A stretch of 47,933 bases of DNA from Bacillota bacterium. GTDB lineage: Bacteria; Bacillota; Clostridia; DSM-8532. The notes under the pieces are model-generated. The model did no database searches, was not told where the DNA came from, and saw only the letters and a list, made by a program, of their open reading frames with translations. The stretch lies in the NCBI GenBank assembly GCA_022702935.2, contig JAKIML020000090.1, positions 1-47,933 on the forward strand. The letters are read 5' to 3'. A program made the position numbers and the translations under genes. How positions within the stretch are numbered: the stretch's first letter is position 1; the number at the start of each line of letters is the position of its first letter. Positions 1 to 47,933 of the stretch are shown piece by piece.

Positions 1-178
1 CTGGCGGATAGAGGGTCACAAGCCGCCCAATCATGGCGGCATTCTGTTCAAACACCTTATGCTGCAGATTCGCCAGGTATCCATAGGAAACAGCCCATGT
101 CATAAGCAGCATCAATGAAAATATAAGCAATAAAACAAAAACCAAGGTCTTATATTCCCTGTTTCTGAAAAGAACCAT
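1..178 (-). CDS. Sensor histidine kinase, N-terminal fragment (cut by window edge)
   Basis: The first 59 codons of a minus-strand gene that runs out of the window. The reading begins MVLFRNREYK, followed by one strongly hydrophobic segment (about residues 11-31) and then a polar stretch, as in the first transmembrane helix and sensor region of membrane histidine kinases. The start codon overlaps the stop of the upstream response regulator gene (TGATG, 176-180), which implies translational coupling. No kinase domain is visible here, so the identification rests on position directly behind an OmpR-type regulator plus the membrane-anchor start. Confidence 0.7.
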   Translation of the reverse strand, partial: MVLFRNREYKTLVFVLLLIFSLMLLMTWAVSYGYLANLQHKVFEQNAAMIGRLVTLYPP

Positions 179-876
179 CAGCCCTGCTCCTTCCTGACCT
201 CACAGTCCCATTTATAGCCCATGCCCCTGATGGTTTTGATGAACATGGGCTGATCGGCATCCTCTTCTATTTTTTCACGGAGCCGCCGGATATACACCGA
301 CAGTGCATTATCCTCCACAAAATCCCCGTTGCAGTCCCAAAGTACCTCCAATAGTCTATTCCGGGTAATGATGCTCTTGGGATTTCGCATCAGGAATAAC
401 AGAAGCTTATATTCCAAAGCGGTCAGGGCTATCTCCTGCACACCCTTTTTAACCTTGGACTCAAGCACATGTACCGAAAGCGCCCCGCTTTTTAAGACAG
501 CTCCCTCATGAGTTTCCTCGGGGCCGCGGCGTCTTAATACCGCTTTTATTCTTGACAGAAGCTCTTTGACGCGAATGGGCTTTGTGACATAATCATCGGC
601 ACCGGCATCCAGCCCCAGCACCACATTGGCCTCCTCATCACAGGCCGTCAGGAAGATAACAGGAACCTGGCTGTTTTTTCTTATTTCATTGAGGATTTGA
701 TAGCCTGAGCCGTCGGGCAGCATCACATCCAGAAGCACCATGCCTATGCCTTCATGAAACCGATTTAGGGCGTCCTTGACGCTGCCCGCCAGAATCACCT
801 CATAGCCCTCACTTCTAAGGGCATATTCGATGGCCATGGCCAGATTGAGATCATCCTCCACCAACAGGAGCTGCAT
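178..876 (-). CDS. OmpR/PhoB-family response regulator
   Basis: A full-length two-component regulator of 232 residues. The receiver domain (1-115) has the acidic pocket E7-D8-D9, phosphoacceptor D50 in LLDVMLPDG, conserved T77 and K99 in the TKP loop. The C-terminal winged helix (about 130-225) ends with the family signature IRGMGYKW. A strong Shine-Dalgarno (GGAGGGG) precedes the ATG. It follows the SLH protein gene by 22 bases on the same strand and is coupled to the kinase gene downstream, so SLH protein, regulator and kinase probably share a transcript. The signal sensed cannot be read from the sequence; an envelope signal is an inference from the neighbour. Confidence 0.93.
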   Translation of the reverse strand: MQLLLVEDDLNLAMAIEYALRSEGYEVILAGSVKDALNRFHEGIGMVLLDVMLPDGSGYQILNEIRKNSQVPVIFLTACDEEANVVLGLDAGADDYVTKPIRVKELLSRIKAVLRRRGPEETHEGAVLKSGALSVHVLESKVKKGVQEIALTALEYKLLLFLMRNPKSIITRNRLLEVLWDCNGDFVEDNALSVYIRRLREKIEEDADQPMFIKTIRGMGYKWDCEVRKEQG

Positions 877-898
877 ACCGTCCCCTCCATTGCTGCAT

Positions 899-3190
899 TT
901 ATCTTAAGGTTATCATTATCACCTTACCACCATAGTTGATGGGTTTGTCAAGATACACCGTCACCTGCCGATATTGATCACCCTTTTTTAGCTCGTTGGT
1001 CGATATCTTTTTCCAGTAATTATCATCCATCATTTTATATAAAGTAATATCCTTATGATAGTTGTAGGTGATGCCCTGGATACGGATTCTGGATGCATCC
1101 ACCGCATCTATGACAGAACCTGAAGCCTTTGCGCTTAAGGTATATTCAATGGCCGCTACCTGATCCCCCGACATTTTCACGCGGACGGGCGCATTCAGAT
1201 AGACTCCCACATCATTTCCCCTGTAAGTATATTCCTTGCCATCAATGAGCAGGGTTATCTCGTCATAGACGGTCTTGCTGATATAGTCCAGGCCGGTGGT
1301 TTTGCCAATGACCAAACCATATCGGATGCTCTCCTCAAGGGCGTCGTCCACAAGCATAACGTCTATATCATTAAAGTCGCCGGTGGTATGCAGGTATTTG
1401 ACCTTCTTGTCCATGAGATACCCGTTGGGCATATCGCTCCATTTCAGCACAGAGGCCTTAACATCACCCGCATTGCTGGCATCAATAATATTGAAGATGA
1501 CCACACCATTGGCCACTGAATAGTCACCCAACAGGCGGTTGTCCCTATCCACCTTCATGGCCCCGAAGCTGGAATAATCCAGAGCAGTGAGCTCAACCGT
1601 GTCATACTCCTTGCCGGGAGCTGTTACTTTGTATTTCATCAGCCTGCCCCGATAGCCGTTCATGGAGGAGCTTACTCGATAGACCTTTTTGGAACCATCG
1701 CTCTTAAGCAGATGGACATAATGGTATTGAGTGCCAAAGTCCTCGGATTTACTTGAATAGAGGCTGTAAGCATTGAGCACCAGTACATAATCAGCATTGT
1801 CGGCGGTCCCCTCCAGGATCATATCCACCGCCTTGCCATCCTGACCCAGCAAGAGCCTGCAGGTTTCACCCACCTGGGCACTGCCTGCGCCATTAAGCTT
1901 CTCAATGGGGAAATCTTCTGCCAGAGTATAGGCAACACCGTCAATTTCCAGGGTCTGGGGGGATACCTTATGGGGAAGGATTCCGGTAATTCTTCCCGAA
2001 ACAGTTCTGGCATGAATGAGAACATAGCCGTTCTCATTCCAGATATCGGTAATCTCATAGAGGACATCATTGACCTCAATCTGATCCGGTGTGATATATT
2101 TGCCCTCTCTGTCAATGAGCATTCCGCTATACCGTACTGTCATGGGGCGGCCTGCCATATCAGCGGTGACCACACGGGGCTCCGAGTGCACGGGATCAAA
2201 GAGGACGCCATATTGGAGGCCATTCTTGTCGGCAGCCATGATCAGGGAAGAATTGGTGCTTATGCTTGCCTGCACCACCGAGTAGCTCACAGGCTGCCCT
2301 TTATAGTAGTAGGTGATATTGGAAGGCAGGGAAAATTTCTCCCCATTGTTAAGCATAAGGTTACCCGACACAAGATTTTTGACCGATAACTTCTGAAAAG
2401 TCATATTGGCCAAAGCCAGATGGGTCACCAGACCGTCCTTAACCCGAGCAATGTATTTTTTTCCGGCCTCGGGCATTGCCAGCCCTGCTGCCAGAGTAAA
2501 GATCCCTTTCTCAGTCACCACCTTCTGGGCTTCAAGCTTCTTATTCAGAGACTGATTCTCCAGAACAATGAAGCTCTGATAGGTGGGCAGGGTCTCCAAC
2601 AGCTTTTGATTGCTGCCAAACACCTGAGTTTCAAGGACTCGGTCCAGAATGAGCGCCATGTGGCCCCGGGTTACGGTCTGGGAGGCCTCGGCCTGAATAC
2701 CCTCCAAAAGATTCAAATGACGAAGCAGGGCCATATAATTCTCCGGAAAGGTGCCCGATAAGTAAAACTCCTCATACTTAAGAAGCTTCCCAATAATCTG
2801 GGCTGTCTGACCAAAGGTTATCTTATCGGAAGGATGGAACCTGCCATCGGACAGAACGTTCATCAGCCCCAGCTTTACTGCTGTATTAATATAGCCGTTG
2901 GACCATAGGGTGGCGGGAACATCGGGAATTAGAACCGTGCCTTTAAACAGTGAGACCTTATCCTCCCGCCCGCTGATGCGAACCATGACCGCGGCCATTT
3001 CCTCTCGCGTCATTGCCCGGTTAAGCTCCATCTTATCGGGCGCTGTAGGTGAGAACACCCCCAGCGCCATAAGCCGTTGCATGCTCCTCTCTTCGGCATC
3101 CGTTGTCTGGCTCGATTCCGCCCAAATGTCTATGGATGTGAGAGAAAGCATTAACGATATAAGCAAAAGCCATGAAACGATTTTTTTCAT
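899..3190 (-). CDS. SLH-domain secreted surface protein
   Basis: A 763-residue exported protein. It has a signal peptide (MKKIVSWLLLISLMLSL, ending near residue 25) and about three S-layer homology repeats in residues 30-195: a TREE-type motif near 60 (NRAMTREEMAAVMVRISG), a second repeat around PDVPATLWSNGYINTAVKLG, and a weaker third. SLH repeats bind pyruvylated secondary wall polymers and hold proteins on the wall. The remaining ~560 residues are beta-rich with no catalytic motif that I recognise. It lies upstream of a two-component pair on the same strand, so it could be that system's partner or simply co-transcribed. Typical of Clostridia and Bacilli with S-layer-type anchoring. Confidence 0.85.
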   Translation of the reverse strand: MKKIVSWLLLISLMLSLTSIDIWAESSQTTDAEERSMQRLMALGVFSPTAPDKMELNRAMTREEMAAVMVRISGREDKVSLFKGTVLIPDVPATLWSNGYINTAVKLGLMNVLSDGRFHPSDKITFGQTAQIIGKLLKYEEFYLSGTFPENYMALLRHLNLLEGIQAEASQTVTRGHMALILDRVLETQVFGSNQKLLETLPTYQSFIVLENQSLNKKLEAQKVVTEKGIFTLAAGLAMPEAGKKYIARVKDGLVTHLALANMTFQKLSVKNLVSGNLMLNNGEKFSLPSNITYYYKGQPVSYSVVQASISTNSSLIMAADKNGLQYGVLFDPVHSEPRVVTADMAGRPMTVRYSGMLIDREGKYITPDQIEVNDVLYEITDIWNENGYVLIHARTVSGRITGILPHKVSPQTLEIDGVAYTLAEDFPIEKLNGAGSAQVGETCRLLLGQDGKAVDMILEGTADNADYVLVLNAYSLYSSKSEDFGTQYHYVHLLKSDGSKKVYRVSSSMNGYRGRLMKYKVTAPGKEYDTVELTALDYSSFGAMKVDRDNRLLGDYSVANGVVIFNIIDASNAGDVKASVLKWSDMPNGYLMDKKVKYLHTTGDFNDIDVMLVDDALEESIRYGLVIGKTTGLDYISKTVYDEITLLIDGKEYTYRGNDVGVYLNAPVRVKMSGDQVAAIEYTLSAKASGSVIDAVDASRIRIQGITYNYHKDITLYKMMDDNYWKKISTNELKKGDQYRQVTVYLDKPINYGGKVIMITLR

Positions 3191-3275
3191 CGCAAAATTC
3201 CTCCATTATTTCGCATTCAATCATATATACCTTGACATAGGCCTTTTGTCTGGCTGTCCCGCCAGTTAATTTTCA

Positions 3276-3304
3276 TTGACAAGTTTATTGAAGAATTTTA
3301 TGTT
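3276..3304 (+). promoter_or_regulatory. Candidate sigma-A promoter for the LCP gene
   Basis: TTGACA at 3276-3281, a 17-base spacer, then TATGTT at 3299-3304 (4 of 6 to TATAAT). It lies about 70 bases ahead of the LCP start, in the 184-base gap between divergent SLH and LCP genes. The -35 is perfect and the spacing ideal; the -10 is moderate. Not tested experimentally. Confidence 0.55.
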
Positions 3305-3374
3305 AATACTTTAAATACAACGAAAACTGTTATAAAATTGATACGACTTAAGATTTTTAAGAAGGACAGTTATT

Positions 3375-4394
3375 ATGAGTCAACGAAACAAAAAGAAAAT
3401 CGGTAAGAAAATTGCTTTATATACTGGGTTGTTTTTTCTTTTAGGCATACTCCTTGCCACAGGTGCGCTTTTATTAAGCATGCGTCCGCCTGAAGGCAAT
3501 GTGACCTTAAACCGCTCCGGTCGTGTGGATAACGGTTTGGAAACCTTTAATGAAAACAAAGCCGCAGTTCCCCAGAGCCCACCTTCCGAAAAGCAGAAGC
3601 AGAAGCAGATTTATACCTTCCTGGTGGCAGGTAAGGATAAGGTATCCGACAATACCGATACCATTATGCTGGTCAAGCTTGATATCACCGATAAAAAAAT
3701 CAATATTCTCCACATTCCCCGGGACACCATGCTGGATACCAACAGAAAGGCCAAGAAGGTTAATGCCTCCTACATGCTTGGCGGCATTGAGCAGTTTGAG
3801 CAGGATGTTGCCACATTGACAGGCTTTTATGTCAATCGTTACGTTATCTTCGATATCAAAGGCGTCGAAAAGATTATCGATGCCATTGGCGGAGTATATT
3901 TTGATGTCCCCCGCAATATGCACTATGAAGACCCTACCCAAAACCTTTCCATCCACATTTCAAAGGGTTATCAGCATCTTAATGGTGAAAACGCGGTCAA
4001 GCTGGCCCGTTACCGCAGTGGGTACAGGGATGGGGATATAGGACGCATTGGGGTCCAGCAGGAGCTCTTAAAGGCCCTGGCGGCACAGGCCCTTAAGCCC
4101 GAGAATATCCTGAAGCTTCCCGAGCTGGTTCAGCTCATCAGCGAGAATATTGAGACCGATATTGATTTGGGCAATATGCTCTGGCTTGCCAATCAGGTCA
4201 AGGATTTTCCCCTGGACAGCATTGAAACCTTCCTTCTTCCGGGCGTAGCCAGTATGGTGGACGGTCTTTCCTATTGGCTCCCCTATAAGAACGAACTCCT
4301 CGATTTAATCAATAATGAGTTTAACCCATTAAGCGAGCCCATTACCGAAAATGACATCTCCATTCCCATTTATCCTGAAAATAAGGGAAAGTAG
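3375..4394 (+). CDS. LytR-CpsA-Psr (LCP) family cell-wall ligase
   Basis: A 339-residue protein with a basic cytoplasmic start, one membrane helix (about residues 16-35), a polar linker and an extracellular LCP domain (about 78-300). Family landmarks are visible: the strand before SDNTDTIMLVKLD, the arginine motif HIPRDTML, the KVNASYMLGG segment and the late RYRSGYRDGDIGRIGVQQ block carrying the conserved Arg/Asp residues that bind the polyprenyl pyrophosphate. LCP enzymes attach teichoic acid, capsule or other glycopolymers from lipid carriers to peptidoglycan. It is divergent from the SLH protein gene, a sensible pairing because SLH repeats bind a wall glycopolymer, though that link is inference. 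Confidence 0.92.
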   Translation: MSQRNKKKIGKKIALYTGLFFLLGILLATGALLLSMRPPEGNVTLNRSGRVDNGLETFNENKAAVPQSPPSEKQKQKQIYTFLVAGKDKVSDNTDTIMLVKLDITDKKINILHIPRDTMLDTNRKAKKVNASYMLGGIEQFEQDVATLTGFYVNRYVIFDIKGVEKIIDAIGGVYFDVPRNMHYEDPTQNLSIHISKGYQHLNGENAVKLARYRSGYRDGDIGRIGVQQELLKALAAQALKPENILKLPELVQLISENIETDIDLGNMLWLANQVKDFPLDSIETFLLPGVASMVDGLSYWLPYKNELLDLINNEFNPLSEPITENDISIPIYPENKGK

Positions 4395-4458
4395 TTATAT
4401 ATCGTCAACTTGGGCATACTGACATAGTGTAAAAATACAATGGAGAGGAGTAATTATT

Positions 4459-4650
4459 ATGAAAGCTTGGATTGACAGAGACGGATGCATTTCCTGCGGC
4501 CTTTGCCCCAGCACCTGCCCCGAGGTTTTCAGAATGGCAGATGACGGCCTGGCTGAGGTCTATGTGGATGAAGTACCGGCGGATGCTGAGGATTCGGCCA
4601 GAGAAGCCGCCGATGGCTGCCCTGTTAGCGTCATTCACATAGAAGAATAG
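4459..4650 (+). CDS. Small [4Fe-4S] ferredoxin
   Basis: A 63-residue acidic protein with one cluster motif: C10-x2-C13-x2-C16 near the N-terminus and the remote C54 in DGCPVSVIHIEE. C20 (in PSTCPEVF) is an extra cysteine often present in this monocluster family. Such ferredoxins are low-potential one-electron carriers in anaerobes. The Shine-Dalgarno GGAGAGGAG precedes the ATG. It stands alone between the LCP gene and a terminator, so its partner enzyme cannot be read from context. Confidence 0.93.
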   Translation: MKAWIDRDGCISCGLCPSTCPEVFRMADDGLAEVYVDEVPADAEDSAREAADGCPVSVIHIEE

Positions 4651-4671
4651 GATATCATAGAACATCAACAT

Positions 4672-4731
4672 AAAAGCCATGAGTTCAGACCCGCCGTTAG
4701 AGCCAGGTGTCCGAACCCAATGGCTTTTTAC
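4672..4731 (+). terminator. Rho-independent terminator after ferredoxin
   Basis: Outer stem AAAAGCCAT (4672-4680) pairs with ATGGCTTTT (4720-4728). An inner stem GTTCAGAC/GTCCGAAC with one wobble extends it. T-rich sequence follows on the plus strand. The A-run on the other side could let it also act weakly on minus-strand transcripts from the germination operon, which ends 25 bases away. Confidence 0.75.
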
Positions 4732-4755
4732 TTTTTTATGGCCGTTTCATGTGTG

Positions 4756-4920
4756 TTAAGTTCTTATAAAGACAAACAGGGTCAGGCCCATGGCTAAAAA
4801 GAGCATGAGCAGGGTTCCCATAGCCGCTCTTTTGTTATTATTCTTCCAGGAATATGCCGCATAGCTGAAGCTGTAGATGGATGACAAAACAACAAAGAGA
4901 ATTCCTGCATAAATAATCAT
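4756..4920 (-). CDS. Small two-helix membrane protein at the end of the germination operon (GerXD-like)
   Basis: A 54-residue reading frame (MIIYAGILFVVLSSIYSFSY start, TAA stop). Its ATG overlaps the stop of the upstream gerC-type gene (ATGA, 4917-4920), a classic coupled arrangement. The protein is almost entirely two hydrophobic segments (about 3-23 and 34-52) joined by a basic, Asn-rich turn (SWKNNNKRAA). In Bacillus, some gerA-family operons carry or adjoin a D gene for a 55-80 residue protein with two membrane segments that modulates germination; size, topology and position here match. Sequence homology cannot be judged by eye at this length, so the functional link is inference. It is easily missed because of its size. 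Confidence 0.72.
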   Translation of the reverse strand: MIIYAGILFVVLSSIYSFSYAAYSWKNNNKRAAMGTLLMLFLAMGLTLFVFIRT

Positions 4921-6176
4921 TTCTTTCCCTCCGTCGATATAATGGGGGAACTCTTTCTCAGCTTGCCGGTGCGTCGGATGGTAAATTCCACATCAGCCTT
5001 GAGCTCAGATTCAGAAAACCTTTTTATCCAATCAAAGCTCTCCCATTGCTGGATGGTCCAGAACTGAGTAACAGACACCGCCCCGAAATCGAAAACATCG
5101 GATTTAAGTGTCTTGCATTTTAAAAAAGCCTTTTCTATGCCTTGCTTCACATACTCTGCAAAGGCCTTTTCTATAATTTTCTGCTTTTGAGGATCCTCGT
5201 AATGAATGCGGCTCTGGATAAGGGGCATCTCCCCTTCAATATGAAGTTCCACATGAATCTGGGGTCTTTCGCCCTGTAAATCCACCTTAATCTTGGGTTT
5301 TGAAAACTCCTTGCACTCGATGGGAATAACCAAACCGGGCTTCTCCGGGTCTTCGATAGTAAAGACCGCCCTCTTAAGCTCATTACGCACCAGGAGAACC
5401 ATCTGGGTCTCAAAGCCGGTCAGCTTGCCCACCATTTTGTCCCCGTCCAAAACTGCAGAACCCAGGATCTCTACCTCTTGGCCCCCTTTTCTTGCGGTAT
5501 CACCGGCATAAAAATCACCGGGAATTAAGTATTCTCCTTTATAGGGTGGTCCATCCTCCAGGGTTTCCCCCTCATTCACCGCCGCGTAGGGAACCATTAA
5601 TTGGCGAAAGGGTGATTTGATGATATCATACATTAAGCCCAGGCTGAGCTCGGGGAAGAACCCTGTATACTGGGCTCTGCCCACCAGTTCTTCTATGCTT
5701 TCGGTAATCAGCGCATCCAGATAGGGCTTGCAGTCCAGGATTAACTCCCTGGCTGAGTTCTTGCATATAAAGACATAGGTATTGCGTCGAATCTGTCTGT
5801 AACGAATCAATGGGGCAATATAGTCGCCAAGGTTTTCACTGGTGGCAAGATCCTCCGATATGACGATGGCCTTTAAGTGCATAAAATTCAGTATTTTCGG
5901 TATGCTTGAGTTAATCAGCGCCACACCGGACAAAAGCGATGGTGCATCAATGGTGATGTTCTCCATCTCCCTGGTTTCGGCGTCAGGATCCGGGGCCCCC
6001 TTCTCGGGAAACTTGGGAATGTTAAAGGTAATCCTCATTTTGTCAGTGACACCCTCATCAATACCCAGCATGCTCACATAGGCATAATTGTTAATCTCTA
6101 TGGCATCAAAACACGCCGTCAGGAACATGGGGACAAGGAGTATGATAATGAGCAGCACTGCTTTCTTAAGCACCAC
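4917..6176 (-). CDS. Ger(x)C-family spore germination lipoprotein (C subunit)
   Basis: The C subunit of a GerA-type germinant receptor, about 419 residues. I place the start at the tandem GTG codons (6174-6176 or 6171-6173), preceded by a GGGGGG Shine-Dalgarno and overlapping the end of the B gene; longer in-frame starts read through the B gene. The N-terminus is a lipoprotein signal (KKAVLLIIILLVPMFLTAC) with lipobox LTAC, lipidated Cys at about residue 22, followed by FDAIEINNYAYVSMLGID, the family hallmark. Such lipoproteins sit on the outer face of the spore inner membrane and are needed for receptor assembly. Length matches the family. Confidence 0.93.
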   Translation of the reverse strand: MVLKKAVLLIIILLVPMFLTACFDAIEINNYAYVSMLGIDEGVTDKMRITFNIPKFPEKGAPDPDAETREMENITIDAPSLLSGVALINSSIPKILNFMHLKAIVISEDLATSENLGDYIAPLIRYRQIRRNTYVFICKNSARELILDCKPYLDALITESIEELVGRAQYTGFFPELSLGLMYDIIKSPFRQLMVPYAAVNEGETLEDGPPYKGEYLIPGDFYAGDTARKGGQEVEILGSAVLDGDKMVGKLTGFETQMVLLVRNELKRAVFTIEDPEKPGLVIPIECKEFSKPKIKVDLQGERPQIHVELHIEGEMPLIQSRIHYEDPQKQKIIEKAFAEYVKQGIEKAFLKCKTLKSDVFDFGAVSVTQFWTIQQWESFDWIKRFSESELKADVEFTIRRTGKLRKSSPIISTEGKK

Positions 6177-7266
6177 GAGTCCCCCCTTTTTTATTGCGTA
6201 TGGCAGCAACCGCAAGGACAATAATGGGCGGAATGAAATAGAAAACCCAGCCCCAGTTACGGGTGAATTGCACCAGCTCCATTTCCACCTGGGAGAGCCC
6301 ATCGGGAATAATGGCCAGACAGAAGAGTATAACAGCCTTGGGAAAAATCAAGGGACGCTTGTCAGTAATATTAAAGACATGGGCATAGGTTAAAATGCCG
6401 CAGTAAAACAGCAGGGTCACCTCAATAAAACTGCCGAAGTTCCAGAGAAACACGAAAATCGGATCCAGACGCTGGAGAAATTCGCCCAGATTGATTTGAG
6501 AGGCCATGGTATACATGGGTGAAACCAACTCCGGAGCAATTGTATACGGAAAGACCAGTGTAAAAGCCAGTAGGGACAGACTTGTCGTTATCCCCGAAAT
6601 CAGAAGCGTCCGATTTCCTATACGCTTAATCTCCTTGGGCCCATGAAGGGATGAGGCCATAACCCCCACAAGAACCACTTCCCCATAATAGGAGCTTCTC
6701 AGAAAACCATGAAGCATGGTGGTATCCAGGCCATAGCCCAGAATGGGGAAAAGGTTGCTGATCTGATAATTTGATATGGAAAGAATTAAAACCAGAACAA
6801 AACCAGCACCAAGAATATAGACCATGAACTTTGCAAAGCGCGCCATGGTCTCCAGTCCCTGGAGGGTCAGCACCACCACACAAATAAGAAAAACAATCAT
6901 GATGAAGCTGGGAGGGCTTTCAGGCAGCACGAAAACCTTCATGACCTCGGTAAATTCCCTGAGGTTGATACTGGCCATAAACATCAGATAACCCGTGAGA
7001 AGAAGGGTGAAAAGGGATCCCACCACCTTTCCCAAAACTTCGTCGTAGATTTCCATAAAGCTTTGATGCGGAAAGCGCCTTAAGAGCCTCACGGTAAAGG
7101 AGAAAAAAAAGGCCGCAACTAAAGCCGAGATAATGGTCATATACCAGCCCGTGGTTCCCACCAACTGAGCCACCATGGAAGGACTGGTTAAGGCCATGCG
7201 GATGCTGATGGTGATAACCAACAGGCTGATTGCCTCATGATAACCAAATTTACCTTCCCTTATCAC
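6166..7266 (-). CDS. GerB-family germinant receptor subunit (endospore amino-acid-transporter fold)
   Basis: A 366-residue integral membrane protein with about ten helices. It begins KFGYHEAISLLVITISIRMALTSPS, typical of the GerB (spore permease, APC-like) family. In characterised receptors the B subunit binds the germinant, usually an amino acid or sugar; which ligand applies here cannot be told. The start overlaps the end of the A gene by 4 bases (7263-7266) and its end overlaps the C gene start, so A, B and C are translated in series. Confidence 0.93.
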   Translation of the reverse strand: MIREGKFGYHEAISLLVITISIRMALTSPSMVAQLVGTTGWYMTIISALVAAFFFSFTVRLLRRFPHQSFMEIYDEVLGKVVGSLFTLLLTGYLMFMASINLREFTEVMKVFVLPESPPSFIMIVFLICVVVLTLQGLETMARFAKFMVYILGAGFVLVLILSISNYQISNLFPILGYGLDTTMLHGFLRSSYYGEVVLVGVMASSLHGPKEIKRIGNRTLLISGITTSLSLLAFTLVFPYTIAPELVSPMYTMASQINLGEFLQRLDPIFVFLWNFGSFIEVTLLFYCGILTYAHVFNITDKRPLIFPKAVILFCLAIIPDGLSQVEMELVQFTRNWGWVFYFIPPIIVLAVAAIRNKKGGTRGA

Positions 7267-9635
7267 TGGCTTTTTCCTCCCTCCTCAGCATTAGACCAGC
7301 CCCTGACATGACTGGCCATCCTCTGTTTAGTCTGAGGGTTCAAAAAGTCGGTACGCTGATTCTGACCTGAGAGCGGCCCCCGGATAATCTTATCCTTATT
7401 GCTCCTGGTGGTCGGAGCAACTGATGAGAAGAATGGAACGCCGAAGGACTTCATCCCCAGGGCCAGGGCACAGATGACCGTAAAGCTGGCTGACACCCCA
7501 TAAAAACCGGCAATGCAGCCAAAAAAGATGAGGATAAAACGAATGATACGAATGGCCAGAGACAGTGCGTAGTTGGGTATGGCAAAGCTGCCCAAACCTG
7601 CGACAGCCACAATGATGATGAGAATGGGACTTACAAGTCCTGCCTCAACGGCCGCCTGGCCTAAGATTAAAGCGCCGATAATACCCAAGGTATTTCCCGT
7701 AACACCCGGGACACGGATGCCCCCTTCCCGGATGAGCTCAAAGGAGAATTCCATGAGCAGAATCTCCAGGACAGTGGGAAAGGGTACCGCCTTTCTGGAA
7801 ACCACAATGGAAGCCAACAATGAGGTGGGTATCATTTCCTGATGGAAGAGGGTCAATGCGGTATAAATCCCGGGCAGGAATGTAGCCAGAATAAGGCCAA
7901 ATAATCGAATGATTCTTAAGAATGAACCATAGTACCATCTGAGATTGGTTTCCTCAGAAGTATGATAAAGGTCAAAAAAGGTAATGGGCATGGCCAAAGC
8001 GAAGGGGGTTCCTTCACATATCAAAACCACCTTCCCTTCCATGAGAAAGGAAGCTACCCTGTCAGGCCGCTCAGTGGAAATGACCTGCGGAAAAAGCATC
8101 ATATTCTTATCCTCGATAAGCTGCTCCAGCATGCCATTGCCCGAGATATAGTCAATTTCAAGACTATTGATGCGTCGTTTCACCTCATTGAGCAGATCCT
8201 GATTTACAACATCAAACAGGTACAGCATGGCCGTCATATAGTTATTGGTTTTGCTGACTGTAAAGAATTCGGTAATAAGGTTTTCATTTTTAACAATCCG
8301 CCGCACCAGCGTGATGTTGGTCCGAAGGTTTTCGGTAAAGCCCTCCTGAGAGCCATGAACCACAGTCTCAGTAACGGGAGCCCCCACGCTCCTCTTTTCA
8401 AAGCCACGGCTTTCCATGACCAGGCATTCCTTGCACCCTTCCACAAACACCACAACAAGTCCGCCGAGTATCTGCGGGACAATCTCGCTGAACTTGTCCA
8501 TCCGTTCAATCTGGTGCACCGACAGAACATTCTCCTCGATATAATCCAGAGGGCATCCGCCTTTAAAATCCACAAAGGAATGGGCATCCATCAACTGGGG
8601 CAGCGTAAACTGTACAATGATCTCCTTCTCTACCATGCCATCCACAAACACCACGAAGGCAGGAATCTGTCTGCCTATCTTAAACTTGCGGATAATAACA
8701 TCCTTGTTCAGAGGGATATGGAAAAGCATTTCCAAATACCTGCTGTTCTTCTCCAAGCAAGGATCCACCCATACGAGGGGCTCTACAGGGGTCTCTTCTT
8801 TCTGCGGGCTTTCCCCGCTGCTTTGTTCCTTTCCCTGATTCTCAGAATTCTCCTGAGCACCATTTCTGGGAGACTTCTTTTTCCGGGACAGCACCTGTAC
8901 TTCTTTCTGAGCCTGGCCTTGCTTCTGCCCCATATTATCAGCCTTATCGGGCTTCTGGGATTGTTCTGTTTTTGAAGCCGATTTTTCCTGCTGTGAATTG
9001 TCACTCTTCTCTGAATCCTTATGATTCTCCTTAATCAATGCATCAAGGGAGATTGGCTGAATGATTCTAGGACCCTTATCATCCTTCTGCTCCGTATTAT
9101 TGAGGTTCTGGCTGATGTTCTGGAGCTGTTGCTGGTTTTTTTGCGGATCCCATGGCGTCACTGCGTCCTCCTTATCATAATTCCTTTGACTATTTTGCAT
9201 AATGGTATAGAGGTTCTGCTGAACCTTAAGCTGAATATCCTCCTGGTTGCTTTGACCATTCTGGCTCCCGCTTGTTTCTCCCTGGTTCCCATTGTTATCA
9301 GCCTGGGTACTGCTATTATTCTGGAGCCCATTACTATCTCCCTGGGTGCCGTCATTTCCTCCCTGGCTCTGCTGTTGGCTGCCTTCGCTTTGCTGGACAT
9401 TGGGATCGCCATTTTGCTGTCCACTTTTCTGTTGTGCAGCCTTTAAATTATCTCCCTGGCCATTCTGCTGGTTGTTTTGATTCACAGCCTTGTTGGACGA
9501 TTGGCCCTGGGTCTCCTTATCCCCCATATATTGCTCCCAGCTTTTTGATTCTTCCTCCCCTTCAAGAAGCTCAAAGCCATGCTCGGGTTCCTTAGGCTCA
9601 TTGTATGAAAAAAGTTTTTTTAAGCTTTTCAGCAT
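7263..9635 (-). CDS. GerA-family germinant receptor A subunit with giant Gln/Asn-rich N-terminal extension
   Basis: 790 residues against roughly 480-550 for typical A subunits. Residues ~290-550 form the soluble GerA domain (EKNSRYLEMLFHIPLNKDV, FVDGMVEKEIIVQF) and ~565-740 the membrane part, ending in a basic tail. The first ~285 residues are low complexity: runs of Q, N, S, G, D (for example QQSEGSQQQSQGGNDGTQGD) shifting to K/E/Q-rich sequence. Long disordered N-termini occur in a few characterised A subunits, but this one is unusually long. A subunits oligomerise into a ligand-gated membrane channel in the spore inner membrane. First gene of the operon; the reading frame is intact. Confidence 0.93.
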   Translation of the reverse strand: MLKSLKKLFSYNEPKEPEHGFELLEGEEESKSWEQYMGDKETQGQSSNKAVNQNNQQNGQGDNLKAAQQKSGQQNGDPNVQQSEGSQQQSQGGNDGTQGDSNGLQNNSSTQADNNGNQGETSGSQNGQSNQEDIQLKVQQNLYTIMQNSQRNYDKEDAVTPWDPQKNQQQLQNISQNLNNTEQKDDKGPRIIQPISLDALIKENHKDSEKSDNSQQEKSASKTEQSQKPDKADNMGQKQGQAQKEVQVLSRKKKSPRNGAQENSENQGKEQSSGESPQKEETPVEPLVWVDPCLEKNSRYLEMLFHIPLNKDVIIRKFKIGRQIPAFVVFVDGMVEKEIIVQFTLPQLMDAHSFVDFKGGCPLDYIEENVLSVHQIERMDKFSEIVPQILGGLVVVFVEGCKECLVMESRGFEKRSVGAPVTETVVHGSQEGFTENLRTNITLVRRIVKNENLITEFFTVSKTNNYMTAMLYLFDVVNQDLLNEVKRRINSLEIDYISGNGMLEQLIEDKNMMLFPQVISTERPDRVASFLMEGKVVLICEGTPFALAMPITFFDLYHTSEETNLRWYYGSFLRIIRLFGLILATFLPGIYTALTLFHQEMIPTSLLASIVVSRKAVPFPTVLEILLMEFSFELIREGGIRVPGVTGNTLGIIGALILGQAAVEAGLVSPILIIIVAVAGLGSFAIPNYALSLAIRIIRFILIFFGCIAGFYGVSASFTVICALALGMKSFGVPFFSSVAPTTRSNKDKIIRGPLSGQNQRTDFLNPQTKQRMASHVRGWSNAEEGGKSQ

Positions 9636-9750
9636 GAAGGCGACACCATCCCATCATTTTTTTACGCTTGAACATTTTGCTATCATTATTCGCAAAACCC
9701 AATGAAATTATCCTGCACCAAAGTCTTTCTGCCCAATAAAAGAAAGTATA

Positions 9751-9776
9751 AAAAAAGCCTTAACCCGGAGGTTAAG
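9751..9776 (-). terminator. Rho-independent terminator of the TetR gene
   Basis: A perfect 7-bp stem CTTAACC/GGTTAAG (9759-9765, 9770-9776) with loop CGGA. In the minus direction it is followed by a run of seven T (complement of the A-run ending at 9756). It lies about 85 bases past the TetR stop codon and insulates the germination operon promoter region from tetR transcription. Confidence 0.75.
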
Positions 9777-9859
9777 ACTCTTAAAATTTTTTAGTTACGT
9801 TGCAATAATCTTGGATTCGTCAGATGATTCTAAAGATTTTTTACTGCATCAGGCAATCG

Positions 9860-10468
9860 CTAAAAGGGTAAGGGCGCGCCCTTGCGCAGTGAAGGCTCCA
9901 CATCCAGGGCAATCTCCATGGCCGATCGGGTGGATGCCTTAAGGTCAAAGGAGCCATTGGACATGCACCATTTTGCCACAAGGCCCATGGCCTGCAAAAA
10001 GACAACTTTCCGGAGTTCTGAAACGCTGGTGCTGTTTCTGATCTCTCCGCTTTCATAGGCCATTTTAAGTAGGGTTTCTTCCGCCTTATGCAGTGCTTCA
10101 TGCCGTCTGGAGGTATCAAAGGTCCCCAAATCCCTGTTTATGTTTGCAATCACTATACGTCTGGCAATCTCCGGACCCATTTTCTCGAAAAATTCCACAA
10201 TGGGCTCGGTAAGGTTCCAATACTTATCGATATGGTGCTCGGCAGAAAGGATGGAAGTGAGCCTGGACGCAGTGACCTCCTTGGGCAGCTCAAAAAAGTC
10301 CCGCAGAAGATCTTCCTTGGATTGAAAGTAATAGTAAAAGGTATGCTTGGAGACCTCGGAAGCAGCGCAGATATCATTGAGGGTCACATGATCAAAGCCC
10401 TTTTCCTTAATGAGGGCCATTGCCCTTGTTAAAATCAGTCTTTTCGTTTCATTATCCTTATGTGCCAT
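9860..10468 (-). CDS. TetR-family transcriptional repressor of the adjacent exporter
   Basis: A 202-residue regulator. I choose the ATG at 10468 because AGAAAGG stands at good distance before it; an in-frame ATG seven codons upstream lacks this. The N-terminal helix-turn-helix is clear: KRLILTRAMALIKEKGFDHVT, then DICAASEVSKHTFYYYFQSK (about 10-57). The C-terminal ligand domain is unrecognisable by eye, as usual. It is transcribed divergently from a two-gene ABC exporter, the standard layout for a repressor that senses the exporter's substrate. A palindrome inside the exporter promoter is the likely operator. Confidence 0.9.
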   Translation of the reverse strand: MAHKDNETKRLILTRAMALIKEKGFDHVTLNDICAASEVSKHTFYYYFQSKEDLLRDFFELPKEVTASRLTSILSAEHHIDKYWNLTEPIVEFFEKMGPEIARRIVIANINRDLGTFDTSRRHEALHKAEETLLKMAYESGEIRNSTSVSELRKVVFLQAMGLVAKWCMSNGSFDLKASTRSAMEIALDVEPSLRKGAPLPF

Positions 10469-10507
10469 GGTATCAACCTTTCTTAACATAGATATGCTAA
10501 CACATTA

Positions 10508-10517
10508 TTGTTAACAA
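10508..10517. promoter_or_regulatory. Short palindrome in the TetR/exporter intergenic region
   Basis: Perfect 10-base palindrome TTGTTAACAA about 40 bases upstream of the chosen TetR start. It may belong to the TetR promoter or be a second operator, but it differs in sequence from the 18-base site at 10551 and is short enough to occur by chance. Confidence 0.25.
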
Positions 10518-10539
10518 AGCAAGGCTTCTCACATAGTTG

Positions 10540-10568
10540 TTGACATTTTTATATTACCAAGGTAATAT
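10540..10568 (+). promoter_or_regulatory. Promoter of the ABC exporter operon
   Basis: TTGACA at 10540-10545, 17-base spacer, TAATAT at 10563-10568 (4 of 6). It is placed about 140 bases ahead of the first exporter gene. The spacer and -10 are occupied by the operator-like inverted repeat at 10551-10568. Confidence 0.6.
10551..10568. promoter_or_regulatory. Probable TetR operator overlapping the exporter promoter
   Basis: Perfect inverted repeat ATATTACC-AA-GGTAATAT, 8-base arms and 2-base spacer. It fills the space from mid-spacer to the end of the -10 element, so a bound repressor would block RNA polymerase. Size and symmetry fit TetR-family operators. Assignment to the adjacent TetR is inference from position. 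Confidence 0.6.
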
Positions 10569-10707
10569 GAAACGTAGACTTTATACAGTACATCTGATGC
10601 ATGTGATTCACAGAGTTTTATCCTGCCCTGTTAATAAGTGGCATGAAATAGGTTACAATGTGATCAAGCGCAATGTTCTAAGTAATAGAAAGGAATGAAG
10701 CCAAGCA

Positions 10708-12924
10708 ATGCTAAAACTCATGAAGTACTTAAAGCCCGCCATTTTATCCATTCTTATGGTCATTGGGCTTCTGGTGGTACAGGCCGCCTGTGATCTGGCC
10801 CTGCCCGACTACATGTCCAACATTGTCAATGTGGGCATTCAGCAGGGCGGTATCGAAAATGCCGTACCCCAGGCCATTCGTAAAAGCGAGGCAGAGAAGC
10901 TCTTTCTCTTTATGGATGACCAGCAAGTGGATACTTTCCTGAAACACTATACCCTCTATCAGCCAGGGGATACCTCCCAAAAGGATTATAGCCGTTTCGC
11001 CAAGGATTATCCCCTATTGGACAAAGAGCCCATCTATGGCCTCAACACCAAGGATAAGGATACAATAAGCACTCTGAACGAGCTTCTCCCCAAACCCATG
11101 CTGGTTGTCTATGGCATAGAGAATAACATGTTTGAGGGTATGGGACAGCAGATGCCCGAGGGTGCGGATCCCTTCAAGGTCCTGGGTAAGCTTCCCAAAG
11201 AACAATTATCTGCCATGCGGGAGCAGATTGATGAGAAGTTCTCAGCCCTGTCCGAAAGCATGAGTACGCAAACAGCCATTGAGTATATAAAGAGCGAGTA
11301 TCAGGCGCTGGGCGCGGATGTGAACAACCTTCAGGTCAGGTATTTGTTCTGGGCCGGTGTATCCATGCTGCTTATAACGCTTCTGAGTATGGCCGCCACC
11401 ATTTTGGTTGGTTTTCTGGCCTCACGGGTTTCAGCCGCGTTTGGCCGAGACTTGCGGCTGGATACTTTTAAGAAGATTGAAAGCTTTTCTAACTATGAAT
11501 TTGACAAATACTCCACCGCCTCCCTCATCACCAGAACCACCAACGATATCCAGCAGGTTCAGATGTTTACCATCATGATGCTGAGAATGGTGTTCTATGC
11601 GCCCATTGTGGGTGTCGGCGGCGTGTTCAAGGTGCTTTCCACCAATACCAACATGGGCTGGATTCTCGCAGTAGCGGTAATGGTTATCCTGGCCATAGTT
11701 CTTATCATGTTCGGTGTTGCCATTCCTAAGTTCAAGACGGTTCAGAAGCTGGTAGATCGACTGAATCTTGTTACCAGAGAAAGTCTCACGGGCCTGCTGG
11801 TCATCCGCGCCTTCAACACCCAAAAGCATGAGGAAGAACGCTTTGACAAGGCCAACTCCGATCTGACCCGGGTCAACCTCTTCATCAACCGCACCATGGC
11901 TTTGATGATGCCTTTGATGATGCTGGTCATGAACGGCATTACCATACTTATTGTCTGGGTGGGTGCCCATCAGGTGGATACAGGCGTCATGCAGGTGGGT
12001 GATATGATGGCCTTTATCCAGTACACCATGCAGATTATCTTTTCCTTCCTTATCATCAGCTTTGTGTCCATCATCCTCCCCCGTGCATCGGTTTCGGCAC
12101 AGCGTATCTCCGAGGTTTTGGCCGTTGAACCCGTCATTGTGGATCCCGAGCATCCCAAGAGCTTTGATCCCAATACCAAAGGCATCCTGGAGTTCAAAAA
12201 TGTATCCTTCAGATACCCCGGTGCCGAGGATGATGTTTTAAGCAATATCAGCTTTACTGCCCAGCGTGGCCAGACCACAGCCTTTATTGGAAGCACCGGC
12301 AGCGGCAAGTCCACGTTGATAAACCTCATCCCCAGATTCTATGACGTCACAGAGGGACAGATCCTTCTCGACGGTGTGGATATCCGGGAGGTCACACAGC
12401 ATGACCTGCGCCAAAAAATCGGTTATGTGCCTCAAAAGGGCTCCCTGTTCTCAGGAACCATTGAAAGCAATTTGAAGTATGGTGATGAGAACGCTTCCGA
12501 GGAACAGTTGAAAAAGGCAGCGGAAATTGCTCAGGCCATGGAGTTTATCTCCTCAAAACCCCTGGGCTTTGAAGAACCCATCGCCCAGGGCGGAACCAAT
12601 GTCTCAGGAGGACAAAAGCAGCGTCTGTCCATTGCCAGGGCTCTGGTCAAAAAGCCCGAGATTTATATCTTTGACGACAGCTTCTCTGCTCTGGACTTTA
12701 AAACCGACAGTGCCCTGCGTAAGGCCTTGAAATCTGAGACCACCGACAGCATTGTGCTCATCGTGGCTCAAAGAGTGAGCACCATCATGAATGCAGACCA
12801 AATCATTGTGCTGGAGGACGGTAAGATCGCAGGCAAAGGAAAGCATCAGGAGCTTTTGAAGAATTGCGAAGTCTATAGGGAAATCGCTTCTTCTCAGCTC
12901 TCAAAGGAGGAATTAGCAGTATGA
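10708..12924 (+). CDS. Heterodimeric ABC exporter, subunit with degenerate ATPase site
   Basis: A 738-residue half-transporter: six membrane helices then an ATPase domain. Between the first two helices lies a large insertion (about residues 45-215) of soluble, charged sequence, predicted outside the cell. Nucleotide-site motifs: Walker A GSTGSGKST (~528), intact signature VSGGQ (632-636), Walker B IYIFDDS with D657 where catalytic Glu belongs, and Q688 where the switch His belongs. This pattern marks the degenerate-site subunit of heterodimeric drug exporters such as TM287/288 or BmrCD. The stop overlaps the partner's start (ATGA, 12921-12924). Likely controlled by the divergent TetR repressor. 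Substrate unknown. Confidence 0.93.
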   Translation: MLKLMKYLKPAILSILMVIGLLVVQAACDLALPDYMSNIVNVGIQQGGIENAVPQAIRKSEAEKLFLFMDDQQVDTFLKHYTLYQPGDTSQKDYSRFAKDYPLLDKEPIYGLNTKDKDTISTLNELLPKPMLVVYGIENNMFEGMGQQMPEGADPFKVLGKLPKEQLSAMREQIDEKFSALSESMSTQTAIEYIKSEYQALGADVNNLQVRYLFWAGVSMLLITLLSMAATILVGFLASRVSAAFGRDLRLDTFKKIESFSNYEFDKYSTASLITRTTNDIQQVQMFTIMMLRMVFYAPIVGVGGVFKVLSTNTNMGWILAVAVMVILAIVLIMFGVAIPKFKTVQKLVDRLNLVTRESLTGLLVIRAFNTQKHEEERFDKANSDLTRVNLFINRTMALMMPLMMLVMNGITILIVWVGAHQVDTGVMQVGDMMAFIQYTMQIIFSFLIISFVSIILPRASVSAQRISEVLAVEPVIVDPEHPKSFDPNTKGILEFKNVSFRYPGAEDDVLSNISFTAQRGQTTAFIGSTGSGKSTLINLIPRFYDVTEGQILLDGVDIREVTQHDLRQKIGYVPQKGSLFSGTIESNLKYGDENASEEQLKKAAEIAQAMEFISSKPLGFEEPIAQGGTNVSGGQKQRLSIARALVKKPEIYIFDDSFSALDFKTDSALRKALKSETTDSIVLIVAQRVSTIMNADQIIVLEDGKIAGKGKHQELLKNCEVYREIASSQLSKEELAV

Positions 12925-14789
12925 GTGAAAATAGACATTCCGGCCCCATGCGTCGTGGTCCCAGAGGCCCCATGGGCGGTATGGGCCCCATGCCCATGGG
13001 CGAGAAGCCAAAAAACTTTAAGAAGACCATGAAAAATCTTCTTGCATACCTGAGGCCCTATAACCTTTCGCTGATCATCGTCCTGATCTTTGCCGCAGGC
13101 AGCGCCGCATTTTCCATTGTGGGCCCCAATACACTCAAAAAGGCCGTTAATAAGCTTTTTGAAGGCCTTATCACCAAGGTTCAGGGCGTTACTGGCGCAG
13201 GCATCGACTTCGGCTATATCGGTAACATCCTGCTGATTCTCCTGGGATTATACCTGGCCAGCTCCCTTTTTGGCTTTATCCAGGGCTTTATCATGTCGGG
13301 CGTGGCCCAGAAGGTTTCCTATAATCTGCGTAAGGCCATTTCCGAAAAAATAAACCGGCTGCCCTTAAGCTATTTTGATACCAAAACCCATGGTGAGGTT
13401 CTCTCCCGTGTCACCAATGATGTGGATACCGTCAGCAATACCTTAAACCAGAGCCTTTCCCAGATTGTCACCTCGGTGACCACCCTCATTGGCGTCTTGA
13501 TCATGATGTTCTCCATAAGCTGGATTATGACACTGGCTACGCTCCTCATCATGCCTATTTCCACTATCCTAATCGTAACTGTAGTGAAGAAGTCCCAGAA
13601 GCACTTTAAGACCCAGCAGGAGTATTTAGGTCGCCTTAACGGGCATGTGGAAGAAATGTTTGGCGGTCATACCATCATGAAGGCCTTTAACGGCGAAGAA
13701 CGCTCCATAAAGCAATTTGAGGAGTTGAACAACACCCTGTACAGTTCGGCCTGGAAAAGCCAATTCCTGTCGGGCATGATGCACCCCATCATCGGCTTTA
13801 TTGGCAATTTGGGCTATGTCATGGTCTCCATTCTGGGCGGCTGGCTTACCATAAAAAAGACCATCCAGGTGGGTGATATTCTGGCCTTCATCCAATATGT
13901 GCGCTCCTTCTCCCAGCCCCTCAACCAGGCCGCCCAAATCGCCAATGTGCTTCAATCCACCGCTGCCGCTGCTGAGCGTGTTTTCGAGTTCCTCGGAGAA
14001 CCCGAAGAAGTCTCTGATAAAGAGAATTCTGTGGTTCTCAGCAAGCCCCAGGGCGCCGTTAAGTTTGAGCATGTGCACTTTGGGTACAACCCGGATAGGA
14101 TCATCATCAATGACTTCAATGCCACCATTGAGCCCGGCCAAAGGGTAGCCATTGTGGGCCCCACCGGCGCGGGAAAGACCACCATGGTCAAGCTTTTGAT
14201 GCGCTTCTATGACATCAACAGCGGTTCCATCACCATTGACGGGCAGGATATCCGCTCATTTAAGCGTCAGCAACTCAGGGATATGTTTGGTATGGTGCTT
14301 CAGGACACCTGGCTGTTTAATGGAACCATTATGGAAAACATTCGCTACGGCAGGCTGGATGCAACCGATGAGGAGGTCATCCAGGCGGCTAAGGCAGCCC
14401 ATGCCCATCACTTTATCCGAACCCTTCCCGATGGGTATAACATGGTGCTCAATGAGGAAGCCAGCAATGTGAGCCAGGGTCAAAAACAGCTTCTTACCAT
14501 TGCCCGTGCCATCCTCTCCGACCCTAAAATCCTCATTCTGGACGAGGCCACCAGCTCGGTGGATACCCGTACCGAAATCCTGATCCAGAAGGCCATGGAT
14601 AATCTGATGAGGGGTCGTACCAGCTTTATCATAGCCCATCGCCTCTCCACCATCCGGGATGCAGACTTAATCCTGGTCATGAAGGACGGGGATATTGTGG
14701 AGCAGGGTAAGCATGAAGAGCTCCTTAAGAAGAACGGATTCTATGCCAACCTCTATTACAGCCAGTTTGACGTGGTGGAAAGCGCTTAA
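12921..14789 (+). CDS. Heterodimeric ABC exporter, catalytically complete partner subunit
   Basis: 622 residues: a Met/Gly/Pro-rich cytoplasmic leader (GPMGGMGPMPMG), six membrane helices and an ATPase domain. Walker A GPTGAGKTT (413-421), Walker B with catalytic E542 in LILDEATS, and switch H573 in IIAHRLST are all canonical. Its signature motif is altered, VSQGQ (517-521), and in the dimer that motif faces the partner's defective Walker site. One site is thus competent and one degenerate, as expected of an asymmetric exporter. Translationally coupled to the upstream subunit and followed by a strong terminator. Confidence 0.93.
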   Translation: MSENRHSGPMRRGPRGPMGGMGPMPMGEKPKNFKKTMKNLLAYLRPYNLSLIIVLIFAAGSAAFSIVGPNTLKKAVNKLFEGLITKVQGVTGAGIDFGYIGNILLILLGLYLASSLFGFIQGFIMSGVAQKVSYNLRKAISEKINRLPLSYFDTKTHGEVLSRVTNDVDTVSNTLNQSLSQIVTSVTTLIGVLIMMFSISWIMTLATLLIMPISTILIVTVVKKSQKHFKTQQEYLGRLNGHVEEMFGGHTIMKAFNGEERSIKQFEELNNTLYSSAWKSQFLSGMMHPIIGFIGNLGYVMVSILGGWLTIKKTIQVGDILAFIQYVRSFSQPLNQAAQIANVLQSTAAAAERVFEFLGEPEEVSDKENSVVLSKPQGAVKFEHVHFGYNPDRIIINDFNATIEPGQRVAIVGPTGAGKTTMVKLLMRFYDINSGSITIDGQDIRSFKRQQLRDMFGMVLQDTWLFNGTIMENIRYGRLDATDEEVIQAAKAAHAHHFIRTLPDGYNMVLNEEASNVSQGQKQLLTIARAILSDPKILILDEATSSVDTRTEILIQKAMDNLMRGRTSFIIAHRLSTIRDADLILVMKDGDIVEQGKHEELLKKNGFYANLYYSQFDVVESA

Positions 14790-14836
14790 AAGCATTCTTT
14801 GCGCACACGAATCAATAAGCAGGTCTGAAAAACAAC

Positions 14837-14892
14837 AAGGCCATGATATTCAAATCTCCTGCGACAGCAAGAAGATAGGATATCATGGCCTT
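14837..14892. terminator. Bidirectional terminator between exporter and ABC-F gene
   Basis: A 13-bp perfect stem AAGGCCATGATAT (14837-14849) with ATATCATGGCCTT (14880-14892), T-rich sequence on both outer sides. It lies between convergent genes, ending the exporter operon on plus and the ABC-F operon on minus. Confidence 0.75.
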
Positions 14893-14908
14893 TCTATTAT
14901 GTTATAGT

Positions 14909-16804
14909 TCATTGGGGCTGGAGGCTCAGCCAGACTTCCATAAGTTCTTCATGCTTTGCCTCCAGGGCCTGTTTTTCGGCCAGGAGCTCATTGAGCTTCT
15001 CGTAATCGGTCGCATAGCGTTCCAAATCCTGTTCAATGCTTTCCAGGCGTTCCTCGGTCCTGGCGATTTCCTCCTCAGTTTTGAGGATTTTCTTTTCCAG
15101 GGCTTTGGGGCTGGGATTCTTAATGCGGCTGTCGGTTTTCACCTTGGCGGTATTTCCTTTTTCCTGTTCCATGCGCTGCTTTTGCTGGGCATCATACCGT
15201 TTCCACTGCCGATACTCCTCATAGGTCCCCTCAAAGCTGTACATTCTGCCGTCCTCCAGCTCACAGACCGTGGTGGCAAACTTGCGGATGAAATATCTGT
15301 CATGGGACACAAAGAGAATGGTCCCTTCAAAGTCCTCCAAAACCTCCTCCATCCATTCTCTCGAGGCAATGTCCAAATGGTTGGTGGGCTCGTCCAGAAT
15401 CAGGAGGTTGACATCACTCTGCATCAAAAGGCAGAGCTTCAACCGGCTTCGCTCTCCGCCCGACAAGCTTTCAACCGTTTTATAAACATCCTCGCCCTGA
15501 AAATGGAAGCCGGCCAAAAGGTTCCTGGCCCTTTCTTCACTGATAATCAGGGCTCTGCGGACAGTATCAAGCAAGGTAAGATGGGGCTCATCAAAGGTGA
15601 CAATCTGCGGCAGGTAGGCAATCTTCACGCTGGGCCCAATTCTGACGCTTCCCCCATCGGGTTTAAGCTCGCCCTGGATAATCTTCAAAAGCGTGGTCTT
15701 TCCCGTTCCATTGTTGCCTAAAAGCGCCATCCGTTCTTCCTTTTTCAGAAGCAGGTTGACATCCTCAAAAAGCTTGCGCTGATTAAAGCTTTTTTCAATC
15801 CCCTTAAGCACAACAACCTCTTTGCCCGAGAAGCTGTTGGATTTAAAAGCCTGAGTGAGCTTCCGCTCAGTCTTGGGCTTGGGGGTAGCGCTGCTCTGCA
15901 TCCGTTCAAGCCTTTTTTCCATGCTGAAGGCCCGCTTGTGCATCTTTGGATTGTCGGCACGGTTGGCCCAATCATGCATCCGTTTGACGGCCGCTTCAAG
16001 CTGTTTAATCTTTCTCTGTTCCTGTTCAAAGTGCTTAAGCTGCTCAATTCTGCGCTGCTCCTTTAAGAGGGCGTATTTGCTGTAATTTCCTTCATAGGAA
16101 ACAGCAATACCATCCTCGATTTCAATGATTCTTTCGGCCACCTTGTCCAGAAAATAGCGGTCGTGGGAGATGACAATTACCGTTCCCTGAAAGGTTTCCA
16201 GATATTCCTCCAGCCATTCCACCGCATTGATGTCCAGGTGGTTGGTGGGCTCGTCCAGAAGAAGAATATGGGTATCGGTAAGAATGATTCGGGCTAGATT
16301 GACGCGGGTTTTCTCACCGCCGCTGAGCTCGGAAAACCTTCGTCCCTGCATATCGGGATCAATGCCAAGGCCGTTGCACACCCGCTTAATGGATGTCTCT
16401 ATGGTATAGCCGCCCCGGGCTTCGAATTCTGTTGTCATGGTCCCATATTGCTTAACAAGGATGGGATCGCTATCTTCAGCCATCTGCCTTTCCAATTGGC
16501 TTATTCTGTCCCTGAGGGCATACAAATCCTCAAAGGCCGAGTCCAGCACCTGATAGACAGTTGTCTCGGGCGGGTACTGGGGAATCTGATCCAATACGCC
16601 AATACGTCGTCCCTTTGGCAGAATTAATTCGCCTTTGTCATAGGTCTCCTCCCCCGACAGAATTTTGAACAATGTGGTCTTGCCTGCACCGTTCTTTCCA
16701 ATCAGGCCCACAATGGTATTCTCATAAATTTCAAAGGAAAGGCCCCTTAAGACATGATGTGTTCCGTAGTATTTATGAATGTCGCGCGCTACTATTTCAG
16801 CCAT
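14909..16804 (-). CDS. ABC-F family ribosome-associated ATPase
   Basis: 631 residues with two ATPase domains in one chain and no membrane segments. Walker A motifs GKNGAGKTT (~37) and GNNGTGKTT, signatures LSGGEKTR and LSGGERSR, and Walker B motifs LLLDEPTNHLD and LILDEPTNHLD are all present. The interdomain linker (about 245-310) contains RMHDWANRADNPKMHKRA, the helical arm that reaches toward the ribosomal P-site tRNA. A charged coiled-coil tail (~560-630) resembles the Uup/YdiF-type C-terminus. ABC-F proteins relieve stalled ribosomes or protect them from antibiotics; which applies cannot be decided here. Its start overlaps the DUF2207 gene end by 8 bases. Confidence 0.92.
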   Translation of the reverse strand: MAEIVARDIHKYYGTHHVLRGLSFEIYENTIVGLIGKNGAGKTTLFKILSGEETYDKGELILPKGRRIGVLDQIPQYPPETTVYQVLDSAFEDLYALRDRISQLERQMAEDSDPILVKQYGTMTTEFEARGGYTIETSIKRVCNGLGIDPDMQGRRFSELSGGEKTRVNLARIILTDTHILLLDEPTNHLDINAVEWLEEYLETFQGTVIVISHDRYFLDKVAERIIEIEDGIAVSYEGNYSKYALLKEQRRIEQLKHFEQEQRKIKQLEAAVKRMHDWANRADNPKMHKRAFSMEKRLERMQSSATPKPKTERKLTQAFKSNSFSGKEVVVLKGIEKSFNQRKLFEDVNLLLKKEERMALLGNNGTGKTTLLKIIQGELKPDGGSVRIGPSVKIAYLPQIVTFDEPHLTLLDTVRRALIISEERARNLLAGFHFQGEDVYKTVESLSGGERSRLKLCLLMQSDVNLLILDEPTNHLDIASREWMEEVLEDFEGTILFVSHDRYFIRKFATTVCELEDGRMYSFEGTYEEYRQWKRYDAQQKQRMEQEKGNTAKVKTDSRIKNPSPKALEKKILKTEEEIARTEERLESIEQDLERYATDYEKLNELLAEKQALEAKHEELMEVWLSLQPQ

Positions 16805-18638
16805 GGGCTAACTCCTGTCCTTGGTAGGTTGCATCATCTGTAGGTATGTCCTGAACCCATGAAAGGGCTTTATCGGTCACTGAGAGTGTATTCTTTATGA
16901 GCCTGGACAAAGGTTCCTGCTCATCCTCAATGAGGGTTTTATTCAAAGAATCATTGGCCTTTTGCAGGGCTGTTTCAACCAGGCCAAGCTGCTTTTCTGT
17001 CCCCAGTACAATACTATAGCCCAAAAGAGCCAGGCCATCCGTCATCCATGGGGGCAGATTGTCCAGGGCTATGGCCCGTTTCAAAAGGCGCCTCTTAAGC
17101 TCCTTCCAGGTTCTATGCTGTTTAACGCCGTAATCGGTATGCTTCTGTATCCTCAGAGAGTATAAAAACAAGGTGAAACCCACGGGGAGCATTAAGTAAC
17201 CTGCCCAGATGGACAGAGCCACAGGAATAATACAGCCCAGAATAAACAGCAGGCCTCCTGCCAATAAGCCCAGTTCCCGATAGAATACCAGGCGTGTGGC
17301 CAGCACATTTTTCCGGCCATAATCCTCCACAATCCTTTGTTCCCATGTGACGCAAAGCTTCTTAAGCTGAAGGGCGCCTTCATTTGTCCCTGCCCGCGCC
17401 AATAAAGCCGAGGGCTCAAACCACCCCTCATCATTTTTAAAAGCGTTCACCCACTCCAGCAGGTACCGTTCAGCCAGGGTCAGTCCTTCAAAAGAATCCC
17501 TGTCCGTGGCCTGGAAGATTAAAAGGCTCCCCGTATCCTTTTTCTTTGCCACAGCCACCTTTAAATAGCCCAGAGAGGCCATATGAAGGAGGCTTCCCAA
17601 AAAGCTTCTGCCCCTGCCTCTGCCATTGGCCACAACCCTCCGTACTTCGGCCGGACTCAGCTTCTCCAAATCCCTCATATCCAAAGGAAAAGGCGTTTTC
17701 ATCAGATGATGGAGTTCCTTCCGAATGCGATAGAGGATAAAGATGGCCAACAATGACGCACCTAATGATACAAAGGTGGCGATGATTCTGGCCCGCTGGT
17801 TCATCCGCTCGGCCCACGCCCGGCGGCCCGCTTCTTTTGCAGCATTTTCTCTGGCCTTAAGCAGCTCTTCCTTGCTGCTGTCCTTATACTCCTCTTCTTC
17901 CTGTAAAATGGAATACAGATGATATCTGTCATCTGTGACCCTGGCATAGGGAACCAGGTTTTCGGGAAAGAGGATTCGTGTCTCCACATACTCTCCGGGA
18001 ACCGTGTCGGGCACATTAAAGCTTATGGCATTTTTACCTTCAACCGTTTTACGCCCCACCAAAACCCCGTGGAGAAACGGTCTGATCCGAGTTGTATCAG
18101 TATAATCAGGAAGACTGACCAGGATATTTATATTGTTGACCCGACTTCCCCAGTTTTTGGGGACAAAGGTCCTTCGAAATTCGGCCACATCGCCGTAGCG
18201 CTTAATGGCGTCATGTACCTTATACTTGACAACAATGGCGCCATTTCTCTTGCTGAAGGCCCCATAGACCTTCAGGCGAACAGCGGAATCCTCCTCTATC
18301 ACGCTATAGGTGCCCGAAAAGACATTGGCATCCCATTGCCCTGCAGAAAGCTGATCGCACTCAATATAGCTTCCGTTCTTGATCATGTACACATTCTTAA
18401 TGTCAACGGTCTCGCCTTCCTGTTTATCAATAAAGAGCATCACATTATTATATCCGCCAAAGGAGGTGTACTTGATGCTTTCAATGATCTCCAGACTGCC
18501 GTCGGCTTCGATGCGCACATTAATATCATGGCCCGAGATACTGTAAACCAGATTGGATTCTGCCAAAGCGGGAACCTCTGCAAACAGCCAAGACAGGAAA
18601 ATCAGAAGCATACACGCTATTTTTCTTATTCGATGCAA
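16797..18638 (-). CDS. DUF2207 membrane protein
   Basis: 613 residues. An N-terminal signal sequence (about 1-26, start codon TTG behind GGAGGGGGAG) leads to an extracellular beta domain matching DUF2207 (YSISGHDINVRIEADGSLEI, with AIVVKYKVHDAIKRYGDVAEF). A membrane helix follows near 285-305, then a cytoplasmic part with GRGRGRSFLGSLLHMASLGYL, and two more helices near 450-490. The family is widespread in Firmicutes and its function is unknown. It lies between a GT-C-like membrane protein and the ABC-F gene, overlapping the latter; co-transcription is likely but a shared role is not evident. Confidence 0.85.
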   Translation of the reverse strand: MHRIRKIACMLLIFLSWLFAEVPALAESNLVYSISGHDINVRIEADGSLEIIESIKYTSFGGYNNVMLFIDKQEGETVDIKNVYMIKNGSYIECDQLSAGQWDANVFSGTYSVIEEDSAVRLKVYGAFSKRNGAIVVKYKVHDAIKRYGDVAEFRRTFVPKNWGSRVNNINILVSLPDYTDTTRIRPFLHGVLVGRKTVEGKNAISFNVPDTVPGEYVETRILFPENLVPYARVTDDRYHLYSILQEEEEYKDSSKEELLKARENAAKEAGRRAWAERMNQRARIIATFVSLGASLLAIFILYRIRKELHHLMKTPFPLDMRDLEKLSPAEVRRVVANGRGRGRSFLGSLLHMASLGYLKVAVAKKKDTGSLLIFQATDRDSFEGLTLAERYLLEWVNAFKNDEGWFEPSALLARAGTNEGALQLKKLCVTWEQRIVEDYGRKNVLATRLVFYRELGLLAGGLLFILGCIIPVALSIWAGYLMLPVGFTLFLYSLRIQKHTDYGVKQHRTWKELKRRLLKRAIALDNLPPWMTDGLALLGYSIVLGTEKQLGLVETALQKANDSLNKTLIEDEQEPLSRLIKNTLSVTDKALSWVQDIPTDDATYQGQELAHG

Positions 18639-18661
18639 AGCGCTCCCCCTCCTTTCGCGGC

Positions 18662-19894
18662 TTAAGACTTACCCATAAGCATGGTTTTGAGGTTTCTTAT
18701 TACGGGCCGATAATCGGCAAACAGCAGCATGGGCGCAATAATGGCCGCCCTGTACCGATAATAGGTATCGGCAACGTTCTCACTTATCAACGCATTGATC
18801 AGGGTATAGGACACAATAAAGGCAATAAGGCCCAAAAGGTAAGGATCCCATTCCAGCAGGGTGTTCAAAAATCCGAAGATGGCTAAAATCATACAGATGT
18901 ACCAAAGCACCTGCTCAATGCGCACAATGGTCACCGCAGCATAATTGCCTGAAATATCGGTGATATTGTCCACTTCCTCCAAATGGGGCCTTGTCAGAAA
19001 ACCGTTAACAGCCCGGGGTATATCCTTCTCAATAATGGTCTTGATAATGGATTCCAGTTCGTCATCCAGATCCTCGTCCCCGCCCTGACTTCTGTCCATG
19101 GGCAGGGCGTGGTAATCGTTGAGATTGGTCAGAACCATTGTAAAGGTCAGAGCAATGCAGGCGATCAAAACTGTCACGCCAAAAACGGCTATAACGCTGC
19201 GTTTGGTTTTCAGGTAGTGGAAGAACAGCCCCACCAGCAAGCCTCCGCCAAGGGTAAAGAGCATATAGATTCTCAAAAGCGTGCTAACATAGAGCAGCAC
19301 ACATACAAGGCCGATACAAAGTCCCTGCTTTATAACCGACCATTCCCGCTCCTTTACAATGCGCAGCGCAAGATACCATAGGAGTATGGAGATAAAGAAG
19401 GAAAGTGATTCCTTGCGGGTATCGGTGGTCCACACGAGCATGCTGGGAATAAATAAATACACGTTGCCGATAAATGCGGCCTTCTTAAAGCTATAGTTGA
19501 GCTTTAGGGCAATATCAGTAAGCAGATAGCCGGACAGAACCGCTAAAAAGGAATTGACAAAGGAAGCGGCAAATCGATTGACCCCAAACAGGGCATATTG
19601 AATGCCAACCATGACGGTATACCAGGTATATTCATACTTTACCGCCCATAGGGGAGTTCCGGACCAAAGCTGGCGTGCCACATCCTTGGCCACCTGATGG
19701 TAGATGAGGCCATCGGTTCCCGCAGCCTCAGTGCCATTGGCGAAAATCACATAGGTCAGAATAAAGTGGCATATCATGGCCAGCTCGGCAAAAACAATCA
19801 ACCAAAGCCGTTTGGGCTGCCTTTTGAATAAAAGCAGCCCGCATCCGGCAGTCAAGCCCATGAGTATTAACATCCATATCGCATTTTCCAGCAT
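18662..19894 (-). CDS. Polytopic membrane protein resembling GT-C glycosyltransferases
   Basis: 410 residues, about ten hydrophobic helices. The first large loop carries an acidic motif (GTDGLIYHQVAKDVARQLW), and a later loop WTTDTRKESLSFFIS resembles polyprenyl-phosphate-sugar dependent transferases and oligosaccharide polymerases. A long charged loop (about 270-320, GGDEDLDDELESII) precedes the last helices. Candidate role: adding or polymerising sugars on the outer membrane face. The assignment is by overall character only and a pure transporter is not excluded. No clear Shine-Dalgarno precedes the ATG. It heads the run GT-C, DUF2207, ABC-F. Confidence 0.6.
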   Translation of the reverse strand: MLENAIWMLILMGLTAGCGLLLFKRQPKRLWLIVFAELAMICHFILTYVIFANGTEAAGTDGLIYHQVAKDVARQLWSGTPLWAVKYEYTWYTVMVGIQYALFGVNRFAASFVNSFLAVLSGYLLTDIALKLNYSFKKAAFIGNVYLFIPSMLVWTTDTRKESLSFFISILLWYLALRIVKEREWSVIKQGLCIGLVCVLLYVSTLLRIYMLFTLGGGLLVGLFFHYLKTKRSVIAVFGVTVLIACIALTFTMVLTNLNDYHALPMDRSQGGDEDLDDELESIIKTIIEKDIPRAVNGFLTRPHLEEVDNITDISGNYAAVTIVRIEQVLWYICMILAIFGFLNTLLEWDPYLLGLIAFIVSYTLINALISENVADTYYRYRAAIIAPMLLFADYRPVIRNLKTMLMGKS

Positions 19895-19958
19895 TGCTAT
19901 GATTCAAACCCACTGTTCAGTGTTATTTATTGAGCATCATTGCTTTATCACGACGATT

Positions 19959-21128
19959 TTAATGATGGAAGAGGCGAAGTCCTGTAAAGCACATGACCAT
20001 GCCATATTGGTTGCAGGCCTTAATGACCTCTTCATCCCTCACCGAGCCTCCGGGCTGGGCAACGTACTTCACATTGCTCATGGCCGCTCTGTCAATATTG
20101 TCCTTGAACGGAATGAAGGCATCGGAGGAATAGGCGACGCCCTGGAAGGATTTAATCCAATCCGCCTTCTCCTGGGCTGTCAGCTTTTGGGGAACCTCCT
20201 CAAAGAGGGTCATCCATTCGCTGATTTCTACCTCGGTCGCATCATCCCTCAGATAGAGATCAATGGCATTATCAATAACAGGGTTTTTGAGCCCTTCCTT
20301 AAACTTCAAAGAAAGCACCTTGGGATGCTGGCGCAGCATCCAGATATCAGCCTTGCTGGCAGCCAGACGGGTACAGTGAATACGGGATTGCTGTCCTGCC
20401 CCGCACCCGATAACCTGTCCGTCATAGGCAAAGCAAATGGAATTGGACTGGGTGTATTTCAAGGTAATGGTGGCAATCAAAAGGTCCCGAATGGCCTGCG
20501 GGGGCAAGCTCTTGTTGTCGGTGACAATATTGGCAAAGAGCTCCTTGCTAATCACCGCATTATTTCTCTGCTGCTCCAGAGTAATGCCAAAGATATCACG
20601 GCTTTCCAGGGGCTCGGGCTGATAGTCGGGATCAATCTGCATGATCACATAGCCGCCCTTCTTCTTTGCCTTAAGTATTTCCAAAGCCTCGGCCTCATAA
20701 CCGGGAGCGATGATACCATCCGACACCTCTTTGGACAGGAGCTTGGCCGTATCCAGATCCACTGTGTCACTGATGGCAATAAAATCTCCGAAGGAGGAAA
20801 CCCGGTCAGCACCCCGGGCGCGGGCATAGGCCGTCGCCACAAGCGAGAGTTCCATTCCTTCCACGTGATAGGCTTTCTTAAGGGCTTCGCTTAATGGGTT
20901 GGCAACTGCGGCACCAGCGGGACTGACATGCTTAAAGGATGTGGCCGAAGGCAGCCCCGTTGCCTCTTTGAGTTCCTTAACTAACTGCCAGGCATTAAGT
21001 GCATCGGCAAAATTGATAAAGCTGGGGGTTCCGTTAAGAATACTTAAGGGCAGCTCACCCTGCTTCATATATACCCTGCAGGGCTTTTGATGCGGATTGC
21101 AGCCGTATTTTACAGAAAGTTCGTGCAT
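19959..21128 (-). CDS. purH: Stand-alone AICAR transformylase (PurH C-terminal half)
   Basis: Catalyses the ninth step of purine synthesis, formylating AICAR with 10-formyl-THF to FAICAR. At 389 residues it is only the transformylase half of usual PurH (about 510); no IMP cyclohydrolase domain is fused. The motif SFKHVSPAG (K66-H67) contains the catalytic Lys-His pair, and YTQSNSICFAYDGQVIGCGAGQQSR is the substrate/folate pocket block. I choose the ATG at 21128, preceded by GGGGAGGAAAT, over an in-frame start seven codons upstream. The missing cyclohydrolase step is supplied by the gene just upstream, 22 bases away. Confidence 0.92.
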   Translation of the reverse strand: MHELSVKYGCNPHQKPCRVYMKQGELPLSILNGTPSFINFADALNAWQLVKELKEATGLPSATSFKHVSPAGAAVANPLSEALKKAYHVEGMELSLVATAYARARGADRVSSFGDFIAISDTVDLDTAKLLSKEVSDGIIAPGYEAEALEILKAKKKGGYVIMQIDPDYQPEPLESRDIFGITLEQQRNNAVISKELFANIVTDNKSLPPQAIRDLLIATITLKYTQSNSICFAYDGQVIGCGAGQQSRIHCTRLAASKADIWMLRQHPKVLSLKFKEGLKNPVIDNAIDLYLRDDATEVEISEWMTLFEEVPQKLTAQEKADWIKSFQGVAYSSDAFIPFKDNIDRAAMSNVKYVAQPGGSVRDEEVIKACNQYGMVMCFTGLRLFHH

Positions 21129-21150
21129 GGTTATTTCCTCCCCTGACAAC

Positions 21151-21873
21151 TTATTTCGTATGACGATTCTTGATTTTTATATCCACTTGTCCCGTTTTGA
21201 TGTCAATGGTCTTGACCAAAAGGGAGACCCGGTTCTCCGGATTCAAAAGCTCCCAATAATACTCCAAAGCCGCGTCAATGCTGTCAGGGATGGGCATGGG
21301 ATAGGGCTCACCTGTAAAGGAGGGCAGCACCTCACCATCGCCCGCATAGGTATGTATGCAATGGCCAAAGCCATTTATGGGCTTTTCATAGTTATAGAAA
21401 TAGCGCACACAGGTCTCAGGATTATTGTCCAGGGTTTTTAAAATGGACAGGGCGTAGGCATGCTTGCCACCCAACTCCATCATCCCCGTAATTCTGGGGG
21501 TGTAATTGGGTGCGTCGGGCTCAAATTCGCGCGTAGACAGCGCTTCTTCGAAGCTTACCCCTGTCTTAAGATAGTCGTACACCGTATCTGTCTGATCTCC
21601 GTTGGAGATAATATGATATTTGCCAAAGGCTTTTAAGGGATAATAAATAATCAGGGACGGATCGGTCAGCTTGCTTTCATCAAAGGCCTTGGTTCTGACA
21701 AAGCCGTTCTCCTCAACGAAAATTCTGTTTCTGCTGTTCTCACTGCGGCCCATAATCCAATAGACCTGAACCAGCTTTTGACCGTCCGGTGTCACACCCA
21801 GAACAATGCCGCGTCCGGGGTACACATTCTTTTTAAGGTTCTCTGCGTTTTTCTCGGCAGTCTGTCTCAACAT
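21151..21873 (-). CDS. purO: PurO-type IMP cyclohydrolase
   Basis: A 240-residue protein of the IMP_cyclohyd family, best known from archaeal PurO, which closes FAICAR to IMP. Recognisable parts are NVYPGRGIVLGVTPDGQKLV, QVYWIMGRSENSRNRIF and NYTPRITGM. The start is placed at the ATG after AAGGAAGGAG; an in-frame start nine codons upstream overlaps that Shine-Dalgarno. It forms a two-gene unit with the AICAR transformylase, together replacing bifunctional PurH. The pairing makes the functional call stronger than either protein alone. Confidence 0.85.
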   Translation of the reverse strand: MLRQTAEKNAENLKKNVYPGRGIVLGVTPDGQKLVQVYWIMGRSENSRNRIFVEENGFVRTKAFDESKLTDPSLIIYYPLKAFGKYHIISNGDQTDTVYDYLKTGVSFEEALSTREFEPDAPNYTPRITGMMELGGKHAYALSILKTLDNNPETCVRYFYNYEKPINGFGHCIHTYAGDGEVLPSFTGEPYPMPIPDSIDAALEYYWELLNPENRVSLLVKTIDIKTGQVDIKIKNRHTK

Positions 21874-22033
21874 CGGTGCACTCCTTCCTTTGTTTGACAA
21901 TTTCTAAACAAATTCATTGTACATGAATTTATAGAGTGCAACAAGGGTGAAACACACCAATATTGGCCTTGGCTCAAGCAAACCCGTTAGACAAATTTAG
22001 CAAACCTTTGAGACCTGCGGCAACGGACCTGTT

Positions 22034-22579
22034 TTACTTATAGAGCATGTCCGAGCGTACCTGTTGGGCAACCTCGGGCCCCTTGATGATGGAAAGCAGA
22101 GCATAAGCAAAAGGCAATGCAGTGCCAGGGCCTCTTGAAGTCACAAACTTACCGTCTATCACCACATCCTCCTGGGAGACTTTTGCACCTGAAAGCTCCT
22201 GTTCAAGGCCAGTATAGCAGGTAGCCTTCACGCCTTCATAAAAGCCCAGCTTTCCAGGAACAATGGGTGCTGCACAAATGGCAGCCAGCCATCCCTGATT
22301 ATCCTTGTGGGTCTTAAGAAGCTTAACCAGAGCCTCGGTGGCCTCCAAGCCTCTGACACCCTTCATGCCGCCCGGCAGAACAATCATATCCTCCTGTTCC
22401 ACCGTAATCTGATCCAGGGTTTTATCTGCAATAACGCTTATCTTTCGGTCACTTTCCACCACTTTATCGGCTTTGACCGAAACCATATAGATTTCCACAC
22501 CAGCGCGTCTTAAAACATCCACCACCGATAAGGCCTCAATTTCCTCAAAGCCATCGGCCAGCATAACATAGACCTTCAT
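22034..22579 (-). CDS. DJ-1/PfpI family protein
   Basis: A 181-residue flavodoxin-like protein. KVYVMLADGFEEIEALSVVDVLRRAG is the classic DJ-1 start with the conserved Glu, and LAAICAAPIVPGKLG holds the nucleophile-elbow cysteine (AICAAP). Members act as protein or nucleotide deglycases, chaperones or oxidative-stress proteins; the exact activity is debated and cannot be set here. The start is the ATG nine bases after GGAGAAAGG; an in-frame GTG three codons upstream overlaps that site. A TATAAT lies upstream within 22609-22625, with a weak -35 near the inverted repeat TTTCGC-AAAA-GCGAAA (22628-22643). Confidence 0.9.
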   Translation of the reverse strand: MKVYVMLADGFEEIEALSVVDVLRRAGVEIYMVSVKADKVVESDRKISVIADKTLDQITVEQEDMIVLPGGMKGVRGLEATEALVKLLKTHKDNQGWLAAICAAPIVPGKLGFYEGVKATCYTGLEQELSGAKVSQEDVVIDGKFVTSRGPGTALPFAYALLSIIKGPEVAQQVRSDMLYK

Positions 22580-22661
22580 CTTAAACACCCTTTCTCCATT
22601 TTAGCTTTTTTAATCCATTATATATCATTTCGCAAAAGCGAAAAAGGCTGAATTCTCCCCC

Positions 22662-22690
22662 TTGACAGGAAGAAGGGTTGGGCTTATGAT
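22662..22690 (+). promoter_or_regulatory. Strong sigma-A promoter for the folded RNA
   Basis: TTGACA (22662-22667), exactly 17 bases, TATGAT (22685-22690, 5 of 6). It is among the best promoter matches in the window, yet no protein gene begins within 300 bases. Predicted transcription start about 22697. Confidence 0.75.
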
Positions 22691-22696
22691 GAAAGG

Positions 22697-22900
22697 GAAA
22701 ATAAACACATAATGTAAATGAGGAGTTTTGATGTCGGTAAGCGACTTGGCTTAATTCAGTTGAATAGGTTCAAAGCATGCAAAATCAAGCCTTGTATAGG
22801 CTTATTGATCTTGCTGTTTGAACACAAACTGTAAGTCAAGGACAATTACGGCATAGCCAGGAGGAAAATAGCGCCGTTCGTCGTTGCGAACGGATTTTTT
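22697..22900 (+). ncRNA. Unidentified structured RNA of about 200 nt (6S-like rod or leader RNA)
   Basis: It lies between the strong promoter at 22662 and the terminator ending at 22900, in a 444-base gap. The middle folds into nested helices forming one rod: 22745-22752 with 22833-22840 (one G-U), 22757-22761 with 22827-22831, 22768-22774 with 22817-22823, 22779-22782 with 22811-22814, 22784-22788 with 22805-22809, and tip 22789-22792 with 22798-22801. No reading frame of note fills it. A long rod with internal bulges and about 200 nt length recalls 6S RNA, but I do not see enough to claim it. I recognised no known riboswitch core. It may instead be a leader of the MutS2-like gene. Confidence 0.55.
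22874..22900 (+). terminator. Rho-independent terminator of the RNA
   Basis: Stem CCGTTCG (22874-22880) with CGAACGG (22887-22893), 6-base loop, then A and six T. Textbook form; it defines the 3' end of the RNA candidate. Confidence 0.85.
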
Positions 22901-22963
22901 ATGCCCTTTTTTCCCTCTTTGCCATGCCTGGAACGCTACACCGGCATCTTCACATTCCTGTTG

Positions 22964-22998
22964 GGCCGTGCGGTAATATTTGTCCGCACGGCCTTTTT
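22964..22998 (+). terminator. Second terminator hairpin just before the MutS2-like gene
   Basis: Perfect 10-bp stem GGCCGTGCGG (22964-22973) with CCGCACGGCC (22984-22993), loop of 10, then TTTTT. It ends only about 15 bases before the Shine-Dalgarno of the next gene, so any transcript entering from upstream must pass it. That is the placement of an attenuator. I could not find a convincing alternative antiterminator pairing by eye. Confidence 0.75.
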
Positions 22999-23023
22999 AT
23001 TTGAAACGAGGAGGAATTTTCCC

Positions 23024-24988
23024 ATGAACCAGACTTCTCTTGAAATTCTGGAATTTAACGAAATCAAGCGTATGCTGGAATCCTTTACCCTGTCGACCCT
23101 GGGAAGAAATCTGGCCGCTCAGATCGCACCTGAAACCGATGCCATGATCATTGACAATCGGCTGAACGAAACCTTAGAGGCCCGAAGGCTTCTGGATAAG
23201 GGCTCGGGTGTTCCTTTAAGCAGCCTCAACGGCATTGAAAAGATTATGGAGAGACTGGACAAAACATCGGCGCTCCAGCCTGAAGAGCTATGGACACTCA
23301 GGGACATGCTCACCGGCGCAGCACGCATGATACGCTATATGAGCGAAAGAATCATGATTGCGCCCACTGTTGCCGCCTATGCCTCTTCCATGTTCGATCT
23401 TTCGGATCTGGTAAGCGAGATTGAGCGATGTATCCTGGATAATCGGGTGGATGACAAGGCCTCGTCCGAGCTGTCACGGATCCGCAAGCGCATGGCCATT
23501 GTGGAGGATCGTATTGAAAGCAAACTTAACAGCATACTGCACTCCCCGGCCTATAAGGATATCCTTCAGGAGGCTGTGGTGAGCATTCGGGGCGGAAGCT
23601 ATGTCATCCCCATCAAGCGGGAGCATAAGCGGTCCATGGACGGAGCCGTCCTGGACGTTTCCTCCAGTGGCTCCACCGTTTTTGTTGAGCCATCGGCCAT
23701 CAGAGCCCTGAAATCCGAGCTGGACCTCTTAAAGGCCGAGGAAGAAAAAGAGGTGTTTAAAATCCTCTCTTACCTGACGGGGATGGCCGAGAGCTATAAA
23801 AAAGAGATTCTCATCAATATCCAGACCATGGCCCATTATGACTTTGTCTTTGCCAAGGCCAAGCTGGCCAACAGCATGCAGGCCGTCCGCCCCATGATTA
23901 ATTTGGATCACAGAATTGTCATTCGTGAGGGTCGGCATCCGCTGTTAGGTCAGAAAGCTGTTCCCCTGAACTTCGCCATAGGTGAGGACTACCGAGCCCT
24001 GGTCATAACCGGACCTAATACGGGCGGTAAAACGGTGGTGCTGAAAACTGTAGGTCTATTCTCCATCATGGCCCAGTCAGGACTCCATGTCCCTGCTGCA
24101 GAGGGCACTGAGTTGGGGATATTCACCGATGTGCTGGCCGATATTGGGGATGGGCAGAGCATCCAACAGTCCTTGAGTACCTTCTCCTCCCATATCCGCA
24201 ACATCATTGGGATTTTGGAATGCGCTGGGCCAGACACCCTGGTCATTATGGACGAGTTGGGAACGGGAACCGACCCGGCCGAGGGCATGGGTCTGGCCGT
24301 TGCGGTCATGGAAAGGCTCTATACCAAGGGCTGTATTATGATATGCACCACCCACTACAGCGAGATCAAGGAATTCGCCAGAATTACTCCCGGTTTCAAA
24401 AACGGATGCATGCTCTTTGACGTAAAGACCCTTCTTCCCCTGTATCGTCTGAGCATTGGTATTCCGGGTGAAAGCAATGCCTTTCTCATCTCACTGAGGC
24501 TTGGTATGGACCCGCAAATCATCCAAAGGGCGCATTACATCACCTATAAGGAACATAAACCCTATGAGCGCCCTGTTGTTACTACCGAAGAAAATAAGCC
24601 CCAGCCCCTGATGAATGAGGACATCATACGCACCCATGAGACCAATAAGGCCCAGACCCAAAGAAGGCTGGAGGCCAGGAAAAAAGCAGAGAAACAACGC
24701 ATTGAATCTCCCTATAAGGTGGGCGACTGTGTCTTTATTACCAGCATGAACCGAACCGGCATAGTCTGTGAACCCGAAAACGCCAAGGGTGAAATCGGCG
24801 TTATGGTGATGAAAAAACGGCTGATGGTCAGCAAGAAACGCATTCGGCCCTTTATTGACGGCAAGGACCTCTATCCCGAGGACTATGATCTGGACATTGT
24901 TCTTGAAAGCAAGGAGGACAGAAAAAAGAAGCATCTCATGCAAAAACGCCATGTGGAAGGGCTCACACTGGAGCATAGGAAAGGATGA
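23024..24988 (+). CDS. MutS2-like ATPase lacking the Smr nuclease domain
   Basis: 654 residues. The start is the ATG behind GAGGAGGAA; the frame is open 41 codons upstream but that part runs through a terminator hairpin. Order: MutS2-type N-terminus (LEILEFNEIKRMLE), core helices and clamp (~120-310, with SSGSTVFVEPSA), then the ATPase with Walker A GPNTGGKT (330-337) and Walker B MDELGTGTDPAEG (D410-E411), and a Lys/Arg-rich C-terminal region (~520-654). MutS2 is normally ~780 residues with a C-terminal Smr domain, absent here. MutS2 proteins suppress recombination or split collided ribosomes; this short form may do neither in the same way. Followed within 5 bases by an ABC transporter gene. 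Confidence 0.88.
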   Translation: MNQTSLEILEFNEIKRMLESFTLSTLGRNLAAQIAPETDAMIIDNRLNETLEARRLLDKGSGVPLSSLNGIEKIMERLDKTSALQPEELWTLRDMLTGAARMIRYMSERIMIAPTVAAYASSMFDLSDLVSEIERCILDNRVDDKASSELSRIRKRMAIVEDRIESKLNSILHSPAYKDILQEAVVSIRGGSYVIPIKREHKRSMDGAVLDVSSSGSTVFVEPSAIRALKSELDLLKAEEEKEVFKILSYLTGMAESYKKEILINIQTMAHYDFVFAKAKLANSMQAVRPMINLDHRIVIREGRHPLLGQKAVPLNFAIGEDYRALVITGPNTGGKTVVLKTVGLFSIMAQSGLHVPAAEGTELGIFTDVLADIGDGQSIQQSLSTFSSHIRNIIGILECAGPDTLVIMDELGTGTDPAEGMGLAVAVMERLYTKGCIMICTTHYSEIKEFARITPGFKNGCMLFDVKTLLPLYRLSIGIPGESNAFLISLRLGMDPQIIQRAHYITYKEHKPYERPVVTTEENKPQPLMNEDIIRTHETNKAQTQRRLEARKKAEKQRIESPYKVGDCVFITSMNRTGIVCEPENAKGEIGVMVMKKRLMVSKKRIRPFIDGKDLYPEDYDLDIVLESKEDRKKKHLMQKRHVEGLTLEHRKG

Positions 24989-24993
24989 AATGA

Positions 24994-25986
24994 ATGAATA
25001 CAGTGATTCAAACCAAAGGCCTTACCAAGGTATTTAAAAGAGTTGAGAAAGAGGATGGCTTGAAAGGCACGTTAAAAGCTCTCTTCAAAAGAGTTATTGT
25101 CGAGAAGACCGCCCTGGACCATTTCGATTTCCAGGTTGAGCAGGGAGAGCTCCTAGGTCTCATTGGCCCCAATGGAGCTGGCAAGACCACACTGGTTAAG
25201 CTCCTTTGCGGTATTATTCAGCCCTCTGCCGGAGAAGCTCAGGTTCTGGGCTTCACCCCCGGCAAGCTCAAGGATGGATTCAGAAGGAGCTATGCGGTGG
25301 TCATGGGCCAAAAAAGCCAGCTCTGGTGGGACCTCCCTGCCTCGGACACCTTCCTTCTTAATAAAGAGATCTATGGCATACCGGATGACATTTATAAACA
25401 GAATATCGCTTATTTCAGTGACATCTTCGGGGTCAGGGACCTTCTATCGGTTCCTGTCCGGAATCTGTCCCTGGGAGAGCGCATGAAGATGGAGCTCATG
25501 GCCGCCCTTTTGCATAACCCAAAGATTCTTTTTCTGGATGAGCCCACCATAGGATTGGATGCCATTGCCCAAAAGCAAATCCGCCTCTTTCTGAAAGAGG
25601 TCAATGAAACTAAGGGCGTCACCATTATGCTGACCAGCCACTACATGGAGGATATCAAGCATTTATGCAAGCGTACCGTGGTCATCAACGGCGGTAAAAA
25701 GGTCTATGATGGGAATCTGGATGCGCTTTTGAGCAGCTTCCAGGAGCATCGGATAATAACCGTCAGCTTTGAATGTGAATGCCAGCCGCAGCTTGATCTG
25801 CCTGTGGAATGGCTGGAGAAAAGTCCTCTCAAATCGGTTTTGATGGTGAGAAGGGAGCTTGTCAAGCCGGTGATCCAAAGTCTGCTCACCCACTATGAAG
25901 TCAACGACATCAGAATCGAGGAGGAGGATATTGGCGGTGTCATTGAGCGGATTTATACGGCGGGAAAGGAGGGAATCCCCTTATGA
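24994..25986 (+). CDS. ABC-2 exporter ATP-binding protein
   Basis: A 330-residue ATPase: Walker A GPNGAGKTT (58-66), signature LSLGERMKMEL, Walker B ILFLDEPTIGLD, switch TSHYMED. The insertion before the Walker A (VEKTALDHFDFQV, with KRVEKEDGLKGTLKALFKR ahead) and the C-terminal ~80 residues place it with ATPases that pair with ABC2_membrane_6 (DUF990) permeases. It begins 5 bases after the MutS2-like stop and its end overlaps the first permease start (25983-25986), so the four genes read as one operon. Substrate unknown. Confidence 0.92.
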   Translation: MNTVIQTKGLTKVFKRVEKEDGLKGTLKALFKRVIVEKTALDHFDFQVEQGELLGLIGPNGAGKTTLVKLLCGIIQPSAGEAQVLGFTPGKLKDGFRRSYAVVMGQKSQLWWDLPASDTFLLNKEIYGIPDDIYKQNIAYFSDIFGVRDLLSVPVRNLSLGERMKMELMAALLHNPKILFLDEPTIGLDAIAQKQIRLFLKEVNETKGVTIMLTSHYMEDIKHLCKRTVVINGGKKVYDGNLDALLSSFQEHRIITVSFECECQPQLDLPVEWLEKSPLKSVLMVRRELVKPVIQSLLTHYEVNDIRIEEEDIGGVIERIYTAGKEGIPL

Positions 25987-26777
25987 GAAAGTATCTGGAG
26001 GTAGGCAAAATCAGCGTAAAGTCTCAGATAACCTACCGTTTCGACGTTCTTATTGGATGCTTCATGCCCTTTATCAGGGTTTTTCTGGCCTATTTTCTAT
26101 GGCGTACCCTCTTTACAGACAAGACCGAAATGGGCGGCATGACCTTCCCCATGATGCTCACCTACTATATTGTCTGTGCCTTTATCCAAAGGCTTGAGCA
26201 GTCAAATGGTCTGGTCTGGGAATTTGCCGGTGAGATTCGTGAGGGACGCTTTACCAAGTATCTGGTCAAGCCGGTCAGCCCCCTGGGTCATTTTGTCTTC
26301 ACCAGCCTGGGCAAGACCCTCTATCACCTTGTCTTTACCGTACTGGCTGTGGGCTGTGTCATCTTGATTTTCAAGGGGCAGTTCGTGGGCCCCGCCTCGG
26401 CGGGCAGCCTTATCTTAGCCCTGTTGATCGCCTTCCTGGGGCTTCTGGTGATGATTCTTCTCAACTACCTGACCGCGCTATTGGCATTTAAGTTTACTGA
26501 CATTACCGGCTGGCATCTTCTAAATGGAAACGTGGTGGACTTTCTCTCCGGTGCCCTGCTTCCTCTCTCCCTGCTTCCTGATTGGATGCAAGGCGTCATG
26601 CGGTATTTTCCCTTCTACTACATGCAGTTCCTTCCGGCCAGCCTATACCTGGGCCTGAGAACTCAGGAAGCCTTTTTCGGCCTTCTGGTCATGGTAATCT
26701 GGATCATCGTCCTTTGGGGGCTTGCCGAATTCCTCTACCATCGTTTCAGACGTTTATACGAGGAGGTGGGCGCATGA
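25983..26777 (+). CDS. ABC-2 type permease, first subunit (DUF990-like)
   Basis: 264 residues with about six membrane helices. The motif EIREGRFTKYLVKPVSPLGH in the cytoplasmic loop is characteristic of the ABC2_membrane_6 family. It starts within the ATPase gene's end and overlaps the second permease (ATGA, 26774-26777). With the next protein it forms the membrane channel of a three-component exporter. Confidence 0.88.
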   Translation: MRKYLEVGKISVKSQITYRFDVLIGCFMPFIRVFLAYFLWRTLFTDKTEMGGMTFPMMLTYYIVCAFIQRLEQSNGLVWEFAGEIREGRFTKYLVKPVSPLGHFVFTSLGKTLYHLVFTVLAVGCVILIFKGQFVGPASAGSLILALLIAFLGLLVMILLNYLTALLAFKFTDITGWHLLNGNVVDFLSGALLPLSLLPDWMQGVMRYFPFYYMQFLPASLYLGLRTQEAFFGLLVMVIWIIVLWGLAEFLYHRFRRLYEEVGA

Positions 26778-27583
26778 AAGGGATTTCTATCCTGCGTCGA
26801 TATCTAGGAATCTTTATTCGATTATTTAAATTCAGGCTCTCCAACCAGATGATTTATCGCGCCAGCTTCTGGACAGTCTTCATTGTGGATGTGTCCATGT
26901 TTCTCATTCAGCTTGCCGTATTCTCCACCCTGTTTTTGAATGTGGACACCATCAATGGCTGGAACAAATATCAGATGATCTTTTTTGTGGGAACCTTCAA
27001 TATCATTGATTCTATCAATATGTCCCTGTTCTTCTTTGGGATTACCAGTATCCCCTATAAGATCCGTGAGGGCAAGCTGGACATTTATCTGACCAGACCC
27101 GTCAATACACTGTTCTGGCTTTCTCTGGAGAATATTGATGTAAGCTCAACCATAGTCATTATCCCCGGTGTCATCATGGTGAGCTATGCAACCGCAAAAC
27201 TGGGTATTACATTGACCTTTGGAAAGGTGGCGGGGTATTTGCTGCTGCTTATCCTTATGCTTCTTTTATTCTATAGCTTGATGCTCATTATCCGCACCCT
27301 GTCCTTCTGGTTTATCAAAACCGATGCTTTGAACGATCTGGAAGGCGAGATGATTGGTTTCAGCTTCCGTGTACCCGGCATTGTTTTTACGGGCGTATCC
27401 AAGCTGGTGCTCTATGTGCTCCTGCCCTACGCCCTCCTGGCCACCCTGCCCACCCAGTACTTTACCACCAGCTTTTCCCTGGGGCACTGGGCTCTGGCTC
27501 TGGGCGTAACTTCTGCCTTTGTCCTAATCTCACAGTGGCTTTGGCGGCTGGGCCTCAAGAACTATACCAGTGCCAGCAGCTAG
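26774..27583 (+). CDS. ABC-2 type permease, second subunit (DUF990-like)
   Basis: 269 residues, about six helices. KIREGKLDIYLTRPVNTLFWL is the paralogous counterpart of the loop motif in the preceding permease. I place the start at the coupled ATG (26774); the longer open frame upstream lies inside the first permease gene. Likely last gene of the MutS2-like/ABC operon. I see no clear intrinsic terminator in the 119 bases after it. Confidence 0.88.
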   Translation: MKGISILRRYLGIFIRLFKFRLSNQMIYRASFWTVFIVDVSMFLIQLAVFSTLFLNVDTINGWNKYQMIFFVGTFNIIDSINMSLFFFGITSIPYKIREGKLDIYLTRPVNTLFWLSLENIDVSSTIVIIPGVIMVSYATAKLGITLTFGKVAGYLLLLILMLLLFYSLMLIIRTLSFWFIKTDALNDLEGEMIGFSFRVPGIVFTGVSKLVLYVLLPYALLATLPTQYFTTSFSLGHWALALGVTSAFVLISQWLWRLGLKNYTSASS

Positions 27584-27633
27584 GCCTTGTACCGGGTTAA
27601 TGAACGCCTGCAATGTGGGGTCAAAGGCTTTTC

Positions 27634-27662
27634 TTGCCTCATGGGGCACTTTCCGGTATAAT
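27634..27662 (+). promoter_or_regulatory. Candidate promoter for the downstream small membrane protein
   Basis: TTGCCT (27634-27639), 17-base spacer, perfect TATAAT (27657-27662), 41 bases ahead of the next start codon. Confidence 0.6.
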
Positions 27663-27702
27663 ATAATGAAAAATGTCAAATATTGCATTCTGGAGGGGCC
27701 CT

Positions 27703-28281
27703 ATGAAACGCTTTTTTAAGCTATTGATAGCCATAACCCTGCTGCTTGCCCTTGTAACCGGTACACTATCCTATGGGGATGTAGGAAATCACAATTCCTT
27801 TGATTTCGATTCGGATTTTGACATTGATGTGGATTCGGGCTCCGGCGATTTGGCATCCCTATTGCAGTTTCTCGTTATTTTTTTCAGAAGTCCCTGGTAT
27901 ATAAAGCTCATCGTCATCATTGCCATTGTTTTGCTTATAAAAGCCCAGTCCTCAAAGGAAATAAAGCTTCTTAAGAAATATGTTCAATGTGACAAGAGCT
28001 TTCTCAAAGGCCTTGACACCACTGAGGACGCGCTTAAGGAAATGGCTAAGGCCAAGTATACAAACCAGCTTAACGGAAAGCCTAAGCCTTTGGACATAGA
28101 GATTGCCCGCTTTGAACAGGACGAAAACTACCACAGGATAACCTTCCTGTTCAAACTCCAGGGAACCGCCCGAAGCAACTATCGTTACGCGCTCATGCTC
28201 CTGGCTCACCCGGCCATTATGGGCGGAAGCTATGATTATGAAAGCTTCAATGTCTTAAGCTTTCAAGAGATTAAGAAGTAA
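27703..28281 (+). CDS. Hypothetical membrane protein with Asp/Ser-rich linker
   Basis: 192 residues, start chosen at the ATG after GGAGGGGCCCT. It begins with a signal-type helix (KRFFKLLIAITLLLALVTG), then a strikingly acidic repeat-like stretch (DFDSDFDIDVDSGSGD), a second helix (SPWYIKLIVIIAIVLLI) and a ~115-residue cytoplasmic domain. The layout recalls Firmicute Tim44-like proteins, in which an acidic linker and an SPWY-type helix precede the Tim44 fold, but the C-terminal part is shorter and I do not recognise the fold with confidence. Its last 27 bases overlap the end of the convergent permease gene. Function unknown. Confidence 0.8.
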   Translation: MKRFFKLLIAITLLLALVTGTLSYGDVGNHNSFDFDSDFDIDVDSGSGDLASLLQFLVIFFRSPWYIKLIVIIAIVLLIKAQSSKEIKLLKKYVQCDKSFLKGLDTTEDALKEMAKAKYTNQLNGKPKPLDIEIARFEQDENYHRITFLFKLQGTARSNYRYALMLLAHPAIMGGSYDYESFNVLSFQEIKK

Positions 28282-29394
28282 CAGGGCGGCTGCGCCCAGC
28301 AGAATCAGAAAAATGACATTAAAGACAGTAAATACCTTGAAAAACCTGCCCGATAGCTTGGGATGGGCCTTGGTATAGAGTTTATAAGATATGACACTGG
28401 CCAGTGAAGCAATGAGGGTGCCCATCCCCCCTACATTAACTCCCAGCAGTAATTCCCTGTAATTGTCGGTGAAGCCCGATAGAAGAACGGCTGCGGGTAC
28501 ATTGCTGATAATCTGGCTGGTCAGCACCGATATAGCAAATTCGCTTCTGTTAAGAAGCTGGGATAGAAAGTCCCTGACATACTCAATTTTTGAGATATTC
28601 CCAACGAAAATAAAGAATCCAATAAAGGTAACCAGCAGGGAATAATCCACCTGGCCAAACAGCCGCCGGTCCATGATGAGGACAAAGAAGGTGACAATGA
28701 TTCCTGCCCAAAGATAAGGAATGACCTTGAAAACCGCTAAAACCGATATTGCAAAGAGCAGGCAATACACAAAGAAGCGCTTTCTGTCCATGGCGTAGGA
28801 CGTCATGTTCTCCATGGCCGGTAAGGGCTTTTTTTCAATCAATAAGGTAGAAAGAACCAACAGAATTCCTCCCAGGGCCACAATGGGCGTCATGAGCAGC
28901 AGAAACTGGGATAAGCCCAAACCATACCGGGAAAAGAGATAAAGGTTCTGCGGGTTGCCCATGGGTGTCAGGCTGCTTCCAATATTGGCAGCAATGGTTT
29001 GCAGGACAATGATGAGAATGGCATAACGGCTTTCATTGACCTTCTCAAGCACAATCAGGGTAAAAGGTACCAAGGTGATAAGGGCCACATCATTGGTCAT
29101 AAACATGGCCAGCACATAAGTCAGAAGAATGATGCCCAGGGCAAGCTGCCGGATATGGCGGCTCTTTTGGGCCACCCACTCTGCAGCCAGTTCAAAGGCC
29201 TTCACCTTCTTAAAGCCTGCCACAACCACCATGAGACAAAATAAGCACAGTAGAACATCTTCATCGATATATTCCAGGTACGCCCTGGAGGGTGGCACAA
29301 AAAAGGCCGAGATAATGGCCATCACACAGGCCGCCACCATGACCAGTTCGTTTTTAAGCCAATTTAAAACCTTCCTCATACTTGCTGCTTCCAT
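28255..29394 (-). CDS. ArsB/NhaD-superfamily (ion transporter) permease
   Basis: About 379 residues and ten or more helices. TNDVALITLVPFTLIVLE and NIGSSLTPMGNPQNLYLF are the two conserved re-entrant motifs of the SLC13/ArsB/CitMHS fold; the inverted-repeat partner SNVPAAVLLSGF follows near 300. Substrate could be arsenite, Na+/H+ or a dicarboxylate; no arsR or arsC stands nearby, so arsenic is not supported. The start is placed at the ATG after AGAGG; the frame is open 16 codons further. It lies where rpoB would normally be, behind the rplL terminator. Confidence 0.82.
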   Translation of the reverse strand: MEAASMRKVLNWLKNELVMVAACVMAIISAFFVPPSRAYLEYIDEDVLLCLFCLMVVVAGFKKVKAFELAAEWVAQKSRHIRQLALGIILLTYVLAMFMTNDVALITLVPFTLIVLEKVNESRYAILIIVLQTIAANIGSSLTPMGNPQNLYLFSRYGLGLSQFLLLMTPIVALGGILLVLSTLLIEKKPLPAMENMTSYAMDRKRFFVYCLLFAISVLAVFKVIPYLWAGIIVTFFVLIMDRRLFGQVDYSLLVTFIGFFIFVGNISKIEYVRDFLSQLLNRSEFAISVLTSQIISNVPAAVLLSGFTDNYRELLLGVNVGGMGTLIASLASVISYKLYTKAHPKLSGRFFKVFTVFNVIFLILLGAAALLLLNLLKA

Positions 29395-29443
29395 GAAAAC
29401 CTCTGTTAACCAATGTCTAATAGGAAATTCGGATAAATTCACG

Positions 29444-29473
29444 AAAAAAAGAGAGCCATCGGCTCTCTTTTTT
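29444..29473 (-). terminator. Terminator of the ribosomal protein operon after rplL
   Basis: 8-bp perfect stem AGAGAGCC/GGCTCTCT (29450-29457, 29461-29468), 3-base loop, seven T in the minus direction. It lies 23 bases past the rplL stop. The T-run on the plus side makes it potentially bidirectional. Its strength means rplL is the end of the transcript, with no rpoBC beyond. Confidence 0.85.
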
Positions 29474-29490
29474 CATTGCATAGCGCAATA

Positions 29491-29889
29491 TTACTTAATT
29501 TCAACAGTTGCGCCAACTTCCTTGAACTTAGCAGCAATGGCGTTAGCCTCTTCCTTGGATACGCCTTCCTTAATGGTGCTGGGAACGTTTTCGGTAACGT
29601 CCTTAGCTTCCTTGAGGCCCAGGTTGGTGAGCTCACGAACAACCTTGATAACCTTAATCTTTTCAGCACCGGCATCCTTAAGAACAACGGTGAACTCGGT
29701 CTGCTCTTCAGCAGGAGCAGCAGCGCCGCCTGCAGCAGCAGGACCAGCAGCAGCAACAGCTACAGGAGCTGCGGATACACCAAACTCTTCTTCAATAGCC
29801 TTTACAAGATCCTTGAGTTCAAGGATGGTTAAGGATTTGATCTCTTCAATAAACTTTGTGATCTTTTCACTCATTGTATTATCCTCCAT
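29491..29889 (-). CDS. rplL: 50S ribosomal protein L7/L12
   Basis: 132 residues. The N-terminal dimerisation helices ([20 protein letters not shown]) are followed by the Ala/Pro-rich hinge (about 38-60) and the globular factor-binding domain with [20 protein letters not shown] and [20 protein letters not shown]. It forms the stalk that recruits translation GTPases. It is 36 bases after rplJ and just before a strong terminator. Confidence 0.98.
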
Positions 29890-29925
29890 TCAATCATTCT
29901 TCAATAATTTCACTTTTATATGGGA

Positions 29926-30432
29926 TTAAGCATTTTGTTCCTGTTCCTGCTTTTCTGCAATAGCATTAAGAGCAGCAGCAAGACCATAGAGCGGGCTCTG
30001 AAGGCTTCCAATGAACTTGGCAAGGAGTTCCTCTCTGGAAGGAGTGGATGCCAGTTCCTTAATAGCGTTGAGATCAACGATATTGCCTTCAACCACACCG
30101 GCCTTGATTTCAAGCTTGTCATATTCCTTGGCGTACTTTACAAGTACCTTGGAAGGAGCAACAGGATCTGCGCTGATAGCAATAGCGGTAGGACCTTCAA
30201 GATACTTCTCAAGCCCTTCCAAATTGCTTTCCTTTGCGGCAAAGTTGATGATAGAGTTCTTCATAACTTTATAATCAACGTTTGCTTCACGCAGTGCTTT
30301 TCTCAAAATAGTATCCTGTTCAACAGTCAGACCTCTGTAGTCAGTGAGGATGACGGATTTTGCTTCCTTCAACTTCTGAGCAAGCTCTTCAACCTGAGCC
30401 TTCTTTTGTTGGAGAAGTTTTTCGCTGGGCAT
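29926..30432 (-). CDS. rplJ: 50S ribosomal protein L10
   Basis: 168 residues: rRNA-binding N-terminal domain (KAKSVILTDYRGLTVEQDT... type, with LRKALREANVDYKVMKNS) and C-terminal helix for L7/L12 dimers (SLQSPLYGLAAALNAIAEK). Start ATG after GGAGGTG. The upstream leader contains the L10 autoregulatory structure. With rplL it forms the stalk complex that also acts as repressor in the family model. Confidence 0.97.
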   Translation of the reverse strand: MPSEKLLQQKKAQVEELAQKLKEAKSVILTDYRGLTVEQDTILRKALREANVDYKVMKNSIINFAAKESNLEGLEKYLEGPTAIAISADPVAPSKVLVKYAKEYDKLEIKAGVVEGNIVDLNAIKELASTPSREELLAKFIGSLQSPLYGLAAALNAIAEKQEQEQNA

Positions 30433-30465
30433 TAGTGCACCTCCTTAAGCGTAATAAAAGATATC

Positions 30466-30605
30466 AAAAAACCCTTTCATAATCCAACCATAGACTATGA
30501 AAGGGTTTTAATCGCCCATTCAGAGATTACCTCGGCAGGATGATTTACGTTACATCCGCAGTATTATTTACATACCCGGATTCCTGCTGTCTACAGTCAG
30601 ATGTT
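30466..30605 (-). promoter_or_regulatory. L10 ribosomal protein leader with attenuator
   Basis: On the minus strand, GTAGACAGCAGG near 30590 pairs with the segment CCTGCCGAGGTAA near 30535, the known core of Firmicute L10 leaders. A terminator follows: a 14-bp stem (30468-30481 with 30496-30509) and six T, ending about 34 bases before rplJ. In the established model L10-(L12) binds the leader and favours termination, setting the rplJL level relative to upstream rplK-rplA. Confidence 0.85.
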
Positions 30606-30645
30606 AAGTTTTCATACATGCGACATTTTATAATATCACAATGTA

Positions 30646-31341
30646 TTAGTCAAGAGCTTTCTGCTGGTTAATCTTGATACCGGGGCCCATAGTAGAGGTT
30701 ACGGTAACGCTCTTCAGATACTGACCCTTGGCAGCCGCAGGCTTAGCCTTAACAACAGCTTCGAGAAGGGTGTGGAAGTTATCATGGAGCTTCTGGGTTC
30801 CGAAGGAAACCTTACCGATGGGGCAGTGGATAATGTTGGTCTTATCCAGACGGTATTCAATCTTACCGGCCTTGATATCGGCAATAGCCTTAGCGATATC
30901 CATGGTAACAGTACCAGCCTTGGGGTTAGGCATTAAGCCCTTGGGACCGAGTACACGACCCAGACGACCTACAACACCCATCATATCGGGGGTTGCAACT
31001 ACCACGTCGAACTCGAACCAGTTTTCGTTCTGAATCTTGCTGATAAGATCCTCAGCGCCTACGTAATCAGCGCCATTCTGTTCAGCTTCGGTAGCCTTTT
31101 CGCCCTTGGCGAAGACCAGCACACGAACGGTTTTACCAGTACCGTGGGGCAGAACAACTGCGCCTCTTACCTGCTGGTCTGCGTGACGAGAGTCAACACC
31201 GAGCTTAATGTGTACTTCAACAGTCTCATCAAACTTAGCATGAGCCGTCTTCTGTACTAAATCTAAAGCTTCTGTCGGCTCATAGTATCTTGTTCTATCA
31301 ACAAGCTTGAGACACTCAAGATATTTCTTGCCTCTCTTCAT
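30646..31341 (-). CDS. rplA: 50S ribosomal protein L1
   Basis: 231 residues, full length. MKRGKKYLE start, [20 protein letters not shown] and [21 protein letters not shown] are the highly conserved L1 segments that contact 23S rRNA at the E-site stalk. It follows rplK by 129 bases, and L1 is a known translational autoregulator of rplK-rplA. Confidence 0.98.
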
Positions 31342-31470
31342 TTCATTTCACTCCTTTAGTGGTAATAGTTAGCGGGAATTCTCCCTCCCACATGTGAAAA
31401 GCTTGAAGCATGCGCATTCATCCATGATTCAACTTTTCAGGGACTTAGAAACGCTTAAATAAACGTTTCC

Positions 31471-31896
31471 TTAGTCAACAACGACAACGCCCATGCTTCT
31501 GGCAGTACCAGCAATCATGCTCATTGCGGTTTCAATACTGCCGGCATTCAGGTCAGGCATTTTCATCTCAGCAATTTTTCTAATCTCATCCTTGGAGATC
31601 TTAGCTACCTTTTCCTTGTGGGGCTTTGCAGATCCGCTTTCGATCTTGCAAGCCTTCTTAATCAGGACGGCAGCGGGCGGAGTCTTTGTAATAAATGAGA
31701 ATGAACGGTCGCTGTAAACCGTAATAACGACCGGAATAACCAACCCAGCATCCTTTGCAGTTCTTTCATTGAACTCCTTACAGAATCCCATGATATTAAC
31801 GCCATGCTGGCCAAGGGCTGGTCCAACCGGTGGTGCAGGGGTTGCCTTACCTGCATTGAGCTGTAATTTGATATAGGCAGCAACTTTCTTTGCCAT
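31471..31896 (-). CDS. rplK: 50S ribosomal protein L11
   Basis: 141 residues. [20 protein letters not shown] is the universal N-terminal motif, and [14 protein letters not shown] ends the rRNA-binding C-terminal domain. It forms the GTPase-associated centre with 23S rRNA. A hairpin-like repeat (GAAACG/CGTTTC) follows the stop; it lacks a T-run. Confidence 0.98.
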
Positions 31897-31974
31897 GTTT
31901 AGTCCACCTCCCAGTTTTCTTGCCTGAAATATCAGGTTTATAATCCATAGCCGAAGCTAAAGAATTATCAATGA

Positions 31975-32493
31975 TTAGAGTTTTTGAATCTGAGTAAACT
32001 CCAGTTCCACAGGAGTTTCTCTTCCGAACATGGAAACCATAACACGAACCTTTTTCTTGTCCATGCTGATTTCTTCGACAGTTCCAATAAAGCTTTCCAG
32101 AGGCCCGTCTATGACACGGACACTATCGCCCACTTCATAGTCAACCACGGTCTCAAACTGTTCCACACCCATCATCCGAACCTCGTCATCGGACAGGGGA
32201 ACGGGCTTGGATCCGGGACCTACAAATCCGGTGACCCCACGGGTATTGCGTACCACATACCAGGAGTCGTCAGACATGATCATCTTGACCAGTACATAAC
32301 CGGGAAATACCTTCTTCAGTGTCGCTTTTTTCTTGCCGTCCTTTATCTCGATCTGCTCCTCCATGGGAACAACTACATCGAGAATATAGTCCTGCATCTT
32401 TCTGTTTTCAACAATCTTCTCAATGTTGGCCTTTACCTTATTCTCATAACCAGAATAGGTATGGACAACATACCATCTTGCTTCCTCTGTCAT
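31975..32493 (-). CDS. nusG: Transcription elongation factor NusG
   Basis: 172 residues. N-terminal NGN domain ([21 protein letters not shown], with [22 protein letters not shown]) and C-terminal KOW domain ([21 protein letters not shown]). NusG binds RNA polymerase and couples it to ribosomes or Rho. Standard position between secE and rplK. Confidence 0.98.
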
Positions 32494-32541
32494 ACTTCTT
32501 AAGCGGAGACTAAAGCTCCAGCCCTCCTTTTAGCTTCTTCG

Positions 32542-32751
32542 TTACTGCCCGAAAACAGCACTGAAGATTAGGCCAAGACCAAAGTCTGCAAGCCAAACAA
32601 CAACACCTATAAAAAGGCACGCAGCAAATACAACCAGGGTATTGTTAATCAGTTGCTGTTTGGTGGGCCAAATAACCTTTTTCATTTCCATGCGGATTTC
32701 TTTAAAGAAGCGGCCCGCACGTTGGCTGAATTTTTCTTTTTGCTCACTCAT
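32542..32751 (-). CDS. secE: Preprotein translocase subunit SecE
   Basis: 69 residues, short single-helix form as usual in Gram-positives. The amphipathic segment RAGRFFKEIRMEMKKVIWPTK is diagnostic, followed by one membrane helix (NTLVVFAACLFIGVVVWLAD). The start is the ATG nine bases after GGGGAG; a TTG three codons upstream is less likely. It clamps SecY in the translocon. Confidence 0.95.
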   Translation of the reverse strand: MSEQKEKFSQRAGRFFKEIRMEMKKVIWPTKQQLINNTLVVFAACLFIGVVVWLADFGLGLIFSAVFGQ

Positions 32752-32771
32752 TGGTGACAACTCCCCGTTAC

Positions 32772-32921
32772 TTATTTGGTTTCCTTATGGGTTGTGTGCT
32801 TACGGCAGAATCTGCAATACTTGTTCATTTCCAATCTGTCGGGGTCATTCTTCTTGTTCTTCATGGTATCGTAGTTTCTCTGCTTGCATTCTGTACAAGC
32901 CAAGGTGATTCTGACTCTCAT
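32772..32921 (-). CDS. rpmG: 50S ribosomal protein L33
   Basis: 49 residues ([19 protein letters not shown] start, HTTHKETK end), first gene of the rpmG-secE-nusG-rplK-rplA block. Both zinc-ribbon pairs are intact: C9-x2-C12 and C36-x2-C39, so this is the zinc-containing form. Zinc-free paralogs in other bacteria are induced in zinc starvation; none is seen here. Confidence 0.96.
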
Positions 32922-32989
32922 TTGGAACACTCCTATGCTATCAACTGATTCATTTTGGCATAAAAAAAAACGCTTTCAAAGCAATAAAA

Positions 32990-33019
32990 AGAATAACACA
33001 CCCTGCTATGAAAAGTCAA
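32990..33019 (-). promoter_or_regulatory. Promoter of the rpmG-secE-nusG-rpl operon
   Basis: Minus strand: TTGACT (complement of 33014-33019), 18-base spacer, TATTCT with an upstream TG (extended -10; complement of 32990-32995). A run of nine T follows near +10 to +20. About 70 bases separate it from the rpmG start. Confidence 0.6.
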
Positions 33020-33066
33020 GCATTTGCTCAGAAAAAGTGTTTAAACGTTCTCCAAAGCTAAAATGC

Positions 33067-33100
33067 CCTGCAGACCGGGGCCAAAATCCCGGGCTGCAGG
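33067..33100 (-). terminator. Hairpin terminator after secF
   Basis: CCTGCAG (33067-33073) with CTGCAGG (33094-33100), extended inward by CCGGG/CCCGG pairing. The minus-strand continuation GCATTTTAG has only four T, so termination may be partial. It lies 37 bases past the secF stop, upstream of the rpmG promoter. Confidence 0.55.
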
Positions 33101-33137
33101 ATCAATGATACAGAGTTGATTCAAAAAGGCTCGATGC

Positions 33138-34079
33138 TTATTTAACCAGCGCCTTCTGCTTTCTTTCCTTCCAGAACAGCCACAGGGGCGATGCAATAAA
33201 GATGGTGGAGTAAACACCGGTAATAACACCTATGAGCAGGGAGAAGCTAAAGTCCCTCAGAGATCCGATATTGTTGATTACAGAGTAGATAAGCAGAATC
33301 ACAATACAGATCAAAGTGGTCACCATGGTGTTGATGGAACGGGACAGGGACTGATGAATGCTGACATTGACAATCTCTCCCTCGTCAGACTTTCTCATAA
33401 GCCTGGTATTCTCACGGATTCTGTCATAGACCACCACCGTGTCATTGATGGAGTAACCAATAACCGTCAGGATGGTAGCAATGAAGATATCATTCAAGGG
33501 AAGCTTGAATACAATGTAAATGCCAAACATAACCCCCACGTCATGAATCAGAGCAATGATGGCACAGGTCGCTGCCGGAAAACCGCCCAAAGTGCTGAAG
33601 CGCCAGGCCACATAGAGAAGAATTAAGACGATGGAAACGACAACAGCCAGGATACCTTTTTGCAGGGTTTCTTGGCCTATGGTGGGGGTAATGCTCACAT
33701 TCTCGTTTTTCTCGCTTTCCAACTTAACAGGAAAGTTCTGAGCAATGATAGTTTTAACCTGCTCCTCTTCTTCAGGGGTCAGGGGCTCATTTCCTGCAAT
33801 GTCGATACGGAGCATATCAATGGATGCCGACGCTGATGCTGCATCATAGGTCTTGGTGATGCTGGCAATGACCTTCTTGTTGATGGCCTGTTCAATCAAT
33901 TCTCCCGCTTTATTGGGATCAACCTCACCCACTGTCTCAATCATCATGCGCGTACCACCCTTGAAGTTAATATCCAGGGTCACGCCGTTTATGATAAGCA
34001 TGATGGCAAAGAAAACAAACATTGCTATGCTAAAGCCAAATGCATATTTTCTGTTCTTTACAAAATCATAGCGCCTCAC
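33138..34079 (-). CDS. secF: Protein translocase subunit SecF
   Basis: 313 residues with the SecF topology: helix 1, then the motif DINFKGGTRMMIE, a periplasmic-type domain, and five further helices with VIGYSINDTVVVYDRIREN, the conserved proton-coupling region. SecDF uses ion flow to pull exported proteins across. Start overlaps the secD end by 14 bases. Confidence 0.97.
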   Translation of the reverse strand: MRRYDFVKNRKYAFGFSIAMFVFFAIMLIINGVTLDINFKGGTRMMIETVGEVDPNKAGELIEQAINKKVIASITKTYDAASASASIDMLRIDIAGNEPLTPEEEEQVKTIIAQNFPVKLESEKNENVSITPTIGQETLQKGILAVVVSIVLILLYVAWRFSTLGGFPAATCAIIALIHDVGVMFGIYIVFKLPLNDIFIATILTVIGYSINDTVVVYDRIRENTRLMRKSDEGEIVNVSIHQSLSRSINTMVTTLICIVILLIYSVINNIGSLRDFSFSLLIGVITGVYSTIFIASPLWLFWKERKQKALVK

Positions 34080-35403
34080 TGGTCTTACCTCCTTTATCCT
34101 TCTTCACGCCAAACAACCACTTGTTCTTGGCAAAGCCAAAGGCAGAAACGCCCTGGAGCATCATCTTAGAAGCGGTGACTGCAGAGAAGAAGCTGAAGAG
34201 TGTACCAAAGAACAGGGTCACACCAAAGCCCCTTACCGGACCAGAACCAAGAATATAAAGGATAATGGCGGTAATAATGGTGGTTACATTGGAGTCCAGA
34301 ATGGCTACATAAGCGCGCTTAAATCCGGAATCTATTGAAGCTCTTAAGGTCTTGCCGCTCTTAAGTTCTTCCTTGATGCGTTCAAAGATAATAACATTGC
34401 CGTCCACGCTCATACCAATGGACAGGATGATACCGCCGATACCGGGCAGGGTCACTGATATGTTAAAGTTGGACAGCACCAGTATCTGCAAGGCCACTAA
34501 CCCGCACAGGGCAAAAACAGAAACCAGGCCGGGCAGACGATAGTAAAGAACCATGAAAATGCATACGAGGATAAAGGAGAGAATACCGGCCTTTACAGCC
34601 ACGTCCAGTGCACCCTTTCCCAACTGTGCACTGATGGAGTCAACCTTCACAGCCTCCAGCTTGGTAGGCAGGGCACCAAAGCGGATCTTATCAGCCAGAG
34701 CCTTGGCCTCTTCCAGGGTGAACCGACCGGTAATGGTGGCTTCCGAGGAGGTAATGCGATCCTGAACAGTAGGAGCCGATAAGCATATATCATCCATAAA
34801 AATGGCGATTCTCTTATACTTCAGACGCGCGGTAGCCTCGGAAAACTTTTCAACACCCGAGGGCTTCAATTCAAGAAGAATCACATAATTACCAGTCTGA
34901 TCGGTAACTGCGGAGGCGGTCTTGACATCTTCACCGGTGAGGACAATTCTTCCGGTGGGCTTAAGCTGGGTATGGTCAGTATACTGATCCGCGTCATCCA
35001 CCTCCTGGAAGGTCAATGCCCCGGTACTTCCCAGCTCGTCCAGCGCCTTTCTGGGATTAAACTCGGTTTCATTGGCCGCCCAGGGAATATCAATAATCAG
35101 ACGATTATTGGTAGAGTCCACCGTTATGGTTTTATCATAAATACCTTGAGCATCCAAACGAGCTTCAATGATTTGACGGGCACTGGCCAAGTCCTGAGCT
35201 ACGTTTCTGCCCTCAGTTCCCTGGTCATAAACAGGCTGCATAATGGCGCTGATGCCACCCCGAATATCAATACCTGTTCTCAGTTCGTTAACACCCTTGA
35301 CAATTCTTGCATTCTCCGGCCCAAGCCCAGTGATTGCAAGCAAGCATATACACGCAATGATAAGGACGATGATAAAGAGCTTAAAGGTCCTGTTATCATT
35401 CAT
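34066..35403 (-). CDS. secD: Protein translocase subunit SecD
   Basis: 445 residues. RTGIDIRGGISAIMQPVYD near the N-terminus is the D1 motif, and SIGMSVDGNVIIFERIKEEL the D4 region. Six helices, one N-terminal and five C-terminal, with the P1 head domain between. Adjacent secF completes the complex. Preceded by GGAGGAAG and a good promoter. Confidence 0.97.
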   Translation of the reverse strand: MNDNRTFKLFIIVLIIACICLLAITGLGPENARIVKGVNELRTGIDIRGGISAIMQPVYDQGTEGRNVAQDLASARQIIEARLDAQGIYDKTITVDSTNNRLIIDIPWAANETEFNPRKALDELGSTGALTFQEVDDADQYTDHTQLKPTGRIVLTGEDVKTASAVTDQTGNYVILLELKPSGVEKFSEATARLKYKRIAIFMDDICLSAPTVQDRITSSEATITGRFTLEEAKALADKIRFGALPTKLEAVKVDSISAQLGKGALDVAVKAGILSFILVCIFMVLYYRLPGLVSVFALCGLVALQILVLSNFNISVTLPGIGGIILSIGMSVDGNVIIFERIKEELKSGKTLRASIDSGFKRAYVAILDSNVTTIITAIILYILGSGPVRGFGVTLFFGTLFSFFSAVTASKMMLQGVSAFGFAKNKWLFGVKKDKGGKTSEAL

Positions 35404-35448
35404 GGAGCGCTTCCTCCTTCTCTTTCTTGGTTTTTAGCCACTTTATGT

Positions 35449-35478
35449 ATTATATAGCTTGTCCATAAAGACAGTCAA
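35449..35478 (-). promoter_or_regulatory. Promoter of secDF
   Basis: Minus strand: TTGACT (complement of 35473-35478), 18-base spacer, perfect TATAAT (complement of 35449-35454), 45 bases ahead of the secD ATG. Confidence 0.7.
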
Positions 35479-35528
35479 TAAAAGACAAAAATATGTGCAG
35501 GCTATATACATCGGTTATAATTTTGGAT

Positions 35529-36041
35529 TTATTCGTTTTCCTGGCGGTACTGCGCAGCAAGCTTTACATACTCCAGGGCATTTTGGATATTGGCCTCAAT
35601 CTGAGCCTCCGACAGGGGCTTAACCACCTTGGCGGGCATGCCCAGAACCAGGGAGCCGTCAGGAATCTCGGTGTTGGGCGTTACCACGGCCCCGGCGCCA
35701 ATCAGGCAATTCTTCCCTATCTTCACATTGTCAAGGATCACTGCACCCATGCCAATAAGGGAATTGTCCCCGATGGTACAGCTATGGAGAACCACCCGAT
35801 GGCCTACCGTTACATTCTTTCCTATTATCACAGGAATTCCCTCACTGTTATGAACAGATGATACATCCTGTATATTGCTGTTCTCTCCCACCACAATCCG
35901 GCCAATATCCCCGCGCAGCACCGCATTATCCCAGACGCTGGCGTTCTTCTCCAGCACCACATCACCGATGATCTGGGCGCCGGGGGCCACATAGGCCGAG
36001 GGATCCACCTGAGGGTTTTTCCCATTAAAGCTTCTAATCAT
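35529..36041 (-). CDS. Gamma-carbonic anhydrase-like hexapeptide protein
   Basis: 170 residues built from hexapeptide repeats (left-handed beta-helix, about 12-135) and a C-terminal helix. The three metal-binding histidines are in place: H64 (SSVHNSEG), H81 and H86 (VGHRVVLHSC). Members are carbonic anhydrases or acyl/metal proteins of the same fold (YrdA/PaaY type), and activity in a given protein is uncertain. It follows the SCIFF maturase by 30 bases on the same strand, so it may be co-transcribed with the scf genes. Confidence 0.9.
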   Translation of the reverse strand: MIRSFNGKNPQVDPSAYVAPGAQIIGDVVLEKNASVWDNAVLRGDIGRIVVGENSNIQDVSSVHNSEGIPVIIGKNVTVGHRVVLHSCTIGDNSLIGMGAVILDNVKIGKNCLIGAGAVVTPNTEIPDGSLVLGMPAKVVKPLSEAQIEANIQNALEYVKLAAQYRQENE

Positions 36042-36071
36042 GCGCTTACTCCCTTCACTATTATCCTTGGT

Positions 36072-37430
36072 TTATTCCTGCTCTGCTTCCTGCGACTTTA
36101 TCCAGAGAGCACATTCCACGCGTTTTTTCTCAAGAGCGCATCCAATGTCATAGGGCACCTTGATATCCTTATTAAACTGCCATGCGTTGGCGGCACAGCC
36201 CCCGCTGCAGTAAAACTTTGCCCAGCAGGTGTTACACTCGGGTTTGGTATATACGTTGGTTTCAACAAAGGTCTCACGCACAGGATTGTTGTTCAGCCCC
36301 TGAAAAACATTGCCCAACAGGAATTCCTTCTGCCCGACAAACTGGTGGCAGGGATAAAGATCCCCTTCGGGGGTGACGGCCAGGTATTCGGTGCCCGAGC
36401 CGCATCCTCTCAAGCGTTTGGCCACGCAGGGCCCTCCCTCAAGGTCCACCATGAAGTGGAAGAAGTTAAACCACTGGCCGTTCTTCCTGCGCTCCACATA
36501 TTCCTTGGCAAGGCGTTCATACTCCTGGCAGGCAATATCCAGATCCTCGTGGCGGATGTCCAGGCCCGAGTCCTTATTAGCCACCACGGGCTCCACCGAA
36601 ATCTGCTCGAAGCCTAAATCAGCCAGATGGAGCACATCGGCGCCGAAGTCGAGATTCTTACGGGTAAAGGTTCCCCGCACATAATAATTCTCGCCCTTTC
36701 TCTCCTCCACCATCTTTTTTGCCAGGGGCACTATACGATCATAACAGCCGGAGCCGTCCACTCTTCTGCGCACCTCGTCATTGATTTCCTTGCGTCCGTC
36801 CAGGCTGAGCACCACATTGTGCATATGCTCGTTGATAAAGTTTCGCTTGTCCTCGTCCAGCAAAAGCACATTGGTGGTAATGGTAAAGCGGAAATTCTTT
36901 TGGGCTTCCTTTTCCCGTTCACGGGCATAGCGTACAATCTCTTTGACCACGTCAAAGTTCATGAGGGGCTCTCCGCCAAAGAAATCCACCTCGAGATTCC
37001 TGCGATTGCCTGAGTTTTCTATAAGAAAGTCAATGGCTTTTTTCCCGACCTCAAGGCTCATGAGGGAACGTGCCCCCAGGTACTCCCCGGTACCGGCAAA
37101 GCAATAGCTGCACCGCAGGTTGCAGTCATGGGCGATATGCAGGCACAGTGCCTTAACCACCGTCTGCTTGGTCCACAATGGAATGAACTCCTCGTACGGG
37201 TCATGGGTAAAAAGCAAATGATTTTCCTTCAAGGCCTCGATTTCCTGTACAGCCTCGTCAAGGGCCGACGGCTCAAATTGGGTTAAGCGCTTAAGCTTTT
37301 CCTGATCCAGGGTCCCGTTTTGGTCGTAGCATTGAAGGACCGCATAGGCGGTATCGTCCAAAACATGCACAGCACCGCTGTTAACATCCAATACTATATT
37401 CTCACCATGCATCTTATAGGCGTGTATCAT
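36072..37430 (-). CDS. scfB: SCIFF peptide maturase (radical SAM/SPASM thioether-forming enzyme)
   Basis: A 452-residue radical SAM enzyme. The N-terminal ~85 residues form a peptide-recognition (PqqD-like) region. The AdoMet cluster motif is C103-x3-C107-x2-C110 (CNLRCSYC). The SPASM region (~350-435) is rich in cysteines: GCGSGTEYLAVTPEGDLYPC, then CNTCWAKFYCSGGC and a late GCALEKKRVEC. Such enzymes install Cys-to-Thr or similar thioether links in the SCIFF peptide. The precursor gene lies directly upstream, confirming the call. Codons and frame are normal. Confidence 0.96.
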   Translation of the reverse strand: MIHAYKMHGENIVLDVNSGAVHVLDDTAYAVLQCYDQNGTLDQEKLKRLTQFEPSALDEAVQEIEALKENHLLFTHDPYEEFIPLWTKQTVVKALCLHIAHDCNLRCSYCFAGTGEYLGARSLMSLEVGKKAIDFLIENSGNRRNLEVDFFGGEPLMNFDVVKEIVRYAREREKEAQKNFRFTITTNVLLLDEDKRNFINEHMHNVVLSLDGRKEINDEVRRRVDGSGCYDRIVPLAKKMVEERKGENYYVRGTFTRKNLDFGADVLHLADLGFEQISVEPVVANKDSGLDIRHEDLDIACQEYERLAKEYVERRKNGQWFNFFHFMVDLEGGPCVAKRLRGCGSGTEYLAVTPEGDLYPCHQFVGQKEFLLGNVFQGLNNNPVRETFVETNVYTKPECNTCWAKFYCSGGCAANAWQFNKDIKVPYDIGCALEKKRVECALWIKSQEAEQE

Positions 37431-37450
37431 AATGATCCTCTCTTTTCAAC

Positions 37451-37475
37451 AAAAGAAGGGCTGCATCAGCCCTTC
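37451..37475 (-). terminator. Partial terminator between scfA and scfB
   Basis: Perfect 9-bp stem GAAGGGCTG/CAGCCCTTC (37455-37463, 37467-37475), 3-base loop, then TTTT on the minus strand. It stands 20 bases before scfB and 115 after scfA. Only four T, so read-through is expected. This would yield more precursor message than enzyme message. Confidence 0.6.
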
Positions 37476-37590
37476 CACCATTTTATCCTTCTTTATTGCA
37501 CTTTAAGGTTCGCACACTTAAACCATGGTTCCATGGCCTAAGGCTTTACCATCGTATCAGCAACAAGGTTCCTGAGCCAAGGAGAAAGGA

Positions 37591-37731
37591 TTATTTTCTC
37601 TCGCACTTCTGGTTGGCTACCGTACAGGAAGTCTTACATGCGGATTGGCAGGAAGTCTGGCACTCGCCGCAGCCTGCTTTCTTCACGTCCTTGTTGAGGG
37701 TAGAGAAATTGATGGTCTTAATATGCTTCAT
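37591..37731 (-). CDS. scfA: SCIFF peptide precursor (six cysteines in about forty-five residues)
   Basis: 46 residues: leader KHIKTINFSTLNKDVKKAG then a core with six cysteines at positions 21, 24, 28, 32, 36 and 43 (CGECQTSCQSACKTSC and QKCERK). T26, S27, S30, T34 and T37 surround them as candidate crosslink partners. Start ATG after GGAGG. SCIFF is nearly universal in Clostridia yet its role is unknown. It is only 46 codons and easily missed. It lies upstream of the maturase on the same strand. Confidence 0.96.
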   Translation of the reverse strand: MKHIKTINFSTLNKDVKKAGCGECQTSCQSACKTSCTVANQKCERK

Positions 37732-37765
37732 CTTGTAAACCTCCATATCCATTTGATACCACAAC

Positions 37766-37795
37766 ATTATAGCATAAGGTTTTCGATTTTGGAAA
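37766..37795 (-). promoter_or_regulatory. Promoter of the scfA-scfB unit
   Basis: Minus strand: TTTCCA (complement of 37790-37795), 18-base spacer, TATAAT (complement of 37766-37771) with extended TGC before it. The extended -10 compensates for the weak -35. It is 35 bases ahead of scfA. Confidence 0.65.
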
Positions 37796-37824
37796 GAACC
37801 AATGATAAAACCTGATAAATTATT

Positions 37825-39771
37825 CTATGCTTTTGGCCTTTCGCCCTCCGGGCTTCTTTCGTAAACCTCATAGCCACAGTACTCCAGGATCTTGCAAATA
37901 TTCTTGACCTGCTCATAATCAAGTTGCTGGTAGGTCGGGTTCTGGTTAAAATGGCGGGTTACCGCCTCCAACTCATCCCAGGATACCAGGCAGGCATGGC
38001 GCTTATTCTTCAAATCCTTGGCCTTTTTGGCGTCCCCCGTCTGGCTTAAGGGCCAACTGATCCAGCCCGATGCATAATGGAAGGCATTCCAGCGCAAGTG
38101 CTCCTGTCGGGCCAGATTGTCCAGCCTTTCTCCCACCAGATAGTTCATTAAGTTAACGGGATTTCTATGACCCGCACCCTTTTTATCGCCCTTCTCAATC
38201 ATTTCAAGGCCCAAAAGCCTGAGCTTGGTAGGGATATTGGCAGCCGCCGATCGGTTGGATTCCTTGGTGAAGCTGTCCAGAGCTCCCCAGTTATCGGCTG
38301 GCTCAATGTGATAGATGGAGTTAAACAGGGCATTCATTTGCCGGGCCATACGATCCATACCCTCATTAATAATGATATTCTCGGTGAAGATGTCCGTATT
38401 CCTTCCGAAGAAGCGAAGGTTGGGCAGGCTCTCCGAGGCCCTCACATGCTCGAAGTCCTCCTGGACACGGATATGTACGGCAACAATGGGCGGTGCCTGC
38501 AAATGGCTGCGATGGATCAATCTTTGAATCTCAATGGCCGTTTCCATATTGGTCTGGTCATCTCCCAGGGCCACCACAATGTACTGGATGGATGGAAGGT
38601 TTTCCTGCAGGATCCTGTAGAATTCTTCAGAACCCGGTCCGGCCTCATGGGTCTCAATATTGTAGTTACAATTGATTTCGGGATACTTATTGAACAGGTG
38701 TCCTCTTTTCCGGTTCATGGCCTCATCGGTCACAATGGCCCGATACTCCCCGCCAATAAACTGTCCCAGATAGATACTTTTTCTGAGAACCTCCACCCCC
38801 GTAGGTTCAAGACCTGCAATAAACAGGGTGAAACCCGAGCAGGCCACTGCTCTTTCAGTATCCATAGGCACCACATCATGGATGGGATAGGTCTGAAAGA
38901 GTTGACGGGCCGTAAGATCGGGAAGGCTGAATACCTTGAACTCATGGTGGGTGCCATGCTCCTGGTTCAGGGATTCCAAAGTCTTTTCAATGCCCTCATC
39001 CCGGGTATTGATATAGAAGTGGATATTATCATTCCCTGCCTCCATGCGGCATGCCTGATTAAAGAGACGGTAGATGGTCTGCACATTATAATTGTCCTCA
39101 TCGGAAAGAGCAAAAACATGGAGCTCGCTTTTTAAAAGCCTCGCTGGTATCTTGAGCTGTTTGAAGGTCTCCAGCTTCTCCCAGTCATGATCCAGCAGAA
39201 TAAAGGCTTCCTCCTTCAACTTACCCACCAGCGCATCATCGTTCTCCCGCTCCTCCAGATCCTCGACCACAATGTATAAACGGGAGCCGTCCTTTTCCTT
39301 CAGGCTCTTGATCAGGCACTCGGTGGCTTCGTTAAGCCCCAGAAACAGATAGACCTGTTTGGCGTTGGCCACCAGAAGCCTTAAGCGGGATAAGAACTTC
39401 ATGCCGAAGAAGGAGAGCACCGTCATGACAGTCAGCATGGCGCCCACCATATGAATGAGGCTGGCCACCATCAAAAAAAACATATTGGAGTGCAGCGCCT
39501 CGTTTATCCCTTCAATATCGCTCTCCATAATAAAGATTCTGCAGGTGCTGAACAGGGCCCTTAAGGTCACTGACCATACATCGAGAGGTTCGGATGCATT
39601 GTCGGGCATATAGCCCACGGTATAAACCAAAAGACCACCCAGCACTGTGAAGATGGCCAGGGGTATCTTAAGCTTGTCAAAAGCCTGACGGAATTTGGCC
39701 ATGATCAAGCAGCACAGAAGGATGATCAGCACGGCCAGGACAATGGATAGGGCTGATAATGGAAACAGCAT
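37825..39771 (-). CDS. Membrane-anchored double-Rossmann protein with C-terminal RyR domain
   Basis: 648 residues. Three N-terminal hydrophobic helices (about 4-26, 35-54, 96-123), the last two joined by a ~40-residue loop. Next comes a nucleotide-binding-type Rossmann fold starting KQVYLFLGLNEATECLI (~138), with a RLYIVVEDLE strand, and a second one at FTLFIAGLEPTGVEVLR (~314), like the TrkA-N/RCK regulators of ion channels. The C-terminus (~550-620) is a RyR domain: LARQEHLRWNAF, GWISWP and HACLVSWDEL. RyR repeats occur in ryanodine receptors and in prokaryotic proteins proposed in the literature to belong to nucleotide-signal or conflict systems. No cyclase gene is nearby. It may be a ligand-gated channel or transporter; the function is not known to me. 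Confidence 0.75.
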   Translation of the reverse strand: MLFPLSALSIVLAVLIILLCCLIMAKFRQAFDKLKIPLAIFTVLGGLLVYTVGYMPDNASEPLDVWSVTLRALFSTCRIFIMESDIEGINEALHSNMFFLMVASLIHMVGAMLTVMTVLSFFGMKFLSRLRLLVANAKQVYLFLGLNEATECLIKSLKEKDGSRLYIVVEDLEERENDDALVGKLKEEAFILLDHDWEKLETFKQLKIPARLLKSELHVFALSDEDNYNVQTIYRLFNQACRMEAGNDNIHFYINTRDEGIEKTLESLNQEHGTHHEFKVFSLPDLTARQLFQTYPIHDVVPMDTERAVACSGFTLFIAGLEPTGVEVLRKSIYLGQFIGGEYRAIVTDEAMNRKRGHLFNKYPEINCNYNIETHEAGPGSEEFYRILQENLPSIQYIVVALGDDQTNMETAIEIQRLIHRSHLQAPPIVAVHIRVQEDFEHVRASESLPNLRFFGRNTDIFTENIIINEGMDRMARQMNALFNSIYHIEPADNWGALDSFTKESNRSAAANIPTKLRLLGLEMIEKGDKKGAGHRNPVNLMNYLVGERLDNLARQEHLRWNAFHYASGWISWPLSQTGDAKKAKDLKNKRHACLVSWDELEAVTRHFNQNPTYQQLDYEQVKNICKILEYCGYEVYERSPEGERPKA

Positions 39772-39834
39772 GCTTGTAAACCTCTCAGTCTTTCATAGCG
39801 ATAAAACTCGAAATTTGAAGCTTCAGCAGAATCC

Positions 39835-39864
39835 ATATTAACATATATTGTCTACAAATGACAA
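39835..39864 (-). promoter_or_regulatory. Candidate promoter for the RyR-domain gene
   Basis: Minus strand: TTGTCA (5 of 6; complement of 39859-39864), 18-base spacer, TAATAT (complement of 39835-39840). About 64 bases ahead of the gene. Confidence 0.45.
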
Positions 39865-39879
39865 TGAGAGGATGCTATT

Positions 39880-40767
39880 CTATATCTCAAAGCGGGCCTG
39901 CTCCCATTTCACCCTGTCCTGCGCCTCCTTAATAATATCCTCCATGCTATAGACAATTCCATACCTTTTGCAGCGTTCCTCGAATGCCGCATACAGCTCC
40001 CTATAGCGTGGACTGCGACATTCGTAAAGCTCGCCATACGCTTTGATGTATTTGGCCTTAAGCCCCGGAAAATGCCTGTCCAGTCCTTCATAGAAGAACT
40101 CCCGCTGGCCGGTGCGCATAGTTACACTAAACCAGGGATAGATATACCTTGCCCCGCTTTCAGCCGCACGGTCCACTATCCGTTCCATATTATCAAAGGT
40201 GTCATTAATATAGGGAAGGATGGGCATCATCATGATTCCTGTAAAAACCCCATCCTTGGCAAGCCTTTCAACCGCCGAGAACCTCTGGCTGCTCAGAGGT
40301 GCATGGGGCTCTATTTTTGAAGCAAGATCATCATCAGCCGTGGTGATGGTGATGCCCACGGTAACCGGAGAATGGTCGCTGATGGCTTGAAAGATATCCC
40401 CGTCCCTTTGTACCAGCGTGCTTTTGGTTGTGAGATGAACACCAAAGCCATAGCGATGGATTATCTCAAGGGCCCTGCGTGTGGCCAGGGTTTTTTGCTC
40501 AAAAGGGTTATAGGGATCACTCATGGCGCCCATGCCAATAATACCCCTGACCCTTTTGCCTTTAAGCTCTGTGTCAAGAAGCTCCAGGTAGTTAGCCTTT
40601 AGGGCAATGGTGTCAAAGTCGTCCACATGGTAGCATTCACTGCGGGAATCGCAGTAAATACAGCCAAAGACACAGCCCCGATAAAGATTCATATTGTACT
40701 TGACATCAAACCAGAAACCGGGGTTCTTTTGCGGTGTCAAAAGTCTTTTTGCGACTATTTGCCTCAT
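39880..40767 (-). CDS. SplB-like radical SAM protein (COG1533 family)
   Basis: 295 residues, start at the ATG after GGGAGC. The AdoMet cluster motif GCVFGCIYCDSRS has spacing C-x3-C-x2-C, and YNMNLYRGC is the family lead-in. TKSTLVQRDGDIF, TITTADDDLASKIEP and GIMMMPILPYINDT match the SPL-like family of uncharacterised radical SAM proteins. It is related to spore photoproduct lyase but lacks evidence for that activity. The start overlaps the stop of the small upstream gene (ATGA, 40764-40767), so both products are probably made together, perhaps acting on one target. Confidence 0.88.
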   Translation of the reverse strand: MRQIVAKRLLTPQKNPGFWFDVKYNMNLYRGCVFGCIYCDSRSECYHVDDFDTIALKANYLELLDTELKGKRVRGIIGMGAMSDPYNPFEQKTLATRRALEIIHRYGFGVHLTTKSTLVQRDGDIFQAISDHSPVTVGITITTADDDLASKIEPHAPLSSQRFSAVERLAKDGVFTGIMMMPILPYINDTFDNMERIVDRAAESGARYIYPWFSVTMRTGQREFFYEGLDRHFPGLKAKYIKAYGELYECRSPRYRELYAAFEERCKRYGIVYSMEDIIKEAQDRVKWEQARFEI

Positions 40768-41051
40768 AAAAGCAGCTCCCTGTCCTTTTTCTCCATTATA
40801 GCCCAGCAAATATGACAACTGTCCTTCATATTTCTGTCATTCATTAAAAGGTCAATGAGAATACGTCGTCTTTCAGGCGAATTAAAGAGAAAGGTCTCCT
40901 CTTCCTTCATTATTGAAAGAAGCGCTTCTGAATCATCGAAAAAGCTGCCATAATGTATACCATGAAAATAGCCGCCCTTATAATAATACTTAAGGCGCCG
41001 CTCGGCGAAAATGTGGTTCTCATAAAACAACCTCCTTACTAAACAAGCCAT
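40764..41051 (-). CDS. Unrecognised 95-residue protein in the PadR operon
   Basis: I do not recognise this protein. The C-terminal ~85 residues look like a real compact domain: ERRLKYYYKGGYFHGIHYGS, FFDDSEALLSIMKEEETFLF and NSPERRRILIDLLMNDR. Two cysteines end it (DSCHICWAIM). Its stop overlaps the radical SAM start. The 5' end is unsettled: I use the ATG at 41051, eleven bases after GGGGAG, but a much better Shine-Dalgarno (AAGGAGG, complement of 41031-41037) serves an ATG at 41023 in another frame that stops after 37 codons. Either a frameshift separates start and body, or the weak start is used. Confidence 0.6.
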   Translation of the reverse strand: MACLVRRLFYENHIFAERRLKYYYKGGYFHGIHYGSFFDDSEALLSIMKEEETFLFNSPERRRILIDLLMNDRNMKDSCHICWAIMEKKDRELLL

Positions 41052-41088
41052 CCTTTGGCCAACTCCCCATCCAGGAAGTAGGCTTGGC

Positions 41089-41631
41089 TTATTCCTTTTC
41101 AATCAGCAAAGGTAATGGTTTTTGCATACGTATGTGCTGGCACCATTCAATGGTCCTTTGGGTGATTAAGATACCATAGTAGAGGGTTGACAGCTTGTAA
41201 TAGAAGCAATCTTTATTTGTCATTTGACTAAAATGCCTCTCCAGACTTTTGAGCTTTTCCAGGTAATCCATATTATTGACTTCATATTTTAAGAGTTGCT
41301 GCTGACGGACTGCATCGGGCAGCTTATCAAAGAAATAGACCTTTGCCAGATGAGTATTGGTTCCTTCAAAGATATCCATGGGTTTAGAAAGCCAATGGTA
41401 GAATTGCTCCCTGCCTTCCTCCGTTATATGATAGAAGATTTTTAGCCTGCCGCCTTGCGGCTGCTGACAGGTAACCAGCCACCCCTCCTGAGTGAGCTTC
41501 TTTAGCGCCGGATACAGGCTTCCAAAGCTGGCTTTATAAAAAACACCAATGCCCTTCTCTATCCTTTTCTTAATGTCATAGCCCGTGAGATCCTCATCCA
41601 GAACCATCCCTAAAGCGATATAAAACAGCAT
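41089..41631 (-). CDS. PadR-family transcriptional regulator
   Basis: 180 residues. The winged helix is clear: DEDLTGYDIKKRIEKGIGVF, YKASFGSLYPALKKLTQEGW and GGRLKIFYHITEEGREQF (about 10-85). The C-terminal half is the helical Vir-type dimerisation domain. Start chosen at the ATG following GGAGGAG; five codons upstream is another ATG lacking this. It heads a three-gene unit with the 95-residue protein and the radical SAM protein, and a long AT-rich palindrome covers its promoter/RBS, typical of self-repression. Confidence 0.92.
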   Translation of the reverse strand: MLFYIALGMVLDEDLTGYDIKKRIEKGIGVFYKASFGSLYPALKKLTQEGWLVTCQQPQGGRLKIFYHITEEGREQFYHWLSKPMDIFEGTNTHLAKVYFFDKLPDAVRQQQLLKYEVNNMDYLEKLKSLERHFSQMTNKDCFYYKLSTLYYGILITQRTIEWCQHIRMQKPLPLLIEKE

Positions 41632-41644
41632 GATTTGCTCCTCC

Positions 41645-41669
41645 ATAATATATCTTTTAGATATATTAT
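41645..41669. promoter_or_regulatory. Palindrome, likely PadR operator
   Basis: Inverted repeat ATAATATATC-TTTTA-GATATATTAT: 10-base perfect arms with a 5-base spacer, starting 14 bases upstream of the PadR start codon. AT-rich dyads are typical of PadR sites. AT-richness raises the chance of coincidence, but 10 of 10 matching bases is well beyond it. Confidence 0.55.
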
Positions 41670-41724
41670 AAAGATATACTTTTTGTCTGTCAAATAACGG
41701 TTAAACTTAATTTTTTCTTGCAAA

Positions 41725-41742
41725 CGGTAGCCATGGCTACCG
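41725..41742 (+). promoter_or_regulatory. Perfect 18-base palindrome, likely activator site for the hcp operon
   Basis: CGGTAGCCATGGCTACCG, perfectly symmetric, no spacer. A TATAAT at 41763-41768 has no recognisable -35 at the proper distance. With a start of transcription near 41775 the palindrome centres at about -41.5, the class II position of CRP/FNR-family activators. HcpR of that family controls hcp in many anaerobes, and the GTAGC-N4-GCTAC shape is compatible. No regulator gene of that family is in the window. Confidence 0.6.
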
Positions 41743-41825
41743 ATCCTTTGGCAGGTCTCTCCTATAATTAAGCATGACAAAACCACCATGTGTTTGACAT
41801 TAACTCCGTCAGGAAGGGGATTTAT

Positions 41826-42578
41826 ATGAAAAGAAATATTATTAAGATTGATGAAGACAAATGCAATGGCTGCGGAATTTGCGTCACCGCCTGTCATGAG
41901 GGTGCGCTCCGTATGATTAACGGCAAGGCCAGGCTTATCTCAGAGGCCTATTGCGACGGCCTTGGCGCATGCCTTCCCGAATGTCCCACAGGCGCCATTA
42001 CCATAGAAGAGCGTGAGGCCGAAGCCTTTGATGAAGAGGCCGTAAAGGCCAACATGGCGCGTGCCCAACAGCATAATGCCCACCCTGCAGAAAAGGTTCA
42101 AGCATCCGCACCCATGGCTTGCGGCTGCCCCGGCTCCCAGGCCAGAGCCTTTGACCGGAAATCTGTTACAGAACCTGCCCCTGTTCAGACAGGCACCTTC
42201 CAGAAGCCCGAATCCCAGCTCAGACAGTGGCCCTGTCAGATTAAGCTGGTTCATCCCCAGGCTCCCTATTTTGAAAATGCCCACCTGCTCATTGCCGCAG
42301 ATTGTACGGCTTACGCTTATGCCAATATCCACAATGAGTTCATGAAGAACAAAATCACCCTTATTGGTTGTCCCAAGCTGGATGACGGGGATTATTCAGA
42401 AAAGCTCACCGCCATATTGGCCGCCAACAACATCAAAAGCGTTACGGTTCTGCGCATGGAGGTTCCCTGCTGCGGCGGCATTGTCCAGGCTGTCAAGAAC
42501 GCACTGATAGCCAGCGGCAAGATGATTCCCTGGCAGGTAGTGATCATCACCACCGATGGTCAAATCAAAGATGAGTAA
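41826..42578 (+). CDS. Ferredoxin-type Fe-S protein paired with Hcp
   Basis: 250 residues, start after AGGAAGGGG. The N-terminus carries C13-x2-C16-x2-C19-x3-C23 (KCNGCGICVTACHEG) and a second set C43, C49, C53 (CDGLGACLPECPTGAI), enough for two clusters. The middle (~95-145) is a poorly conserved linker with a CGC motif, and the C-terminal ~100 residues (LLIAADCTAYAYANI, LIGCPKLDD, VPCCGGIVQAVKNAL) form a domain with three more cysteines. Such proteins stand next to hcp in many anaerobes and likely deliver electrons to it. It begins the operon. Confidence 0.88.
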   Translation: MKRNIIKIDEDKCNGCGICVTACHEGALRMINGKARLISEAYCDGLGACLPECPTGAITIEEREAEAFDEEAVKANMARAQQHNAHPAEKVQASAPMACGCPGSQARAFDRKSVTEPAPVQTGTFQKPESQLRQWPCQIKLVHPQAPYFENAHLLIAADCTAYAYANIHNEFMKNKITLIGCPKLDDGDYSEKLTAILAANNIKSVTVLRMEVPCCGGIVQAVKNALIASGKMIPWQVVIITTDGQIKDE

Positions 42579-42630
42579 GCAACAATTCGTTCATGCATAA
42601 AAGATTAATGAAAAGAAAGAGGTACTGATT

Positions 42631-44190
42631 ATGTCGATGTTTTGCTTTCAATGTGAACAGACAGCCGGAGGTAAGGCTTGTACATCCATGGGCGTGTGTG
42701 GAAAGAACGCCGTTGTATCCAATGCGCAGGATCAACTGACCTGCGCCCTGGTGGGCCTGGCCCGCGCTGCGGGAGATAAGCCCTCCAAGGAGGCCAATGT
42801 CCTGATGATGGAGGGACTCTTCACCACCATCACCAATGTCAACTTTGACGCCGACACCATTGGGGCTTTAAAGCAACGTGTAGAGAATGAGAAGAACCGT
42901 CTTGGCGGCGCCGAGGACCTTCCTCTGGCTGGTCTTTGGCAGGGTGACCCCGATATTGTCTCCCTTCGCTCCACTCTCCTTCTGGGTCTCAGAGGCATGG
43001 CTGCTTATGCCTACCATGCCTATCAGCTTGGCAAGGAGGACAATGAGGTCTATGCATGGTTCCACAAGGGCATGAGAGCCCTGGGCGAGGAACGCTCGGT
43101 TGAGGCCTGGCTGGATCTTCTCATGGAGTTTGGCATGATCAACTTAAAGTGCATGGCCCTTTTAGACGATGCCAATACCTCCACTTACGGACAACCCGTC
43201 CCCACCAAGGTTACCACTATTGTTGAAAAGGGTCCCTTCATCGTTGTCAGCGGCCATGATCTCCATGATCTGAAGATGCTTTTGGAGCAGACCCAAGGCA
43301 AGGGCATCAATATCTACACCCATGGTGAAATGCTGCCCGCTCATGGTTATCCCGAGCTTAAGAAGTACAGCCATCTTAAGGGGAACTTTGGTACAGCCTG
43401 GCAGAACCAGCAGAAGGAATTCAGCCAGGTACCCGGCGCCTTCCTCTTTACCACCAACTGTCTCATGCCGCCTAAGGACACCTATTCTGACAGAGTGTTC
43501 ACCACCGCTGTTGTGGAATATCCCGGCCTCATTCATATTCATGCCCAGAAGGACGGCTCCAAGGACTTCTCCCCCGCCATTGCCAAGGCGTTGGAGTTGG
43601 GAGGCTATGCCGAGGATCAGGTCTTTACCGGCATTAACGGCGGAACCGAGCTCATGACCGGATTTGCCAGAAACACCGTTTTGGGTGTGGCCGATACCGT
43701 TATCGAGGCCGTCAAGGCAGGGGCCATTCGCCACTTCTTCCTGGTGGGCGGCTGTGACGGTGCCAAGCCTGGTAGAAACTACTATACCGATTTTGTTAAG
43801 CAAAGCCCTGCGGATACGGTAATTCTGACCCTGGCCTGCGGCAAGTTCCGTTTCAATGACCTGGATATCGGCACCATTGGCGGTCTTCCCCGTATCATGG
43901 ACATGGGACAGTGCAATGACGCATATTCAGCCATACAGGTGGCCGTTGCCTTGTCCAAGGCCTTCAACTGCAGCGTCAATGAGCTTCCTCTGACCCTGGT
44001 ACTTTCCTGGTACGAGCAGAAGGCTGTGTGCATTCTCTTAACCCTTCTGGCCCTGGGTATCAAGAATATCTACATTGGCCCTTCCATCCCTGCCTTCTTC
44101 TCATCCACCGTATTAAGCGTGCTGGTTGACAAGTTCGGCTTAACTCCCATATCCACCCCTGAGGAGGATCTTAAGAAGATTCTTGGCTAA
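42631..44190 (+). CDS. hcp: Hybrid cluster protein (Hcp; NO reductase/hydroxylamine reductase)
   Basis: 519 residues. N-terminal cluster cysteines C5-x2-C8-x8-C17-x5-C23 (FCFQCEQTAGG, CTSMGVCGK) show the anaerobe-type [4Fe-4S] class. Hybrid-cluster ligands are seen in GHDLHDLKMLLEQT, NIYTHGEMLPAHGYPEL, TTNCLMPP, LVGGCDGAKPGRNYY, TLACGKFRFN and the glutamate-rich PLTLVLSWYEQKAV. Hcp reduces nitric oxide to N2O under anoxia; hydroxylamine activity is seen in vitro. Separated from its Fe-S partner by 52 bases with its own GAGGTACTG ribosome site, and terminated by a strong hairpin. Confidence 0.97.
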   Translation: MSMFCFQCEQTAGGKACTSMGVCGKNAVVSNAQDQLTCALVGLARAAGDKPSKEANVLMMEGLFTTITNVNFDADTIGALKQRVENEKNRLGGAEDLPLAGLWQGDPDIVSLRSTLLLGLRGMAAYAYHAYQLGKEDNEVYAWFHKGMRALGEERSVEAWLDLLMEFGMINLKCMALLDDANTSTYGQPVPTKVTTIVEKGPFIVVSGHDLHDLKMLLEQTQGKGINIYTHGEMLPAHGYPELKKYSHLKGNFGTAWQNQQKEFSQVPGAFLFTTNCLMPPKDTYSDRVFTTAVVEYPGLIHIHAQKDGSKDFSPAIAKALELGGYAEDQVFTGINGGTELMTGFARNTVLGVADTVIEAVKAGAIRHFFLVGGCDGAKPGRNYYTDFVKQSPADTVILTLACGKFRFNDLDIGTIGGLPRIMDMGQCNDAYSAIQVAVALSKAFNCSVNELPLTLVLSWYEQKAVCILLTLLALGIKNIYIGPSIPAFFSSTVLSVLVDKFGLTPISTPEEDLKKILG

Positions 44191-44229
44191 GCATAATCTC
44201 CATATTGGCTCATAGAATTCCCAACCAAC

Positions 44230-44285
44230 ACAGAAAGAGGAACCTGCGGACGGTCATAGCACCCAACCGTGGTTCCTCTTTCTGT
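44230..44285. terminator. Bidirectional terminator between hcp and epimerase gene
   Basis: 15-bp perfect stem ACAGAAAGAGGAACC (44230-44244) with GGTTCCTCTTTCTGT (44271-44285), further helped by an internal ACGGT/ACCGT. T-tracts are short, but stem stability is high. It serves convergent hcp (plus) and epimerase (minus). Confidence 0.75.
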
Positions 44286-44298
44286 TTGAACAGATATT

Positions 44299-45315
44299 CT
44301 ATGCCTGATTAAAGGCCTCAATACCGGCCTCATGGGCGGCAATGAGCCTGTCGCATTCCCTGTCCCATTCCTCATCCAGCCATAGGAGCTCGGGATGTTG
44401 CAGATACCATTGAACGCTTTGCTTAATTCCCTCATTGAATGGCGTGGTACAGATAAACTCGGGAACCAGGGCTTTTACCTTGCTGTTGTCAAAGCAGACG
44501 CTATTGATCTTATCCCCCACCCATTCGCTATAGCGATGGGGCAGGCAGGCCGTCAGAAAATCAGTGGACATATGGACCAGCTCGGGAGTAACCCCCAGGG
44601 CCTCTCCCAGGGCAAGGGTAATCTGATTCCAGGTGAGCACCTCGTCACTGGTGATGTGGAAGGCCTCTCCGATGGCCTCCTTCCTACCCATGAGCCCTAC
44701 AAAGGCTTTGGCAAAATCAGTATTATGGGTAAGCACCCATAGGGAGGTCCCGTCACCGGGGATAATGATTTTCTTGCCGCGCTTCATACGCTCGGCAATG
44801 CTCCAGGCAGACTTTCTGCTGTTATAGATGCTGGGCAGGGCGGTGACCCCATAGGTATGGGACGGCCGGACAATAGTGACTGGGAAACCGGCTTTTTGAT
44901 ACTTTTCAAAAAGCAGCGCCTCACAGGCTATCTTCTCCCGTGAATACTCCCAGAACGGATTTTCCAGAGGGGTGTCCTCGGTTATGACATAGCTCCTGGG
45001 GGGCTTTTGATAGGCCGAGGCTGAGCTGATAAAGATGTACTGCCCCGTCCTTCCCTCAAAGAGTCTTAAATCCGTTTCAATATGCTCAAGGTTGAAAGCA
45101 ATCCAGTTGACCACCACGTCAAAGGTATACCCCTTCAGGGCCTCCATGGCCTGGTCCTCATTGCGGATATCCCCCTCAATGATTTTTGCCCCCTGAGGTG
45201 TAAATTCCTGCCGGGTATTGCGGTTAAACAAATAGAGCTCGTGGCCTTTATCAAGGGCAAGCTGAGAAACAGCCGCGCTGATATTGCCCGTTCCACCGAT
45301 AAATAGGACCTTCAA
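44299..45315 (-). CDS. NAD-dependent epimerase/dehydratase-family protein
   Basis: 338 residues with an extended SDR fold. The nucleotide motif is GGTGNISAAV, followed by NRNTR (basic, suggests NADP-type recognition), GDIRNE, and an active-site Tyr-x3-Lys in EYSREKIACEALLF. Start codon is TTG (45313-45315), 6 bases after GGGAGGGG; no nearby ATG fits the family start MKVLFIGGTG. Substrate unknown; sugar nucleotide or related. Its neighbours, Hcp and feoB, give no clue. Confidence 0.88.
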   Translation of the reverse strand: MKVLFIGGTGNISAAVSQLALDKGHELYLFNRNTRQEFTPQGAKIIEGDIRNEDQAMEALKGYTFDVVVNWIAFNLEHIETDLRLFEGRTGQYIFISSASAYQKPPRSYVITEDTPLENPFWEYSREKIACEALLFEKYQKAGFPVTIVRPSHTYGVTALPSIYNSRKSAWSIAERMKRGKKIIIPGDGTSLWVLTHNTDFAKAFVGLMGRKEAIGEAFHITSDEVLTWNQITLALGEALGVTPELVHMSTDFLTACLPHRYSEWVGDKINSVCFDNSKVKALVPEFICTTPFNEGIKQSVQWYLQHPELLWLDEEWDRECDRLIAAHEAGIEAFNQA

Positions 45316-45385
45316 GACTATCCCCTCCCAGTTCTTTTGATATCATTATACCTCCCGTAAAGCATTTATAACCGGAAAGGGATAT

Positions 45386-47530
45386 TTAAACCAGACCAAA
45401 TAATCTTGCCAGGTTAGCGACAAGGGTACAAAGGACAAACCCGCACAGGGTGGGTATGACAAAGGCCAGAACCGTCCACTTCAGGCTTTGGGTTTCCTTG
45501 CGAATGGTCAAAAGGGTCGTGGCGCAGGGCCAATGCATCAGGGAGAACAGGATGACACACAGGGCGGTGACCCAGGTCCAGCCATTGGCCACCAACAAGG
45601 AGGATAATTGACTTAAACTATCCAGCTCCAAAAGACTTCCTGCTGACAGATAGCCCATCAGCATGATGGGGATGACAATCTCATTGGCCGGAAGCCCCAG
45701 GATAAAGGCCATGAGGATGATCCCATCCATACCCATGAGCCTGCCCAAAGGGTCCAGAAAGCCCGAAAAATGGGCCAGCAAAGTCCTGTCCCCCAGGGTA
45801 ACATTAGCCAAAACCCAGATAACGAGCCCGGCAGGGGCGGCCACAGCCACAGCACGGCCCAGAACAAACAGGGTTCTGTCAAAGACGGACCTTATAATAA
45901 CCCGTCCGATTTGGGGTCTTCGATAGGGCGGAAGCTCCAGAGTGAAGGATGAGGGCAAACCCTTAAGAAGGGTTTTGGACAAAAGCTTTGATATCCAAAG
46001 GGTCATCATAACCCCAAGCACAATGACGCCCAACAGGATAAGGGCTGAGGTCACCGAGCTGAAGGGCCCCGCTCCTATCCCGGCGAAGAACATGGCAATG
46101 AGGGCAATGAGTGTTGGAAAACGGCCGTTGCAGGGGACAAAATTGTTGGTCAGTGTGGCAATAAGCCTCTCCCTGGGCGAATCAATAATCCGGCAGCCAA
46201 TGACCCCGGCCGCATTGCAGCCAAAGCCCATGCACATGGTCAGAGCCTGTTTTCCGTGGGTGCAGGCCTTCTTAAAGAAATTGTCCAGATTAAAGGCAAT
46301 GCGGGGCAGGTATCCCAAATCCTCCAGCAGGGTAAACAGCGGGAAGAAAATGGCCATGGGCGGAAGCATCACAGAGACCACCCAGGCTAAGGTTCGCCAC
46401 ATGCCCTCCACAAATAGCCCCGATACCCATGCGGGCGCTGCAATGGATTCCATGAAATGCGCCAATTGCTCTTCCACCCAGAATAACCCTGTGGCCAAAA
46501 GAGAGGATGGATAGTTGGCTCCGGTGATGGTCAGCCAAAAGATGACCGCCAATAAGAGGAGCATGGAGGGTATGCCCCAAGTCCTGGAGGTGAGAATTTT
46601 ATCCACCTTCCTATCTCTGAGATTGTATAGCTTATTTTCATAGCAGACGGCCTTCCGACAGATCTCCTCAGCCCTTAAGACCAGGCGGGAGACAATCTTA
46701 TCCCGGAGAAGGTTGCTGTCTATCCCTGCCTGGGACAATTCTTCCCGGGCCTCCTGAAGCGCTGCGACCAGGGGGACATTCTCTAAAAGATCTTTTTGAA
46801 AACATTCATTGAAAGCCTTAAGAAGTGATTTATCCCCATCCAGAAGCCTTAATGCCACCCATCGGCGGCTGAGCCCGGCGGGCACGGTTTGAAGGGTTGG
46901 TTCAATCCGGTCAAGGGCGTTCTCAATAACAGTGTCATAAGTTATGGATTGAACCTTTGTCTCCGTTTTACCTTCGGAAATGGCATGAACAGCATCCATG
47001 AGGGCATCAAGCCCTTTGCCGCTTCTTGCGCTGGCACCAATCACAGGCACGCCCAGGAGCCGTGAAAGCTCCTTAAGATTAATCTTGATTTTCTTTTTCT
47101 GCGCTTCGTCCAGAAGATTGACGCAAACCACAACCCTATGGGTAATCTCCAGGGTTTGCAGTACCAGGTTAAGGTTTCGTTCCAGACAGGTTGCATCAGC
47201 CACCACCACGGTCACATGGGGTTGGCCAAAGCAGATAAAGTCCCTTGCTATTTCCTCCTCCACCGAGTTGGCCATCAGGGAGTAGGTTCCCGGAAGATCT
47301 ACCAGAATAAAGCTTTTATCTTGATGGACTGCTTTTCCCTGGGCATGGGTGACCGTCTTCCCCGGCCAGTTGCCCGTATGCTGATTAAGGCCTGTAAGCC
47401 CATTGAAAACTGTGCTTTTTCCCACATTGGGATTTCCGGCAAGTGCGACTATCCTGTCCTTTTCGGTGCGCTCCAGTCTGAGGGGACTTGCAAGCACCCC
47501 GGCCCCGGTGGATTGGCTTGTGAGACCCAT
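45386..47530 (-). CDS. feoB: Ferrous iron transporter FeoB
   Basis: 714 residues. The N-terminal G domain has P-loop GNPNVGKST (32-40), switch I region LNQHTGNWPGKTVTHAQG, DLPGTYSLM, NLLDEA and SARSGKGLD. Next come a helical GDI-like region and the membrane core with gate motifs (MLLLLAVIFW, PPMAIFFPLFTLLEDLGYLPRIAFNLDN, MCMGFGCNAAGVIGCRI, cysteine-rich). An ~25-residue extra N-terminal segment precedes the G domain. Imports Fe2+ at the membrane. It follows feoA by 97 bases. Confidence 0.97.
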   Translation of the reverse strand: MGLTSQSTGAGVLASPLRLERTEKDRIVALAGNPNVGKSTVFNGLTGLNQHTGNWPGKTVTHAQGKAVHQDKSFILVDLPGTYSLMANSVEEEIARDFICFGQPHVTVVVADATCLERNLNLVLQTLEITHRVVVCVNLLDEAQKKKIKINLKELSRLLGVPVIGASARSGKGLDALMDAVHAISEGKTETKVQSITYDTVIENALDRIEPTLQTVPAGLSRRWVALRLLDGDKSLLKAFNECFQKDLLENVPLVAALQEAREELSQAGIDSNLLRDKIVSRLVLRAEEICRKAVCYENKLYNLRDRKVDKILTSRTWGIPSMLLLLAVIFWLTITGANYPSSLLATGLFWVEEQLAHFMESIAAPAWVSGLFVEGMWRTLAWVVSVMLPPMAIFFPLFTLLEDLGYLPRIAFNLDNFFKKACTHGKQALTMCMGFGCNAAGVIGCRIIDSPRERLIATLTNNFVPCNGRFPTLIALIAMFFAGIGAGPFSSVTSALILLGVIVLGVMMTLWISKLLSKTLLKGLPSSFTLELPPYRRPQIGRVIIRSVFDRTLFVLGRAVAVAAPAGLVIWVLANVTLGDRTLLAHFSGFLDPLGRLMGMDGIILMAFILGLPANEIVIPIMLMGYLSAGSLLELDSLSQLSSLLVANGWTWVTALCVILFSLMHWPCATTLLTIRKETQSLKWTVLAFVIPTLCGFVLCTLVANLARLFGLV

Positions 47531-47627
47531 ATAACTTCCTCTCCTTCAGATGATTTGAATGGTTTTAGGTGATTGATTTCATGAACTGGATTCGTATTCT
47601 TTCTCTCAGTGATGTGCATGGTTGGGC

Positions 47628-47867
47628 TCAAAGGGCTTCCACAAGTATTTTTGATGCTTCTTCAGAGCGAAGGGCGATGACAGCGCCCCTGAAATAGTAA
47701 GCCACAGGATCCCCTGAAGGGCTTTTTTGAAGGGCCTCCACCTCGGTGTCTGAGATAAGACCCAAATCCAGCATTCTTCTTCGCATGGCGCCATCAGCAG
47801 TCAGGGCTTTCACTTTTGCCTTTTTCCCCAGCGGCAAAACGCTCAAGGGATAATATGTATTGTCCAT
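47628..47867 (-). CDS. feoA: FeoA-family SH3-like protein
   Basis: 79 residues. PLSVLPLGKKAKVKAL and MRRRMLDLGLISDTEVEAL are the typical FeoA strands, with SPSGDPVAYYFRGAVIALR completing the SH3-like barrel. It assists or regulates FeoB. Start placed at the second in-frame ATG, 7 bases after AGAGG. The region upstream is cut by the window end; I see no obvious Fur box in the 66 bases available. Confidence 0.92.
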   Translation of the reverse strand: MDNTYYPLSVLPLGKKAKVKALTADGAMRRRMLDLGLISDTEVEALQKSPSGDPVAYYFRGAVIALRSEEASKILVEAL

Positions 47868-47933
47868 GGTCATACCTCTTTGATACTGTTCCGCTAACCT
47901 TGACCAATTTTAGGCGAGAACAAAATTTTTTCC

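Follow-up and report, generated by a model that had tools for sequence, protein, structure and literature searches.

The element described here lies between 22662 and 22900 on the forward strand of the window, the whole 47,933-nt stretch of DNA that was analysed, and is followed on the same strand by the gene for a short paralogue of MutS2. The features of the locus, whose transcription probably starts near 22697, are as follows.

22662..22690, plus strand: promoter, -35 TTGACA, 17-nt spacer, -10 TATGAT; 11 of 12 consensus letters
22720..22725, plus strand: Shine-Dalgarno (SD) sequence GAGGAG of the leader ORF; SD-like match upstream of the ORF in homologous loci
22731..22754, plus strand: leader ORF of 7 codons, MSVSDLA and stop; kept across short-MutS2 loci
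22745..22753, plus strand: 5' arm of helix P1, within the last ORF codons and the stop (fold and group A alignment)
22755..22831, plus strand: inner rod-like hairpin (fold), differing in length and sequence from locus to locus
22832..22840, plus strand: 3' arm of P1, TAAGTCAAG (fold and group A alignment)
22847..22852, plus strand: candidate antiterminator strand TACGGC, complement of the 5' arm of terminator 1
22873..22900, plus strand: terminator 1, stem 22874-22893 and T-run
about 22963..22999, plus strand: terminator 2, directly 5' of the gene
23024..24988, plus strand: short MutS2 paralogue, 654 aa, with MutS2 core, ATPase and KOW-like segment and without Smr

The initial annotation had proposed a near-consensus promoter (TTGACA-17-TATGAT), a stable fold and a terminator, and all three were borne out. 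The 207 nt from 22697 (22697-22903) have a folding energy of -58.5 kcal/mol, compared with -43.7 +/- 4.3 in shuffled sequences (z -3.5), and the stem and T-run of the terminator occupy 22874-22900. A promoter scan returned one site against a shuffle mean of 2.2, i.e. not above shuffles; by eye, a pair resembling TTGACA and TATGAT was seen 5' of the leader ORF in several homologous loci. The description of the region as non-coding and without a gene failed, as a conserved, SD-led ORF reading ATG TCG GTA AGC GAC TTG GCT TAA is present at 22731-22754 and a same-strand gene begins at 23024.

A 6S homologue had also been suggested, and 6S RNA does share with the element the form of a rod-like RNA of about 200 nt. 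However, the 6S RNA model (RF00013) had no match at the locus at its gathering threshold, and the best 6S-type score here, that of the 6S-Flavo model on the element in a permissive scan, was 21.2 bits against a threshold of 85. The 6S RNA of this genome is on another contig (G000:C101; 67.4 bits, cut-off 46.4), and the element differs from 6S RNA further in containing a conserved ORF and in preceding a gene. At gathering thresholds, Rfam reported only a ribosomal protein L10 leader in the whole window (RF00557, 53.5 bits; 30457-30614, minus strand) and no described family over the element; the scan of 20 sources, the window locus (L014) and 19 others, gave tRNAs and one ZTP riboswitch, none of them at a leader. 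The alternative suggestion of an undescribed structured RNA therefore stands as far as Rfam goes, but as an ORF-bearing leader and not as a gene-free RNA.

The short MutS2 paralogue and its distribution

The window protein has a MutS2-type core and ATPase, matching TIGR01069 with 627 bits (cut-off 400) over profile positions 2-529 of 790, and Pfam returned MutS_V only, with no Smr and no KOW family match. It aligns with Bacillus subtilis MutS2 (PDB 8qpp, 7qv3) and its structural model is alike (mean pLDDT 83). The conserved C-terminal KOW-like segment was modelled as five short strands (pLDDT about 70-85), and an alignment of 23 short proteins shows it in the tail together with a conserved LYPExYD...ENRK motif. 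After trimming, most canonical MutS2 proteins have about 785 aa. A custom Smr model, for which these canonical proteins were themselves the source, detected Smr in 19 of the 21 proteins first filed as canonical and in none of the 66 short proteins, of which that of locus L050 has only 572 aa. Two proteins first filed as canonical, G032 and G019, are without Smr, cluster with the short proteins and have leaders. In a FastTree phylogeny of the 66 short and the 21 first-filed canonical proteins, for which canonical proteins came from the window's own order only and branch supports were not inspected, the short proteins, G019 and G032 formed one group apart from the other 19. A search for phage-borne copies gave three viral matches of 30-40% identity, none extending past residue 565, and the idea was set aside.

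DNA similarity located the element in five of 32 family genomes, its own included, each time 5' of a same-strand mutS2-like gene. The protein search in the order yielded two kinds of MutS2, canonical and short, and the genome of the window has both. Short MutS2 proteins were present in at least 23 of 391 genomes of the class, in at least 27 of 398 genomes distributed across the phylum, taken to be Bacillota, in 15 of 58 genomes in the order of G163 and in nine of 22 in that of G362. The four sets overlap, and the threshold used for them (E <= 1e-140) makes the class and phylum counts lower bounds. A second MutS2 is thereby found in several percent of this phylum's genomes. The leader ORF is also present at three loci on plasmids (Cytobacillus spongiae and two Paenibacillus). 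In two annotated records, the product of the short gene is given as 'endonuclease MutS2' in one and 'DNA mismatch repair protein MutS' in the other.

Immediately 3' of the short mutS2 of the window, 24994-27583 encodes an ABC transporter ATPase (best subfamily match drrA, below cut-off) and apparent permeases; an ABC transporter follows the short gene in five of 14 loci (the window, L007, L016, L019 and L065, the latter four by reading). On the other side, at 19959-21900 on the minus strand, an AICAR transformylase (396 aa, best NCBIfam match PRK07106) adjoins a protein that resembles IMP cyclohydrolase and is weakly similar to archaeal PurO.

Leader ORF, P1 helix and terminators

A leader ORF with an SD was found in 69 of the 70 short-MutS2 loci with upstream DNA, a count composed of 64 of 65 fetched loci, the two loci first filed as canonical (G032 and G019) and the three plasmid loci; in the 70th (G020) a contig end 127 nt upstream cuts it off. 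The ORFs were picked by eye. An SD-like match of at least four letters lies 5' of the ORF in 68 of the 69. Of the leaders, 34 have 7 codons and 25 have 11 (together 59), 50 end in Asn and 10 in Ala (together 60), and 50 have Ser as residue 2. Examples are MSVSDLA, MSVIYLA and MSASILA for class A (group A), MLGVVLN, MSVSVLN and MSESVHN for class B, and MSVSSVKVIFN and MSVLSVKVINN for class C. Alternative codons are used among the ORFs for start and stop and for Ser, Val, Ala and Asn: in 64 loci the starts are ATG, TTG and GTG (56, 5 and 3), the stops TAA, TAG and TGA (54, 8 and 2), and the Ser at codon 2 is spelled in five ways, AGT included. Within codons 2 and 3, and likewise within three of the final four, base diversity peaks at the third position; the final sense codon ranks among the more constrained. 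Among the family loci, the alignment has a constant core, SD-ATG-TCG-GTN-NNN-NNN-TTG-GCT-TAA, with synonymous third-position changes.

Specificity was assessed with a strict rule (an SD, 6-13 codons, residue 2 S, L or I, last residue N or A, at least 150 nt upstream) that was devised post hoc, after the leaders had been seen. This rule retrieved the listed ORF in 57 of 69 short loci and in none of 17 canonical mutS2 loci, a control from which G032 had been removed, in which G019 was never included and from which G002 was left out; it fired in 54 of 3450 dinucleotide shuffles (1.6%). A loose rule was unspecific (67 of 69 short loci, three of 17 canonical loci and 42% of shuffles). The longest leaders, those of G320, G751 and G792 with 17, 26 and 20 codons respectively, lie outside the consensus and may be chance ORFs. 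The G792 leader (L098; MSAYIFVVSSVLHSSAWMGA) appears to resemble the macrolide-sensing ErmC leader with its IFVIS motif. A pattern match in G014 was set aside as chance; it falls within an opposite-strand ORF read as aroE-like.

P1 joins the end of the ORF to a downstream arm and, in the fold of the window, covers part of the stop codon. Compensatory changes, which the initial annotation had named as a means of verifying its helices, were found for P1. In the group A alignment (9 loci), 69 of 72 cells were paired and two of eight pairs had double changes, and in G022 and G021 the Ala codon is GCC instead of GCT and the P1 partner is G instead of A; group B (9 loci) has two pairs with double changes, few events that are shared by related rows, and for both groups alignment and structure derive from the same data. 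In class B (26 loci, GAAC-anchored arms), true partners paired at -12.4 kcal/mol and swapped partners at -8.4, and none of 100 composition-preserving shuffles reached this difference (z -10). Here pairing had guided the selection of the arm among GAAC sites, a bias towards matched pairs; an earlier test that made no such selection also gave p 5e-5 (16 loci). These swapped-partner tests, like those below, ignore kinship among the loci. Single-locus duplex tests against dinucleotide shuffles gave p<=0.05 for P1 in 26 of 69 loci. An attenuator calls for a helix that a ribosome on the ORF could open, and P1 has its 5' arm in the ORF and, in class B, locus-specific pairing. The leader ORF and P1 are well supported by these sequence comparisons.

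At least one terminator lies 3' of the ORF in 67 of the 69 loci and at least two in 53; the search found none in G036 and G320. Within the 520 nt upstream of the gene, at least two terminators were found in 54 of 64 short loci compared with two of 18 canonical loci, the latter still including G032, with G019 and G002 outside the control. G002 was omitted from both canonical controls because its upstream DNA is short. Polymerase would have to pass terminator 2, which in the window stands 3' of terminator 1 and directly before the gene, and for classes A and B the model put forward below does not account for this. In many class B loci, the arms of terminator 2 carry TGAAC and GTTCA, the letters of P1 (by eye). 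In L072 (G428), terminator 1 appears to have been lost and AACGGC meets the T-run directly, as if the stretch between two AACGGC copies had been deleted (by eye). The comparison of sequences establishes the leader ORF, P1, the terminators and their linkage to the short paralogue.

In groups A and B, the sequence just 3' of P1 is complementary to terminator 1 on its 5' arm (for example AACGGC with GCCGTT), and in G030 and G031 this candidate antiterminator pairing extends to the loop CTTAA (p 0.02 and 0.015). In group C the pairing is with terminator 2 instead (CAGACTGCTTC with GGAGCATTCTG), and in G656 it joins CAGATTACTTCC and GGAGTATTCTG. Swapped-partner tests gave p 0.0006 (16 loci), 0.15 (26 loci) and 0.005 (26 loci) for three registrations of class B and p 0.027 (14 loci) for class C, and did not support the pairing in group A (p 0.61, 9 loci). 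Composition control weakened the signal: class B scored z -1.9, reached by five of 100 shuffles, or z -1.0, reached by 18 of 100, when the common GAAC was removed, and class C scored z -1.5, reached by eight of 100. Single-locus duplex tests gave p<=0.05 for antiterminator pairing with the first terminator in 12 of 67 loci and with the second in five of 53. Folding with a crude ribosome footprint over the ORF end was run on 37 loci. Of the 18 that belong to classes A and B, 15 gained in sequestration of the 5' arm of the first listed terminator, four of them by 0.04 or less, and three lost; in class C most loci changed little. The antiterminator is plausible and moderately supported, and is graded no higher because the statistics are moderate and depend on registration and the footprint effect is limited.

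A further helix was detected between the 36 nt ending 12 nt 5' of the leader start codon and the spacer between the last two terminators. It scored better than swapped partners (z -4.7, none of 40 shuffles; 42 loci), with strong examples in G709, G297 and G243, and locus by locus reached p<=0.05 in eight of 42. The 36-nt arm may overlap the promoter in some loci, as it does in the window, where the helix (22697-22730 with 22901-22962) is weak (p 0.08).

Proposed attenuation of the short mutS2 gene

We propose that this stretch is the regulatory leader of the short MutS2 gene and that it attenuates transcription under the control of translation, a reading that we consider probable. Transcription from near 22697 would produce a leader with a ribosome-binding site and the 7-codon ORF. 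Once ribosomes had translated this ORF to its end and departed, the 3' half of the ORF would pair with the downstream arm to form P1, the terminator would form and transcription would stop. If a translation inhibitor or some other cause of stalling kept a ribosome close to the ORF end, that ribosome would cover the 5' arm of P1; the freed 3' region could then pair with the 5' arm of the terminator, so that polymerase reads on and short MutS2 is made. Canonical MutS2 splits stalled ribosomes (PMC10897456), and the product of the short gene therefore probably relieves the stress that its leader senses. The ribosome stall, its cause or inducer and a ribosome-splitting activity of short MutS2 are put forward here by analogy with HflXr.

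One alternative explanation is that the element is a stand-alone regulatory small RNA, 6S-like or new and possibly including a short coding segment; it would end at terminator 1, act in trans and lie before mutS2 through inherited synteny only. Its own promoter and terminator, its stable fold and the second terminator between element and gene fit this explanation. However, the Rfam scores exclude 6S, leader ORFs precede the short paralogue in remote members of the phylum as well as in three plasmid records, and the strict rule found none before the 17 canonical mutS2 genes, so that we regard this as improbable. In its gene-free form, as in the initial annotation, a small RNA is rejected because of the conserved ORF and the linkage to short mutS2; the element is a leader that carries an ORF and precedes a MutS2 paralogue, an arrangement found in 69 of 70 loci, and is most likely the start of that gene's message and not free-standing.

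Another possibility is that the leader is an amino-acid attenuator of the trp type, in which the ribosome stalls on the ORF for lack of a charged tRNA. The anatomy of ORF, alternative helix and terminator would be the same, and Asn ends 50 of the 69 leaders, but long runs of a single codon were not seen in the leaders (by eye), group A leaders end in Ala and the target is not a biosynthetic gene; this we consider very unlikely. A more serious contender, which we still hold to be rather unlikely, is a leader whose signal is translation or termination slowed overall (by release-factor shortage, starvation or cold) and not a drug. Slow termination alone could open P1, because in the window the helix takes in part of the stop codon and the final sense codon ranks among the more constrained; nothing speaks directly against such a leader. 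Short hydrophobic leaders are, however, known from drug-sensing attenuators, and the ABC transporter gene that follows in five of 14 loci also counts against it, the drrA-like match of the window being below cut-off.

Returning to attenuation by a stalled ribosome, we lean slightly towards a wider proposal, that of a phylum-wide system in which a second, Smr-less MutS2 would serve as an inducible ribosome-splitting resistance or rescue factor. One or two terminators would silence it until ribosomes stalled where a conserved leader of 7 or 11 codons ends in Asn-stop or Ala-stop; in this way the stall would induce its own remedy. If this is true, MutS2-type proteins would join the inducible ribosome-splitting factors, the leaders would provide a ready set of candidate stalling peptides with which to find the inducer, and the short MutS2 proteins would become candidates for the additional splitting factors that PMC11633108 infers for B. 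subtilis.

Relation to known systems

Leader-peptide attenuation is a known kind of regulation; the target and the breadth of this case are new as far as the literature searched shows. That literature, which was covered in part and had subscription journals and preprints outside its scope, yielded no description of a leader-attenuated short MutS2. The erm, ABC-F and tlrB-type attenuators combine a short leader peptide, stalling and alternative hairpins, as is proposed here, and differ from the present system in target gene and leader consensus.

Short MutS2 shares with canonical B. subtilis MutS2 (PDB 8qpp, 7qv3) the core, the ATPase with Walker motifs and a putative KOW-like segment, but is without Smr, has the LYPExYD...ENRK tail instead, falls into a separate group of the tree and has a leader ORF upstream. 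For the canonical protein, PMC10897456 describes hypersensitivity of B. subtilis without MutS2 to chloramphenicol, tetracycline and erythromycin, and gives the ATPase as mattering most; its authors suggest that KOW contact may suffice for partial activity without SMR.

The closest parallel in regulation is Listeria monocytogenes hflXr with its leader rli80, where the paralogue of a ribosome splitter is under leader-ORF transcription attenuation and is induced by lincomycin and erythromycin (PMC6310831). The likeness lies in the type of gene, a splitting-factor paralogue, in the small leader ORF and, on the reading proposed here, in alternative RNA folds and transcription attenuation. The Listeria system has an HflX-like protein and a 14-codon leader with an RLR motif, and its induction has been demonstrated (PMC6310831), whereas the present one has a MutS2-type protein and leaders mostly of 7 or 11 codons ending in Asn or Ala, with putative induction; here also P1 reaches the stop codon, as in the window, and the terminators are often in tandem.
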